Positions 1-64,000 of a stretch of DNA of 64,000 bases are shown in pieces. Each line of letters starts with the position of its first letter. The stretch's first letter is position 1. Origin of the DNA: Brachionus plicatilis (lineage: Eukaryota > Rotifera > Eurotatoria > Ploima > Brachionidae); the NCBI GenBank assembly GCA_010279815.1, contig QEOQ01000544.1, positions 124,001 through 188,000 on the forward strand, in the 5' to 3' direction. A model generated the notes under the pieces. That model ran no database searches and was not told the origin of the DNA. It saw only the letters and a program-made list of their open reading frames with translations. Both the position numbers and the translations under genes were made by a program.

Positions 1-3000
1 GATCTCGCACAAAGTCATCCGCGGGAACACATCCATGTGTGGCCATTCGATCTCGAGGAAAAAAGACTTTACAAAAGTGATGCCGATGCGGTAGAAATCG
101 TTGCCAATCAGGCGATTCAGAGCAAAAATGTGTCCCAATGAGACCATGAAGTACAACAATTTGGTGACAAGATACAAGCTGGACAAGTAATTTTTGGTTA
201 TATTCAAGTTTGTTCTGGGGACTGTCAGGTCTAAATTTGGCCTGTTAAGTCTCAGTTTTTTGCGCTCCGGAGACCTTGAAGAAGAGTTCTCCGAGCACTT
301 GCTTCTAGATTGCTGTCTTTCGTATTGACTCATCATTTGGTCAATTTCACATTTGTGGTCTAAATAGACAGTTTTTTTTCCCTCCGATGTGAGCACTTTA
401 TGCCTATTGGAATGCTCATTGTAGCGGATGGTGCGCAGCAAATTTTTGCAGATGTAGATAAGAATTTTTTCTTTGCTGTGCAGAGCGTCTACATTTTCGT
501 ATTTTTTGGCCGCGTCGACCAAGTTGCGCAAGTTAATGCCATATTTGCTGTTCAAAGAGAGCCATATGACACGTGGAAAATACATGCTGACTGCTAGTAG
601 CAGGAGAATGAACGGAGTCCATTGATAGTAGCGGATACGGTTGGAGTAGCGTTGGGTGGGATCTACTGGTATGTCGATTTCAGTCGATGAGACATAGTAG
701 GTGCCGTTCACAAAGCATAAAGTTTCTGCGTATCGCTCATACGAAGCTTTGAATTCAGGTGGTGCCCAACAGTCTTTTATTTAATTATTAAAATTAATTT
801 TATAAAATTTTTTTTTTTAAAGATTTAAATTTTTGCTAACCCTAGAAGATCAAAATTTTTTAAACCATTAAGACCCAAGAAGTAAAAAAACTTTTTTATA
901 ACATTAAATGAAAAAAAATATTTTGTTCGACTTTTATTTAATTTAACTTTTAATAGTGAAAAAAGATTTTTGTTATGTTTTTTTTTTGAATTTATTGTTG
1001 GCGTTTGTCGCCTTGTAAATGAAGCATAAAGAGCTTGACAATTAATATTGTCTCAAAGTTACTTAGTCAATTGTTTCTATGGCTAGGAAGGAATATTAGT
1101 TAAATATTGAATTAGAATTGCTTGATTTTTGTGGAATTTGTGTTGTTAAAAAGTATATAATTCTAATAAAAAGATGCCTAAAACCCGACTTTTTGTACTC
1201 TTTTAAACCACGATTCCTCCATTGTAATCAAGAAGATCACAAAGCCAGATAGACTACAACAATATATTTTATATTATTTTTTTAACTATTAAAATAACGT
1301 TAACAATTAATAACAAACATCTTTAAAATTGATAATCTTAGGAAAACTTAAGAACTATAATAAAAAAATGTAGGAGCCCAAATTTTTTTTAATCATTAAG
1401 CTCCCAGAAGTCTTTACAGCTTATGTTTTTAAAAATGTAAACAAAGGTTTTTAGGGCTGCTTTTCATCGTTTATTGTATAATTCTATATTATTATGGAAA
1501 TAAAAATAATTAATTAACGAAATATTTTGAAAATTACGGATTTAATGAAAAAATTAGTAAAAACATTACAAAATATTTGACAAGTCTAAATAACTTCATT
1601 GAATTCTATGATAACATTTTTTAATGATATTTAATTTATCTTTTAAAAGTGAAAAAAAAATTTAGAACCTTCCGGGTCTTCTGTTGTTAATTTGGTGGAT
1701 TTAATTTTTTAAACCGAGTTTAATATTTATTTAATAATTTATTAAATACAATCTACGTAAAATAACCTTAATTTCTACTTATTTACGTTAATCGTAAAAG
1801 GACCAAAAATTTTCGTTTTTTTTTATTTTCGTATAATTTTGGAATTTTTTCAATTTTGTTCGATATAAAAAGAAGTAATTTTTCGTAAATTCATATTCAT
1901 CTTCAGTAAAAATGGTAGAAATAAGGTGAAAATGATTAAAAAAAGTAAAACATAAAAAAGTAATATTAAAATTAAATTTATTCAAAAAAAATTGTTTCAT
2001 TAATTTTTTTGAAAATTTTTAATCACTTATTTTTTAATTTTGTTTGTCTTTTTTTGCGAGAAAGCTCTATAATTTATCAGTTTTTTTTTTACTTATTTTC
2101 ACCTTTTTTTTTACCTTTTTTTACTGAAGAAAAATTTGTATTTACGAAAAATTCTTTTTATTTTTTGATTTTAATAAAATGCCGCTAAACGCAAACATCC
2201 TACGATTAGTATTATGATTGTAACAGTGAGAATTTTATCAGTTACTCTTGTAATAAAATCCTTTTTAAAGTATAAATTGAATAAGGTATTATTAAAAATT
2301 TCACTTGGAAAAAAGTGCATAAATTTGCTGCTCTAAAGAAAAAAAAATCTCTGTTTTGATGTTTTGCTATTTTCTTACAAAACTTGTTTATAAATTTTAA
2401 TGACTTGATTTTCGATTTATTGTAAACAAAGATTTTTGGAGAAATTATCAATAATGTTGTTATTTTTTTCTACAGGAATCATGTCACTTTTTAAAAAATA
2501 TTGCTTGTTGAATTCATTGATAGAAAAATCATTGCATAAAAAATAATTTTTCATCTAAATAAAAATTTTGAATGCAATTGAAAATTGTCGCTTGGATAAA
2601 TTGAAACGTTTATATTATATATAGTTTAATTTTTATCAATCATTTTTATTCAAAATTTAGAAAAAAAAATTAAAATGACATTTATTTTTGAAAACTTTTC
2701 TTTGATGTGAAACTAAATACCTTATTAATAATAAATTAATTTTTTTAATTAATCGAATATTCTAAAAAAAAATTTGAAAAAAAAATTTTTTCTTTAAAAT
2801 GAAAAAATATTTGTAATAAAAAATGACTTGTGTATATTTATTTAAACAAAATAAAACTTTTGATTAGGAAAGGTTTTAATGATTTACGCGTAAACCATTC
2901 GTGAACTCTAATCCTAAGAAAAAAGTCCTTATTAGAGACTCGGGGTTTTAAGCTTGAAAAAAAAAAAAAAAATTAAATTAAAAAAAAATTAAATATAAAA

Positions 3001-4146
3001 AATATTTATTGAGTTTATTTTAACGCTACGTTTTTAATATGTATCGACTATCTGACCCATAGGACTTTTAAAATAAAAAATTTAACATTGTGAGGTCTAT
3101 GTTAGACCTTGCACCAAATATCCTACTCATGGTATTAAAGCATGCGTCAATAAACAAGGGGATACGGTAGGGTTCTGGTATATATTGCGTTGATTTATTC
3201 ATTCGAATAAAGCATTTTTTTAGATTTTTCAAGCAATTTAAAAAATAAAAATTGACTTTTTTCTTATATTTTTTAAAGCGATTTTACAATTTTTTACAGA
3301 ATTTAACTTAAAAATTTGGAAATTTTAATCGAAAAATTAAAATCAAAACAAAATCTAATTTATTGGAAAAAAGAAAGATTTAAAGTTAGGGTAAAAAGCG
3401 CAAATATACTAGAGGTAAAAAAAATATTTTAACATTATTGTTTGGACTACCCACCATCTTTTGTATATCCGATTTATGCTATGAAATTCTGAAACGGCTT
3501 GTTTTGCTTCTAATTCACTTTTTAGGTTTCCTTTTCTAAACAATCCCTTTATTTTGTTCCACAATCAAATTCAGAAAAATAGTTCTTCTATGATTTTCTA
3601 ACAAATAATTATCTAAATTCCTATTGAAATTCTTTTTTTATTTATTACACATTTTTACGTAACATTTAGGAAAAAAATTTTAAATTGTTTAAAAATAATA
3701 AATAAAAAACAAGGAAAAAAAATCTTTTTTCTGAACTTATTTACATCTAATTTCACTTAACTTTGCAAGAGCCCTACCTTACCTATAAAAATGGACCCTA
3801 CCTATAATAATATTTTTATAATATCAATAATGGTGTAATTTTGCTCATTTCCTTGACACAAAAACTAAACTTAAACGAACCCCTAAGGTCTTTGTCATGA
3901 ATTTTTAAAATAAATAAATTGATAAAATTTTTAAGTTAAGAATCCACACTATACTATATTTAAAATTAGAAATTAGTACTTACCAATTGGATCTCCAATG
4001 TAAGCCTTTGTGGTTACCAAAACAGCAAAAACACAAAAAATAACTATCGAATATCGATGAGAGAGTCTGTCAACCCAGTAGTCATCATCTTTGTACTCTC
4101 TTAAATTCGATACTGATAACAACTCAGTGATTTTTATGAAATCCAT
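1..4146 (-). CDS. Innexin gap-junction protein, 5' two exons (3' end outside window)
   Basis: Exon 1 (4146-3984) starts at an ATG preceded by an in-frame TAA and ends at a GTAAGT donor. Exon 2 (773 to beyond base 1) follows an AAAAG acceptor; the phase-1 join reads GDPIDCW, the classic innexin start of the first extracellular loop. About 312 residues are visible: a short cytoplasmic N-terminus, TM1 around residues 31-47 (after DRLSHRY), a first loop with Cys56 and Cys74, the family signature YYQWTP at 103-108 opening TM2, a basic and serine-rich cytoplasmic loop, TM3, and the start of the second loop (FPRMTLCEI, with its first Cys). TM4 and the C-terminal tail lie to the left of the window. 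Innexins form hexameric or octameric channels joining neighbouring cells. The single intron (774-3983) is 3.2 kb and AT-rich. Which innexin paralogue this is cannot be said. Confidence 0.95.
3100..3168. repeat. Short remnant of the TACCGTATACCC-ended MITE family
   Basis: Inside the innexin intron, the stretch ending in a GGGGATACGGTA motif also carries GCATGCGTCAATAAAC. It resembles the right end of the large palindrome at 62723-63444 (GCATGCATC, then GGGTATACGGTA). No matching left end was found, so this is probably a truncated copy. Confidence 0.35.
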
Positions 4147-7044
4147 CTCTTTTATTTATGGAATTTTTCTCATTTGTCAATTATACTTATTTTCAAACTC
4201 ATTTCTTTTTTTGTCAAAAATCTTTTTGTTTTGTTATTCAAAATCTAAAAAAAAATTTAACCATAACTTTAGATTAAATTTAACTTCGAGAATTTATTTA
4301 AAGGAAATAAAAACAAATAATTAATAACGAAAAATGCCTTTTTTTTAAATGAAAATCAATTAAGAAATGTTTATTTTAAATGCAAACAATGAGAATTTTT
4401 AAATTGCCTAACAACAAAATTCAAATTGATAAGTAATCAAGCAATTTTTTTAACTTCTTAATATTTTCCTATTAAAAAAATATAATTTAAAATCACTATT
4501 AAATAATTCTAAATTTAAATTGATTTTTAATTTTTCGTCTTAGTTAAAAATTAAATTGTTTCAATTGTCCACATTTTAAAAGTGGTGTAATAAATTATTT
4601 GATTAATTGATGTGAATTTTTCATATTGATTTTAATAAAAAAAAAGAAAAATTTGTAATGGTTTGAAGATTTTTATTTTTCAGAATTTCAAAAACTCAAA
4701 TATTCTTCCAAAATTTTTTAAAAAATCTTTTTTTCAAGAGCCTAAAATTTTTTATCAGCATTGATAATAAAATAATCACTCCTGGTCGTAACTTATTTAT
4801 TTTCATCAATAAATTCTAAGTTGAGTTAAAAATATCTAGGCTTTTTCAAAAAAATAAAAATCCTGAAATAAAAATTCGAAAATTTGTTTTTTTTTTTAAT
4901 TATCATTCAGAAATTTTAGAAAAATAAATAAATTTGTTAATTTAGACTTTTGTTTCTTTTAAAAAGTGGCATTGTATAATCTAAAATTCTAAGCTGAGTC
5001 AATTTTTGATTTAAAAAACTATAATTTTATAATTTTTAAAATGTTTAAAATTATATTTTTCCTAAAATTGTTTATTTAAATTTAATTCGACTTATTCTTT
5101 TTCTTATTATTTATCTTTTTAATTTGTTTTTTTATTGTATGGATCGCCAGAATTGGCGTTAATCGAATTAATAAAAAAAAGTAAAATTTAATAAATCTAA
5201 AAATCAAGAATAATGTTCAACATCTGAAGTAAGATGTTTTGAACCAAGGCCGACCTCAAAGTGTTCATGGGAAATTTCCAAAAAAATACCAAAAACACAG
5301 TCCGTTTATTTTCTCTTTTTTTAATTATTAAATTATTTTTAATTATGAACTTAAAAAACTTCCAGACATCTAACTGTTCTCATAGTGTGTATCACATTCA
5401 ATACCACTAATATCTTATAAACTTTTAAGATTGTTATTCAAATTTTTTTTAAAAAATAATTGTTGAAAATACCAAGGGAATGTTCTAAACATTTTACATT
5501 TACTCCTTGATTTAATTGTTAGCTTAGCAAATCATTGATTATTTAATTGAAAATAGAAATACAATGCCTCGAAAAAATTTTAAAAAAGGAAAATTTTGTA
5601 AAATAGATTAAAAATAAAGGAAATTTAGTCTTAATTTATACTAAATCATGTCGAAAGAGAATAAAAAAGGCATTATAACATGAATCCGTATGTTCAATTT
5701 ATTTTTTATAAGAATTCAATTTTAAAAATATTTTCTGATTAATTTAATAAAGCTCATTAAACAGCTCGATCTTGATCTATTGTTATATTGGCCAAATACC
5801 AAGCAATCGTTACGCAATTATTCACTTCTATTGTAGTTGAACAATGCGAATTAAAGGTAATTTTTAGAAAATATTAAATTGCAAGTTTACTAATTGCATT
5901 GCTAATAAACTTTTTCCAATGCCACAAACATGTGTGCTTGTTTGCATTGCACCAGAACATTTTGAAATCTCATTTTCTCAAAGTTAATTACTCGTTTAGG
6001 AAAAAAAGTTAAATTCTTCATTTGAAATTAATTTTCAATATTTTCTTGGAGTTAATTTAGAAGGAAATCTTTATTTGGAAATTTTGGTCCTTGATAAATT
6101 GCTCTGACGTAAGGAAACTAATTGAATGATTAAAGCAGCACCGATTAAAATTTTATTTCAATTTTTTCCACGCAAAATTTACTTCTCTTAATCGAAAAAA
6201 AAATTTGGATCTATAAAGATTTACTAAATTCTATACTTAGGCAATTTTGATTTATTGTCAGATCAATTAAGAATTAAATGGGAATAAATACACTTTTCTT
6301 AATGCGATTTACAAGTTGCCCTAATAAAGCTCTAAATTTGTCTACAACAAAAAATTTTTCAAATTTCCTATAGATTTCTAACCGAGAACATATTCGTGCA
6401 AATACATGTTGGTACGCACCTGAACTAGATTTAACAATTTTAATTAGAATAATTACAAAAATATTTGGATTCAGCTAAAACCACATGCAAAAAATTGGCA
6501 GATGAATTTATTTTCGCTTGAATGCTAGCTCATTCCCCATTATCTTGGGACACAAAATTAAATTAAAAAAATTCAAAAATTATCTTAAAAATTAAATTTG
6601 TAATTTTTTGGAATGTGTCTCAAATTTTTCTCTAAAAATATTCTTGCGAAATTTATTCCGAGCATTTTTTTTGGAGCCAAATTTCAAAATATTTAAAAAA
6701 AATTTGTTTTCAATTTTAAAATTTTATATTTTTTGTTCTAATAGAATTTTTAATTAAAAAAGATTAGTTCAGAATTAGTTCCAACGTAAGCGTCTTCTTA
6801 AATAAGAAGTCGAAAAAAAATTGGGTTTAAGATAACAGATTTTTTTTTAGCAAGAAAAATCACATAATTAAAATTTAATAAATTAATTTAGATAATTTTT
6901 GTTTCATTTAAATTTATATAATAAATAATTAAAATGATATTTGTTTATTTTTTTTGTTTAGACATTGAGATTCTAAGCTTTTTTTACACATCCAAAATAT
7001 GCAAAATGTGGAATCTTTGAATAAAATCTGAAACAAACATTATT

Positions 7045-7177
7045 TATCCTTTTTTTTATTTATTTATTTTTTATTTTATTTTACCTTATTTAACTTTATT
7101 TTATTTTATTTTTTTTTATTATTTTTTTTTATTCTGAACGAACATTAGCTCGGTACAGATAAACAAATAAATAAATA
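7045..7177 (+). repeat. Retroelement 3'-tail-like repeat (TTTTATT tract, conserved core, AAAT tail), copy A
   Basis: A T-rich tract with ACTTTATTTTATTTT precedes a conserved core (ACATTAGCTCGGTACAGATA) that runs into an AAATAAATAAAT tail. The same order occurs at 27445-27560 with only a few differences. A simple (AAAT)n tail is typical of the 3' end of a non-LTR retroelement or SINE. Which family this belongs to is not resolved. Confidence 0.55.
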
Positions 7178-7782
7178 TGGAAAAATTCTACCGAATGCTT
7201 GAAATAGTAAGAGAAAATCGTTCAATAAAAGGTCAAAATTTCTAAAACTAAGTTAAACTATCATTAGAGAAAAAACACTTAAGAGAAAAATAATTAATCC
7301 ATTAGCGGAAAAAAATTTACTGAAAAATATTTCAGTGAAAAAACTTAGAGAAAAGTGTCAAAAAAATAGAGAAAAATCAAACATAGAAATAAGTTAATTG
7401 ACTATTAAAATTGCATATTCAAAAATCCAAAATATCATATTGTTTTAAATACTAATCTAAGGATTGAGATCCTAAGGCATTTCAAAATGATTAAAAATCC
7501 TCTTTTTAGATCGAATGCGATCAAAAATTTTTTAAAAAATAAGAGTTTAATGAAAATTAAAAATATGTTCATCTTTTTTGGAACGTCTAAGCCATAAGTC
7601 TCTTCTTTATTCAGTCTCTTTTAATTCTAATGATTAAATTATTTAAAGTAGAGTTAAAAATTTTTTAATTTCTGAAGCTTTTTTGTATAAATATCAAAAA
7701 AAAATAAGCTTAATAAATCATGTAGATTTCTGAGAAAAATATTCTATAGAAATTTTACTTCACCAAAAAAGTTTATCTTTAA

Positions 7783-7965
7783 AAAAGTAGAGTTGTTTAA
7801 GAATTATAAGTCAAGTCATTGACTTAAAAAAATTTCAATATTATTATTGACTTAAAACTGATTTTCTAAGCCTAAGTCACTAAAATCTTGACTTAAACTT
7901 GTGACTTAAAAACAAGTCTGTTAAAAAAGTATTAAGGGTCATGCGAATAGAGTTGTATCAATATG
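7783..7965. repeat. Cluster of AAGTCAAGTC/TGACTTAA motifs, decayed transposon
   Basis: AGAGTTG occurs near both edges (TAGAGTTGTTTAAG at left, AATAGAGTTGTATC at right), with repeated TGACTTAA/AAGTCAAG motifs between. A related AGAGTTTGTCAAAAGTCAAAG start appears at 23318 inside the DUF229 intron. The layout suggests short repeated subterminal motifs of a DNA transposon. Superfamily assignment is inference. Confidence 0.35.
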
Positions 7966-9238
7966 GAACAATGTGTCATAGTCAATTGTTATTTTAATTC
8001 TTGAGATTTTCTTTTATTTTAATTTTTTTCTTTGAAAGAAAATAAAGCATTTCTAAAGAAAGTACTGTAAGATAAAAAAATAGAATTATTTTAAAAAAAT
8101 TCATTCATTCTAGAGAATAATTGAGAAGATTAATTTCAAAATATCTTTTGATTTTGTAACTCTAGTTTAAATTATTGAAGCTTTTGTTATTTAGTGAAAA
8201 GTTTTTTTAAAATTGAAGGCTAATGAAAGAAAGCTGAAGAATTTACGATCATTAATAAATTTGTTTGAAATAAAATGTCATTCATTGAAGAAATATCAAA
8301 CAAAAAGGTTGTCTGAGCTTGATTGAGTGCGAGATGAGAGGTTTATCCTTTTTAAAGAAAATGTGCTCAAAAAATTACACACACTAATCTCCAGTTTTAA
8401 ATAAAAAAAATTGAATAAGACCATTCGGATCAAAAAATTTCCAAAAAGAAATTATTGTTTTTGTTTCTCAGAAAAATAAAAATGCATTTAATTAATAATT
8501 TTTTTGTTTATTTAATAAAGTTTAAATTTTTTTTTTATAGTCTTAATAGTTTTTTTTTTAGAACAAATTATTCTTTTAGTAACAATGACATGCTGTTTAG
8601 TTTTTTTGAAACGAATAAAGAAGAAATCGCTAAAAATCTTGGTTTTTAAAAATTCAACTGAAAAACTTTTGTTTGTATAAAAAAATTGAATTAAAATTTA
8701 GTCATTCATAATAAATTTTAAAAAATTTTACGTAAAAGAATCCACATTTTTCCAGTTTTTTAATAAAGAAAAAATGGAAAAAATTTGAATTGATTTTTTA
8801 AAGATATTTTTATCATTTTCCCAATTTAGTATTTCTACCAGACAAACGCAAAATAACGTAAATGGACAAATCACCTTTGAAAATTCAGCTTTAATCAAAA
8901 GTTTTACTTTACTTCATAATACAACGAAAAAATGAAGTAGCATTTATTATTTTCTTTGTGTAATTGTCAGCAAAAGTTGACATTAAGATTAGTCTACTTA
9001 ATGCCTAGGGATTTTCTATGAATATTTTTTGAATTGCTGTTTATGGATATTTCCTTTTTTATTCAATTATTTTTGTTGTCGTTTAAAATGAATGCAATTT
9101 TTGTATCACCTTCTTAACTTTTATTTGTATAATGTATTGTATAACAAAGCTAACAATAACGTCTATTTGACTTCATAATCTTATCAGTTTTCTTAATTCT
9201 GTAATTTTCCTTTTATAGCGCAATGTCGGCCATAATAA

Positions 9239-9457
9239 TTATTTGCGATCATGTATTACTGAATACCCTTTAAATGCATAGATTTTATGCACTTTAAATT
9301 GATTAATCAAAATTTTGAGTCCCTCTCTTGTTTCAAGATGTGTCTCTGGTGATATTTTTAAGTTAAAGACAAGATCATTAGCCTGTAATTTGGTAAAATT
9401 ATAAAAAAATTTTAGTTTACTTTCTGTAGCAATGAGCAATAAACGTTGATACATCAA
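9239..9457 (-). CDS. Hypothetical small ORF (72 aa), possible orphan exon
   Basis: The product is not recognised. The frame differs from surrounding noise: its second half (ISPETHLETREGLKI, then HKIYAFKGYSV) has a balanced composition and few homopolymers. A TTACAG acceptor-like site lies in the middle, so the real unit could be a terminal exon of about 140 bp (ANDLVF to stop). The unspliced frame is also open. No neighbour gives functional context. It may equally be a decayed transposon fragment. Confidence 0.22.
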   Translation of the reverse strand: MMYQRLLLIATESKLKFFYNFTKLQANDLVFNLKISPETHLETREGLKILINQFKVHKIYAFKGYSVIHDRK

Positions 9458-12400
9458 TTTCCTTATTATTCAAAACTTAGAAAGAATTTTGAAATTGAAA
9501 TTTCATAAAAAAAAATTTTAATTTGCCAGATTTAATATTTTTTTGTATCAAATTACTTGGAATAATTATCCTCGAACAATTAATCTAAATATAAAAATGT
9601 TAGAAATAATAAAATTAATAGATAAGATTAAAAAATAAATAAATACTGAGTATGACCAAGACATTAATTCCCTTCTAAGAGTTAGGTTTCAGAGATATAA
9701 ATTAGTAAATTTGTCTAAAAAAATTAATTTAATAATTTAAGATAATTAGTTGTAACTTGATTTTAGCATTTCCGTGTTTTGAATTCTGCTTTAAAATCAG
9801 CTTTTTAATTTTGGTGACAAAAAAATAAGGTTTTAAGATCGCTTCTTTGTTTGTTTGAATTTGCATCTTAAATATTTAAAACAAATTGCTTTTTATTTAA
9901 CTTTATGCATTAAATAAAAATTGAATTTTAGTTTATCGATATGAAGACTTTAAAAAAGACTTTAATTTAGTAATATTTAATAATTCGAATTAATAAATCT
10001 GAAAACAAGAAGACTGCATAGTGAATTTAGAAATAAAATTTTCTGTAAAAGCCAGTAAAATCTTTTGTAAAATTGATTTTGTAAATTGTTTCATTTAAAG
10101 TATAACTAAAACTGGATTTCTCAATCTATGAAAAATGCGCTTTCAAAAACTTAAGTAAATTCTAACAGGTGAAAAAAATTTTTATCATAAATTTGAAATT
10201 TTTTTAAAATTATTAAATTGTAATGAGAATTTTAAAACGGAAAAATATTCATTGAAATTAATGAAAATTGTTTAAATTGAGTTTCAGATTAAATACTGGT
10301 AAAAAAAGTTTTGAAAACTCGAAGAGAATAGCGATTGAATAAACTGTAGAATTGTCAAAAACTTTAAACCCAGATTTGACGATAGAATGGATCTGATAAA
10401 ATTTAGAGAAATATATTAAGAATTTTGAAAAAAATGATCAGCTTTTTTATTTATGTTCTAAAATTCACAATGCCTACAAGACCTAATTTTTTTATTTTTA
10501 GACCAAAAACATTAAGAAGACTCTGTTGATCTTCCTTTTAAATTTTCATGTATACATATCATTTGTTATTGAGCTGGAAATAAGTCTATGGAGTCTGTAT
10601 CTAGAGAAGGATATTTCCGAAATGAGAAAAGATTAGAGGACAGCTACAATTTATTTGCTAAATTTTTAAATTTTTTTTAACAAAAAGGACCTAAAACGAA
10701 TTTTCAAATTTTCAGGGAGCAATTAGCTGGTATTATTTTTATTAACATCTATCGAATAAACAACTTTATAAAACCTTTATAAAGTAAAAACTTATTTTTA
10801 CTCCTGTTAAAATTGACTATACTTTTGGAATCATTAAAATTTATTTTCTTCTTGGAAATTTAACAATTAAATTAATTTTTATTTAAAATCCATAAAATTT
10901 ATTTCGGTCAATTAATTGAAGCCATTTTAACTTAGAAATTTTTTAAAATAAAAATCGATAATTATAGACTTGATCTTTGGTAATTTGTTTTAAATTATTT
11001 GTAAATCACAACTGAAATCGATAAAGACGAAAATTAAACCCAGAGCCCAAAAGGTATGCTTTAATCAGCATTTTAAAAATGATAAAAATAATATGCCTAG
11101 GGCTATTTTAATTAATTTGATTTTAAATAATCTTAGAGAGAATAAGCCAAGAGCTGAATAATATATTTTAAATTTCGCATCTTGTATCGAATTTACCACG
11201 ATGCCAGTAATTTAAGAACTTTTAATAGAGAGGCAAATTTTATGCAATTATTAATTTCCTATTTGTGTCTATCTTTCAACCGAAATTACATCAAAAATTT
11301 AAAATGAAATTTGATGATTTAGAATGTTATTTGATTTGGGTTTCCTTTACTTTTTGCTAAATTGTGACGAGTTTAAAACTCGATGAATCTATTGATGGTC
11401 GAAAAAAAGTTCTCTAAGGATTAAACAAGTGTATCCAAATATCCTCAGTTTAATCTTTATAAATATTGACAAGTCTTTTAACTTTATAATTATATTACTT
11501 CAAAATTAAGATTTAAAACTAATCTATTAACTCATTTAGTCTAAAACTCCTCTCAGCTATTTCAAATAAATACATTTGATTTTCTTTAAAGAAGATCAGA
11601 ATTCATTATTTTGTATTGATTTTATTTTAAATTTGATACCGATATCAATAGATTTTTTCATCTAAATTCAAGTTAATTTATAAAAAAAATATATTAAAGT
11701 TTAACCAAAATAATAATTCGAAAAAATCTTATCACAAGTATGATTATGGAGGATTTTTTTTTTATTTTAAATTTCAAATAGCTTTGATTTATCAAAAAAA
11801 GACAATGGCTCTTTTGGACTTTTTGTCATCATCCTTTGAATTTTGTTTAGAATTTGATAAAAATGATGACCAAAATATTTTTATCATCAATTTTACTCAA
11901 TTTTTTTCTTTAAAAGAAAATTACCGTAAATTCTCGAAACTTTGTACATGTAACTAAATCGGATTTTTTAAGTTGTTACATGTAACAAGTACCATCTCGC
12001 CCATGTTATAACTTACTCTCATTTAGTTACTTGTAACTAAACCCAAAAATCTAAAATAAACACTGTGTTTAAATCGAATATTCAATTTTTATTACATGGT
12101 CTAAAACTAGAGGTTTCTTTTGGTACGTCTCTTAAAATTTAAAAAAAAATTCTATTTAGAAAAATATTTTTCTTTATTTTAATTATTGATACGTCTCTTA
12201 AAATTAAAAAAAAAAAATTTTTGTCGATTTAAAATTGATTTAAAATTAAAAAACCAGTGTTTGGTACTGTACTAAAAATTAGAATGTAACGATAGTTTTG
12301 ATATTGAAGATAAGTCAAAATTATGGTGAAACCAATTATTTTAAAATGCTGACCGTAAAATAAAAAGATGTTCTGGGAAAAACTTAACCATTAAGCGTTA

Positions 12401-14858
12401 TTAATAGGACACTTTTTACGACTAATTTTAATTAAGAAGTAAGTTAATAATAAGAAGCCAGAAAATGAGGTCGAGATCTTTCAAACTATTATAACCATAA
12501 AATATTGAAAGATATTTATTTAATCCTAAGATGAACTATTGAAAAAATCAACTTGTATTCAAGCATTAAAAATTGATTCAATAACATAATTTTAATTAAA
12601 TGATAGTTAAAATTAATCTATTTGCAAAAATAATAATTAATTTTAATAAAAGTTTTTAAACCTAATAAAGCTATTTAAAAAAATTTATTCAAAATTTTCT
12701 AGTTGATGACGAAGCCATTTTTGACTCTGTCTAGGATCTCTTAAAGCTTTGCAGTCTTTATAACAGAGCATAAAAAAGCATAAAAATCAATTTTTCAAAG
12801 ATAAAATTAATCTGAAAAAAATCATTTTTTCTTAATTTTATTAATTAATTGTAATAAATTTTTAACTATTAAAAATATATTTAAATTCTTTTTTTAAATA
12901 CACTCTAAATAAATGTTTCTTTTTATGATGATTAGAGAGTCTCATAAAATATACCATAAATGAAAGACATGTCAGCAAAATAGTCGACAGTTTCAATGTT
13001 TCAAAATATTTAATTCCTTTTCATCTTATTAATTATTATTTATTTTTTTTTGAAATATATTTTAAGTGATTATTTTGGAAATAAGAACATAAAAAAATAA
13101 TTAAAATAAAATAAAAAATTTCAAATAAATAAATTTGTTTAAAAAAATTGAATCATTCTAGGAATAAATTAGCTTAAAAGACAAACTACATTAATGATTC
13201 AATAATTAAAATTTTCAATAATCTTTGATTCGAAATCTGCTAGATAATCCATCAAAAGAACAATCGAAAGTCAAATAAAAGTTAAAATTTCTCAATTAAA
13301 AATTTTTTACTATTTTATTACAATTGCTATTTTTTATTTTAAATGAAAATTTAATAGCAAAGTTTAAATTAAATTTAAATATTTCTTTAATTCTGCTATA
13401 TAACCAAAAATTAAAAAAAATAGTATAGATAGGCATGAATATCAAAATAAAATTCTGAGACATATTTAAAAAAATTAAATAATAATCAAAACTTTTACCA
13501 TAATTTCTTGGATTAGGACTAAACCAATTGCGATTTCATGCTGTATGTCAATTAATAAATTGCTTAAGCTTCATTAATTTGGTAACTATTAACAAAATTA
13601 AAATCTAAATTTTAATTAAATTAAATTCAAACAAAAAACACATCTTTTAGTTTAGTTATTGTTGAATATAAAATGAAATAATCCAAAAAAATACATAAAA
13701 TCTCCAAAATTCTATTTATAAAAAAAAATAAAATAAACATTCGAACAATTGAAAATATTTACAGTTCTAAATTAAAAATGATATCAATAATTATTATTGA
13801 TATTAAGTATGAATCTTTGTAAAAAATTTAACGTTCATGAATTAAATTTAAAAAAGAATTAATCAAAAAGTTTTTCTAGTTTTCTGATTTATTTTAAATA
13901 ACAAATTTTTCAATAATTAATCAATTTTTTTTTTCTTTTAAAGAAAAACTTTCTAATATTTCATAATTTAATTTATTCTAGAAAAATAAAATACTTAATT
14001 TCATGCAAACATTTAGCGTGTAAATTAAATCTAAATCAAGTCACGATTTTTTTTTGTAAAGGAAAGAAGCTTGTCAAATTAAGGTTAAAACATTTCGAGT
14101 TGTGTTTAAACTAAATCTTAAGCTTTTTGAAAAAAAAATTAATTTTAATTCTTAAATAAGTCTAAAATCGAACCATTTAGTTCAAGGCCAGAGAAATTAC
14201 TCAAAATTTTTTTGAATCCATGATCCGCATAAATTTTAATATTTGATGACCACTGACATTAAAAATGAAAAAAAAAATTTTTTGCCCATAATTCCAAATT
14301 TTCCTTCTTACTTTTGATATACAGTCTCTAGAAAATATCTAAATATATTAACGCTGGCTTCTTTGGCCTTTTTTTTGCTTAAGTAATTAAAAAAAATTAA
14401 AAATTGATTTGTTTTCAAAGCCTTAAACAAAATTGAGCTTTTTTTTGATTCTAATCTAATGACTTATTTTGTTTAAATAATTTGAAATTTTTTAAATAAT
14501 TAAAAACTTAATTAGAGAAAAAAAATCATATCAACAAATTTTTATCGCGTATCTGCGTAATTGAATTTTTTGTCTCCTAAAGACCAAATACCTGAAAAAA
14601 TTAATTAATTTAAAAAGCTTGTTTCTTCAATGATTGTTTACTCTTGAAATAAAAGATAATTTAAGAATCCATAGTATTTGCTTACTAAGCTCTAGGCGTA
14701 ATCGAAAAAAAACAAAAACATTCAAAATAGGATATCAATTAAATGGAAATTGATCGATTTACCTTCAATTTGGTCTTGGAATTTGAAATTTTTTAAGAAA
14801 ACATTAAAATTTAATGAAATTTTCAAACTAATGAATTTTTTTAAAATGAAATTTTCAG
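9458..14858. other. AT-rich intergenic region
   Basis: No gene was recognised. About 11940-12060 contains TTACATGTAAC/GTTACTTGTAAC palindromic motifs and CATCTCGCCCATGTTA, a string shared with the palindrome at 62723-63444. At 12122 and 12188 the string TACGTCTCTTAAAATT is repeated about 66 bp apart. The rest is homopolymer-rich. Confidence 0.55.
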
Positions 14859-14998
14859 TTCTGTTCAAAAGTTTTTATTAGACTTCGAGCAGCTTTTATT
14901 AAATGTTCCCGCTGATGTTCAAGATGTGGAGACAAGCAACTTGAACAATGTTATGATGAGCCTTGAAGAGACTTGTTTATTCTATTTAATTAATCTAA
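14859..14998 (+). CDS. Isolated candidate coding exon (140 bp)
   Basis: A compact exon-like island with an ATTTTCAG acceptor on its left and a GTAAGC donor on its right. One frame is open throughout (about 46 codons), containing FLLDFEQLLLNVPADV and NNVMMSLEETCLFYLINL. Two other features favour coding: it is clearly less AT-rich than its flanks, and acidic and polar residues are well mixed. It begins with the last base of a codon and ends with the first base of the next, so it would be internal to a gene with long introns. No family is recognised and no partner exon was found within several kilobases. Confidence 0.4.
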
Positions 14999-17900
14999 GT
15001 AAGCATTGGAATGTTGCGCAATGAATTTAGATTAAATATAACCAGTCGGATTGTGGGATTTCAACGACTAAACGAGTTTATAATTTTAATTTATTGATTA
15101 AGCGATTAAGTCATAATATAATGAAAGGAAAACACGAACAAAAACATTAATCATTTTGCTTTCTTTGAGTCTATGACGTCTTTGTCATACACTTGATTTA
15201 AAATTCTATTTTGGACCAAGATGATAAATTAGCTTAAAGTGGATTAGACTAAACAAGTAATTTAATTTTGCGCTCTATCATTTGAGCAAAGTATAAATTA
15301 AAATTGAAGAGATTATCTAAATATTAATTGTGGTCTCAATTTAATTAATTACAGTAATCTAGTACTTGAAAAAAAATATTTGAAACTAAATATTTTTTAA
15401 ATATAAACCCTGATCTATGCGTTTCAATCTTAAATTGAATAATTGATAATCAAATAATATTATTATAAATATTATTTTTCATTTATCTTTAATTATTTTA
15501 AGCGATTGTAAAAATTTGACAATAAAAATTTCAAGTGGAACCGAAATAATCGCAGATAAAATTGAACCAAAGATTGAGTTTCAATCTGGTTAAAATTAAA
15601 AGCTAAAAATAAAATTTAAAAATTAACTAATAAGATTTAAAACTTCCAAAAGAAATACTTTTAATATGTTGGTATATTTAGGTAAAGTCTGTTTAAATAA
15701 AGCTGAAAATTCAATTTTAATTTGTTTAAAAAATAGGATATTTACAAAGGATGGTCTCTGAATATGAATTAATAATAATAATAATTGATTTTTGATTTTT
15801 TTTTGAATTTTTTAAAAGATTTTAAAGAATGATAATAAAAAAATTTTAAGCTACAACAAGCTAGCAAGCTAGACTTGCGAAGATGGGAAACAGAAGGATC
15901 CCATCTATGGTAATATCAATATGAATTGTACTGCTATGATTAACTGTTTTAACGAATTTTTAAGGAATTAAACATAAATTTACGTAAAATAATTTAAATA
16001 AAATTTCGTAATTTTTTTTTAATTTTTATTTGAATTTTCTAAAATAAAATTCCCTAAAATTCACCATTTTTTTGATTTTTTTGGACCCGCTTAAGGTTAT
16101 TAGTTTTATTTAAATTACTAAATTCCATGTAAATTGACGTAAAATCACATTAATAAAGATAAAATTTAAAAGAGCTTGTTTAATTTCTATAAGCTTAAAT
16201 TTTTAATTTTATTAAAAATTTTGATAATGACTTGCTTCAGAATCTTTATTAATAAGAAATTAATTTAATTAATTAGTTAAAATGATTAAAAATGATAAAA
16301 ATTTACAATAGACAGTTGATTTTGAACAAAAATTTTGGGCTTTCCTTTTATTAGGAAAATTTGATTTTGAATTTCTCTTAATTTTAGCCCAAAAAATGAT
16401 TTGTTTTTTACTTAATTGAGATATTATTCAATTTACAAAGTCTGTCTTTAAACTTTTGTCTAAATTAAATATTTTTACCAAATAAATTTTTTAAAAGGAA
16501 TGACACTAGAAAATCATTCAGATGTTTAGAAATCAGAACATGTTTTTTTTAACCTAATATTAAGTCACTTGAAAAGTAAAATTTGCAGTGCAGATTTCAG
16601 ATTGGTTTCAAAAAAAATAAAGAATTTACCAAATTGAACTAGAAAATTTACTTTTTTCTCAGAATTTTAGACTTTTTTAAAATTTTTTTCCAAATCTTGG
16701 TTTTTATTTTCGACAACATAATTTTTTTCAACTTTACTTATATAATTATCGATAGCGAGGTCAAATTTAGACAGCAAATTTACCAAATTTAATGCTAAAA
16801 ATCAAAGTATCTGCGTAATTTATACCAAAACTAAACTCGGGAATAAACGAGCTTGATATTTTGAAGGGTCTTATAGATGATGAAACAAAATAAATATTCA
16901 AATAATTGATATTGGTAAAATAATTGAATTTAGACAAAATGTGATTGAAATTTTAATTAAAATAAATTTAATATTTAGATTTTAAATTCAAATTTAAAAA
17001 AAAATTTAGGTCATATAAACACAGTGTTAACACAAATTATTCTTATTATTTTGGAGAATTTTAAATAATAAAAAGCTTACTGAAAAAGGTTTATTTGAAG
17101 AGACCTTCTTTCATTATCTTAAAATAATTTTTATAACTATTTCCAATCCTAAGAATTAACATTTTATTTTATTTTGTGTCTGAAAGTATTTAAATTCTAA
17201 AGAAATCTAAAAAGCCATACTCAATGTTTTATTTAGAAAAATTAGCGTTTACTTAGTTTTCACAAAAAACAATAGATTTTGGATTTTTTAAAATTTGTTG
17301 ATATATTTTGTGTAGTTTGAATTTTAATTAAAGTCAATTTAGCTTATGTTTTTTTAAGAATACACGAATTTTTTAATTTTCCTTTTTTTATTTCATTTTA
17401 ATATGAACTTAGACAATAAAAATCTTATGATTTTTTTATTACAAACAGGAAACAAGTTTTTAGAATGGAAAAAGGTGTAAAAAAATTCTACGAAATATGT
17501 GGATAGTTACAATTGGCTGTCAGTATCGAACACAATAAATTTAGTAAAAATTTCCATAAATTAATATAAAATATCAACAAAAATTATATATTTTTATCTC
17601 TTTATCTATTGATTAAATGGGAAAAATAAAATTTTTTTGGTATTTTTACTTATTATGCTTATTTTAAATAAAAAAATGGACACAATATTAACTTTATTAT
17701 TTTATTATTTTTTTTGGGATTTTTATTAATTCTGTGGAATTTTTACTAAAAATATTGTGCACAAATATTAAGACTCGTTACAATTTTGTAGAATATATGC
17801 CTGTGATAAACGAATCTTTACAATTGATAATGGATAAAAATAAATTTAAATTTTTCACAATTAATTTTTAAACAATTTTAATCATCCATGCAGAATAAAA

Positions 17901-19848
17901 ATTAAATAACAAAAAGTAATTAAAGATTTTTTGTTTACGTCAAAATTTTACAATAAATTATTTAGCAAAAAAAGCTAGATTTTTACTTATTTATCAATTA
18001 ATGTTTAAAATATAGACTTATCCATTACAAATGGTTTTAAAATAATTTTCTTGTATATCAATCATTTGAGTCCTTGCTACTTAATACACAAAATAAATTT
18101 ATACCAAATTTTTGTTTAGTAAACTAAGTAAAAAAAAAAGAAAAAATTAAAATTTTATTTACTAAAATTCATTTGTTTAAAGCAACTAATACGGTAATTT
18201 TGTAAATTCACATTAATTAAAGAATTGATACTCCGGACTTTTTTATTTTAAATTTTAAAATTAGCTTTGAATTTTTTTGCTTTTATGCAAAATAAAGAAG
18301 AAAAACGCAAATTAACCTTCATAATGACCATATTAGCAATAAATAAATTCTAGAGCATGTAAAATATTAATTTGTTTTTTTGAACAGAATTCGAAAAAGT
18401 TTTATAAAGCAAGTTAATAAATTTTTCTGACATGATGAATAAAACCATCATGACAAATTCTAATTGCTTTTTAAAGAAAGAAAATATTATTCTTTTAATT
18501 ATGAATTTAAATCTAATTATCGTAAAATTACGTCAAAATACATGTTCTGAATCAGCATTGAATTTTGATAACTAAATAATCAATTTTAGAAATTTACGAA
18601 TATAAATGGTCAACCTCAAAAAAAAGTTCATTCCTAGGCTTTTTTCGAAATTCCCAATAGAAACTTATTTTTAATTTTTTCCAAAAAAGTTAACTTAAAT
18701 ATTATCTAGACTTTAATATGGTGAAAATTGCTCTTTCAACAGAATCATGTTAAACTATCAAATTTTATCATTCAGAGTTGTTTTTTTAGTATCGTTTGAG
18801 AAATTTATTAAATGAGTTTTTTTGCTATAATGCACTATAAAGATTATTTAAAAAAATACTTTCTTATTCTTAAATAAGCGGCTTTCATTTTTGACAATAA
18901 AGTGAAAATTAAAAAAAATATAAATATTCAAAAAAAAATTTTTTACTTAAACAGCTTTTGAATAATTTAAAATTTATCTATAATAAAATGATGAACAAAA
19001 AATGACAATATTACCCTTTATGCTCCAATAGTCCAATTTTTACTTGAATTTGAGTTTTTTATATAACTTTAATTGTAAAATCAATCTAATTCTGAATCTG
19101 TTGTTTGATACTAAAAAAATATATTTCCAAGAAAAGGAAATTTTTTTTACAAATGATTTAAAAGCTAAAATTTTGTAAAAATAACTATAAATCTAATTTT
19201 TAAAAGCATATTGATTAATTGAATTTTTTTCATTTAGGTTTCTCTTTTTTATTTTGATATGTATCCATTATTTAAAAATAATATTTTTTCTAAAACAATT
19301 ATTATTTTTAATTTTCTCTAGTTATAATTTAAATCAACTGAGTTAATTTCTTCTATCCATTATTTTACAAAAATCTCTAAAAAACTTCGATTCTTCTAAA
19401 ATTCTAAAAGTTGTTATTTACAGTCGAAATTTTTTATCAATTCAAGAAAATTGTCTAAATTATAATTTTTTTATTTTCAGCTAAAAACATGCATCAATAC
19501 ATTTTTATAAATATAAAGCCCAAGTGATTTCAATTAATTTGTTTATTAAACTTCTGATTGAACAAACTAAAAGTGAAAAAAAAATATTTATTTAACCCTC
19601 TGGAGAAAAGTCAACTTTCCACGTGAAAATCATCAATAAAATTTATTAATTTTAATCATCCTTTAATCATTTTAAAATAAAAAAGATTAAGTTTTGAAAT
19701 TAATTTTTTATCTTTTCTTTTGACGAAAAACATATCATAATGACATCAGTTAAAAATAAAGAAAATTTTTAAAAAGTACCAAAAGATGGATATATATTTC
19801 GAAAACTTTATGAGCCTTAAATAGAATTTGATAAGAGCCTGTTGAGCT
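14999..19848. other. AT-rich intergenic region
   Basis: Nothing with coding character. The stretch at about 15850-15925 (GCTACAACAAGCTAGCAAGC onward) is locally GC-richer. It loosely resembles 62051-62095, and both may be short retroelement 3' ends. The remainder is homopolymer-rich. Confidence 0.5.
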
Positions 19849-19935
19849 ATGGCTGAAAGCTCATCCAATATTAACTTTGTGTCTAATCCTCAGGTGGCAC
19901 AAACACTCAGACGCTATTTACAGAAACTATTTTAA
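19849..19935 (+). CDS. Small ORF of 28 aa, weak candidate
   Basis: An ATG opens a 28-codon frame (start MAESSSNINFVSNPQ, end RRYLQKLF, then TAA) within an island of near-normal base composition in otherwise AT-rich DNA. There is a CAG/GTGG junction in the middle, so it may be part of a spliced transcript. No homologue is recognised and chance cannot be excluded. Confidence 0.18.
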   Translation: MAESSSNINFVSNPQVAQTLRRYLQKLF

Positions 19936-21006
19936 TAGAAAAATCCGAAAATTTTTTAATTTTTGGAAGGAAAGCACTTTCAAATGCAATACAGATAAAT
20001 ATTTGTTGGAATTTTTCCATTCCGAGCTATTTATTAATTGATGAAAGCGAAAATAGAGAATTGGAAGAGTGAGATATATCAAGAATAAACTTGATTTAAT
20101 TAAAACAAGTTTTGAAAATATTGCTACTTTTACTAGTGCAATCAAAAACAAAAAATTTAACTTGTTTAAGTTCGCTTTCATTAGTTCAAAGCCTATTTTA
20201 TGTAATTTCCTTGCAAAGTTTGTTACACAATAGACTTTATCCGAATATTCCTTACAAGTAGCTTATTCTCTGTTGTATAAGATAGATATCTCGTTTTTAA
20301 TAATAGTCAATTAGCATTGAATCCAAAGCTAAATTTACCATCCAAACATCAATGCTGATAGTTCCATATTTCAACTAATTTCCAACTTTTTAAAAGTATT
20401 AACCTTAAAAAAAAAATAATATTTTTTTTCTTCAGACATTATTTCTTTTAACTGATTACTAAAAATTATCCGTAAAAATAGTTCAATTAATCCATTTTCT
20501 ATTCTCACCAATATGAGCTAAAATTTAGCGTAAATTTTTTTTAAATCAAAATTTATAATTTAGATTGTTTTTAGTTTGATATTGATCAAAAATATTAATC
20601 AATCTTTTATGTTAGATATTTTTGAAGTTTTAGTATCAAAAAAAAATTTGGATTATTTTTTAAATTGTTTGCAGATTGTTTGACAATGATTTTATTTTGA
20701 GAAATTTGGTAGAGTTTTTTATTATCTCTTTAAAAAGATGTCATGTTTCTAGGATTTTTCAACGATCTACAAAAAAAAATAAAAACATTTATAAAATGAC
20801 TTTCAATTATCCTTAAACAATGAGCGAATAAAACAATTTTCTTATTATACGCCTAAAAATGCTAATTCACAACGGATTTCCAATTTTCGGCCAAATAAAT
20901 AAAACAAGCTTCCGTAACAAGGAGCTATTTCATGGAAATTTTTTGATTAATCTTCAAAAATTTATTTAAAATGAAAAAATTTTTTTTATTCCAGAATCAC
21001 TAAAAA
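19936..21006. other. AT-rich intergenic region
   Basis: No recognisable gene. The minus-strand frame at 19927-20181 gives a Leu/Phe/Lys-rich translation without domain character and is regarded as noise. Confidence 0.5.
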
Positions 21007-21135
21007 TCTTAATTTTCAAAACTTATTGTTTTATTTTTATATTTATTTTTTGATTGAGGAACAAATAAAAAATTCTGTCAAAATTTTTATTTAAATATAC
21101 AGAAAAGTTTGATAAAAAATTATATTAAAAAAATA
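21007..21135 (+). repeat. 129-bp direct repeat, left copy
   Basis: As read by eye, this block (TCTTAATTTTCAAAACTTAT through ATTAAAAAAATA) is base-for-base the same as 21725-21853. The two copies bracket the DUF229 fragment and the N gap. Perfect identity of AT-rich non-coding sequence implies a very recent duplication or an assembly artefact. Confidence 0.85.
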
Positions 21136-21721
21136 TCATCATCTTTGAGTTCATTAAAACTTCCCAAGTTTACCTCAAAATCGTCGATTCGCTCAACCCT
21201 NNNNNNNNNNNNNNNNNNNNNNNNNNNNNNNNNNNNNNNNNNNNNNNNNNNNNNNNNNNNNNNNNNNNNNNNNNNNNNNNNNNNNNNNNNNNNNNNNNNN
21301 NNNNNNNNNNNNNNNNNNNNNNNNNNNNNNNCATTAAAACTTCCTAGGTTTACTTTGAAATCGTCAATTCGCTCAACCCTTCGATATTTACATCTAATTG
21401 AATCTATTCTTGTTTGTATCTCTTTATCAAGTGTCCATTTGTGATCCAAAGAGTCAACGTTTCCCCAATTACGTTCAACTGTACATTTTGGCATTGGTTT
21501 TAAATCTTCCAATGGTAGACCATAATTGAGTTTGGGTAATTGGCAAACTTCAAAATTCGTTTTTCCCTCATTTAATTTCTTAAATGTTTGCTCTCCTACA
21601 TTTTCTTTTTTTATTTTATAGTCTATTTTACTTTTATTGGTATTCAAATTTATTTTAGATGTTGTTTTTAACAGTATGTAGTTTGCCACAAAAAATAAAA
21701 ATGCCCATGTCACTTACATAA
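21136..21721 (-). pseudogene. DUF229 exon-2 fragment (truncated third copy, interrupted by gap)
   Basis: Reads like the 5' part of DUF229 exon 2: membrane segment (TWAFLFFVANYILL), linker, PKCTVERNWGNVDSLDHKW and the RVERIDDF block, stopping at about ELKD. It keeps the last bases of intron 1 (TATGTAAG acceptor), so it came from genomic DNA rather than mRNA. There is no exon 1, 3 or 4. It resembles the distant copy (32881-35879) more than the adjacent one, but the 49 bp just right of the gap match the adjacent copy (CCTAGGTTTACTTT) before the sequence returns to the distant-copy type. The same 49-bp segment appears on both sides of the Ns. Non-functional as assembled. Confidence 0.8.
21201..21331. 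other. Assembly gap (131 Ns)
   Basis: A run of N inside the DUF229 fragment. The sequence CATTAAAACTTCC...CTCAACCCT occurs on both sides, in two allelic or paralogous versions, so the gap joins overlapping, unmerged copies of the same segment. Confidence 0.98.
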
Positions 21722-21724
21722 AAT

Positions 21725-21853
21725 TCTTAATTTTCAAAACTTATTGTTTTATTTTTATATTTATTTTTTGATTGAGGAACAAATAAAAAATTCTGTCAAA
21801 ATTTTTATTTAAATATACAGAAAAGTTTGATAAAAAATTATATTAAAAAAATA
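21725..21853 (+). repeat. 129-bp direct repeat, right copy
   Basis: Identical to 21007-21135. This copy lies in the 3' flank of the adjacent DUF229 gene (stop at 22002-22004). It is probably the original location, with the left copy produced by the duplication or misjoin. Confidence 0.85.
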
Positions 21854-22001
21854 ATTTTACTTTTCAAAGTTTAAATCAAAAAATTTAATTTTTAAATTAA
21901 AAAATTTCAGTTTTGACGCACTGTCGATGAAATACTTTTTAAAATTTTACTAGCAGATTATTCAGAATCGAATCATGAATCAATCAATTTAGAAAAATTA
22001 A

Positions 22002-25000
22002 CTATTGAAATAGCAAATATTGAAAATATTTTAAATTAAATACTGAAAAACAAAAACAAAATTTTCTTAGATCTAGCATGAGACCAGGATTAAAACCAAA
22101 TTTAGCTACACACCAAGGTTGTTCACCATACGAATCAATTCGACTGATGTCATTTTTTGATTTAATGCTGAAACTGTCAGAAATAAATTCAAATCCTTCA
22201 TTTTTACCTTGGTAAACAATTGTTTCATAAATACCATAATTTGGATAAGTAATAAATGATACACGATAAATAACTTTTCCATCAAGATCTAGCTTTTCAG
22301 CTGAAATAATTTTTTTTAAATAAAGTACCTGACAAAGGTCTCTTTTAGAAAAAGTTACAGAATTTATTGATTCAGCTGCGAAAAGAGCTGCTTTTCTTAC
22401 AATTAAAGAATAAATGCATTGATTCTTCCAATCTCTAACACAAGTGCAAAAATGTTCAGTTATTCCAATATCTTCACATGATCTATAAATTGAAATTTTT
22501 TCAAACAAACTAATGGATCTTTGACGATCATTTTTAATTTCTTTTTTTGAGCAAGTTAAATCACGCACTGTCGCATGAATGTCAAAAGGTGATGTCAATT
22601 TGGCAAGGTTGTTTCTTAAATTGTTAACTTTTTGTTGATTATTGCTGACAAAGCTATCAGGAAGATAGACTGAAAAAAATGGCAGTCTTTCTTCCAGATA
22701 GCGCTGAGATGATCTCAATTTATTGAATCTAGAACCATGATCTGAATACAGAAAAATAATTGTATCATCAAAAAGATGTTCTCTAAAACCATTGTTCAAA
22801 AACTCGAATATATCATCATCTAGCCAGTGCAAATGATCATTTGAATCATGTGAATTTTCAACATAATGCATTATGGCTAGATTTGACTGACGATTTCGGT
22901 ACAATTGTTTAAAACTTGTCAATAGATTCATCATTATTTTGTGTCTCTTGGTATCACCATTACAAAAATCATTTGATTTTTTCAATCTTTGATTTCGCTG
23001 CATCATATAAAGCTGATAATGTTTGGGATAATGTTTTGGTGCATGATTTTTAAAGCCTCTCATTCTATAAGTGAAAGCTCCTAGATGCGGCCAATCGTCC
23101 AGATAAATTGAAGTAAAATCTTAATAAAACAAAATGTTAAATCAAAATTAAATTGTGACTGTAAATCAGGAGCCAAACTTTTCTTTTAAATGATAGTAAA
23201 AATTGAAATTAAATGATCGTAAGATCGAAAATTAAGAATCTTTATGAAGTTAGTCGGGCAATATAAAATGGACGGTCCAAAATACAGATAATTTTTTTTA
23301 TTGGAGGTCACTTAAACCCAGAGTTTGTCAAAAGTCAAAGTCAAGTCAAAAAACTCAATAATATATTCGATTTTAAATTTTATTCCTTTCAAGTCAAGTC
23401 AAAACTTTCAATTTAGAAATTTTTTTGAGTTTTTTGATTTTTTTTTGAAAGAGAAATTGACTGAATTCGATTTAAAGTTCATTACTGTTAAAAACATTTT
23501 TCTTAATATTATTTGTTTTTTTCAAAATTCTTGTCTTTGATGAAAACTAAATCTTCAATTATAAAGTCAAAGTGGGACTTTGACTCTGACTTAGGAGTGT
23601 GCTCAATTTTTAAAAAGTAGACGGTCTACCATGTAAAAATAAAGGAAATTAAATTAAAATCAAAAATACGGAATTATATTTTTTAATTTTTTTTTAAACT
23701 ATTTTCAAATACAGATCAATATTAGCTAGAAAACTTAATTTTGAGACCACTTTTCAAAAAAATTCTGTTCATATAAGTTATGTGAACAGAATTCTGACAA
23801 TTAAGTCCAAGAACCAGGAGACGCGTTACACAAAACATAGAAAAAAAGCAAGAAGACGCGTCTACCCACGTTTCAATGGTGAGCTCACGTCTGCTCTGAT
23901 TTTTAACCAACTCTGCTAAAACCTTTAGAAAATTTTGCAGAAAATTATAGTAAGTCGTTGAATCTGAAGTCAAGACTTTGACTTTTGACCAACACAGGCA
24001 GAACCGAATCAGTCCAGCATGCAGCAATATTATAAAATAAACTCAAAAATCAACCTTTGTTCAGATGGTCTTTAGATCAGGGCAAAATTAAGAATAGAAG
24101 ATTTATTTTTTGTTTTATAATTAGTTAAATTTCAATCCGAAAAAATGATTTAATGACACAATTAATACCGACAGAAATTTTTGGCTGATGATAAAGATAG
24201 GTGACCATGTTAGAATTTATGTTGATAGTGGTCAAACAATACAATAAACTAAATAAAATTAGATTTTAAATCTTTTTATCATTTAAAATTTACTTTTTTG
24301 ATGTAATTCTTTCCAAATAAAAGGATAGGCTTCGTCTACATACTTTCCATTGGGATCATTTTTTAATGCGCTTGGCAATTCTTCTTCAGTATACCCTGTG
24401 AATAATGGAATCAATGCTTTTTTTATTAAAAAAAATGATTAATTTTGATGTTTTTTAAATTAAAATAATAATAAATAATAAAGACAAACCTTGAGGTGTT
24501 CCATCCCCAACAATGTTATAGCTGGTCAAAATGAAAAAATTTTCAGTATTTTTAATAAAATCAAAAGTTTTTGTCAGTCGTTTGACAAATGAAACTCTTG
24601 AGACTGAATCATAGCTTAGAAGCATTACATTGTAAGGATAACATCCGCTGGAATCTTTTCCAATATTAAATTTATCCTTTGGATTATTGTCCACCACTTG
24701 TACATATAAATTATCAAATTTAACTTGGTTGCCATTTGATTTATTTTTTCCATCACATTCAACTTCAAAAACATCATCTCTAACAATAGCACCATCTTTG
24801 AGTTCATTAAAACTTCCTAGGTTTACTTTGAAATCGTCAATTCGCTCAACCCTACGATATTTACATCTAATTGAATCTGTTCTTGTTTGTATCTCTTTAT
24901 CAAGTGTCCATTTGTGATCCAAAGAGTCAACGTTTCCCCAATTACGTTCAACTGTACATTTTGGCATTGGTTTTAAATTTTCCAATGGAAGGCTATAATT

Positions 25001-25281
25001 TAGTTTGGGTAATTGGCAAATTTCAGAATTCGTTTTTCCCTCATTTAAACTTTCAAATCCTTGTTTTTTTTCTTGCTCATAGCATGGTTCGATTTCTTTT
25101 TTGTTTTCCAGAATATTGACAGCTAATATGTAAACAATAACTGACAAAATCACTTTAAAAAAGTTTTTAAATTTTTAATTTATTTGATACATTTTCAAAA
25201 TAAAATTTTGTTTATTTAAGTTTTAAAATTAGGCAAAAACTTACCTAAATATATTTTTTTTCTTCTAAGTTTTTTAAGCAT
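22002..25281 (-). CDS. DUF229 family type II membrane protein (sulfatase/alkaline-phosphatase fold), copy 1
   Basis: Four exons, all GT-AG: 25281-25245 (12 codons plus one base, GTAAGT donor), 25152-24490, 24416-24294 and 23119-22002, giving 646 aa. The N-terminus MLKKLRRKKIYLVILSVIVY is a basic stretch followed by a hydrophobic signal anchor, so the catalytic-like domain should face the Golgi lumen or outside. DUF229 landmarks appear in order: PKCTVERNWGNVD, VMLLSYDSVSRVSFVKRL (first metal-site-like Asp), GYTEEELPSAL, DDWPHLGAFTYRMRGFK, MHYVENSHD, LYSDHGSR and LEERLPFF. The length fits the family. Intron 1 is 92 bp; intron 3 (23120-24293) carries a decayed repeat. Biochemical function of DUF229 is unknown; phosphatase- or sulfatase-like chemistry is only inferred from the fold. 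The C-terminal tail differs from copy 2. Confidence 0.9.
23318..24015. repeat. Decayed transposon in intron 3 of DUF229 copy 1
   Basis: Starts near AGAGTTTGTCAAAAGTCAAA and contains many AAGTCAAGTC/GACTTTGACT motifs (about 23335-23400, 23560-23595, 23970-23990) plus a less AT-rich middle (ACGCGTTAC and ACGCGTCTACC). The motif set matches 7783-7965. No intact transposase frame is present; the 101-aa minus-strand frame at 23722-24027 has no recognised domain. Confidence 0.4.
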
Positions 25282-27061
25282 TCTCTAGAATATTAAAATT
25301 TAAAAAATATGATTTCATCAATTTTATAAATCTTCTATTTGCAAGAAGCTTTGTAATTACACTCAAATACAGAAAAAAAACTGAAATTAAATGATAGATT
25401 TACAATTTAGAAATAAAAATTAATTTCGGTTCCTAAATCTACCACACTTTAAATTTTCTACCAATATTTCTTATTTTTAAAATTTTAGCTTTAAAAATAA
25501 ATCTGATTTTCTTTATTTGAATTAAGAGTAGATGAAAAAAGAAAGAGTATTTTCCATTTGATTTTTGATACCAAGCAATTTACATGTGAACACCCAAGGG
25601 GTTCATATGTCCTTTTTAATAAAAAAGTGCGTTTTCGTTTTTCTTGATTGAAAATTTGATCGATTATTTTAAAACAATTTAAAGAAATAAATTTAAACCA
25701 AAGAAAGGTGTTTGAGATTTTATTTTGAAATATTAGATAATGATTTATTAATCAAATAAAAAGAAATGAGGTTTTCTAGAAACATTTTCAGGCTTTGATA
25801 TTAAAAAAATTGTTAAGCTAAAATAAGAGAAAAACAAAACTTTTAGCTTGAATAAAATTAAAATTTTAGCAAAAATTTAATGGCTAGTTTACTAAAATTA
25901 ATCTTTAATTTATACTTTTGCTTAAGTAGGTAGCAAATTAATAAATTTATAATTTAATATTAAGTTAAAAAATGTCTCTAGTATTAATGATGATCTTAAA
26001 GGGTTTGATCCCACGCTTGAGTTCAATAAAGTACTCGAGCCACTCTTTACTAAAATGAATCTGAAGATATGGCTTTTTAAACTATGAAAATATCACTCAT
26101 GAAAGCTTATTCAACCAAAAAAACCAATGCACAGGCTACTTTCAGTAAGTATTTACTTCAATCAGCCGACAAAATATCCTGATAAATTATAAAAAGCAAA
26201 ATAAAATGGTTTCTTTTGTAACTTCAAATGTCACAACAGCTAGAGTTTTCTTTATTATCTATTTAAATTAGTTTATTTTAATTTTTTAATCAATCTTCAT
26301 GATACAAAAATAAGTGATTTTTTTTTGATTAAGGTGAATAGAATCGGTTCTAGCTTAAAAATTTATTTTACCCAATCGGTACGACATTTACAATTTGTTT
26401 AAATTTTTTATCTATAGCGAATATAAGAAAATTTTTTAAAGAAAAATATAAAATGATCTCATGATTCTTCTCATTCTTTGTTTGTTAAATTATTAAAAGT
26501 TTTTATAAAGTAATACATGGTTGCACCAATTGAACGCTCGGTTGCTAAGAAAATCGAATTTCGCAGAGTCACTATTAATATGATTAATGACTCAGCAAAA
26601 ATACGTATCTAATTTCTCTGTTATTTTAAAAAATTAAAACTTTTTGGATTTTAATTTTAATAATAAATCAAAAGTTAAACTAAATTTAGAATTGTTTGAG
26701 ATATTTCATTTTTTTTTCAAGTAACCACTGCTAAGTTTAAATTCCTTTTTTAATGGTCCCATGGTAATGTAACAATCATGTAAAAATTAGAAAAAAACAG
26801 CAGTTAGGGCAGCAAATTAGTTAAAAATTAAAAATTTAATAACTGAAATAATAGAAAATTTGAAAATTTTTCAAATTAATATAGATAAATTGGTTTGTTG
26901 ATTTTTTTACTTTAAAATTTATAAGCTATTTGAAAGCCATCAAATATATTTGAATATTCAACTCCATTGTGTAATTGCTACATACTAATTTCTTTTTTTT
27001 TCTAGAACTATCAAATATTTTAACATGTCTTACCTCTAGTTATTCGAACATATCGTTTTTT
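25282..27061. other. AT-rich intergenic region upstream of DUF229 copy 1
   Basis: Lies between the DUF229 start and a MITE. Apart from the pseudo-exon at 25953-26144, it is homopolymer-rich and shows nothing recognisable. No promoter motif could be assigned. Confidence 0.5.
25953..26144 (+). pseudogene. Frameshifted coding remnant or exon of unknown family
   Basis: An open frame (25953-26087) reads INDDLKGFDPTLEFNKVLE and PLFTKMNLKIWLFK, then hits TGA. Shifting by one base near 26080 continues a sensible frame (NYENITHESLFNQKNQCTGY) up to a GTAAGT donor at 26145. Composition and the placement of the donor suggest a former exon disrupted by a single-base indel. The family is not recognised. 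Confidence 0.35.
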
Positions 27062-27409
27062 GGGGTTGTGAAGTTCATTTCAATTCGATCGTTTCAATTC
27101 AGAAAAATTGTAATTACTTTAAGGAATAATTTAATTCTGTAAAATGCTTAATGTTTAAACAACTTTTTTTAATCCGAAAATATATGTCTGCAAAAACTCT
27201 GCAATATACTTGCAGAGTTGATTAGAATACTTTTTAATGGCGTGCAAAATGCAGAAAATTGCAGAGTATTTTGCAGACCTATTTTACTGCATTAAGCAAA
27301 TTTGCTTATAATTAAGCATTTTATAGAACTAAATTATCTTTTTTAGTAAAAAAGTTATTCAAGTTTTTCTGAATTGAAAAGATCGAATTGAAACGAACTT
27401 CACAACCCC
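27062..27409. mobile_element. Fold-back MITE with 9-bp target duplication (Mutator-like), copy 1
   Basis: A 348-bp element bounded by inverted termini GGGGTTGTGAAGTTC(A/G)TTTC; the inverted match continues through the ATTCAGAAAAA region. It is flanked by perfect 9-bp direct repeats TCGTTTTTT at 27053-27061 and 27410-27418. The centre contains stem segments TCTGCAAAAACTCTGCA and TTGCAGAGTATTTTGCAGA. No coding capacity. A 9-bp duplication is characteristic of Mutator-like elements; that assignment is inference. It shares its internal stem motif with the MITE at 39885-40240. Confidence 0.85.
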
Positions 27410-27444
27410 TCGTTTTTTAATTTTCTTTTGACTAATTTATTATT

Positions 27445-27560
27445 TTTTAATTTTTATTTATTTTTTATTTTATTTTATCTTATTTAACTTTATTTTGTTT
27501 TATTTTTTTTATATTCTAAAGGAGCATTAGCTCAGTACAGATAAACAAATAAATAAATAA
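27445..27560 (+). repeat. Retroelement 3'-tail-like repeat, copy B
   Basis: Same arrangement as 7045-7177: TTTTATTT tract, then GCATTAGCTCAGTACAGATA, then an AAATAAATAAAT tail. It sits just right of the MITE at 27062-27409. Confidence 0.55.
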
Positions 27561-30557
27561 TCAAAGGTGACAGACTCAGCTTAATAACTAAATTTACATT
27601 TTTTCTTCAAATCCAGTAAAGTGATTCTTTAATCTCTAATACAAATCTTTCATCGCGTTTTAATTGATTTTTTTCGAATTTAATTTCTCATGAACTTAAT
27701 AAATTTTTTAATTTCTTGATGCCTCTTTTCTTAATTAAAAATAACTAAAATTTTAGATTAAACAAAATAAGAAAACGTTATTTTTACCTAATTATTTATT
27801 TAATTTTTTGAACTACTTTAATAACTATAAATAAAATTCTTTAACTTCCGATTACATAAATACTTTAAAATATAAAATTCCGTTAAAAAAATTAAAAATA
27901 AGAGGTAATAATTTTTTGAATTGGTCTCATTTTTTCAACAACATAATTGAATAAAATTGAACAAAAAATATTTCATATTTTTGAAAAATTAATTAAAATA
28001 TGCAAAATTGTAAAATAAGTGCAAAATGCTGTTTTGCATTTTTAAATCTTAATAGTCTAGGGTTTAACACGCTATGCGCACTAAAATTCATCAAAATTTT
28101 TAATTTTGTGAAGAACACCAGAAATTTTAAAAGTCACAGTTTTAAAGTCAAATACCGGACTCAAAAATCAATTCATTTTTAAGTAAAAATTATTATTTGA
28201 GATTTTATCGATCCATACAGTCATGATCATGGCCACATCTATTTTTGCCGTTCCAGGTGGTTTTTGTGCTGGTCAAATGAAAAAAAATAAAAGTACTGAT
28301 TTGGCTTTGAATTAAGACTTGTGACTTGTAACAACTCGGAACAGCAGTGATCACCTATTTGTGGAACATAAAGAATATAAAAACATTATTATTGTATTAA
28401 ATAAAAGAGACCATTAGGTCACTTATTTATCCTTAGTGACCATCAAATAACCAGTATCTTAAATTCAAAATTTTAACTTTTTAATATCTTTATATTATCT
28501 CAGAATTCATATTTTCATCCTAAAGTTGAACCCGCCAAGCATTTGAAACATTTTTGATTCTTATGGTTCTTTTTGCCATTTTTAAATTTAACTTTCCAAA
28601 ATTATTTCATTCTTTTCAAATAATTATTAAGGTAATATATTCTCAATTGGAATGAATCGTCTGCTACAGCCCATAATGGCTCTGCCTAATCATAGGATTA
28701 GGTCGCAGATATTTTACTACTACTACTTCTACTCAATTTGAAATTTTTTTTAAACAAATATTTATCAAACGGATATTAAAAAATTGAAATATTAATTTTG
28801 AACTTGTCTATTTGTCTGATAGTTAATTCAATTTGTTTTTATATATTAAATGACCACTGTAATCGTTTTTTGAACAAAAAAATTTCTATATGACTATAAA
28901 TTGGTCACTATTGAAAATTTTCAAAGCCACTGTTCTCATTTTTCATTAACTATTCGGCAAAAAATGAGAAAAATTTAACGGCTTTAAAATTTTAAGTCTG
29001 TCACGTGGCAGACTTATTATTTTAAAGAATTAGAAAAAAATTTAATATTTAAATGTAATTTCTAACAAGAAAATTTATATAGTTTAATTGTTTCCCTTTT
29101 GTTACCCGTGCATCAAATAATAAAAATTAAAACAAGCTTGAACACTTTTTCCCTTTCCTCTTCCTTCCTTTTATTTTCTCGTTAGTACACCATATAGTGA
29201 AAAAAAAATTTGAAATTTTATAAAAAATTTCAAATAATAAAAGGAATTTTTTGAGAGCTTTTAAAAACGACGAACCCTATTCGCCAAATTTGCCTGATTT
29301 TTTTACCTAGTAAAAGATAAACATGCCGGTTAATTAGATTAACTCTAGATTTTTTTGAAAACGGAATTAATAATAGCTATATCCACTGGTCAATTTTTTT
29401 ATTTTTTATTGCCAAATAAAAGAAATAATTTCAGTTTGTTATAACTTATTTATTTTTATTTTCTTTTCATAATAAATAAAATACGATAATAACTTCTTTT
29501 TAAAACTTGGAGAAAAGAGGCTTTTAATTTTTAACTGATATGATTTTTTTCTCTAATGGTCTAAAACATAAACATCAAGTAAAAAAACTTTTTTAAAACT
29601 CATGTTAAATTCTGCGAAAACTTCAAATTAATTAATTTTAAAATTATTCTTAATAGTGTACAATTTGATGACTTTGATCCGGCCTAGCAGACTTAACAAT
29701 AACGAAAAACAGGATATTTATTTCTTATCGAAAAAGTCCTGTAGTTTTTAAATTTTTACTAAAGACTTTATTCTCATAAATTTTGTACAAGCCTGGTAAT
29801 TCCATGAGATATCATGATTAAAAGTAGAAAAAATTATTGAATCTTTGATACTTTTTGGTTCTAAAAAAATAGAGTAAAAAGTAAATACTTGATTTTAAAT
29901 TTATTGATTTGTTGTATTAAAAGAATTGAAAACTTCATTTGAATGTAGGTTAAATTTTCAAGATTATTTTCTTTAAATTTTAATCGGCTATCAATAAATA
30001 AATTACAGATAAAAAATTTTATTTAAAAAAAAAACCGATTTTTATCAATTTTATTATTAATAATAAAGATATTTAAAGATTTTATCTTTTTTAAAATTGA
30101 TGATAATTTGAAACTTTATTTATCTTGCTTTCAAAATGATTTGTCTAGCAAAGTTAAAAGCTGCTAAAATATAGTTTTTGCGCTTTTAAAATTTTTTTAT
30201 TTGATTTTAAAAACTTTATCCTAAACCTAATTTTTAGACTTGAAATTTCAATAGTATTGATTCAATTTTTTAATGATTCGAGTTTAGTGCATTATTTGAA
30301 CATATCTCAATTCCGTATGTTCGACCTAAATTCGTAATCGGATTAAAAGGTTGTTTTTCTTTTTGTTAATCGCGGTTTTTAAATTAAATTTTTTTTGAAA
30401 ATTTTTTGAAATATTAAAAACTCTCTAATTTTATAAAAGAAACTTAAAAAAAATTTATAAATTCAAATAAAATACTATTTCAATTTGGAAGTAATTACAT
30501 AATATAAAAATATCAATCAAAAATATCAACTGATATCTTCGATTTTCCATCTCGGTG
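27561..30557. other. AT-rich intergenic region with one short repeat
   Basis: No gene. About 28205-28370 is less AT-rich and holds GGCCACATCTATTTTTGCC and GACTTGTGACTTGTAAC, possibly another decayed repeat. The remainder is homopolymer-rich. Confidence 0.45.
28650..28740 (+). repeat. Probable LINE 3' end with TAC-repeat tail
   Basis: A less AT-rich segment (GTCTGCTACAGCCCATAATG, GGATTAGGTCGCAG) ends in TTTTACTACTACTACTTCTAC. A short trinucleotide tail after a compact 3' UTR-like segment is typical of several non-LTR clades. No coding part remains upstream. Confidence 0.4.
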
Positions 30558-31306
30558 TTTAAACTATAATTGATCCCGTTGGTAAAATTCACAATCTCTA
30601 TACCATTAACTATCTTAAACATTTGAATCAAATCGCCACGTACTCTTCTTGTTTTCAAGTCGATTAATTTTAACTTTGATAGTCGTTCCGAGAAGTCTAA
30701 ATGACACAGTTCATGAACTAATTTAGACGCTCTTCTTTGTACTTTTTCCAGTGCACTCACATCTTTTTCAAAATAAGGACACCAAGTGCTAATCGCGTAT
30801 TCTAAGTGCGGTCTGACAAGTGAACAGTATAATTACCTAATCAACTCGAGCGTAGGAAATTTAAACGATTTTCTTATCATGCCTAATAAACGATTTGCTT
30901 TCGACGTTGCGTTTTTTACTTAAGTGTCCCATTTCAAATCATCTTGAGTGTAAATTCCTAAGTCCCTTTCACAAACCTACCTATTTAGTGCCTGAGAATA
31001 AATTGAGTAATTGAACTTTTTGTTGCTGTGGCCTATATGAAGAACTTTACACTTTTCAACATTAAGCTGAGTAGACCAATCTTCAGCATATGCTTCACAA
31101 CTATTTGAAATGATCTCTAACATATCGTTAATGTAGATCACAAAAAGAAGAAGACCTAAAACCGAGCCCTGTGGAACTCCACTTTCAACACCAACCCAGC
31201 TAGAACTCGCATCACCAAGAACGACTCTTTGAGACCTTCCAGTTAAAAATGAATGAATCCACTCAACAATTCTTTGTCTAAGGCCAAAAAAATTCAATAT
31301 TAACAT
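30558..31306 (-). mobile_element. CR1/Jockey-type LINE reverse transcriptase remnant
   Basis: Reading leftward, the first frame (31306-30977) holds IVEWIHSFLTGRSQRVVLG and the RT signature GVPQGSVLGLLLFVIYINDM. The catalytic YADD region is corrupted to EAYAED and fused directly to STQLNVEKCKVLHIGHSN, an internal deletion of roughly two dozen residues. Further frames with two stops follow (LGIYTQDDLKW, VKNATSKANRLLGMIRKSF, LVRPHLEYAISTWCPYFEKD), then 30760 onward holds LEKVQRRASKL and LDFSERLSKLKLIDLKTRR. This is the thumb and C-terminal part of a non-LTR RT. Dead, 5'-truncated copy. Confidence 0.9.
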
Positions 31307-31412
31307 AATTTTAAAATTTTGAAATTTGTAGAATGAAAAAAATTTTTGATTTCAACAAAAATAATTTTATGCGATCAATAAATTTTCATGTGATCAAAAA
31401 AAATTTTGGCGA

Positions 31413-31690
31413 TCAATTTTTGATCACAAAGAGTACACTTAATATTTTGGTGATCACTTGATCACATTCTGGACATGACCCGTCTAGTCTGTTTTTGAAC
31501 TGTTTGATCGAACTTGTCCATTTATTAACTATTCTGTTAGATAGGAAGTTTCGCCTTACTTTACATTCTGTTAGCTGCGAGCGAATTCGATGCTTAGCTC
31601 GCCTAACACCTCCACTTGGACCATCATTGTTCACTGAAGCACTTAACTCTGCATCATAATACCAATTGACTTGATTGAATTTGTTTTGAA
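31413..31690 (-). mobile_element. LINE ORF2 extreme C-terminus from a second copy
   Basis: The frame reads NQVNWYYDAELSAS, DGPSGGVRRAKHRIRSQL, RRNFLSNRIVNKW and FKNRLDG. This is the typical last segment of CR1/Jockey ORF2 proteins, after the RT thumb. It lies upstream of the RT remnant at 30558-31306, so it must be from a different insertion. Its 3' UTR carries repeated GATCA motifs (TGTGATCAAGTGATCACC), shared with 41340-41425. Confidence 0.75.
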
Positions 31691-32880
31691 TTTTATAAAA
31701 TTGTAGGGTTAAAAAGACATTTTGTTGGGTTTGGAAATGTTTAGAATTAGATATTTCGTCACAAGAATCATTTCTAGTATCTCCGAATTATAGAATATTT
31801 CCGGCAGAAGCATGTCACATCAATTTTGAAAATATAAGAGGAGTAAGGTCATAAAAACAGTCAAAAAAATAATTAAAAATTATAAGTAAATGAAAATATT
31901 AATTAATTAATTTTTTTGAAAATTAAATAATTGATTTCTTAATTTTCTTAACTGATAAAATTATTAATTAATTGACTTGACTTTGAGCGGTGCTTTTGAT
32001 TTAGATCTCATTAATTGTTTGTTTATAACAATTCAATTCATATAGTGACAAGGATAAACAAAAATTTTTAAAAGTTAAGTAGTAAATTGCTTTTTTTTTA
32101 TTTAATTAAATATTTGAAAAACTTGCATCAAACTTAATATTAAAAATAAGTTCACAATTTTAAATTAATTAAGTAATTATTTATGAAAAGTTTGTCATTT
32201 TTATATTCATTTAGAAAATTTTTGAAAAATCAGTAATTTTAGTCAATGAATTTGCATACGCCGTATTATAATATTGTAGCAAATAATTAACGAAAAATTC
32301 ATTGTATTTACTTTAATTTTAATTGACGATTTAATAATTTTTTAAATGACACTTAAATATTAACTCAGTGAAATATACTTGCTAATTAAATGGATATGAT
32401 TTTTGCCATTTTTATTTCTTTATTTTCTTTTTTTTTCTTGTTTAACTTAGGTCTTTCTCTTTTACTTCATTTCAATTTGTGAAGTTTTGATAGTGATGGA
32501 ATTGATGAATGTGTTGTTGTTATTGATCACGGTGATATAATGCATAACGATGTTAAAGATCTAAAATTAAATGATCATGAACAGAAAAAATTTTAAAAAA
32601 AAGTAATAAGGTTTATTTTCAATTAATAAAATTTTAATGGGTTGTATTTGGCGAGAATTATTTTCTTTTTTAAATTGTCACCAAATTATGTCTCTCAAAA
32701 CTAGAATTGTCAATAAATAAATGTCTTTGGCTAAATTAATTTTTTTCTTGATGATTTGATTTAAAAAAGACTAATGTTTTCAAATAAAAAGATTAAATTT
32801 TAAATCAAATAAAAAAACTTTAAAGCTTTTATTTTATATTATTAATTGCATTGTCAAATCAAGAAAATCGAAATATTTTA
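31691..32880. other. AT-rich region downstream of DUF229 copy 2
   Basis: No coding signal. On the minus strand an AATAAA polyadenylation signal (32828-32833) lies about 50 bp past the DUF229 copy 2 stop codon. Confidence 0.5.
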
Positions 32881-35879
32881 TTAACATGAATTAAATATTA
32901 CACAAAAAAGATTAAATTTCTTTTTGGTATAACAAAAACAAAATTTTCTTAGATCTAGCATGAGACCAGGATTAGAACCAAATTTAGCTACACACCAAGG
33001 TTGTTCACCATACGAATCAATTCGACTGATGTCATTTTTTGATTTTATGCTGAAACTGTCAGAAATAAATTCAAATCCTTCATTTTTACCTTGGTAAACA
33101 ATTGTTTCATAAATACCATCATTTGGTAAAGTATTTAAAGATACTCGGTATAAAATTTTGTCACTTAGATCCAACCGATCGCTTGAAATAATTGTTTTTA
33201 ATTCAAGTACCTGACAAAGGTCTCTTTTTGAAGAAGTTATAGAATTTATTGATTCGACTGCAAACTCTGCGACCTTCTTTATTTCCTTTGTATTAATATT
33301 TTGAGATTTCCAATCTCTTACACAAGTGCAAAAATGTTCGGCTATTCCAATATCTTCACATGATCTATAAATTGAAATTTTGTCAAACAAACTAATGGAT
33401 CTTTGACGACCATTTTTAATTTCTTTTTTTAAGCAAGTTAAATCACGCACTGTCGCATGAATGTCAAAAGGTGATGTCAATTTGGCAAGGTTGTTTTTAA
33501 AATTAACAACTTTTTGTTCATTATTGCTGACAAAGCTATCAGGAAGATAGACTGAAAAAAATGGCAGTCTTTCTTCCAGATAGCGCTGAGATGATCTCAA
33601 TTTATTGAATCTAGAACCATGATCTGAATACAGAAAAATAATTGTATCATCAAAAAGATGTTCTCTAAAACCATTGTTCAAAAACTCGAATATATCATCA
33701 TCTAGCCAGTGCAAATGATCATTTGAATCATGTGAATTTTCAACATAATGCATTATGGCTAGATTTGACTGACGATTCCGGTACAATTGTTTAAAACTTG
33801 TCAATAGATTCATCATTATTTTGTGTCTCTTGGTATCACCATTACAAAAATCATTTGCTTTTTTCAATCTTTGATTTCGCTGCATCATATAAAGCTGATA
33901 ATGTTTGGGATAATGTTTTGGTGCATGGTTTTTAAATCCTCTCATTCGATATGAAAAAGCACCAACTTGTGGCCAATCGTCCAGATAAATTGATGTAAAA
34001 TCTTCAAAAAAAGTCTAGATTTAGTTTTTTATTTATTTAACTTTAATGCTCAAAAATATTTTAAAATCATTTTAATAGAATTTTTTTAAACTAAATTGTT
34101 GTTGTATAATTTTCTAAAAATTTTTATTGAAGAAAAATTGATGACTCATGTCAAGTGACCGAAGATTTTTTTTTCGGATCACATATTTTTTGAACTCAGA
34201 TAAAAAAAAATTTCCAATTTTATTGGCCACCAAAATATTTACGGGTCTTAAAAATATTCTGTTGGGTCATCAAAATTTAAATAGTCCAAAATTTTGAAAA
34301 ACAAAAATTTTAAATTTCTTTTCTTTTACTGAAATATGGTTCTCAGTATGGACCTGAATCTGAAATAGGCTCTGATAGACAAGGTGGTAATATTGCGCTA
34401 TTAGTTGAAGATATGAAATAATAATAACAATGTTTTTTTTCTGTAATTAGAGCCATTCAAAATAATTCTGAAAAACGTTCTCTAATTTCACAAAATACTT
34501 GCTAATTATTTTTTCAATTAGACAATTATTTTTTTATTTTTTTTTAATTTTAGGTTTTAATTTAATTCACTCAAAAATTCACTTATAAGAATATTTATCT
34601 TATTTAAAATCTTTATCAAACATTAAAAATAATTAATTACTTAAATTAACATTAATTCTGTTATTTTTTTGATTTTAAAAATTTGATTTGATTTTTGATT
34701 TCCAAAATATTTTGTAGTGGGACAAAATTTTTTTAATCAAAAATTTGTTTAAAATAATAAAAAAATGAATTTTTGGTCCTATAACGTGTTACCAGAAACG
34801 AAATCTCCGATCACTAAACTGGCATGAGTCATCTGGCATCAAAACATGCCAGCCCAAAATTTTTGACAAATTTCATTTTTCAATTTACTTTTTTGATGGA
34901 ATTCTTTCCAAATAAAAGGATAGGCTTCGTCTACATACTTTCCATTGGGATCATTTTTTAATGCGCTTGGCAATTCTTCTTCAGTATACCCTGTAAATAA
35001 TGGAATCAATGCTTTTTTTTTTATTAAAAAAAATAATTAATTTTGATGTATTTTAATTAAAATAATAATAAATAATAAAGACAAACCTTGAGGTGTTCCA
35101 TCCCCAACAATGTTATAGCCGGTCAAAATGAAAAAATTCTCAGTATTTTTAATAAAATCAAAAGTTTTTGTCAGTCGTTTGACAAATGAAACTCTTGAGA
35201 CTGAATCATAGCTTAGAAGCATTACATTGTAAGGAAAACATCCGCTGGAATCTTTTCCAATATTAAATTTATCCTTTGGATTATTGTCCACCACTTGTAC
35301 ATATAAATTATCAAATTTAACTTGGTTACCATTTGATTTGTTTTTTCCATCACACTCAACTTCAAAAACATCATCTCTAACAATATCACCATCTTTGAGT
35401 TCATTAAAACTTCCCAAGTTTACCTCAAAATCGTCAATTCGCTCAACCCTTCGATATTTACATCTAATTGAATCTATTCTTGTTTGTGTCTCTTTATCAA
35501 GTGTCCATTTGTGATCCAAAGAGTCAACGTTTCCCCAATTACGTTCAACTGTACATTTTGGCATTGGTATTAAATCTTCCAATGGTAGACCATAATTGAG
35601 TTTGGGTAATTGGCAAACTTCAAAATTTGTTTTTCCCTCATTTAATTTCTTAAATGTTTGCTCTCCTACATTTTCTTTTTTTATTTTATAGTCTATTTTA
35701 CTTTTATTGGTATTCAAATTTATTTTAGATGTTGTTTTTAACAGTATGTAGTTTGCCACAAAAAATAAAAATGCCCATGTCACTTACATAAAATTTCTTC
35801 AAATAAATTCATTTTGAATTATTTTTTAAGTTAAATACTTACAAAGTATTCTTTTTTTCCTTCGTATTTTTCTAATCAT
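32881..35879 (-). CDS. DUF229 family type II membrane protein, copy 2
   Basis: Four exons: 35879-35843, 35782-35087, 35011-34889 and 34001-32881, all GT-AG, giving 658 aa. The start codon lies in a 37-bp exon joined over a 60-bp intron, so the N-terminus is MIRKIRRKKRILLTWAFLFF: basic residues, then a signal anchor. Conserved blocks match copy 1: PKCTVERNWGNVD, NVMLLSYDSVSRVSF, GYTEEELPSAL, DDWPQVGAFSYRMRGFK, HYVENSHD, LYSDHGSRF and LEERLPFF. The first half of exon 4 is nearly identical to copy 1. Residues around WKSQNINTKEIKKVAEFA and the last 20 residues differ. An AATAAA signal follows at 32833-32828. Intron 3 (34002-34888) is about 0.9 kb. Function is unknown beyond membership of the alkaline-phosphatase/sulfatase superfold. 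Confidence 0.92.
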
Positions 35880-37240
35880 TTTTAAGTTATCTGAAAAAAT
35901 AAAACATTTCCAGTTATTAATTTTTCAATCGTTTTAAAATTGTTGATAAATTAAATATTTCTATATCGTTTTATTTTTGACCTTAAATGTTTAGATTACT
36001 ACTTCTCTTTAAATAATCAGAAAAAAAAATTTTAATTTACCACCATTTTTTATTTGATATTTTAGAATTTGTTAAAAGAACGTTTAAATAATGATTTTTT
36101 CGGAATTTTTGTAAATTTTAGTAAACGATGAATTAAATAAACAAATTTACACAAAAGATTTTTTAAAAAAATTAGACATCAATTAAAATTAAAGGCTATT
36201 TTTCACTGCTTTAGAATATCTAGCGTAGCAATCATGGCTGGTATATTCCGTATAGTTAAATAATTATAAAAATTAGAATTTTATGGAATCTAATTAAAAA
36301 ATCTATATTATGTAATTTTGGAAAATTAAATTTTTGATCAAATTTGATCAAAACATTTTAAATGCGCTATTTAATTCCAGTCTTTTGGCAAAAATTTAAA
36401 AATAATACTTTGAAATGTTATAAAAATTTAAAAGTCTGTGATGAAATTTGAGTACACATTTAAAATGTTCTTATCAAATTTGAAAAATGAAATTTGATCA
36501 AAAATTTTACTAAGCTGTAATTTTCAGCAACTAGTATAAAATAGGAATCTCGTATGAATATTCCGGAGCTCGTATGACTTATATTTTTGAATAAGTTTTG
36601 GTCACGTAAATTTAATAGCAATCCCATTCTTTTCATTTAAACTCAATTTTTTATGCTCATATTTTAATTAGGATGTATACTTTTGTTGGCAAAATCTTTT
36701 ATAAAATAAACTTATTAAATTAAATTAAAACTACTTATTAATGAATGCTCTCATTTCTTTAGAAAGTTTCAATTCCATTGATGGAATCTGTGCTTTTCAG
36801 GTCCAAAATGATTTAAAAGGTTTTAAATTTTATTTAAATAATATTTTTCTTCTTAAATGAATTTAAAATCTAAAAAATTTAGAATTCAGCTGATATGAGT
36901 TTTTATGTTCTAATAAAAGACCTAAAAAAATCAAAATTAAATTCAAGCATATTTGTTTTTTTGTTTCAAATATTTTGTCTGACAATATTTGATTTTTCAC
37001 TTTTTAATCTACAAAACTTGATTTTTATAGCTGAAATTTAGTAGTTCCAAGCATTTTAAGCCTTAATATGGCATTGACTAAATATTTTAATATTCAAGTA
37101 GCGATAAGTCTTTCTTATCCATATTTACAAATCCCTATTTAAGCAATAATTTAATTCTATTAGATCTGCTATTAGCTTTGTATTCACAGAACATATTTGT
37201 TCCTGATCAACCAATTTTTAACCAAAATAATAATTTTCAG

Positions 37241-37353
37241 TTAAAATTGTGGCAAAAAATCAAATTTTTTACGATGTGTTCGCTATTCATGTGTTTGACG
37301 AAAAACAATTTCTGTTGAGTAATGGCTTTCTAATAATTACTATTTGTCTGTAG
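37241..37353 (+). CDS. Weak candidate terminal exon
   Basis: A good acceptor (TAATTTTCAG) opens onto a 37-codon frame ending at TAG. It contains KIVAKNQIFYDVFAIHVFDE and KQFLLSNGFL. Composition is less biased than its flanks. No family is recognised and no upstream exon was identified, so chance remains plausible. Confidence 0.22.
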
Positions 37354-37599
37354 AACTAAAGTTTCTCCAAATTTTTGACAGTCAATCTTTGCACAAAGAA
37401 TACCTTTGTGATTTTCGATTCCCAATATTTAAACCCATTTAAAATCAATGAGAATGACAAAAAAAAACAATTTTTAAACGCACCCTTATTTCTAAATCTT
37501 AAATTTTTACCTTGCACCAAAATTTAAAATTTGGATTTTATTTTAAATTAAAAAACTATTTTTAGTTATTTACCGAGGATTATTGAAGATTTTTTTTCT

Positions 37600-37755
37600 A
37601 ATTTTTGCGCAGTGTTTAATAATGAAAAAGCGCATTTTAATGCACGCACCACAAGAGGGCCGATTTTAACATGGGATCTATGGTTGCTTATGTGTGCACT
37701 AAAATCTAAGAATCAAAAGTATCCGGTGCAAGATCTTGCTTACCGTATTTGAAAT
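37600..37755. repeat. Degenerate copy of the 62.7-kb palindromic MITE family
   Basis: GCATTTTAATGCACGCACC, AAGAGGGCCGATTTTAACATG and a final TTACCGTATT correspond in order to GCATTTTAATGCACGCATC, AAGGGGGGAAAGTTTAACATG and ACGGTA of the right arm at 63123-63446. Only one arm is visible. Confidence 0.5.
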
Positions 37756-37964
37756 AATTAGAGTTTTGTATTTTGTAATTTTAGTTAGTTTGTTGTTTTT
37801 ATTTTAAAACTTTGGTACTTTGTCTTAAATTAGTTTTCATTTTTTAATAAAAAGTTTTAACAAGTTAAAAATATTTTATTTTTATTTAATTTAGTTTTAA
37901 TTCAAAATAAGTATAATCTTAATAACTGCGGTAATTTATTATTATTTTTATATATTGATTTGAC

Positions 37965-38345
37965 ATGATGGTCGACTGTAAATTTACGATAATTTACTCA
38001 TTTTTTTCTTAAATTGTAAAAGGATCAAAAAATGTCTCTTTTTAGCGCTTTTTGTGAATTTTGTAGATTTCATCATTTTTTAGGAATTTTTCTTTTTATA
38101 AAAAATAACGTAAATTCACACTTTTATTTGTAAGAAATGATAAATAAAGTAAAAAGTGTTTATAAACAATCAACAAATGATTTAAGCAGACAGCTGCCGT
38201 TATATTAGAAAATTAAAAAACTAATTAAATTTTACTTTTTACCTCATTTTTTACTTTTTTTTCTTTTTTTACGATTTTAAATTGTATAAAAGAGTGAATT
38301 TACGTGAGTTTACTATCGTGATTTTACCTTTACATAAGCCTGTTT
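37965..38345. repeat. Candidate MITE with imperfect TACG-rich inverted ends
   Basis: The left end GTAAATTTACGATAATTTAC and the reverse complement of the right end (GTAAAATCACGATAGTAAAC) match at most positions, about 380 bp apart. No target duplication was fixed. Similar TTTACGTAAA-type strings recur elsewhere in the window (about 1785, 15975 and 46125). Confidence 0.35.
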
Positions 38346-39654
38346 AGTGGCAAATTGAATTTTGAGATCAAGATCAAAAGATCAAAATATAAATTGTAAC
38401 ATTTTCTAAATGTATTTTCATTTTCTAATTGTAACATTTTATAGAGAAAAAATAATTTTTTTCAAAAGAAATTACTTGACTTGTCATGTCAAGTTTATTT
38501 TCATATTTAAAATTTTAAAATGTCCCTTTTTTATTGAACTTTAATAAGTTTAAATATTTTAATTGATTTTAATAAAAACTTACTTTTAAAGACAAAAAAA
38601 TTAACTGTTTTAAATTTAAAATTTATTAAAGTAGAAAAATGAAATTATTTCAGTTTGAATGAATGGTTAAAAAAGTTATAAATATGAATTTGTGAATTAA
38701 CTTAACCTGAATTATTTAAATTATTGATTGTTTTTGTTAAATAAAATTTGAGATCAATCATTTTGATGTTAATTTGATAATGAACCATTATTAAACATAA
38801 AATGTCTAGTAATGTTTAGTATTTAATTCTTAAAACTTAGATTCTTAAAATCATTAGATTAATTAATCTTTAAAATTTTAAATGATCGCTTTGATCTTAA
38901 AATTTGATTTGAAAGTTCAATATGCCGTTTTGGCAATGCATTAACAATATTTAAATATTGCGTTTAATTTCAGTATTTTTTAAAGTAAAAGTTTTTTGTT
39001 TGTCAAAAAAGATATGCATTTTGAAATTATTAGTGAAGCTTTAAGATTTATTTTTTAAAGTTAAAAGTCATTTGATTTGTCATAGGATATATTTTTTAAA
39101 CATATAAAAAGTGAATCAAGCATAAACATTATTTATTATTTTAAACTATTACCAATCTCATAAAATTGTTTTTTAATAAATGTTAATAAAACATAATCTT
39201 TTGGAAAAAAAAAAAAATTCAAATTAATAAAAAAGTCAATTAAACATTTTTTGTGTTGGTTCAAAAAAAAGGAAAAAAAGTATACAGCGTTCGACCTCAA
39301 AAATTAATTTTGGTCATACAGTACATCTAACCACTGCAAAACTCTTTTTTAAAATACTTAGATATAGTTTATAAAAAAAAAACTAGTCTATAAAGTTTAG
39401 AACATTCATTTTTTACTAAAATTTTACCACACCTTGACAATCACTGAAATTTTTTTTTCACACGATGTCTGGAATGTCTTTTTATACTGTTTACATGTAC
39501 TTTTTACAACTCATTAATTATTTTTGGCTTAAAAATCGGTGATTTTGTGATTGAGTTGTACCATTTCGTTGATTTTTACACAAAAATGGGTATTATTTAA
39601 TTTATTTTTTCGTCTTTTTTTTTTTAAATTGAAATTTTTTTATACTAATTTACA

Positions 39655-39740
39655 TAGTAGTATCCTTAATTTATAGGGATACTGATCTAGTGGTCGAAGA
39701 TCGGCCTCAGTTCTAGACTCAAATAAATAAATAAATAAAA
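39655..39740 (+). repeat. SINE/LINE 3' end with (AAAT)n tail inserted at the Tc1 start codon
   Basis: A less AT-rich segment (GGGATACTGATCTAGTGGTC, GAAGATCGGCCTCAG) is followed by CTAGACTCAAATAAATAAAT. The tail abuts the degraded start of the transposase. No internal coding is visible. Confidence 0.5.
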
Positions 39741-39741
39741 A

Positions 39742-41121
39742 TTGGGTAAAAAAGCAACTGAGGCGCAAAGGTGGCAAATAATTGGGCTGTTGAAGGATAA
39801 GAAAAAGTCTCAACAAGAAATAGTTGATTTAGTAGGAGTTTCGAGAAAATGCGTGTTTACAACAAAGTGTAATTATGAAAAGACGGCAATTTGAAGTTTA
39901 GGATCAAAAAAATCAGATCAAATATTATTTTGTTTATAATTTTTGAATGGTACTTGATTAAATCTCTCTTCTAAATGCTAAATAATACAAAATACATGCT
40001 GAATATTAGATGAGGCTCTGCAAAAACTCTGCATTTTGCAGCTAAATGCACGTCATTAAAGAAAGTATTTGATTTGACTGCGCAATTTAAATGCAGTGTT
40101 TTTGCAGAGCCTCATCTAATATTCAGCATGTATTTTGTATTATTTAGCATTTAGAAGAGAGATTTAATCAAGTACCATTCAAAAATTATAAACAAAATAA
40201 TATTTGATCTGATTTTTTTGATCCTAAACTTCAAGATGCCTGAAAAGACTTCGGTGGCCAAAGAATTACCAAAGTCTGGTAGACCTCGAAAGCTTAACAG
40301 TCGAGATGAATCGTACATATTTAGAAAGGTCAGAATCAATCCTACAAAAAGCTATAGACAACTAGCATCTGACCAAAGTTCTAAGTTTCCAAATGTTAAT
40401 GTTAATAAAGACACTGTTAAGGAAAAATAAATAGTCATATACTGCTATAAAAAAGCCTTTTTTGACTGCATTGAACTGGATAAAAAGGCTCAAATGGTGT
40501 AAAGAACGAAAAATATTGACTTTTAAAGACTGGTCGAAAAGTTATTTTCAGTGATGAATCTAATTTTGAAGTATTTAACAGAAAATCAAGAGCGGTCGTA
40601 AAATGTTTCGCAAACGAAAAGAATCAAACTCAAGTTTTGTTTACCAAAGTTACAGAATGGTGGAGGTTCGGTTGGAATTTGGGGATGTATTAATTATAAA
40701 GGTACTGGATACTGCTCCATTTATACAGGCAGAATTAATCAATTTGTGTACATGGACATCATCAGCCGAGATGTTTTTTGAGCAGAGTCAAGACTGGATT
40801 TTTCAGCAGGATGGCACTAGTGCACATACTGCTCATTCCGTTCGAGATTGGTTTCAAGAAAAACAAATAACGGTTCTCCCTTGGTGCCCAAGATCACCTG
40901 ATCCTAATCCAATTGAGAATTTATGGTCATATATTGACCACAAAATGGTCAATACAAAAATTACGTCAGTAAAGCATTTAAGAAAGGTTCTTTTTGATGA
41001 ATGGTTGGAAGTTCCTAGTGAAGTAGTAAAAAACATGATTGAATCTATGCCAAAACGTGTCGCTGAATGTATTAAAGCTAAGGACGGCCATTTTAAATGT
41101 CAAAAAAATATTATGTTTTAA
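39742..41121 (+). pseudogene. Tc1/mariner transposase, inactivated
   Basis: The N-terminal helix-turn-helix region reads GKKATEAQRWQIIGLLKDKK and QEIVDLVGVSRKC, with TTG where ATG is expected. After the 356-bp MITE the frame resumes at SVAKELPKSGRPRKLNSRD, the GRPR AT-hook between the two paired-like domains. A stop at about 40428 and a frame change then interrupt it. The DDE core is recognisable: FSDESNFEVF (first Asp), WIFQQDGTSAHTA (second Asp), and PDPNPIENLW (catalytic Glu), with 34 residues between the second Asp and the Glu expected for Tc1. The C-terminus KRVAECIKAKDGHFKC is intact. Stops and frameshifts make it non-autonomous. Confidence 0.9.
39885..40240. mobile_element. Fold-back MITE with 9-bp target duplication, copy 2, inside Tc1
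   Basis: A 356-bp palindrome. Arms of about 143 bp (39891-40033 and 40092-40234) are almost perfect reverse complements, with outer termini GGCA(A/T)(T/C)TTGAAGTTTAGG. Perfect 9-bp direct repeats TGAAAAGAC (39876-39884 and 40241-40249) flank it. Removing the element plus one repeat restores the Tc1 transposase frame across the junction (YEKT then SVAKELP), proving the boundaries. The central stem TCTGCAAAAACTCTGCA is shared with 27062-27409. No ORF. Near-identical arms imply a young insertion. Confidence 0.93.
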
Positions 41122-41339
41122 ATTTAGTAGACATTTTTTTTGATAAAAAAAAAACTTCTCTTTTTTTATGCGATTTTTTCATTTCGATTTTTTTTCTATT
41201 CTAGTTTCTGTACTTTTACGATAAAAATATTTTTCTGAATAAAATTCAAACAAAAAAAATTATTTTTGTTTTTTTATTTAGTCGCACGGCTTCCCATAAA
41301 CAAATCTTGCATAAAATAAATAAATGTTCTAAATTTTCT

Positions 41340-41425
41340 AGACTGATCACATTCTGGATATGATACCTATGATCACATTTTTTGGTGAACACTTGATCAC
41401 ATTCTGGAAATGATCCGCCTGTGAG
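41340..41425 (-). repeat. LINE 3' UTR fragment with GATCA repeats
   Basis: GATCACATTCTGGA occurs twice here and matches the 3' end at 31460-31490 (GATCACATTCTGGACATGAC). It appears to be the last few dozen bases of the same LINE family, 5'-truncated. Confidence 0.6.
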
Positions 41426-41572
41426 ATGTCAAAGAAGAGAGATCATAAACTTCTATTAAATAGTAAAATGATCAAACAAAAAAGTCAAGTGAAAAAATTT
41501 TTTTATTAATTTTTCTTGTAGATAAATGGCTTAATTTTTGTTAATTTTTGAACAACAAAAAAATTCTCATTT

Positions 41573-41594
41573 TAATAATAATAATAATAATAAA
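41573..41594. repeat. (TAA)n microsatellite
   Basis: Seven tandem AAT/TAA units, immediately downstream of the CCT2 polyadenylation signal. Confidence 0.9.
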
Positions 41595-41617
41595 AATTAA
41601 AAAAAATAATCTCGATT

Positions 41618-41623
41618 TTTATT
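41618..41623 (-). terminator. CCT2 polyadenylation signal AATAAA
   Basis: The plus-strand TTTATT is AATAAA on the minus strand, about 65 bp after the CCT2 stop. It is the best 3'-end signal for this transcript. In DNA this AT-rich a single hexamer is weak evidence alone. Confidence 0.5.
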
Positions 41624-41687
41624 AAATTAAATATTGTGTGTGTGTTGAATTAAAAAGAGGCGTCCACTTTAAAAAAAAAGCATAGAT

Positions 41688-43362
41688 CTAATGATGTCTC
41701 ATGTCAGCATTTCGGCGTCTGGGCGCCGCTTTTATAATATCATCAACTCTAAGAATCATTTCGGCGGCCTCGGACGCGCTCAACAACACCTGTCTCTTCA
41801 AATGAAACGACTCGGTGACGCCCAACGCCTTTACATCATCACATTTTCCCTCCAGCATATCTTTAATAGTAAAAAAAAAAAAGAAAAAAAAATCTCCATT
41901 AATAAATGCCAAACAAAAATTCTTTAATTGTTAACTTACTGAGTCCGTAGACACTTTGGCCAGAGGCATGGTAGGCCCTGAGCTGAGCGACGAGCTCGGA
42001 GCTGTCGTAGCCAGCATTGTCGGCAATGTAGGTGGGCAGTTGTCTGAGCGCCTTGGCAAACGACTCCATGGCAATCGCTTCCTTGCCAGGCGTTTGAGCT
42101 GCCGCTTTGGAAACAGCATTTGCCATCAGCATCTCCGAGCATCCGCCGCCGAACACAATCCTGGGCTCTCTGACGGTGCGCGTGAGCACACAGAGCGCGT
42201 CGTGCAAAGACCGCTCGGCCTCGTCCAAAATTTGCTGTGTGGCACCGCGCAAAACAATGGTGCACGCTTCTCCCAGAGCCACGCCAGAAAATTTGATCAG
42301 CATGTCTTCGCCAATCATTACCTCTTCGATGAGCTCACACTGGCCCAGTCTCACCTTGTCCGGACAGTCAAACGTGGACACTATTTCGCCGCCCAGCACC
42401 AGCGCCAATCTCTCCACTCCTTCAAAGTCCGCGTGCTCAATGGCCATCATGCCCGCGTCCGCAAACAACTGCTCCGGATAGTTGTAGATCAATTGTCTGT
42501 TGATGAACACATTGGCGCCATGCTTCACTATTTTCTCCACTTTTTCCTTCATTTTTTCCTTCTCGGCCAACTCGAGCTCGGCCACCTTGGCCACCGAGTC
42601 CACTTTGACTCGGGAGCCGAACACTTTTATTTTGTCGGTGTCCATGGGCGTGTTGGCAATCAAAATTTTGGCCTTCTCAATTCTTTTTGGTTGGTTGAGG
42701 CCGATTTTTTTGTCGAGCAAAAATCCCTCGTCCAAATAGGAGTCGGCCAGGCTGCCGCCGAGCTTTTTGATTATTTGAATGGCGTCCAAGTTGCCGCTGC
42801 CCTTGAGTCTGAGGACGGCGTCGACGGCCAAGTTGGCGTACAGGTCTTTGTATTGGGTCAAAATTTTTGAGCTCAGAGTAGTCTTGGCAATGTTGAGGAG
42901 GTCGGCGCGAAAGCCGGCCTGGTCTCGGCTGTTGTCGATGGCGGACGCTTCGAGGGCGGCCCGGGCGGCCACGGTGGCCTTGCGGAAGCCGGACACAATG
43001 GTCTGCGGGTGGATCTTTTGGCCGATGAGGGCCTCGGCCTCGCGCAGCAGCTCGCAGGCCAGCACTGTGACCGAGGTGGTGCCGTCGCCCACCTCGTCGT
43101 CCTGCACCTTGGATATGTCGATGAGGATCTTGGCGGCCGGGTTGTCGATGCCAATCGACTTGAGGATTGTGGCGCCGTCATTGGTCACTTGCATTTCTTT
43201 GCGCTCGTTTCCTTGCAGGATTTTGTCCATTCCTTTGGGACCCAGTGTTGACTTGATGAGGTCGCCGATGGCGATTGCGCCCACAAACGCCGAGAGACGC
43301 GCGTTTTCCGCCTTTTCTTCGTCGGCGCCTGCCTTGTACATCGAAAATGGCTGGTAGGACAT
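41688..43362 (-). CDS. CCT2: T-complex protein 1 subunit beta (CCT2 chaperonin)
   Basis: Exon 1 (43362-41940) and exon 2 (41860-41688) are joined over a 79-bp GT-AG intron, giving 531 aa; human CCT2 is 535. CCT2 is one of eight paralogous subunits of the cytosolic TRiC/CCT ring that folds actin, tubulin and many WD-repeat proteins using ATP. Nucleotide-binding signatures are intact: [12 protein letters not shown] (about 38-49), VTNDGATIL (59-67) and the GDGTT loop (92-96) carrying the catalytic Asp. The subunit-specific stretches [39 protein letters not shown] and [20 protein letters not shown] identify beta rather than other CCT subunits. The splice join reads [12 protein letters not shown] and the end is [16 protein letters not shown]. 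The gene is much more GC-rich than its flanks, which generates long antisense shadow frames. Confidence 0.98.
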
Positions 43363-43381
43363 GTTGTCTTTTCTAGTTTAG

Positions 43382-43396
43382 CTGAAAAATATTTTT
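43382..43396 (-). promoter_or_regulatory. 3' splice acceptor in the CCT2 5' UTR (5'-UTR intron or spliced-leader site)
   Basis: On the minus strand a T-rich tract, ATATTTTTCAG, ends 19 nt before the CCT2 ATG. It has the form of a strong acceptor but no convincing donor was found upstream. Either there is a 5'-UTR intron or this is a trans-splice acceptor; spliced-leader trans-splicing is known in rotifers, flatworms and nematodes. Confidence 0.4.
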
Positions 43397-43936
43397 CCAA
43401 AAATCTATATTTTTTTTTTTTCAAAAAGAGTTAAATTGAAAATTTTTCTAAAGAGGAAAATTATTTTTTTTTTTATATTATTTGAAAACATGCTGATTTG
43501 CTTGAATTTCAATTTGTGGTATATAGAAATAGAAAGATGTGTGTACGCACGAGCTTGATTTGAATTTTTGGATTTTTTTAGTTTGATTTTAGTGCAAATA
43601 AAGAATTGAATTTTTTTTTTTTTATTAAAAAAAAATATATTTTTTGGCATGCATGTACATCGTTGAGCTGTTTGAGAGTCTTTTTCTGCAGGTTAGATCC
43701 GAGTAGGCATGGTGATTTGGAGCCAAAGCCGGGTCACAATTTTCTCGGGCATTTTGCTCCATTGATGAGGTCAGTTGCTACGAAACTAGATTTTAAAATT
43801 TCAAAAATGAACTCATTCTCCAAGAAAATCTTTTTCGAACGTTTCTAGTGTTGCATTGAGTCCTGGCTCATCAAAATATCCAAGATTTATTGTTATTTTA
43901 ATTATTTATTTCAATTGCTAAAATTGACTCAAAATA
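43397..43936. other. CCT2 upstream region with a GC-rich island
   Basis: Mostly poly-A/T, but 43690-43785 is distinctly GC-rich (GAGCCAAAGCCGGGTCACAA). It is open on the minus strand as a 45-codon frame (MEQNARENCDPALAPNHHAY onward) and on the plus strand as LEPKPGHNFLGHFAPLMR. It could be the CCT2 promoter or first non-coding exon, or a remnant gene. Nothing decides between these. Confidence 0.35.
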
Positions 43937-45622
43937 ACGGGTGTTCAAAAAATCTCGGTTTTTTTTTTTTTACTTGAAAAAAATATATGTTGCGGTTGAA
44001 CGATCTCCATAAAATTTTTCACAGGGGTACTTTGGGCTGTCTAGTATTAAAATACATGGTCAGCTTTCCAGTTTATGCCTTCCTGATATAGGCTATCACA
44101 TGACCTTGAACTTACTCAAATCCTCAAAATGTCCTCTAGCCTTTCGATTTTCAAAATTTATTTTTGCATATCGTTGGATAGAAAATTGAATGAGGATTAC
44201 AACGATATATAGACTATGTCTGTACAATGTTCTGTTAAAAAGTTATGGTCACAAAATCCTTAATATTACCTTAATTTCTAAGGAGTGAAAAAAGGGCTAA
44301 TTTCACTTTATTCGCAATAACTTTTGAACGCAATAAGCTATCCATTTAAAATTTTAAACTTAAGTAGTAATGAGACTAAGTTATAAAAAATTTTTAAATC
44401 AATTTCATCTATATATCTCTTAGGGTTGTTAACTGAAGTTTCCAAATTTCGAAATTTTTTGAAATTTTTTTATTTAAATCAAAAAGTTAAAATTTTGAAG
44501 TCAAATTATTTTTAAAAAACAAAATTTTAAAATTGAAATTTTATTTTTGAACTAAAAATTTCAATTTTGAACTTTAGATTTTTGTTAAATTTTTTTTTCA
44601 TAATTGAAAATTTTGATTATTTAAAAATTTAAAAAGTCGAAATTTATTAAATTAAAATTTTTGAAGTAGAAAAGTTCGAGTCTGAAATATTCGAATTAAT
44701 ATTTACTAAAATTAAAACTAATCTATATAAAATTCTCAGTAATTGGTGGAGTACAAAGATTGCATTTAGCCGAATTAGCATTCAATTTTGTGGCATAATT
44801 TGATATCCAAACCCAAGAACTTGGTTCTATAGCTTTTCTTTTTTTGGCACAACTAACTGGCTTAGATTCTTTATTTGGAGGCATTCTAAGAAGTTTTTCA
44901 AAATTTTTTATTTATTTGGCTATCGTTTCACTAGAAGAAATATGAAATTTTTGAGTTAAATGATTTTGAAATTAAAAATTGTAAGTTCAATTAATTTTAT
45001 TCAAATATGCATATATCATTCTTGAAATTTTTTTCAATTAAAAAAATTATGAAATTCAAAGTGATCTTAAGAAAGCATTTCAATTTTTTACTTCAAAATT
45101 TGAATTCAACTTGACATTTTTAACTCTTCAAAGTATGCGATGAGAAATTTTGAAAAAATAAAATTTAAGTTTTTCAGAATACTTTAATTTTTACAAATTC
45201 AACATCGTTATCAACCCTAATATCTCTTCCCCTTTTAGACCTATTTTTTTGGAATATTTTCATGGTCTAATTTGAAATAAAAAAAAATTAAAGAATAAAG
45301 TCTATGGTACAACTTAAAAATGCTCAATTGAAAGATAAAAGAATAAGCTTTAAGATGATATATAATATTAAGTTATTGCACTTTTGGTTTTTTAATAAAC
45401 TTTACATAAAGTATGTTTTTCTTTGTCTATATAGCTATATTGCTTTAACTCTATTGTTCACATGATTATTAATAGATAGGAAGGCATGAACTGGAAAGCT
45501 GACCATGTATTTTAATACTAGACAGCCCAAATTACCCCTGTGTAAATTCTATAGAGATCGGTCAACCGCAAAATATTTTTTTTTAGTTAAAAAAAAAGCA
45601 CCGAGATTTTTTAAAAACCCAT
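43937..45622. mobile_element. 1.7-kb DNA transposon with long terminal inverted repeats and TA duplication
   Basis: The left end (ACGGGTGTTCAAAAAATCTC) and the reverse complement of the right end (ATGGGTTTTTAAAAAATCTC) open inverted repeats of about 165 bp. Both arms include GACAGCCCAAA/TTTGGGCTGTC and CATGGTCAGCTTTCCAGTT. TA dinucleotides lie just outside both ends (43935-43936 and 45623-45624), suggesting a Tc1/mariner-type insertion. Subterminal regions are loosely symmetrical. The centre holds only a short BED-finger frame, so the element is non-autonomous. Confidence 0.8.
44723..44884 (-). pseudogene. BED zinc-finger fragment (53 aa)
   Basis: The frame ATG to TAG reads MPPNKESKPVSCAKKRKAIE, then PSSWVWISNYATKL and SAKCNLC, then TPPITENFI. 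An aromatic-rich start (SWVWISNY) followed by AKCNLC is the N-terminal half of a BED-type finger, which usually sits at the N-terminus of hAT transposases and host chromatin proteins. The downstream His ligands and everything after are missing. It lies near the centre of the inverted-repeat element at 43937-45622. Confidence 0.55.
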
Positions 45623-48526
45623 TATTTAAGTTATAATTTAAGGAATAGTGATAATCTAATCGAACTAATGTCAATAACAATTAAAGGAGAAAAAATATTT
45701 CAAATGTAAATATGCGCCATATTTACATTTATATTCATGATCTAAGGTAAGTTTAATCAATAAAAAACTTAAATTTTTAATAATTTTGTTTTACTTATTT
45801 AAGATGATTTTTATATTTCTTATTTTTTTCAACCGCCAAAGTTTTTTGAAAACCATTTATAGCTAAATTCACTAAATTCTGATTGAATATCTTTTTTTTA
45901 ATACAGCTACATATGATTTTATGATTTTTGATAATTTTTGAATTCAATATAAAAATCTAATATTTTCGTACTTAAAATTTTCAAATACCGATCTGGGAAA
46001 ACTAATAAATGTGAAATTCATTCTAAAAGGATCCACATTCAAAGAAGCTTGTGACAAACAAACAAACAGCTTAAAAGAAAAAAATGCTAGAAGATAAAAT
46101 CTGTTCTGTAAATAATATTATAATTTACGCCAATTTTCGTCAAAAAATTAAATCAATTTTTTTTTTTACCTTTTCAGAAATTTTGGAATTTTTTTTTCAC
46201 CGAATTTTGCAATAATTATGGGTAATAAACGATAATTATCGTTATTTAACCATAATTACCGTTTTTTAGATTACCATATTTTACGTTAAATATGGTGAAT
46301 TCAAGGTATCGTAGCAGCACTGTAATTAAATAAATAAAATCAATTTTTCATGAAATTGTCAAAAACAGTAACTAAGAACTTTCCAAGTCGATTCATTCAA
46401 AATAAAGTTATAAAGAAATTCAAATAAGTTGTTTAATCAATCTTTATTAAAACAAACTATTATTATTATTATATATTTTACTTGCCACCAAAAGGGAGAT
46501 GTAAAAATAAAAAAAAATTAAATTAAATAGTTAAATAAATTTTAAATGATGTTCAAGTTTTATAATTAAGTATGCTTAAATTTATTATTTTAATTATATT
46601 ATTCCTATAATTTCCCTTTTCAAAAATAAAAACTAAAATAAAATAAAAAAAATTATTTTGTAGTTTTGTCTATTTTTTCTTTTTTTGTTGTTGGTTGATT
46701 TCATTTTAAATCTGTAAAAAATTTCAAAAAAGAAGAATTTGTTCTTAAATATTTTTTTTATATAATAAAAATAAATAAAAAAATCAATATTTTAAGATAA
46801 AAAATTTAATTCAATTTGATTCTTTGGTATTTGTTCCATTAATTGATTTTCTGTATTTTCATTTTATCAATAAACTTTTTCCTAACATTTGTGCGATAAA
46901 AATAAGTTGCAATTTTTCATTTACTAATTAAAATAATAAATTTTTTTCCAATGCGTGATTATTTTGATATGTGTATATTTTTATTTTATGAGCTTAAGAT
47001 CTTTCAGACTAAAAATATAAAACAAAAATAAAATTAAAACGAATGATGGCGATGTCTAATAAAAATCTTAAACAGATGTTAAAAAATTAAATATTAAAAA
47101 CAAAATTCAAAATTTAGCACAAGATTTTTTTTATTTAGCATGGTTATAACATTTAAAACTTTAGTCACTTGAGTATACATACAATTCAATTTAAAAAATT
47201 ATAAAAAAAAATTTATTTTTCGGTTAATTTTTAGTATATTTTTAGATTAAAATTTATTTAAATGACCCGATAAGCCTATCCACATGAAAAGACCATTCAG
47301 TTTGAGTATTTCAATCCTAAACTTTTCATTTAATAGAAAATTTTAATAATAAGAAAAAGAATCAAAATTTAAATGAAAATACATCAATTTTATTTTATTT
47401 TTCGCTTAAAATTTAATATCATATTTTCTAAATAATTTTGCAATAAAAGAATTTTTTTTATTTTAATTAATTTTTGACATAAAAATTCTCAAAAATTTTT
47501 TAATTTCAATTTTACCATTCAATTTAAAGACCAGCTGATAGGAAATTTTACGTGGCGAAATTCTCAACCAAAAACAGCGACCACAAAATTAATATCATAT
47601 ACTTCTCAGTTTTATATTACTTCCTAAAAATGTATTTTTTAAAATATCATGATTGCTCTGAATTTTAATATTATTATTTTTTTTACAACGAAAGAAGTTA
47701 ATTATATTTCTCAAATAATTAAAATAATAAAAATCAACTTAATCTAGAGATTGGAGAAATGTGAAACTTTTAATTTTTGTTTTATTTCTCTTTGCATCTC
47801 GTTTATTTTTCTATCTGTTTCAAATTACACTGAAAAAAGATCTCAAATGACCTGCGAGATATTATTGATTTTAGTAATTACTTATATCAAGTATTTTATT
47901 TTTTTTAGGAAATTCTGTAATTAATTATTTTAACTTAATTTAAGTTGCTTTTTGATAAATATGATATGGCGGAAAAGAGTGCTATTTTCAACTCCTAGAA
48001 TTGTACGAAAATAATTAACAAATTAATAAATAAATTGAGATGACTGTAGAAAATTAGTAATTGAAAAAAATAATAAATTTTTACACAATTACATAAATTC
48101 GACAATTTTTGACCATTCATAAAAGTAGAACTATTTTTTTGGTAAAAATTTAAAATTTAGGATTAAAAATACATACTTTAAAATTTATTATTTCATTTAA
48201 AATAAATTACAAATTTCACTTAAGCCTAGCTCTTGTAGATTTATATTTTTATCTTGAAGAAAAAAGCTAACTGTTTTTAATTATTTAATGTAAATATCGA
48301 TTAATTCGGCTCACTTCCATCCGGACTTAAATTCTAATTGAATTGACTTAAATTAGTCTAAAAAGATAATTAATTTCTCGCGTTTAGAACCAATTTCAAT
48401 AATTAATTTTAGTCTCTCAAGTTTTGGTATATTAACTTAGTTATTCTTACTGATTATAAGTATTAATCTATTTAGAATTTAAAATCAATACACACCAAGA
48501 TAAAGTTGATTCTGATCTGAAAGAAA
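45623..48526. other. AT-rich intergenic region
   Basis: No gene recognised. A stretch at about 46125-46320 carries palindromic ATAACGATAATTATCGTTAT-like sequence and TTTACGTTAAATATGG, possibly a MITE. The rest is homopolymer-rich, including the immediate upstream of the G-gamma gene. Confidence 0.5.
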
Positions 48527-48727
48527 ATGTCCAATTTAGAAACTCAGCGAAAGTTAGTCGAACAATTGAGAAGAGAAGGCGCAATTGAACGCAAAAAAGT
48601 AAGCCAAGTTTGCAAGGAGTTGATTACTTTTTGTGAAGCTCATCAGCAGAATGACGCGCTCGTAGTTGGATTCACAAATCAAAAAGAGAACCCGTTCAAA
48701 GAAAAAGCAGGCTGTTTGATAATATAG
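48527..48727 (+). CDS. Heterotrimeric G-protein gamma subunit
   Basis: Single-exon 66-aa protein, the normal size for the family. Landmarks: MSNLETQRKLVEQLRREG (first helix, which coils with G-beta), VSQVCKELITFCEAH (second helix), DALVVG, then NPFKEKAGCLII. NPFKEK near the C-terminus is a family signature, and CLII is a CAAX box for prenylation that anchors the G-beta-gamma dimer to the plasma membrane. No introns interrupt the coding region. The start fits the family N-terminus exactly. It signals downstream of GPCRs with a beta subunit encoded elsewhere. Confidence 0.95.
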   Translation: MSNLETQRKLVEQLRREGAIERKKVSQVCKELITFCEAHQQNDALVVGFTNQKENPFKEKAGCLII

Positions 48728-48860
48728 AAGAAAATGCAGTAAATGAATTTTGCTTTTACCAAAAGCATGGACTTTTTTTTCATAAATTAATTTTTTGAGA
48801 TTTTTTTTTGATTAAATTTGTATTATTTTAGAACAAAAATCATAGCATTGTTTTTTTTTC

Positions 48861-48866
48861 AATAAA
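48861..48866 (+). terminator. Polyadenylation signal AATAAA of the G-gamma gene
   Basis: AATAAA about 135 bp after the stop codon, in a T-rich 3' UTR. Confidence 0.45.
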
Positions 48867-49749
48867 ATTTTTGTCAATGATTTACATTGGCTTTCAGATA
48901 TTATTTTTATCGAATTTTATCCAAATGTTTACTGGAAAAGATAATTTTTGCAATCTGAATTAATAATTTATTTATTTATTTAAAAAATAATTTAGGCGAA
49001 GTCTTGGCCGGTTGGAATGGAGACTTAGTCCTTCCTTTCAACCACATGATTGATTTTTGATACCACATAATGCAAAAAAAAAAAAATAATTAAATTTTTT
49101 TGAAAAAAGTTAAATAAGTTTGTTTAGTTTTTAAATTTTCCTATTAATCTTAAAAAAAAAATATTTACATAAAAAGAGTTAAAAACTCATTTTGTATAAT
49201 TTAAGTAAAAAAAAAGAAAAAAAAAGAAATATTTTATTAATAATTAAATTAATAATGGAATAAAAAAACATAATTAAAAGTATTTTCTTTAAAAAAAATT
49301 CAGTTAATCGAAAATCAAACAATTGTTATTATTAAGGATTTTTATGCTTCAAAATAAATTCATCTAAAATTAAAATTTAATGCTGCTAAATTTGCCTCAC
49401 TTAGGTTTAAAAGTTTCTATGAAATTTGTTTTCTTTGAATTATTTTTAATGAGTTGTCAATTCTATGAGTTTTTTTTAATAAAATTTTTTCTAATATTTT
49501 GATGATTCTATGAAATTTTTTTTGTTTTAATTAATACATCAACCAAATAAATTAGAGATAAAAAATTAACAGTAAAATTAGGATACAATTTTTTATCAAA
49601 ACAGGAGTAATATTGCCAAGTCTGAATTTTTGGTATTTTATTTTATCGCTTAAAAGACTTAACTCGAAGAAAGTTCTGACATACATTTCATTAATAAAAA
49701 CTAAGAAAATTTTGAAAATTTAAAATAAAATAAATTAACATAAATTATA
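48867..49749. other. AT-rich intergenic region with one retroelement tail
   Basis: Contains the repeat at 48965-49060. Otherwise homopolymer-rich with nothing recognised. Confidence 0.5.
48965..49060 (-). repeat. SINE/LINE 3' end with (AAAT)n tail, reverse orientation
   Basis: On the minus strand GGAAGGACTAAGTCTCCATT and CCGGCCAAGACTTCGCCTAA run into a TAAATAAATAAATAA tail. It has the same architecture as 39655-39740 but a different core. Confidence 0.5.
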
Positions 49750-49799
49750 CTACCCAACCAACCTTCCAGACTTTCTGTTGCCTGTCTCCGCTTCTGGAC

Positions 49800-50383
49800 A
49801 TGAGTGCAACAGCGTCAGACTTTGATGCGAGCTTTCCCAAAATGATTTCGCAAGCTCAATTACAGCCAAATATACAAAATTCTTCAAATTTACCATGGAA
49901 TCAACCCAACCAAAATCAAAACTTCTTCTCACAAATCGTTACAAATCAATCACAGAGCAATCAAAATAACAATATATCAATCAACCAACACAAATCAATA
50001 AACATTTCCAAACACAAAGATGAAGAACAAGAAAAGAAAAACAAACAAAATGCATACACAGCTAAATTTCTGAATAATGAATCTTTTCCAAGAGAACTAA
50101 AATCTTACCTTAAACTACTAAACGAAATAAAGAGATGCAAACCAAAAGCAAACATCCTAAACGCATACATAAATCAAAAAAACGAACTTATCATTAGAAC
50201 AACTTCCAAAGAAGACATAGAATACATCAAAGAGTCATGGCCAAAAGATGCATTTAGACATGGTCTTAAGCACATCAACACTAACCCAAAATTCTTCATT
50301 GCACTTTACAATGTCACAACCGATTTCGATGTCGAAGATGAAGAAAACAAATCATACATGCTAGAAAACTTTAAAATAACTAC
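49800..50383 (+). CDS. LINE ORF1 (gag-like nucleic-acid-binding protein), truncated
   Basis: Begins MSATASDFDASFPKM, followed by an Asn/Gln-rich low-complexity region to about residue 75 and a lysine-rich patch. A folded segment follows with NAYINQKNELIIRTTSKEDI and KESWPKDAFRHG, the RRM-like pattern of Jockey-type ORF1 proteins. LINE coding ends where the MITE begins; the last residues of the open frame (to the TAA at 50397-50399) are MITE-encoded. No zinc knuckles remain. Confidence 0.75.
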
Positions 50384-50435
50384 AGTCAGTTCTCGTTAAT
50401 CCGAACAGACTTATTTTCAAGAATTCTCTTCGGAC

Positions 50436-50646
50436 TGTAAAGTCTTGTAATTGGACTTTAGGGATTTAAGCCAAGAAATAAACAAAGCAATTTAATTTAT
50501 AGTTTATTAAATGGAATCCAAAGTTATAACAAGTAGTTAGTGGTATATATAGTGGTTAGTACATGTGCTTTAGCTGCAGTTTAACTTCACATTTATAAGA
50601 GGACTAGAGAGAAGACAGGGGTGATGTCAAGACACGGGTCTTAACA
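50436..50646 (-). repeat. 3' LTR (element orientation)
   Basis: Begins TGTAAAGTCTTGTAATTGG and ends CACGGGTCTTAACA on the plus strand. It differs from the partner by a 5-bp indel near 50495 and a few substitutions near 50620. Confidence 0.95.
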
Positions 50647-50661
50647 CACCTCCCCCCTAAA
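50647..50661 (-). promoter_or_regulatory. Polypurine tract of the LTR element
   Basis: On the minus strand TTAGGGGGGAGGTG directly abuts the 3' LTR start (TGTTAAG). This is the plus-strand DNA priming site and confirms the element's orientation. Confidence 0.8.
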
Positions 50662-50770
50662 CTATGAGGCAATTATGCTCTAAAAAAAAACTACTACTTA
50701 ACCACTAAGCTAACAACTAAAAAAAACAAACAAACAACAAAAATAACAAGTAAATTGTTTAACATTAATA

Positions 50771-51732
50771 TTACTGCTCGTTAACAAGACGATATGGGAC
50801 CTGTCCCAATGATCTGCGACAAAGTGGACAGTTTCGATTGCCATGTCGTACGTTCTGGTACATGCAATTTTCACATGCTCGATGGCCACAAACCGTTTCA
50901 ACAATTGAATTACAGTTTTCAAACTGTTCTAAACAAATTGGACACGGGCCACCATTGATTCCATGTGCTCTGGTTATTGGTTGAGTATCGAGTTGTCTCT
51001 CCACCCTCTGAGGTGCTTGCTGTTGCCAGAGAGGTCTCCGAGCTCCAAGTGGATCCCGGTTGTGCCTCGCTCTTGGACTTGGCGACCTAGGCGGTTGAAC
51101 AAACTCGATTCGGTTTCGAACAGTCCGTTGTTCAGTGTTCAAAAGATCATTCACCAAGTTGTTTGAGTTGGATAATTGGTCTTGTAAGACGGTGTTTTGT
51201 CTATTTGACTCTACCAGTTGTTGTCGGAGCTCTAGAAGTTGTTGCTGTTGCTCTTCTAGTTGTTGTTGCTGCTGTTCTAGTTGTTGTTGCTGCTGTTCTA
51301 GTTGTTGTTGCTGCTGTTTTAGTTGTTGTTGCTGCTGTTCTATTTGTTGTTGCTGCTGTGCTTGCGGTCGTTGTACTTGTTGGCGTTGAGTCTCAAGTTC
51401 GTCACGGATCCTATCCACTTCGGCAAGCTGTCTCGCCACTCTAGGGGTTGCGGGTACGTTTTGTAACACATGATGTGCTTCGGTGGGCCTCGGATTAATT
51501 TCGAACCAGATGTTTGTGTGCGAGATTCCCTGATCATTGAAATGTCTAACCACTTGAGGGTGAACTGACGAATCCCTGTATCTCACAAACGCGTAGTTGG
51601 TCCTATGAAATCTTCGGTTCTGACCCATTGAATTTCTCCGAACAAATCCTCAAACTGATCAAGTTCTTCCCGAAGTTTGACCGCTGCGTCGTCTAGGTTA
51701 GGGACACCATGCACCATTATATCGTGAACCAT
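50771..51732 (-). CDS. RRM-like, coiled-coil, RING-finger protein encoded by the LTR element
   Basis: The main frame (51628-50771, 285 aa) has an RNP1-like segment NYAFVRYRD (about 11-19), then HPQVVRHFNDQGI and TNIWFEI completing an RRM-like fold. A Gln/Leu heptad repeat (about 90-140, LEQQQQQ units) predicts a coiled coil, followed by a basic Pro/Arg-rich linker. A RING at 229-270 has ligands Cys229, Cys232, Cys247, His249, Cys252, Cys255, Cys267 and Cys270 (CPIC...CGHRACENC...CPLC). The first RRM strand and helix (MVHGVP, NLDDAAVKLREEL) lie in an overlapping frame from an ATG at 51732, offset by -1. Family knowledge predicts an E3 ubiquitin ligase that binds RNA. No introns. It occupies the pol/env position of the element. 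Confidence 0.8.
51254..51359 (-). repeat. 21-bp minisatellite encoding coiled-coil heptads
   Basis: About five units of TTGTTGTTGCTGCTGTTCTAG on the plus strand, each giving one seven-residue repeat with Leu in a fixed heptad position. In-frame expansion can lengthen the coiled coil without frameshift. Confidence 0.9.
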
Positions 51733-52077
51733 TTTGTTATGAATTTTAATTTAAATATTTAAATAATAATCTTAGTAATTTTATAAATTTTACAACTTTT
51801 TGTAATTTATATTTTATATTTTATTTTCACGTGACTAGAGAAAAAGCTAACTTTTTTGTCTTGAAAGAACAAAATGCGACATTGATACAAATTTAGTAGT
51901 TTTTGAATTTAAATAACTTTTTAGTGGTTTTAATTTTTATGTTTAATTCTATTAAGCTAAACAATTAGTTAGACTTTAGGTTTGAAAATATAATTTTGCC
52001 TAAATTTAAAATTTCAATAAAATTACTTCCTTTTAATAATTCAAAGGCTCTTCTGGATAATTATATCCTCCTTTGGT
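51733..52077. other. AT-rich spacer in the LTR element where pol would be expected
   Basis: About 340 bp of AT-rich sequence between the gag-knuckle frame and the RING gene. No protease, RT, RNase H or integrase motif is present in any frame. It may contain the RING-gene promoter or mark the pol deletion or capture junction. Confidence 0.7.
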
Positions 52078-52105
52078 TTAAGGTTCTTCTGAGTAAACTC
52101 TCCTT

Positions 52106-52157
<52 letters not shown>

Positions 52158-52512
52158 TTAACTTAACTATTAAATTAAAAAGTTGGTTCGTATCCTCTAA
52201 ACTATCTTGAGATTGATTCTCATAGATAATGGGTAACTTGGGCTGAAACACAGGTTGACTTGAGATGCGTTTATTGTAAATAAACTGTCTTCGTCTGTTC
52301 GCCTCTTTACTTGAACTATTCGAACCTTCGTCCGAATTGAAGTAGTGGTTGAAACAAGCCTTGATTGTCGTCTTTTGTTCAGTTTTACGCTCACGTTGCT
52401 GTTTATGACAATCTTCGTTCAAATGCTTGTGATGAGTGCATATTGTGCACCAATCGTTTTGATTTGGACTTGCTTCAAATTGGACTTGTTTCTTTGAATT
52501 GGTTGGTTCCAT
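52078..52512 (-). CDS. Nucleocapsid-like CCHC region of the LTR element
   Basis: Contains CTICTHHKHLNEDC, an exact C-x2-C-x4-H-x4-C zinc knuckle, then basic stretches. A run of lysines from a 46-bp homopolymer and SLRRVYSEEP end the frame. It is in the same frame as the capsid ORF upstream, separated by one TGA (52566-52564), so the two parts were, or are by readthrough, a single Gag. The poly-lysine length is likely to vary by slippage. Confidence 0.75.
52110..52155 (-). repeat. 46-bp homopolymer (T on plus strand) within gag
   Basis: An uninterrupted T run that encodes poly-lysine on the minus strand. Length is uncertain in any sequencing technology, and the downstream frame depends on it. 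Confidence 0.95.
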
Positions 52513-52563
52513 GTGAGCGTCCTTGGCTATGTTTGGATAACTCTTAATTTCGTCCAGAGGATT

Positions 52564-53481
52564 TCATCTTCTAAAAGCTTCTTCTAACTCGTAGGCCTTT
52601 TGAAGAGCGTCTTTCAGCGTGTTACAAGTAGGTGGTTTACACAATTCCTGCTTGATTTTGATATCGTGTATTCCTCTGATAAATCTGTCAACAACTATTC
52701 GTTCTAAGGCGGTATATGGTTGTTCCGGATGGGCCGCTTCAGCTAAAAACTCAAGTTCACTCAGATAGTTGTATATGTTTTCGTTTGGTAGTTGTTTGCG
52801 CGCAGCAAACTCAATTAATGGATCTTGATACTGATTGTCCTTACCGTACAATTTACGTAAGGTGTCTTTGATCTCATCGTATGATGCGTGTGGATTGTGG
52901 TTCAGAATACGTTGCTCTAACTTCGCAAGACACTTGTCTTCGATCAGAGTGAGGAGGGCTCCAGTTTTATCGTTGAGTCTGATTGCGTATCTTTCAAAAT
53001 GTTTAATCCACTGATTAAAATTTTTCTCCTCAGTAAATCTTGTTGGTGTGTATGATGGAATGTTTATTACTGGCAAGGGATAATGTGGTTTTGTTCCTGT
53101 AAGCCATTTAATCGGAGAGTAGATCAACGTGAACCAGAAATTGGGTGAACTCTTTTTAGACCATTTTACAAATGTCCACAAAACCACTAACATCACCATT
53201 ATGCCTATAACCGCGGTCCACTTGAGAATACTTAATTTGAACTTTAGTTGTTCGAATAACTTTTCCAAAAGCATCGATATCAACTTTGATGTCGTAAACT
53301 CCATTGCCGTCGCATTACTTTTAAATGAATCCATGTTTGGTTTCTGCGAATCTTTTTGCCTTTGATCACTTTTCACTGGGTTGGTTTTTTGACCGTCTTC
53401 CGTTTCTTTATGACCTAGGAAACTACTAAACACGTTCGAGAGACAACTACTTAAAACGTGGTTGATTAATGTTTTAATCAT
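52564..53481 (-). CDS. Gag (capsid part) with a transmembrane segment, LTR element
   Basis: 305 aa. An N-terminal polar region is followed by a strongly hydrophobic helix (WTAVIGIMVMLVVLWTFVKW, about residues 88-107). A Ty3/gypsy-type capsid domain follows: FTEEKNFNQWIKHFERYAI, DEIKDTLRKLYG, LPNENIYNYLSELEFLAEAA, VVDRFIRGIHDIKIKQEL and LKDALQKAYELEEAF. Ty3-type Gags normally lack a membrane helix, so membrane-associated particle assembly is possible here. It ends at TGA directly before the CCHC region. The ATG chosen is the first in the frame and lies about 70 bp inside the PBS. Confidence 0.82.
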   Translation of the reverse strand: MIKTLINHVLSSCLSNVFSSFLGHKETEDGQKTNPVKSDQRQKDSQKPNMDSFKSNATAMEFTTSKLISMLLEKLFEQLKFKLSILKWTAVIGIMVMLVVLWTFVKWSKKSSPNFWFTLIYSPIKWLTGTKPHYPLPVINIPSYTPTRFTEEKNFNQWIKHFERYAIRLNDKTGALLTLIEDKCLAKLEQRILNHNPHASYDEIKDTLRKLYGKDNQYQDPLIEFAARKQLPNENIYNYLSELEFLAEAAHPEQPYTALERIVVDRFIRGIHDIKIKQELCKPPTCNTLKDALQKAYELEEAFRR

Positions 53482-53550
53482 CTTTACAAACTTGTTGTTT
53501 TTGCACGTGAATTCTTCTATTTACTTGATTTTACTAATGTATATAGTAAA

Positions 53551-53570
53551 ATCCCGACCTTTGGGCACCA
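53551..53570 (-). promoter_or_regulatory. tRNA primer-binding site of the LTR element
   Basis: Two bases inside the 5' LTR, on the minus strand, is TGGTGCCCAAAGGTCGGGAT. The initial TGG pairs with a tRNA 3' CCA, and the implied tRNA end (ATCCCGACCTTTGGGCACCA) has a plausible T-stem and acceptor. The isoacceptor was not identified. Confidence 0.75.
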
Positions 53571-53572
53571 AA

Positions 53573-53788
53573 TGTAAAGTCTTGTAATTGGACTTTAGGG
53601 ATTTAAGCCAAGAAATAAACAAAACAATTTAATTTAGTAAGTAGTTTATTAAATGGAATCCAAAGTTATAACAAGTAGTTAGTGGTATATATAGTGGTTA
53701 GTACATGTGCTTTAGCTGCAGTTTAACTTCACATTTATAAGAGGACTAGAGAGAAGAAAAGAGTGATGTCAAGACACGGGTCTTAACA
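53573..53788 (-). repeat. 5' LTR (element orientation)
   Basis: Partner of 50436-50646. In element orientation it starts TGTTAAGACCCGTGTCTTG and ends CTTTACA. It should contain the promoter and the R region. Confidence 0.95.
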
Positions 53789-54169
53789 GGACTATCAAAA
53801 CTTCGGTTAACCGATAATCCGAAGAAACTCAAATTTATAAAAAAAATTTGGTTTAATGAAAAATGGAGCTTTATCAGATAAAAAAAAGAAACTGTTTTCG
53901 TCATTTTTAATTGTAACAAACAAAAAGAGAGTGAAAATTAATTAAGATAAGTTTGTTTGTGAACTTAAAAAAAATTATCATAACAATAAAATCAAAGTAC
54001 AGTCTAAATTAACAAATTTATCATAACATTTTAGCGAATTTTTTATTCGGATTAGCAAACTCAACAATTTCGGTTTAGCAAGGTTAAATTACATGTATTT
54101 TTCACTAAACAGCTTTTTTTTGTAAAATTTCTTCGATTAATCGCGGTTTTCGGATTATTGACTATACAA

Positions 54170-55111
54170 ACTATTCAATGTCTCGCTTAAAATTGGATAC
54201 TTACCTAAAGAATGGAAAAAGTCTAAAATCAAAATGATTCAAAAAAAAGACAAACCACCTGAAATAGCTTCAACCTACCGACCGATCTCACTAATTTCAT
54301 GTATTGCAAAATGGATAGAAAAAATAGTAAATAACAAACTTAGTTGGCTAGAAAACAAAAATCACCTGCCACCGTGCCAATCAGGATTTAGAAAAAATAT
54401 GAGCACTCATGACCACTTTTTTAGGCTGTACAACTCAATCATTCACGGTTTCAATGATGAATCAAAGACAGCGGTAATATTTTTTGACCTCGAAAAAGCA
54501 TTCGAAAAAATAAATCACAAAGCGATCTTATTTAAACTTAAATCAATTAATCTAAATTCTAGACTTTATAACTGGATCCACAACTTTCTTAGCGACCGAA
54601 AATTTTTCGTGTACTATAAAAATTTTAAATCAGAGGATTTTAACATCACTTCTGGGGTCCCTCAAGGAAGCTGTCTTTCTCCGACATTATTCTCAATATT
54701 TTTCAGCGACGTCGTTACTAATCTACCAAAAAATATTCATAAAGCGCTATTTGCCGACGATTTGACAATTTGGTTCACAGACAAAATCAGAAAAATCCTA
54801 ATAAAATAGAAACTAACCTACAAAAAGCCATAGACTCAATTGAAAATTTCTGTAAATCTTGGGGATTAAGTATTAATTGTTCAAAAACAGTCTACTCAGT
54901 ATTCACTACAGCCGGGTATAGAAAAAATTATGAAAAAAACTATAAACTGAACTTACTTCTTAATAATAGAGATATACCATTAGATCCATTTCCACGTTTC
55001 CTTGGACACTACCTCGATCCAAAACTCAGCTTCAAAAAACATTTCGATGACCTTTCAAAAAAAATACTCGGTAAATTTAAATTTTTAATTTTTAAAATAA
55101 AATTTTTTTTT
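54170..55111 (+). pseudogene. LINE ORF2 reverse transcriptase domain, frameshifted and gap-truncated
   Basis: Contains LKIGYLPKEWKKSKI, STYRPISLISCIAKWIEKIV, QSGFRKNMSTHDH, VIFFDLEKAFEKINH (first catalytic Asp in a DLxKAF-type motif), SGVPQGSCLSPTLFSIFFSD and the catalytic FADDLTIW. Directly after FADDLTIWFTDK a one-base frame change moves the reading to NKIETNLQKAIDSIENFCKS and GLSINCSKTVYSVFTTAG. The frame enters the N gap at 55112. No endonuclease domain precedes it. Inactive as assembled. Confidence 0.88.
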
Positions 55112-55772
55112 NNNNNNNNNNNNNNNNNNNNNNNNNNNNNNNNNNNNNNNNNNNNNNNNNNNNNNNNNNNNNNNNNNNNNNNNNNNNNNNNNNNNNNNNN
55201 NNNNNNNNNNNNNNNNNNNNNNNNNNNNNNNNNNNNNNNNNNNNNNNNNNNNNNNNNNNNNNNNNNNNNNNNNNNNNNNNNNNNNNNNNNNNNNNNNNNN
55301 NNNNNNNNNNNNNNNNNNNNNNNNNNNNNNNNNNNNNNNNNNNNNNNNNNNNNNNNNNNNNNNNNNNNNNNNNNNNNNNNNNNNNNNNNNNNNNNNNNNN
55401 NNNNNNNNNNNNNNNNNNNNNNNNNNNNNNNNNNNNNNNNNNNNNNNNNNNNNNNNNNNNNNNNNNNNNNNNNNNNNNNNNNNNNNNNNNNNNNNNNNNN
55501 NNNNNNNNNNNNNNNNNNNNNNNNNNNNNNNNNNNNNNNNNNNNNNNNNNNNNNNNNNNNNNNNNNNNNNNNNNNNNNNNNNNNNNNNNNNNNNNNNNNN
55601 NNNNNNNNNNNNNNNNNNNNNNNNNNNNNNNNNNNNNNNNNNNNNNNNNNNNNNNNNNNNNNNNNNNNNNNNNNNNNNNNNNNNNNNNNNNNNNNNNNNN
55701 NNNNNNNNNNNNNNNNNNNNNNNNNNNNNNNNNNNNNNNNNNNNNNNNNNNNNNNNNNNNNNNNNNNNNNNN
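55112..55772. other. Assembly gap (661 Ns)
   Basis: N run that hides the 3' end of the LINE ORF2. Confidence 0.98.
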
Positions 55773-56485
55773 GAAAACCTTAACTAGTCAAAAAAAATTT
55801 ATAAGAGATTTTTTTAGAAAAGTTTTTTAATTATAACATTCTTTTAATTGGATGCAAAAAAATTTTCGATAATTATTTTCTATTCGATTAATCGAAATTT
55901 TCGTGTATTTTGATGGTGATCTTTTTTTTTCGATTAAATATAAATAAATTGGGTGATAAAAATAAATATATTTTGATGAACAAATTTTGAAGTTAATAAT
56001 CCATTTTTTGATGATAAATTTTAGATATTTGATGATTTAATAAATACTACCTATTTTTTTTATGGTCTCATATAAAAATCAATTAATTTTGCTTCAAAAT
56101 AAATTCTATTAAAATTTAAATTTAAATATCCTTTTTAAATAATAAAAAAAAAAATTCGTGTTGAGTTTTTTTAAATCTTTATCAAAATTATTTAAGGATA
56201 ATCAAAAATAAAAGACTTGAATATTGAGCAAAAAACTCAATTTTAAACCATACTAAAAGACCCAACTGGTGTATGGTTGCATCATTGGTTTTGCCATTAG
56301 GTAATTTTTTAAATTTCATTAGATTTGGAAAAATTAGTTTTTAGATAAAAAAAATATAAAATTGGTTATATAATTATAGAATTATTGTATGATAATGAAA
56401 TTTTTTTTTAAGAGTAATCGTCAGGAGTTTTGAACCAAATGCAATCAATTCAGTTAACAAAAATCGTGCTTTTACTGCAGCCATG

Positions 56486-56587
56486 TCAATTCATTAATAT
56501 CTGATAATCTATCAAAATGATTGCATCATGAAATGGGACTTTTCGAAACTTGTCGCATACAATTCTATTATCCTCAAGGTTGGCCAT
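56486..56587 (-). pseudogene. Short coding-like remnant, unknown family
   Basis: An open frame (MANLEDNRIVCDKFRKVPFH, then DAIILIDYQILMN, TGA) of balanced composition. Another coding-like string on the same strand lies about 300 bp upstream (VLATKDVSVATIYRTYFGRL at about 56800-56870). Together they suggest a decayed transposase or gene. No family identified. Confidence 0.25.
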
Positions 56588-59500
56588 AGTAGCTGGAGCA
56601 TAAAATTATCTTCAATAAAATTTTTCTGATAATTATAGTTGTGCCATTGTGTTTTTGACAATTGTATATATTTTACCAAGTTATTTTGATAACTTGGATA
56701 ATTGAATTGAAAAGAAATTACAAAAAATTATTTACTTATTTAAAAATCTTTACAATGGGGACATTGTTAATTTTGGTACAAAAAAAATCATTAAAAATAA
56801 CAAAGCTCAAGTTCAAGCCGACCAAAATATGTTCTGTAAATTGTAGCAACTGATACATCCTTTGTCGCTAACACTTACTCAAACTAATGTTTATGACTGA
56901 TTTCAAAACTTAACACCACAAAATAATTCTTAAATGCGTAAATATTGAATTGGAAAATTTTTGCTCATATTTTGACGCTAAGAATAAGCTAAAATAAGAT
57001 GTATTAAATATGAAATTATGGATAAAAATTAACTTTAGGGCTGAAAATTGAAACAATTAAAATTTAGACGCATTTTATTTTTTTCATATAAATAATGAAA
57101 TTATTTATCAAAAATTCTATTTTAAAATAAAAATTCAAAATTTCTATTAGATCTTTGGCTTGGCTATCAGAAAAAATAATTTTTTATTTTTAGGTGTCTA
57201 ATTTTATTTGATTTTTTTATTCAAAATTGAGATATTAATTAATAATTCTTTAATTTGCAAATTGTAAATTCGTAATTAGAGAAATAAGAATGCCGTAAAT
57301 AATACTATAAGGAAGCAGAAATAATATTTCTAGCTATGATTTATTTTTAGAGTAATATCAATTAGTTAATAAAATGATTCATAAATAAAATCGTAATTAA
57401 AATTACTAATTTTATTTTAAAAAGATTATTAAAATGGCAAATTTATTTAAATTTTTTAAACAGTTTTAACTCTATGAACGTATCCCTTTTAAAAAATTTT
57501 TTTCCTGAGTAAAAATAGTTTACAAAAGAAAAATAATTTTTTCTAATTCGTTAATTAATTAAATTATGGTGTAAGCACTAATAATTTTTGAGGTAAATAT
57601 TGTCGAAATTAATGCTGTTTTTGCGAATTTTTTTTTCTGGCCTTTGGGGAATAATTCTATAAGCTTGAGAAATAATTTGAAATTTTTACGATGTTTTAAT
57701 TATTTTTTAAGGTATTTTATTGCCTTTTTAAATTTTTTCGACAAAAAACGAAAATAAAATCATCAAATAAAAAAATAAGTTGATCGTGAGTAATTGCCTA
57801 CATATATTGTATGTTGTTTAAATTTTTTTAAAACAAAATATTATTGGCAAATTTTTCAATGAATTTCAAATAATTTCAAATATATTACGAAATTTACGAA
57901 AGACATTCAATTAGATTTCTGAAATTGGGGATAATTTTTAAAATAAAATTTACCGAGTCAAAATGATTTTAAGATACTTATGGAATTTTTTTCTACTGAT
58001 TCGTTAGTTTAATTTTTAGGAATAAAAAAAATTTTAAATAATTTAAAAAAATTATTTAAATATTTTTATTTTATGTTTTGAAAGTGTGTGATATTTGCAT
58101 ACGTTAAATTTTTAAGTACACATGCTATTTTTTTAATCATGATAGAAGAATTATTTGATAAGACCCTCTTGCATCTTTTCAAATATTAACATCATCAAGT
58201 CAAATCTGAAAAAAATAACCATTAAGAGGAAAAAAGTAAAATTAAGTTAGTTAATAAAAGATTTTAAAATATTTTTGAAAAAATTTTATTAGTTAAAATA
58301 AATTTAAGATATGATAAAGAACTTTAAAGGAATGTAATTTTTCAAATTTTTTTCAATTTGATATATATATTTGGTTAAATATCAAAATAATTTTAATTAA
58401 AAAAGTAAACAAACAATCTTTTATTATTTTCTCCTTTGCTAATAATACTAATATTTAAAAGGTTTATCAATTCATCGTTGAATTATTTTGTAGTAAAATT
58501 TACTATTTAAACAATTCCAAAATTTTAAATTCCATTATTTTAGAGCAGGTATTTACTTGTTATCTAGACATATTCTATACATATATTACTTGTTATCAGA
58601 TCATGTGTATTCTTGAATTGTAAAACAGATTCGGTGAAAAATTTTTCCATTCAGCAAATTAATCTTAATAATTCTTATTAAGTATTTATTCAAATTATTG
58701 AAGTTCTTATTTATCATGTCTAATGTACTGGGTAATAATGTGCTTGGGTAACAAATATCTCACTTGGTTCTTTAAAAGAATATTCTTAGTTCAATCCTCT
58801 TTATAACGAAAAAGTTGGGTGGAATTCTTTATTTTCGTTGAATAGAAATTCGTTCTATCGAAAACTCCAAGAAAAGAATAGAAAAATTTTAAATAATGAA
58901 AAAAAAATGAAAAAAAAATCAATTCTTTATAACAAAAGAAGTACCGTAAGCTTTGCAAACTACCCAGGGTCATAGTGTGTAATTTTCCAAAGCCTTTCAC
59001 CATAATATATATTCTAACCCATTGGGTTTTTAAAAAAAAATTCCCATGAGTTGTATTTAAAAATAAGTTAAAATATTTATAATAAAAAGAATTTTTTGTA
59101 GATAATTCTAAAGAATAAAATTATTACCTCACTATTTTCTCGTTTGAACACTAGGGGATAGTTGGCAAGGTTTTAATGAAATTTTAAACATTTCTAAAAG
59201 CTTTGATATTGTGATGTTTATAATTTAGTCATGATGTTTTTTATTTATTCAGTTTTCCTTTCAAGTGATTAATACTTTTATTTTTCGAGACATTATTAGA
59301 TAAATTTTTACTCATTTTGATTCATGGTACATTTTTTGGTCTTTAAAAAATTTACATTCAATTATGAAAAATCATTATAAAAAGTGTGGTGTTACAAATT
59401 TTTTTTTAAAAAAATAAATGGGAGTCATTTTCTTATCCCAAATTATTTTTAAATAAAAAAAAACGAAAAATTAAACTTTTGGTTCTATTCTAATAAATAA

Positions 59501-60322
59501 AATGTCAAGATTTATTTATTTTTTTTAAAATTAAGGTGCGGATTTTTTTTCACTTTTCGTTGAACAATGTTTTATTTCTCAAGAAAAAGTTAATTTGGCT
59601 GGTTTGAAGAATCTAGTTGTATTGGGTTTTCGGATATCCAGTTTGCTTGAGACATTATTGTTCCATTTGTAAAAATGAGGTAGAGACATATTCAAAAATT
59701 TTAGTTAAAATAAACAAAAAGTTAAGGAAAGAAAGTTAACACCCTGAGCGAACCTTGGTTAAAATAATTTAAAATTCTTATCGATTTATTTGGCGTGCTT
59801 TTTCTATTATTATGAAACAATCGTGTTTTATAATTATCGTGTTTTATTATTTGTAGGGGTTTTTGACAAAATTATGATTAAAAAATTGCCAAGTCATTTT
59901 TTAAAATTAATTTAAAAAAAATGTTTCTTTGAAATAATTTCCCTGAAAATATTTGACAAGAAAAAATATTTTTCTACTATAGAGAAATTGTCGGAAACAT
60001 TTTTTTAAAAAGCTCTTAAAAAAATAGCTTTAATTTTCTTAAATAAAAAATTAACACACCTAATAGAAACCAATTATTTAAAAAGCTGTTTAACTTTTTT
60101 TATTTAAAAATTTAATCATTAAATTTAAGAATCATTACAATATTCATACTGACTTTAAATTAATTTACTCTTATAATCTTTTGATTTTTATGAATTTTTT
60201 GAATTTTATAGATTTTCTAAATATTAATGATTTCAAAAAAAAATTTTCTTAAGTTACATTAATTCCCGGAATAAATTATTCTAAAAAGCTCACAATAAAA
60301 AAATTATCAATTTTCTTTCTAG

Positions 60323-60395
60323 CACCTTTTTGAATGGCGGCTCCGATGTGACAAAGAGGTTAATGCATAGAGGTGATCTTCTACGCCGATTCTAA
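60323..60395 (+). CDS. Weak candidate terminal exon
   Basis: After a TTTCTTTCTAG acceptor, a frame of 23 codons (TFLNGGSDVTKRLMHRGDLL) runs to TAA in a conspicuously GC-richer island (GAATGGCGGCTCCGATGTG). No upstream exon was found. It could instead be a small repeat. Confidence 0.2.
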
Positions 60396-62722
60396 TCAGA
60401 TTTTATAATGCTATGAAAAATTCATTAAAAAGCAGCAAATTAATTTTTAAAATTATTAAAAAATATAATTTTAAATATCTGAATATTTTTGTTGTTAGTT
60501 GACTGCATGAAATTAAATCTTTAAACCAAAAACAAAAAACAGAATAATTTTTCTGATTTTTAAATAAAAGGTTTGTTTACGCTTTATCATAAAGACGTAT
60601 TTTTTCTTCTCAATTTAAAAATAAAATTATTAGAAATATTTAGAATAAACATTAATAGAAGTTGTTGTGATTAGAAATAAGGATACAACATTCGCACTTT
60701 ACTAAATTTATTTTATCATCTTTGTTGAAAAGATAATGAAAATTAATAAATTTCCAGCAGATTTTAGAAAAAAATAAACCTCGATATATTAATTTAGCGT
60801 ATGATACTAAAATTACTGATTTTTCACCAATTTTACTAGATGAATATAAAAATACCTTCCTTTTCATTTAATTACTTAATTAATATAAAATTTGAATTTT
60901 TTATAAAATATCCAGTTAAAGGCTAATTATTCAAATTTTCAATTAAATTTGAAAAAAAATTAATTTTTTGCATTCCACGACTTTTTAATTATAAACCAGA
61001 TTACAGAACTCAGATTTTTTATCACAATTCATACCATTATATCATAAATTATCTAAATATTGTTCTAATTCAAAAAAAAATTTTACTAATTGTACCACCA
61101 AAACTGGCACAAAAAATTTCTGATAATTAACTATAGCATCAATTAGCTGATTTTTTGTTTTTTTTTAATGTAAAAAATGTTTAATTTATAATTTTAATAA
61201 GATTTAAAAAAAATAATAATAATATCAGTTATGCAAAATTAGCAAAATGATTTTTTTTTTAAGTAATTTTAGTTTTAAATAATAAATCGTTTATTTAACA
61301 TATTTGAAGAATGAAGATATCTTCATAATCTTTTTCAATTATAAGCGATTAAAAGTATTGATTTTATTTAGTTATTACCAGATCATTATAAATAGATGAC
61401 AAAATTGAAAAAACAAGGCTTTTTACATTTTTAATATGATAAAGCATTTCGAAAAAATTGTCTTGGTTATGGCCAGTGTATGCTGAAATTAAAATAAAAT
61501 AGGACTGAAAAAGAATCATTTATATATTTTAAGCAAAACTCATTTTTTTTTACAAATCATTTATTTTTGAAATTTAAAAAAAAACAGTCGATTCTCTTTC
61601 AATAATTATTCAACTTTCAATAATAATTAAGACCTTATGAATTTTAGGTTTAAAAATTTAAATTATTTTATTGGACATATTTATTTTTGATTGTTATTTT
61701 TAAAATTTAATAATTTTTAACAAAATGATCTTTAAGAATTTTATGAATATTCATTAATTTTAATTTAAGAAACAATTGTTTAGATTGGTGGGGTCTGAAG
61801 AAGGTAATTAGAATCCAAATGAAAAAATTCGACTCCATAGGATGATTTGAGACACATTGCAATAATGTTTAAAAAATTATTAGTTAAAATAAAAAAAAAC
61901 TCAAATAGAAGTAATTAAAAAAAATCAAGTTTAGATTTAATATAAATTTACATGATAAATCTCAATTTCATGATTAATCTTAAATCAGCAATTAAAAAAT
62001 TAATATTAACATAATAATTTTTTATAATAACAAAAATAATAAAGCTACGACAAGCAAGTTTGCGGAAGCGGTCGGCTATGGTAGAACTCTGTGCTTTACA
62101 AGGAAAAATACAGAAATAGAAGAACTTAAATGTTTTTAGAGTCAAAGAAAAAAATTAGAAGGAACAGAGAGGGGTATGAATTATTTGTAAAATTAAAATT
62201 GTTTTGTGGTATTATTTTAAAAAATCTTCTTTATTTTGTTTCAGTTCTTTTATAATTTGATTAAAAATTTACCATATGAAATCTTTTCTGAGTTCTCAAG
62301 TATCACAAATCGACTTAATTTTTCTTTTGTTGTATTTATTTTCTTTGAACTATTTGATTAATACACAAATCAATAAAGTGATTCTTAAACTGTTAGTGTA
62401 CGTCTTTAATAAAGCCTTTATTATAGAAATAAATCGGTACTTTAAAAATAAATTATAAGATTCCTAGATATCTAGTCATGACATAAAAAAATAAAATAGT
62501 TTTATCTATTTGAATAAATTATTAGATGACTCAATAGGTCTAAATTTAGAAAAAATAAACCCAAATTGTCATAAAAAAAATATTATTTAAAAACAATAAA
62601 AATTAGATATTTACAAGGGATCTCTAAAATGACATGATAATTATTTAATTAAATTAATTAAATGGCTTTTTAAGTTACTTAGCCTTTTTTATAGAAAGTT
62701 AATTTTTTTTAAGATCATAGTA

Positions 62723-63444
62723 CCCTATACCCTTGCGAAGAGATGCATGCACCAAAAACCAAAACTCAGGTTTTAGCCCAAGCATCACGTTACATCTCGC
62801 CCATGTTAAACTTTCCCCCCTTTTGATGCGTGCATTAAAATGCAGATTTTTGGTGTTTAACGCCGCGTTAAAACCCAAAAACGCCGCGTTAATTCCTGAA
62901 ATTCAAATTTAGATGCGGCATCAATGATACATGTTAGTCATTAACTTATTTTTGAAATTCAAATTTAGATGCCGGGTTAAAAATTGAAAAAAAAATTAAT
63001 TCATAAATGATTAAAAATTATTTTTTTTTATTAAAAATACATTTTCTGAAGATTTTAGCTTTCTATCATTTTAGTTTTTTTAATATCCAAATTTAAATTT
63101 TTTTTCCAATCTTTTCCTCAAATTTTTAATTTAAAATCTCAATATTAGCCCCGCACTTAAAACTAGAAAATGTATTTTTAATAAAAAAAAATAATTTTTA
63201 ATCATATATGAATTTATTTTTTTTTCAATTTTTAACCCGGCATCTAAATTTGAATTTCAGGAATAAACGCGGCGTTTTCCACCGAGTTTTGGGTTTTAAC
63301 GCGGCGTTAAACACCAAAAATCTGCATTTTAATGCACGCATCAAAAGGGGGGAAAGTTTAACATGGGCGAGATGTAACGTGATGCTTGGGCTAAAACCTG
63401 AGTTTTGGTTTTTGGTGCATGCATCTCTTTGCAAGGGTATACGG
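62723..63444. mobile_element. 0.72-kb palindromic MITE (giant fold-back)
   Basis: Ends CCCTATACCCTTGCGAAGAG and, inverted, CCGTATACCCTTGCAAAGAG, with TA on both outer sides (62721-62722 and 63445-63446). Arms of about 280-325 bp pair through GATGCATGCACCAAAAACC, ACATCTCGCCCATGTTAAAC and GTGTTTAACGCCGCGTTAAA. The left arm carries an extra copy of about 75 bp of the ATTCAAATTTAGATGC segment. Fragments of the family occur near 3100-3168, 11980-12010 and 37600-37755. The arms are unusually rich in CG. No ORF longer than shadows. Confidence 0.85.
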
Positions 63445-63446
63445 TA

Positions 63447-64000
63447 GCAGTCTTTCATAATTTGATCTCTCTTCAATTGATAATAAACTCACGATAAATT
63501 TTTTTGGATTATGAATAAATTTTTTTAAGATAAAAGATAATAAATAAAAATTTTAAATGTTCAGTTATTCGAATAAATTATTTTTATAAGCCAAAAAAAA
63601 ATTTTAATCTAAAGTTAATTTCTAGTTATAATCAGTTAATTTATTTTTATTATTTTTAAACCAACTCATTTATTTTGCGTATAAATGATAATTCAGACTT
63701 CATTTCTGGAATATTAAAATTTATTGGGTCACTCTAAAACAATTAATTATACTTCTTATATTATTAATTTAGCATACGAAGTCTTTATCTGATAATTTGA
63801 AGTCTTATAATAGAAATTTTAACAAAATTTTCTTATCTAAAAACAAAACTTAAAACAAAAATGTTTCTTATAAAGGCCTTTTTTATTCTTTACAAATCTT
63901 TGTTTTTTAGATATTAAAATAAAAACTGTAAAAACTTAAAGAAATTGATAAAAAAATTAATTTATTAATCCAGCAATTTAAATACAAATAAGAATGATTT
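63447..64000. other. AT-rich non-coding sequence
   Basis: Nothing recognisable to the right edge of the window. Confidence 0.6.

Follow-up and report, generated by a model that had tools for sequence, protein, structure and literature searches.

A probable pol-deletion copy of a Ty3/Gypsy-type LTR retrotransposon in Brachionus plicatilis, from a group with an RRM–coiled coil–RING third reading frame

Main finding

The LTR element that we studied lies on the minus strand of a 64,000-nucleotide stretch of the Brachionus plicatilis genome (hereafter, the window), and it is most probably a defective, pol-lacking copy from a Ty3/Gypsy-type group of Brachionus rotifer LTR elements that arose by loss of pol. 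We give this reading a probability of roughly 0.88, a figure that covers the anatomy and the origin by pol loss jointly and has the proposed template switching and the function of the third reading frame (ORF3) outside it. ORF3, which combines an RRM, a coiled coil and a RING, occupies the position where retroviruses have env. We take the pol-less order of the window copy for a deletion product, with pol lost and a 159-nt filler in its stead, and not for the normal order of the family.

Anatomy of the window element

The features of the element are collected in Table 1. It has paired direct LTRs with TG...CA ends, which differ by four substitutions and one 5-nt gap, and it is flanked by a 4-nt GGAC duplication, as expected of an LTR retrotransposon; the near-identical LTRs, duplication, PBS-like site and polypurine tract that an earlier, sequence-only reading had listed are all confirmed. 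Local alignment for inverted ends around the insertion site gave short low-score matches only. Two pattern searches found no tRNA gene exactly matching the PBS-like 18-mer, and exact 15-mer matches to it number four, in the window element and at the related loci C85, C98 and C103.

Table 1. Features of the element, in the direction of its own reading (positions in the window)
Feature	Position	Strand	Basis or remark
Target-site duplication GGAC, right copy	53789..53792	.	sequence
5' LTR, 216 nt	53573..53788	-	pairs with 50436-50646
PBS-like 18-mer TGGTGCCCAAAGGTCGGG, 2 nt inside of the 5' LTR	53553..53570	-	sequence
Gag-like frame, 318 codons, premature TGA at end	52564..53520	-	frame list; Pfam PNMA sub-threshold, E=2.4e-4
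Gag remainder with CX2CX4HX4C zinc knuckle	52181..52563	-	same frame as gag, beyond the stop
Filler at the putative pol deletion, 159 nt	52022..52180	-	missing from the pol-bearing C85 copy
A-tract in filler, 46 A on the minus strand	52110-52155	-	sequence
Filler segment common to the group's short LTR elements	about 52040-52128	-	25 other genomic matches mainly to filler
ORF3 leader	51736..52021	-	also in the C85 copy, there after integrase
ORF3 RRM, first half (ATG at 51732)	51583..51732	-	RRM likeness fades partway; frame closes with a stop
292-codon open frame: RRM second half, glutamine-rich coiled coil, C-terminal C3HC4 RING	50771..51649	-	frame list, Pfam
Polypurine tract GGGGGGAGGTG, before the 3' LTR	50647..50657	-	sequence
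3' LTR, 211 nt	50436..50646	-	pairs with 53573-53788
Target-site duplication GGAC, left copy	50432..50435	.	sequence

Between the LTRs, no protease, RT, RNase H or integrase was seen in frames of at least 60 aa, in Pfam searches of four frames or among the integrase matches, which agrees with the absence of pol enzymes noted earlier, and the window copy itself shows no RT or integrase by which a Ty3/Gypsy element could be recognised. Gag and its CCHC knuckle, also part of the earlier description, are both recognisable, but not as an intact frame, an in-frame TGA standing between them. The Gag-like frame contains a hydrophobic 19-mer at residues 96-114. ORF3 is damaged too: a frameshift within the RRM divides that domain over two frames, so that the 292-codon frame is without the first RRM strand, the helix and the second strand. 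The RING is recognised by Pfam (E=2.5e-8), and its C3HC4 set of eight zinc ligands is complete. The RRM-like, coiled-coil, RING protein originally described stands as regards its RING and fails as regards an unbroken RRM, which is in frame in the C9 and C85 copies.

Pol-bearing relatives in the same genome

Longer relatives have the order LTR, gag, protease, RT, RNase H, integrase, ORF3, LTR. The idea that the RING gene stands in the place of pol must thus be given up, since genomic relatives, C85 among them, have pol after gag and ahead of the RING ORF. The Ty3/Gypsy order protease-RT-RNase H-integrase was found in pieces of C85, C19 and C95, and the assignment of the relatives to Ty3/Gypsy rests on the domain order of these pieces. 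We read the window copy as a pol deletion because the C85 relative aligns on each side of the pol-less junction and has no filler there; window positions 51438-52021 match the C85 copy (L020) at 87%, and on the gag side the alignments of C85 and C98 stop at 52181. The whole pol-less junction is present in two of 30 matches, the window and C9, and both of these copies are defective.

ORF3-like matches occur in at least 19 places in the genome, a count that omits C1:6527k and C10:1301k, which are RING-only matches and probably host genes. Among the matches listed, integrase is matched upstream of ORF3, on that same strand, at 11 of the 19 places, nine of them together with a gag match (one of the 11, C40:659k, depends on an integrase match of 32% at a distance of 1.8 kb), and 13 places lie inside recognisable elements of the group, namely these 11, the window and C9. 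The RING gene therefore belongs to the element, as the sequence-only reading of a non-autonomous LTR element had it, and a single-copy chance insertion of a host gene is not what we found. In named Brachionus plicatilis gene models, moreover, integrase is combined with an ORF3 of the subfamily to which the window copy belongs. Masking partly hides C55 downstream of integrase, as well as parts of C103, of C2:480k and of the ORF3 of C43. The identities of ORF3 and gag are correlated across nine loci where pieces of both RRM and gag could be used, a comparison in which C85, C29 and C91 are represented by gag fragments and from which C43, C8 and others were excluded owing to masking or fragments. 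A quick rank correlation on the listed identities of 10 loci, superseded by the nine-locus comparison, had given a Spearman coefficient of 0.83.

Conservation and structure of ORF3

Intact ORF3 frames are found in the genome at C95 and C19, and database proteins include 11 intact homologues of 269–313 aa, so the RING frame is not degenerate in every other copy. All 11 retain the eight zinc ligands, with a proline following the seventh and an Arg following the eighth; the protein P0013 has lost two ligands. More diverged in-frame ORF3 pairs have dN/dS values of 0.18–0.25, with one exception at 0.44 (C2:3.06M/C85), while values for close pairs range from 0.31 to 0.64 on the basis of few changes, that for window/C2:480k is 0.86 over an alignment that is doubtful in part, and synonymous sites are saturated in two pairs taken from different families. 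Judging from these comparisons, ORF3 is old and constrained, under long-term purifying selection.

An AlphaFold model of ORF3 has an RRM with the beta-alpha-beta-beta-alpha-beta fold and a long helix, and its end is RING-like, in an arrangement that the model does not fix, given its pTM of 0.33. Foldseek against solved structures returned one match at E<=0.001, an RRM entry (9.7e-4), and the closest solved RING, at the sequence level, is that of RNF4 (4ap4). In set A3, RRM_1 reached E<=0.01 in six of 11 proteins (best 0.00013), and, among the proteins with a score shown, the C19 protein alone passed the Pfam cut-off for certain. The Y/F and F of RNP1 are kept in all 11 proteins, and the aromatic position of RNP2 is Met in all 11, so RNA binding by ORF3 is not certain. 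By eye, the ORFs that follow integrase at C17 and C37 resemble an RRM, but in Pfam the RRM_1 match of C17 stays below threshold (E 0.015), and neither C37 nor C2:3003k has one.

Alternative explanations

A host RING mRNA captured by the window element alone, or inserted into it by chance between gag and the 3' LTR, would account for the A-tract between gag and ORF3, for the open and intronless frames of intact ORF3 copies, for a GC content (0.46) well above those of the window (0.25) and gag (0.38), and for the two B. plicatilis gene models named 'E3 ubiquitin ligase RNF4'. The A-tract, however, lies upstream of ORF3 and not at its 3' end, and ORF3 recurs downstream of integrase in families between which RRM identities are mostly 24-61%. 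Furthermore, all 21 proteins from a profile search contain pieces of ORF3, some of them fused to pol, and no free-standing host RRM-RING gene came to light within the limits of that 21-protein search. We rejected both a single-copy insertion and the recent capture of an mRNA on the grounds that ORF3 is multi-locus and post-integrase; recent capture, which had been suggested from the sequence, also conflicts with the sharing of ORF3 by deeply diverged families and with the correlated identities of ORF3 and gag. For the window copy we consider host capture already refuted by what the pol-bearing relatives indicate, and its probability is very small. Smaller still is the probability that ORF3 came from a virus and is the gene by which an endogenous retrovirus makes its envelope or enters cells. 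Its position would suit an env gene, but the predicted fold is RRM-helix-RING, none of 42 pattern matches in viral contigs was confirmed as a relative, and the viral structure library gave no match at E<=0.001, the 50 matches shown being mostly named RING or RRM proteins.

Two further alternatives concern what ORF3 does. LINE-1 ORF1p is a retroelement protein with a coiled coil plus an RRM and no RING. ORF3 shares the first two domains, in reversed order, with an additional RING and in another class of element, and it might, although we think this unlikely, act mainly as an RNA chaperone or packaging factor of the same kind, its RING being a dimerisation module without a ligase role. The RRM is indeed the best-conserved part (mean pairwise identity among the 11 homologues of 0.62; the RING part has 0.52 and the coiled coil 0.38), and Pfam finds no RING in the ORFs after integrase of the deeper families C17 and C37. 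These are not clear cases of an RRM without a RING, since profile comparison links the C17 ORF to the RRM only weakly (hhalign E 0.0038, probability 9%) and the C37 ORF not at all (E 0.14), and the invariant ligands, proline and Arg are what an E2-binding RING would require. More doubtful is the notion that ORF3 restrains the element, for instance by marking Gag for degradation, as a means of copy-number control or a host-tolerance gene. Near-identical copies are few: among the 90 gag matches listed, four long ones match the window at 95-100% (C35, which is the window itself, C9, C103 and C98) and C68 matches it at 88%, and four of the 27 ORF3 rows listed exceed 90%. Low copy number, however, has many possible causes, and long-term purifying selection on ORF3 is more easily explained by a benefit to the element.

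Proposed origin and function

Returning to pol loss, template switching during reverse transcription among co-packaged RNAs of the group may have dropped pol and left the filler, with its A-tract and its piece common to the short elements. The junction would later have been copied at least once, as it is present at two loci. We deduce this switching from the patchwork, and ordinary DNA recombination could be an alternative. LARD/TRIM-type elements are LTR-bounded, without pol and in need of enzymes in trans. The window copy resembles them in being LTR-bounded and pol-less, and would likewise move only with enzymes supplied in trans; unlike them, it retains remnants of gag and ORF3 and has a pol-bearing source group in the same genome. 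Both pol-less copies being broken, recent mobility rests solely on the similarity of the LTRs and the shared junction.

As to function, we tentatively favour, at somewhat less than even odds, an accessory E3 ubiquitin ligase. On this view, ORF3 would be kept on the RNA or ribonucleoprotein of the element by its RRM, would form multimers through its coiled coil and would recruit E2~ubiquitin with its RNF4-like RING, the ubiquitin then tagging host factors or the element's own Gag, which is probably membrane-anchored. The likeness to the RING E3 ligases RNF4 and RING2 is at the sequence level and confined to the RING; the partner domains of ORF3, an RRM and a coiled coil, set it apart.

An extra ORF3 in rotifer LTR elements is already known. 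The bdelloid retrotransposons Vesta, Juno and TelKA have an ORF3 after pol, described as an env-like fusion protein, GDSL esterase, DEDDy exonuclease, CC or TM type (Rodriguez et al. 2017, PMC5408684). Like the present group, they are LTR elements of rotifers that encode, besides gag and pol, an additional ORF3, which is lineage-specific in type and in most cases no classical env; here, in contrast, the host is monogonont and ORF3 is of an RRM-coiled coil-RING type, from which the published descriptions set the bdelloid types apart. In the main text of PMC5408684, ring, RRM and ubiquitin do not occur as words, and none of the bdelloid enzymatic types is among the Pfam rows shown for our ORF3. 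A RING domain in an LTR-retrotransposon protein is likewise not new, as the Isis-like and Osvaldo Gypsy elements of Calliphora vicina have one inside Gag and Pao_Cv1 has one in its single ORF; the separate post-integrase ORF and the RRM found here are not mentioned for the Calliphora elements in the relevant passages of that source (PMC3630058). The literature searched, which did not include bioRxiv and had most subscription papers out of reach, yielded no RRM-RING ORF3.

More tentatively than the ligase itself, we propose a clade of animal Ty3/Gypsy elements with an RNA-anchored E3 ligase in the env position, selected across deeply diverged families, which would turn host ubiquitin on restriction factors or membrane-anchored Gag at the element RNA. 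Brachionus plicatilis models named 'E3 ubiquitin ligase RNF4' can be retrotransposon genes, which matters for gene-family counts, and, should ORF3 turn out to have ligase activity, transposons of a culturable animal group would encode a counterpart to viral ubiquitin hijacking.

ORF3 in Pol-Bearing Relatives

The genome searched comprises 102.9 Mb in 173 contigs (C-handles, with a position where one contig has several places), and searching it with the ORF3 protein gave 27 rows among the matches listed; in our reading these correspond to 21 places, of which 19 are ORF3-like and two RING-only. Among the matches listed, integrase lies upstream on the same strand at 11 of the 19 ORF3 places. The distance is 384-845 nt at ten of them and 1.8 kb at the eleventh, C40:659k, whose integrase match reaches only 32%. 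At nine of these 11 (C95, C19, C68, C53, C43, C40:667k, C85, C29 and C8), gag is matched another 2.0-5.2 kb upstream, and no gag match was found upstream of integrase at C33 and C40:659k among the matches listed. The window and C9 have gag and ORF3 without integrase between them, and the remaining six places showed no neighbouring integrase among the matches listed. Pfam recognises protease and RT in C95, protease in C19, and protease, RT, RNase H, the integrase zinc domain and the integrase C-terminus in C85. In deeper families, an RRM-like frame, a coiled coil and RING-like residues, interrupted by frameshifts, follow integrase at C91 and C14 (in C14 the RING likeness is partial), and at C55 the corresponding sequence is partly masked.

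The ORF3 and pol proteins of this genome match Brachionus plicatilis database records, for instance P0001 (94% over 38% of the C19 ORF3) and P0022 (78% over 90% of the C91 ORF), as well as P0013 and P0018. These matches place the host in the genus Brachionus, probably within the B. plicatilis species complex. P0001 and P0014, named "E3 ubiquitin ligase RNF4", are by sequence ORF3s of this element group, and these names thus mislead. In deeper Gypsy families, integrase is followed by ORFs of other kinds, at L073:348-782 (C17; weakly RRM-like, visual inspection showing a WW-like motif), L074:307-915 (C37; open in three copies, 96-97% alike) and L072:781-1353 (C2:3003k).

A Calliphora study (PMC3630058) describes RING domains in Pao_Cv1 and within the Gag proteins of Isis-like and Osvaldo elements, an element legend in a 2026 D. 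virilis paper lists one, and the ORF3s that Rodriguez et al. 2017 (PMC5408684) describe in bdelloid LTR elements are of other types. Term searches gave no "ring" in PMC6338049, on accessory retrotransposon domains, in PMC7264820, on extra ORFs of plants, or in PMC7943196, on rotifer elements, and we found no RRM-RING ORF3 in the literature searched. The ORF3 type is new to that literature, within a known kind of element.

The Window Copy and Its Junction

Features of the window element and its neighbours
Feature	Position or length	Strand	Remark
LTR pair	211 nt and 216 nt	minus	TG...CA ends
PBS-like 18-mer	after 5' LTR		
Purine tract	directly before 3' LTR		
Gag-like frame	53520-52564	minus	closed by TGA
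RRM first half of ORF3	from 51732	minus	other frame than RING frame
RING frame	51649-50771	minus	Pfam zf-RING_2, E=2.5e-8
Filler	52022-52180 (159 nt)		no counterpart in C85 copy
Left neighbouring frame	49734-50399		221 codons; no Pfam match
Right neighbouring frame	54162-54809		LINE-look reverse transcriptase, RVT_1 E=1.9e-33

The sequence-only reading took 50436-53788 for an LTR element that has Gag, a CCHC knuckle and a RING gene in place of pol. The element is real, but the RING gene does not replace pol: relatives such as C85 carry pol domains between gag and ORF3, and the window copy has most probably lost pol. The window LTRs differ by four substitutions and one 5-nt gap and are flanked by a GGAC duplication; two sequence patterns gave no exact tRNA match to the PBS-like 18-mer. 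LTRs and priming-like signals are present and both genes are broken, because a TGA interrupts the gag frame, with the zinc knuckle in the same frame beyond it, and the RRM is split over frames. GC content is 0.46 in ORF3 (50771-51735), against 0.38 in gag and 0.25 in the window.

The C85 copy aligns to window 51438-52021, 52181-52317 and 52932-53789, and its pol domains sit between the first and second blocks. This copy is itself broken: it has stop codons and a deletion in gag, its ORF3 is truncated after the RRM, and it carries a MULE-like insert, the transposase fragment (L066:2936-3661, sub-threshold, E=7.9e-5) lying between protease and RT.

Within the filler are a tract of 46 A (minus strand) and a segment about 90 nt long. 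Among 30 genome matches to window 51980-52300, two cover the whole stretch (the window itself, and C9 at 92% over 321), two the gag side only, one the ORF3 side only and 25 mainly the filler. Among the LTR and gag matches listed, an LTR match is no more than 1 kb from twelve of these 25 and a gag match no more than 1 kb from another six, while seven are near neither. The filler is thus a piece that recurs in the group's short elements. We infer that the patchwork arose by template switching between co-packaged RNAs, of which such a patchwork would be the expected product, but DNA recombination may instead have joined the pieces. In C9, gag is open through the knuckle, a frameshift separates the coiled coil of ORF3 from its RING, and the LTR match at the 3' end spans only 57 nt.

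The LTR start and filler are common to the window element and C71:44786-46145, C64, C60:568k, C43:288k, C74:84k, C94 and C13, and most of these places also match Gag residues of about 70-190, including the hydrophobic segment. At C71 and at C64, about 1.0-1.4 kb separates two LTR matches, so that such places look like short non-autonomous elements.

Constraint and Possible Function of ORF3

On in-frame stretches only, dN/dS of the window ORF3 was 0.18 against C2:3.06M, 0.21 against C74 and 0.25 against C85 (dS near 0.37), and that of C9 was 0.21 against C2:3.06M and 0.23 against C85. These low values in diverged pairs indicate that ORF3 has been constrained over the family's history; recent copies are too few for judgement, close pairs giving 0.31-0.64 with few changes. 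C2:3.06M against C85 gave 0.44, the window against C2:480k 0.86 in an alignment that takes in doubtful sequence, two between-family pairs were saturated, and gag pairs gave 0.14-0.58. Gag and RRM identities correlate across nine loci (Mantel Spearman 0.57, p 0.0033), which agrees with long joint inheritance of gag and ORF3.

The domains of ORF3, its position and its conservation are observed; in the mechanism proposed, the RING would recruit an E2, the coiled coil would multimerise and the RRM would contact RNA. We tentatively regard ORF3 as a putative ubiquitin ligase (probability roughly 0.4); a role as a packaging factor seems less likely. A hydrophobic 19-mer lies near the Gag N-terminus (residue 61-96) in all ten frames picked (the window frame and relatives' sequences L042, L043, L044, L046, L047, L049, L037, L040 and L041), suggesting that Gag is probably membrane-anchored, and with such a Gag it is plausible that the ORF3 ligase would be directed at Gag or at a host factor.
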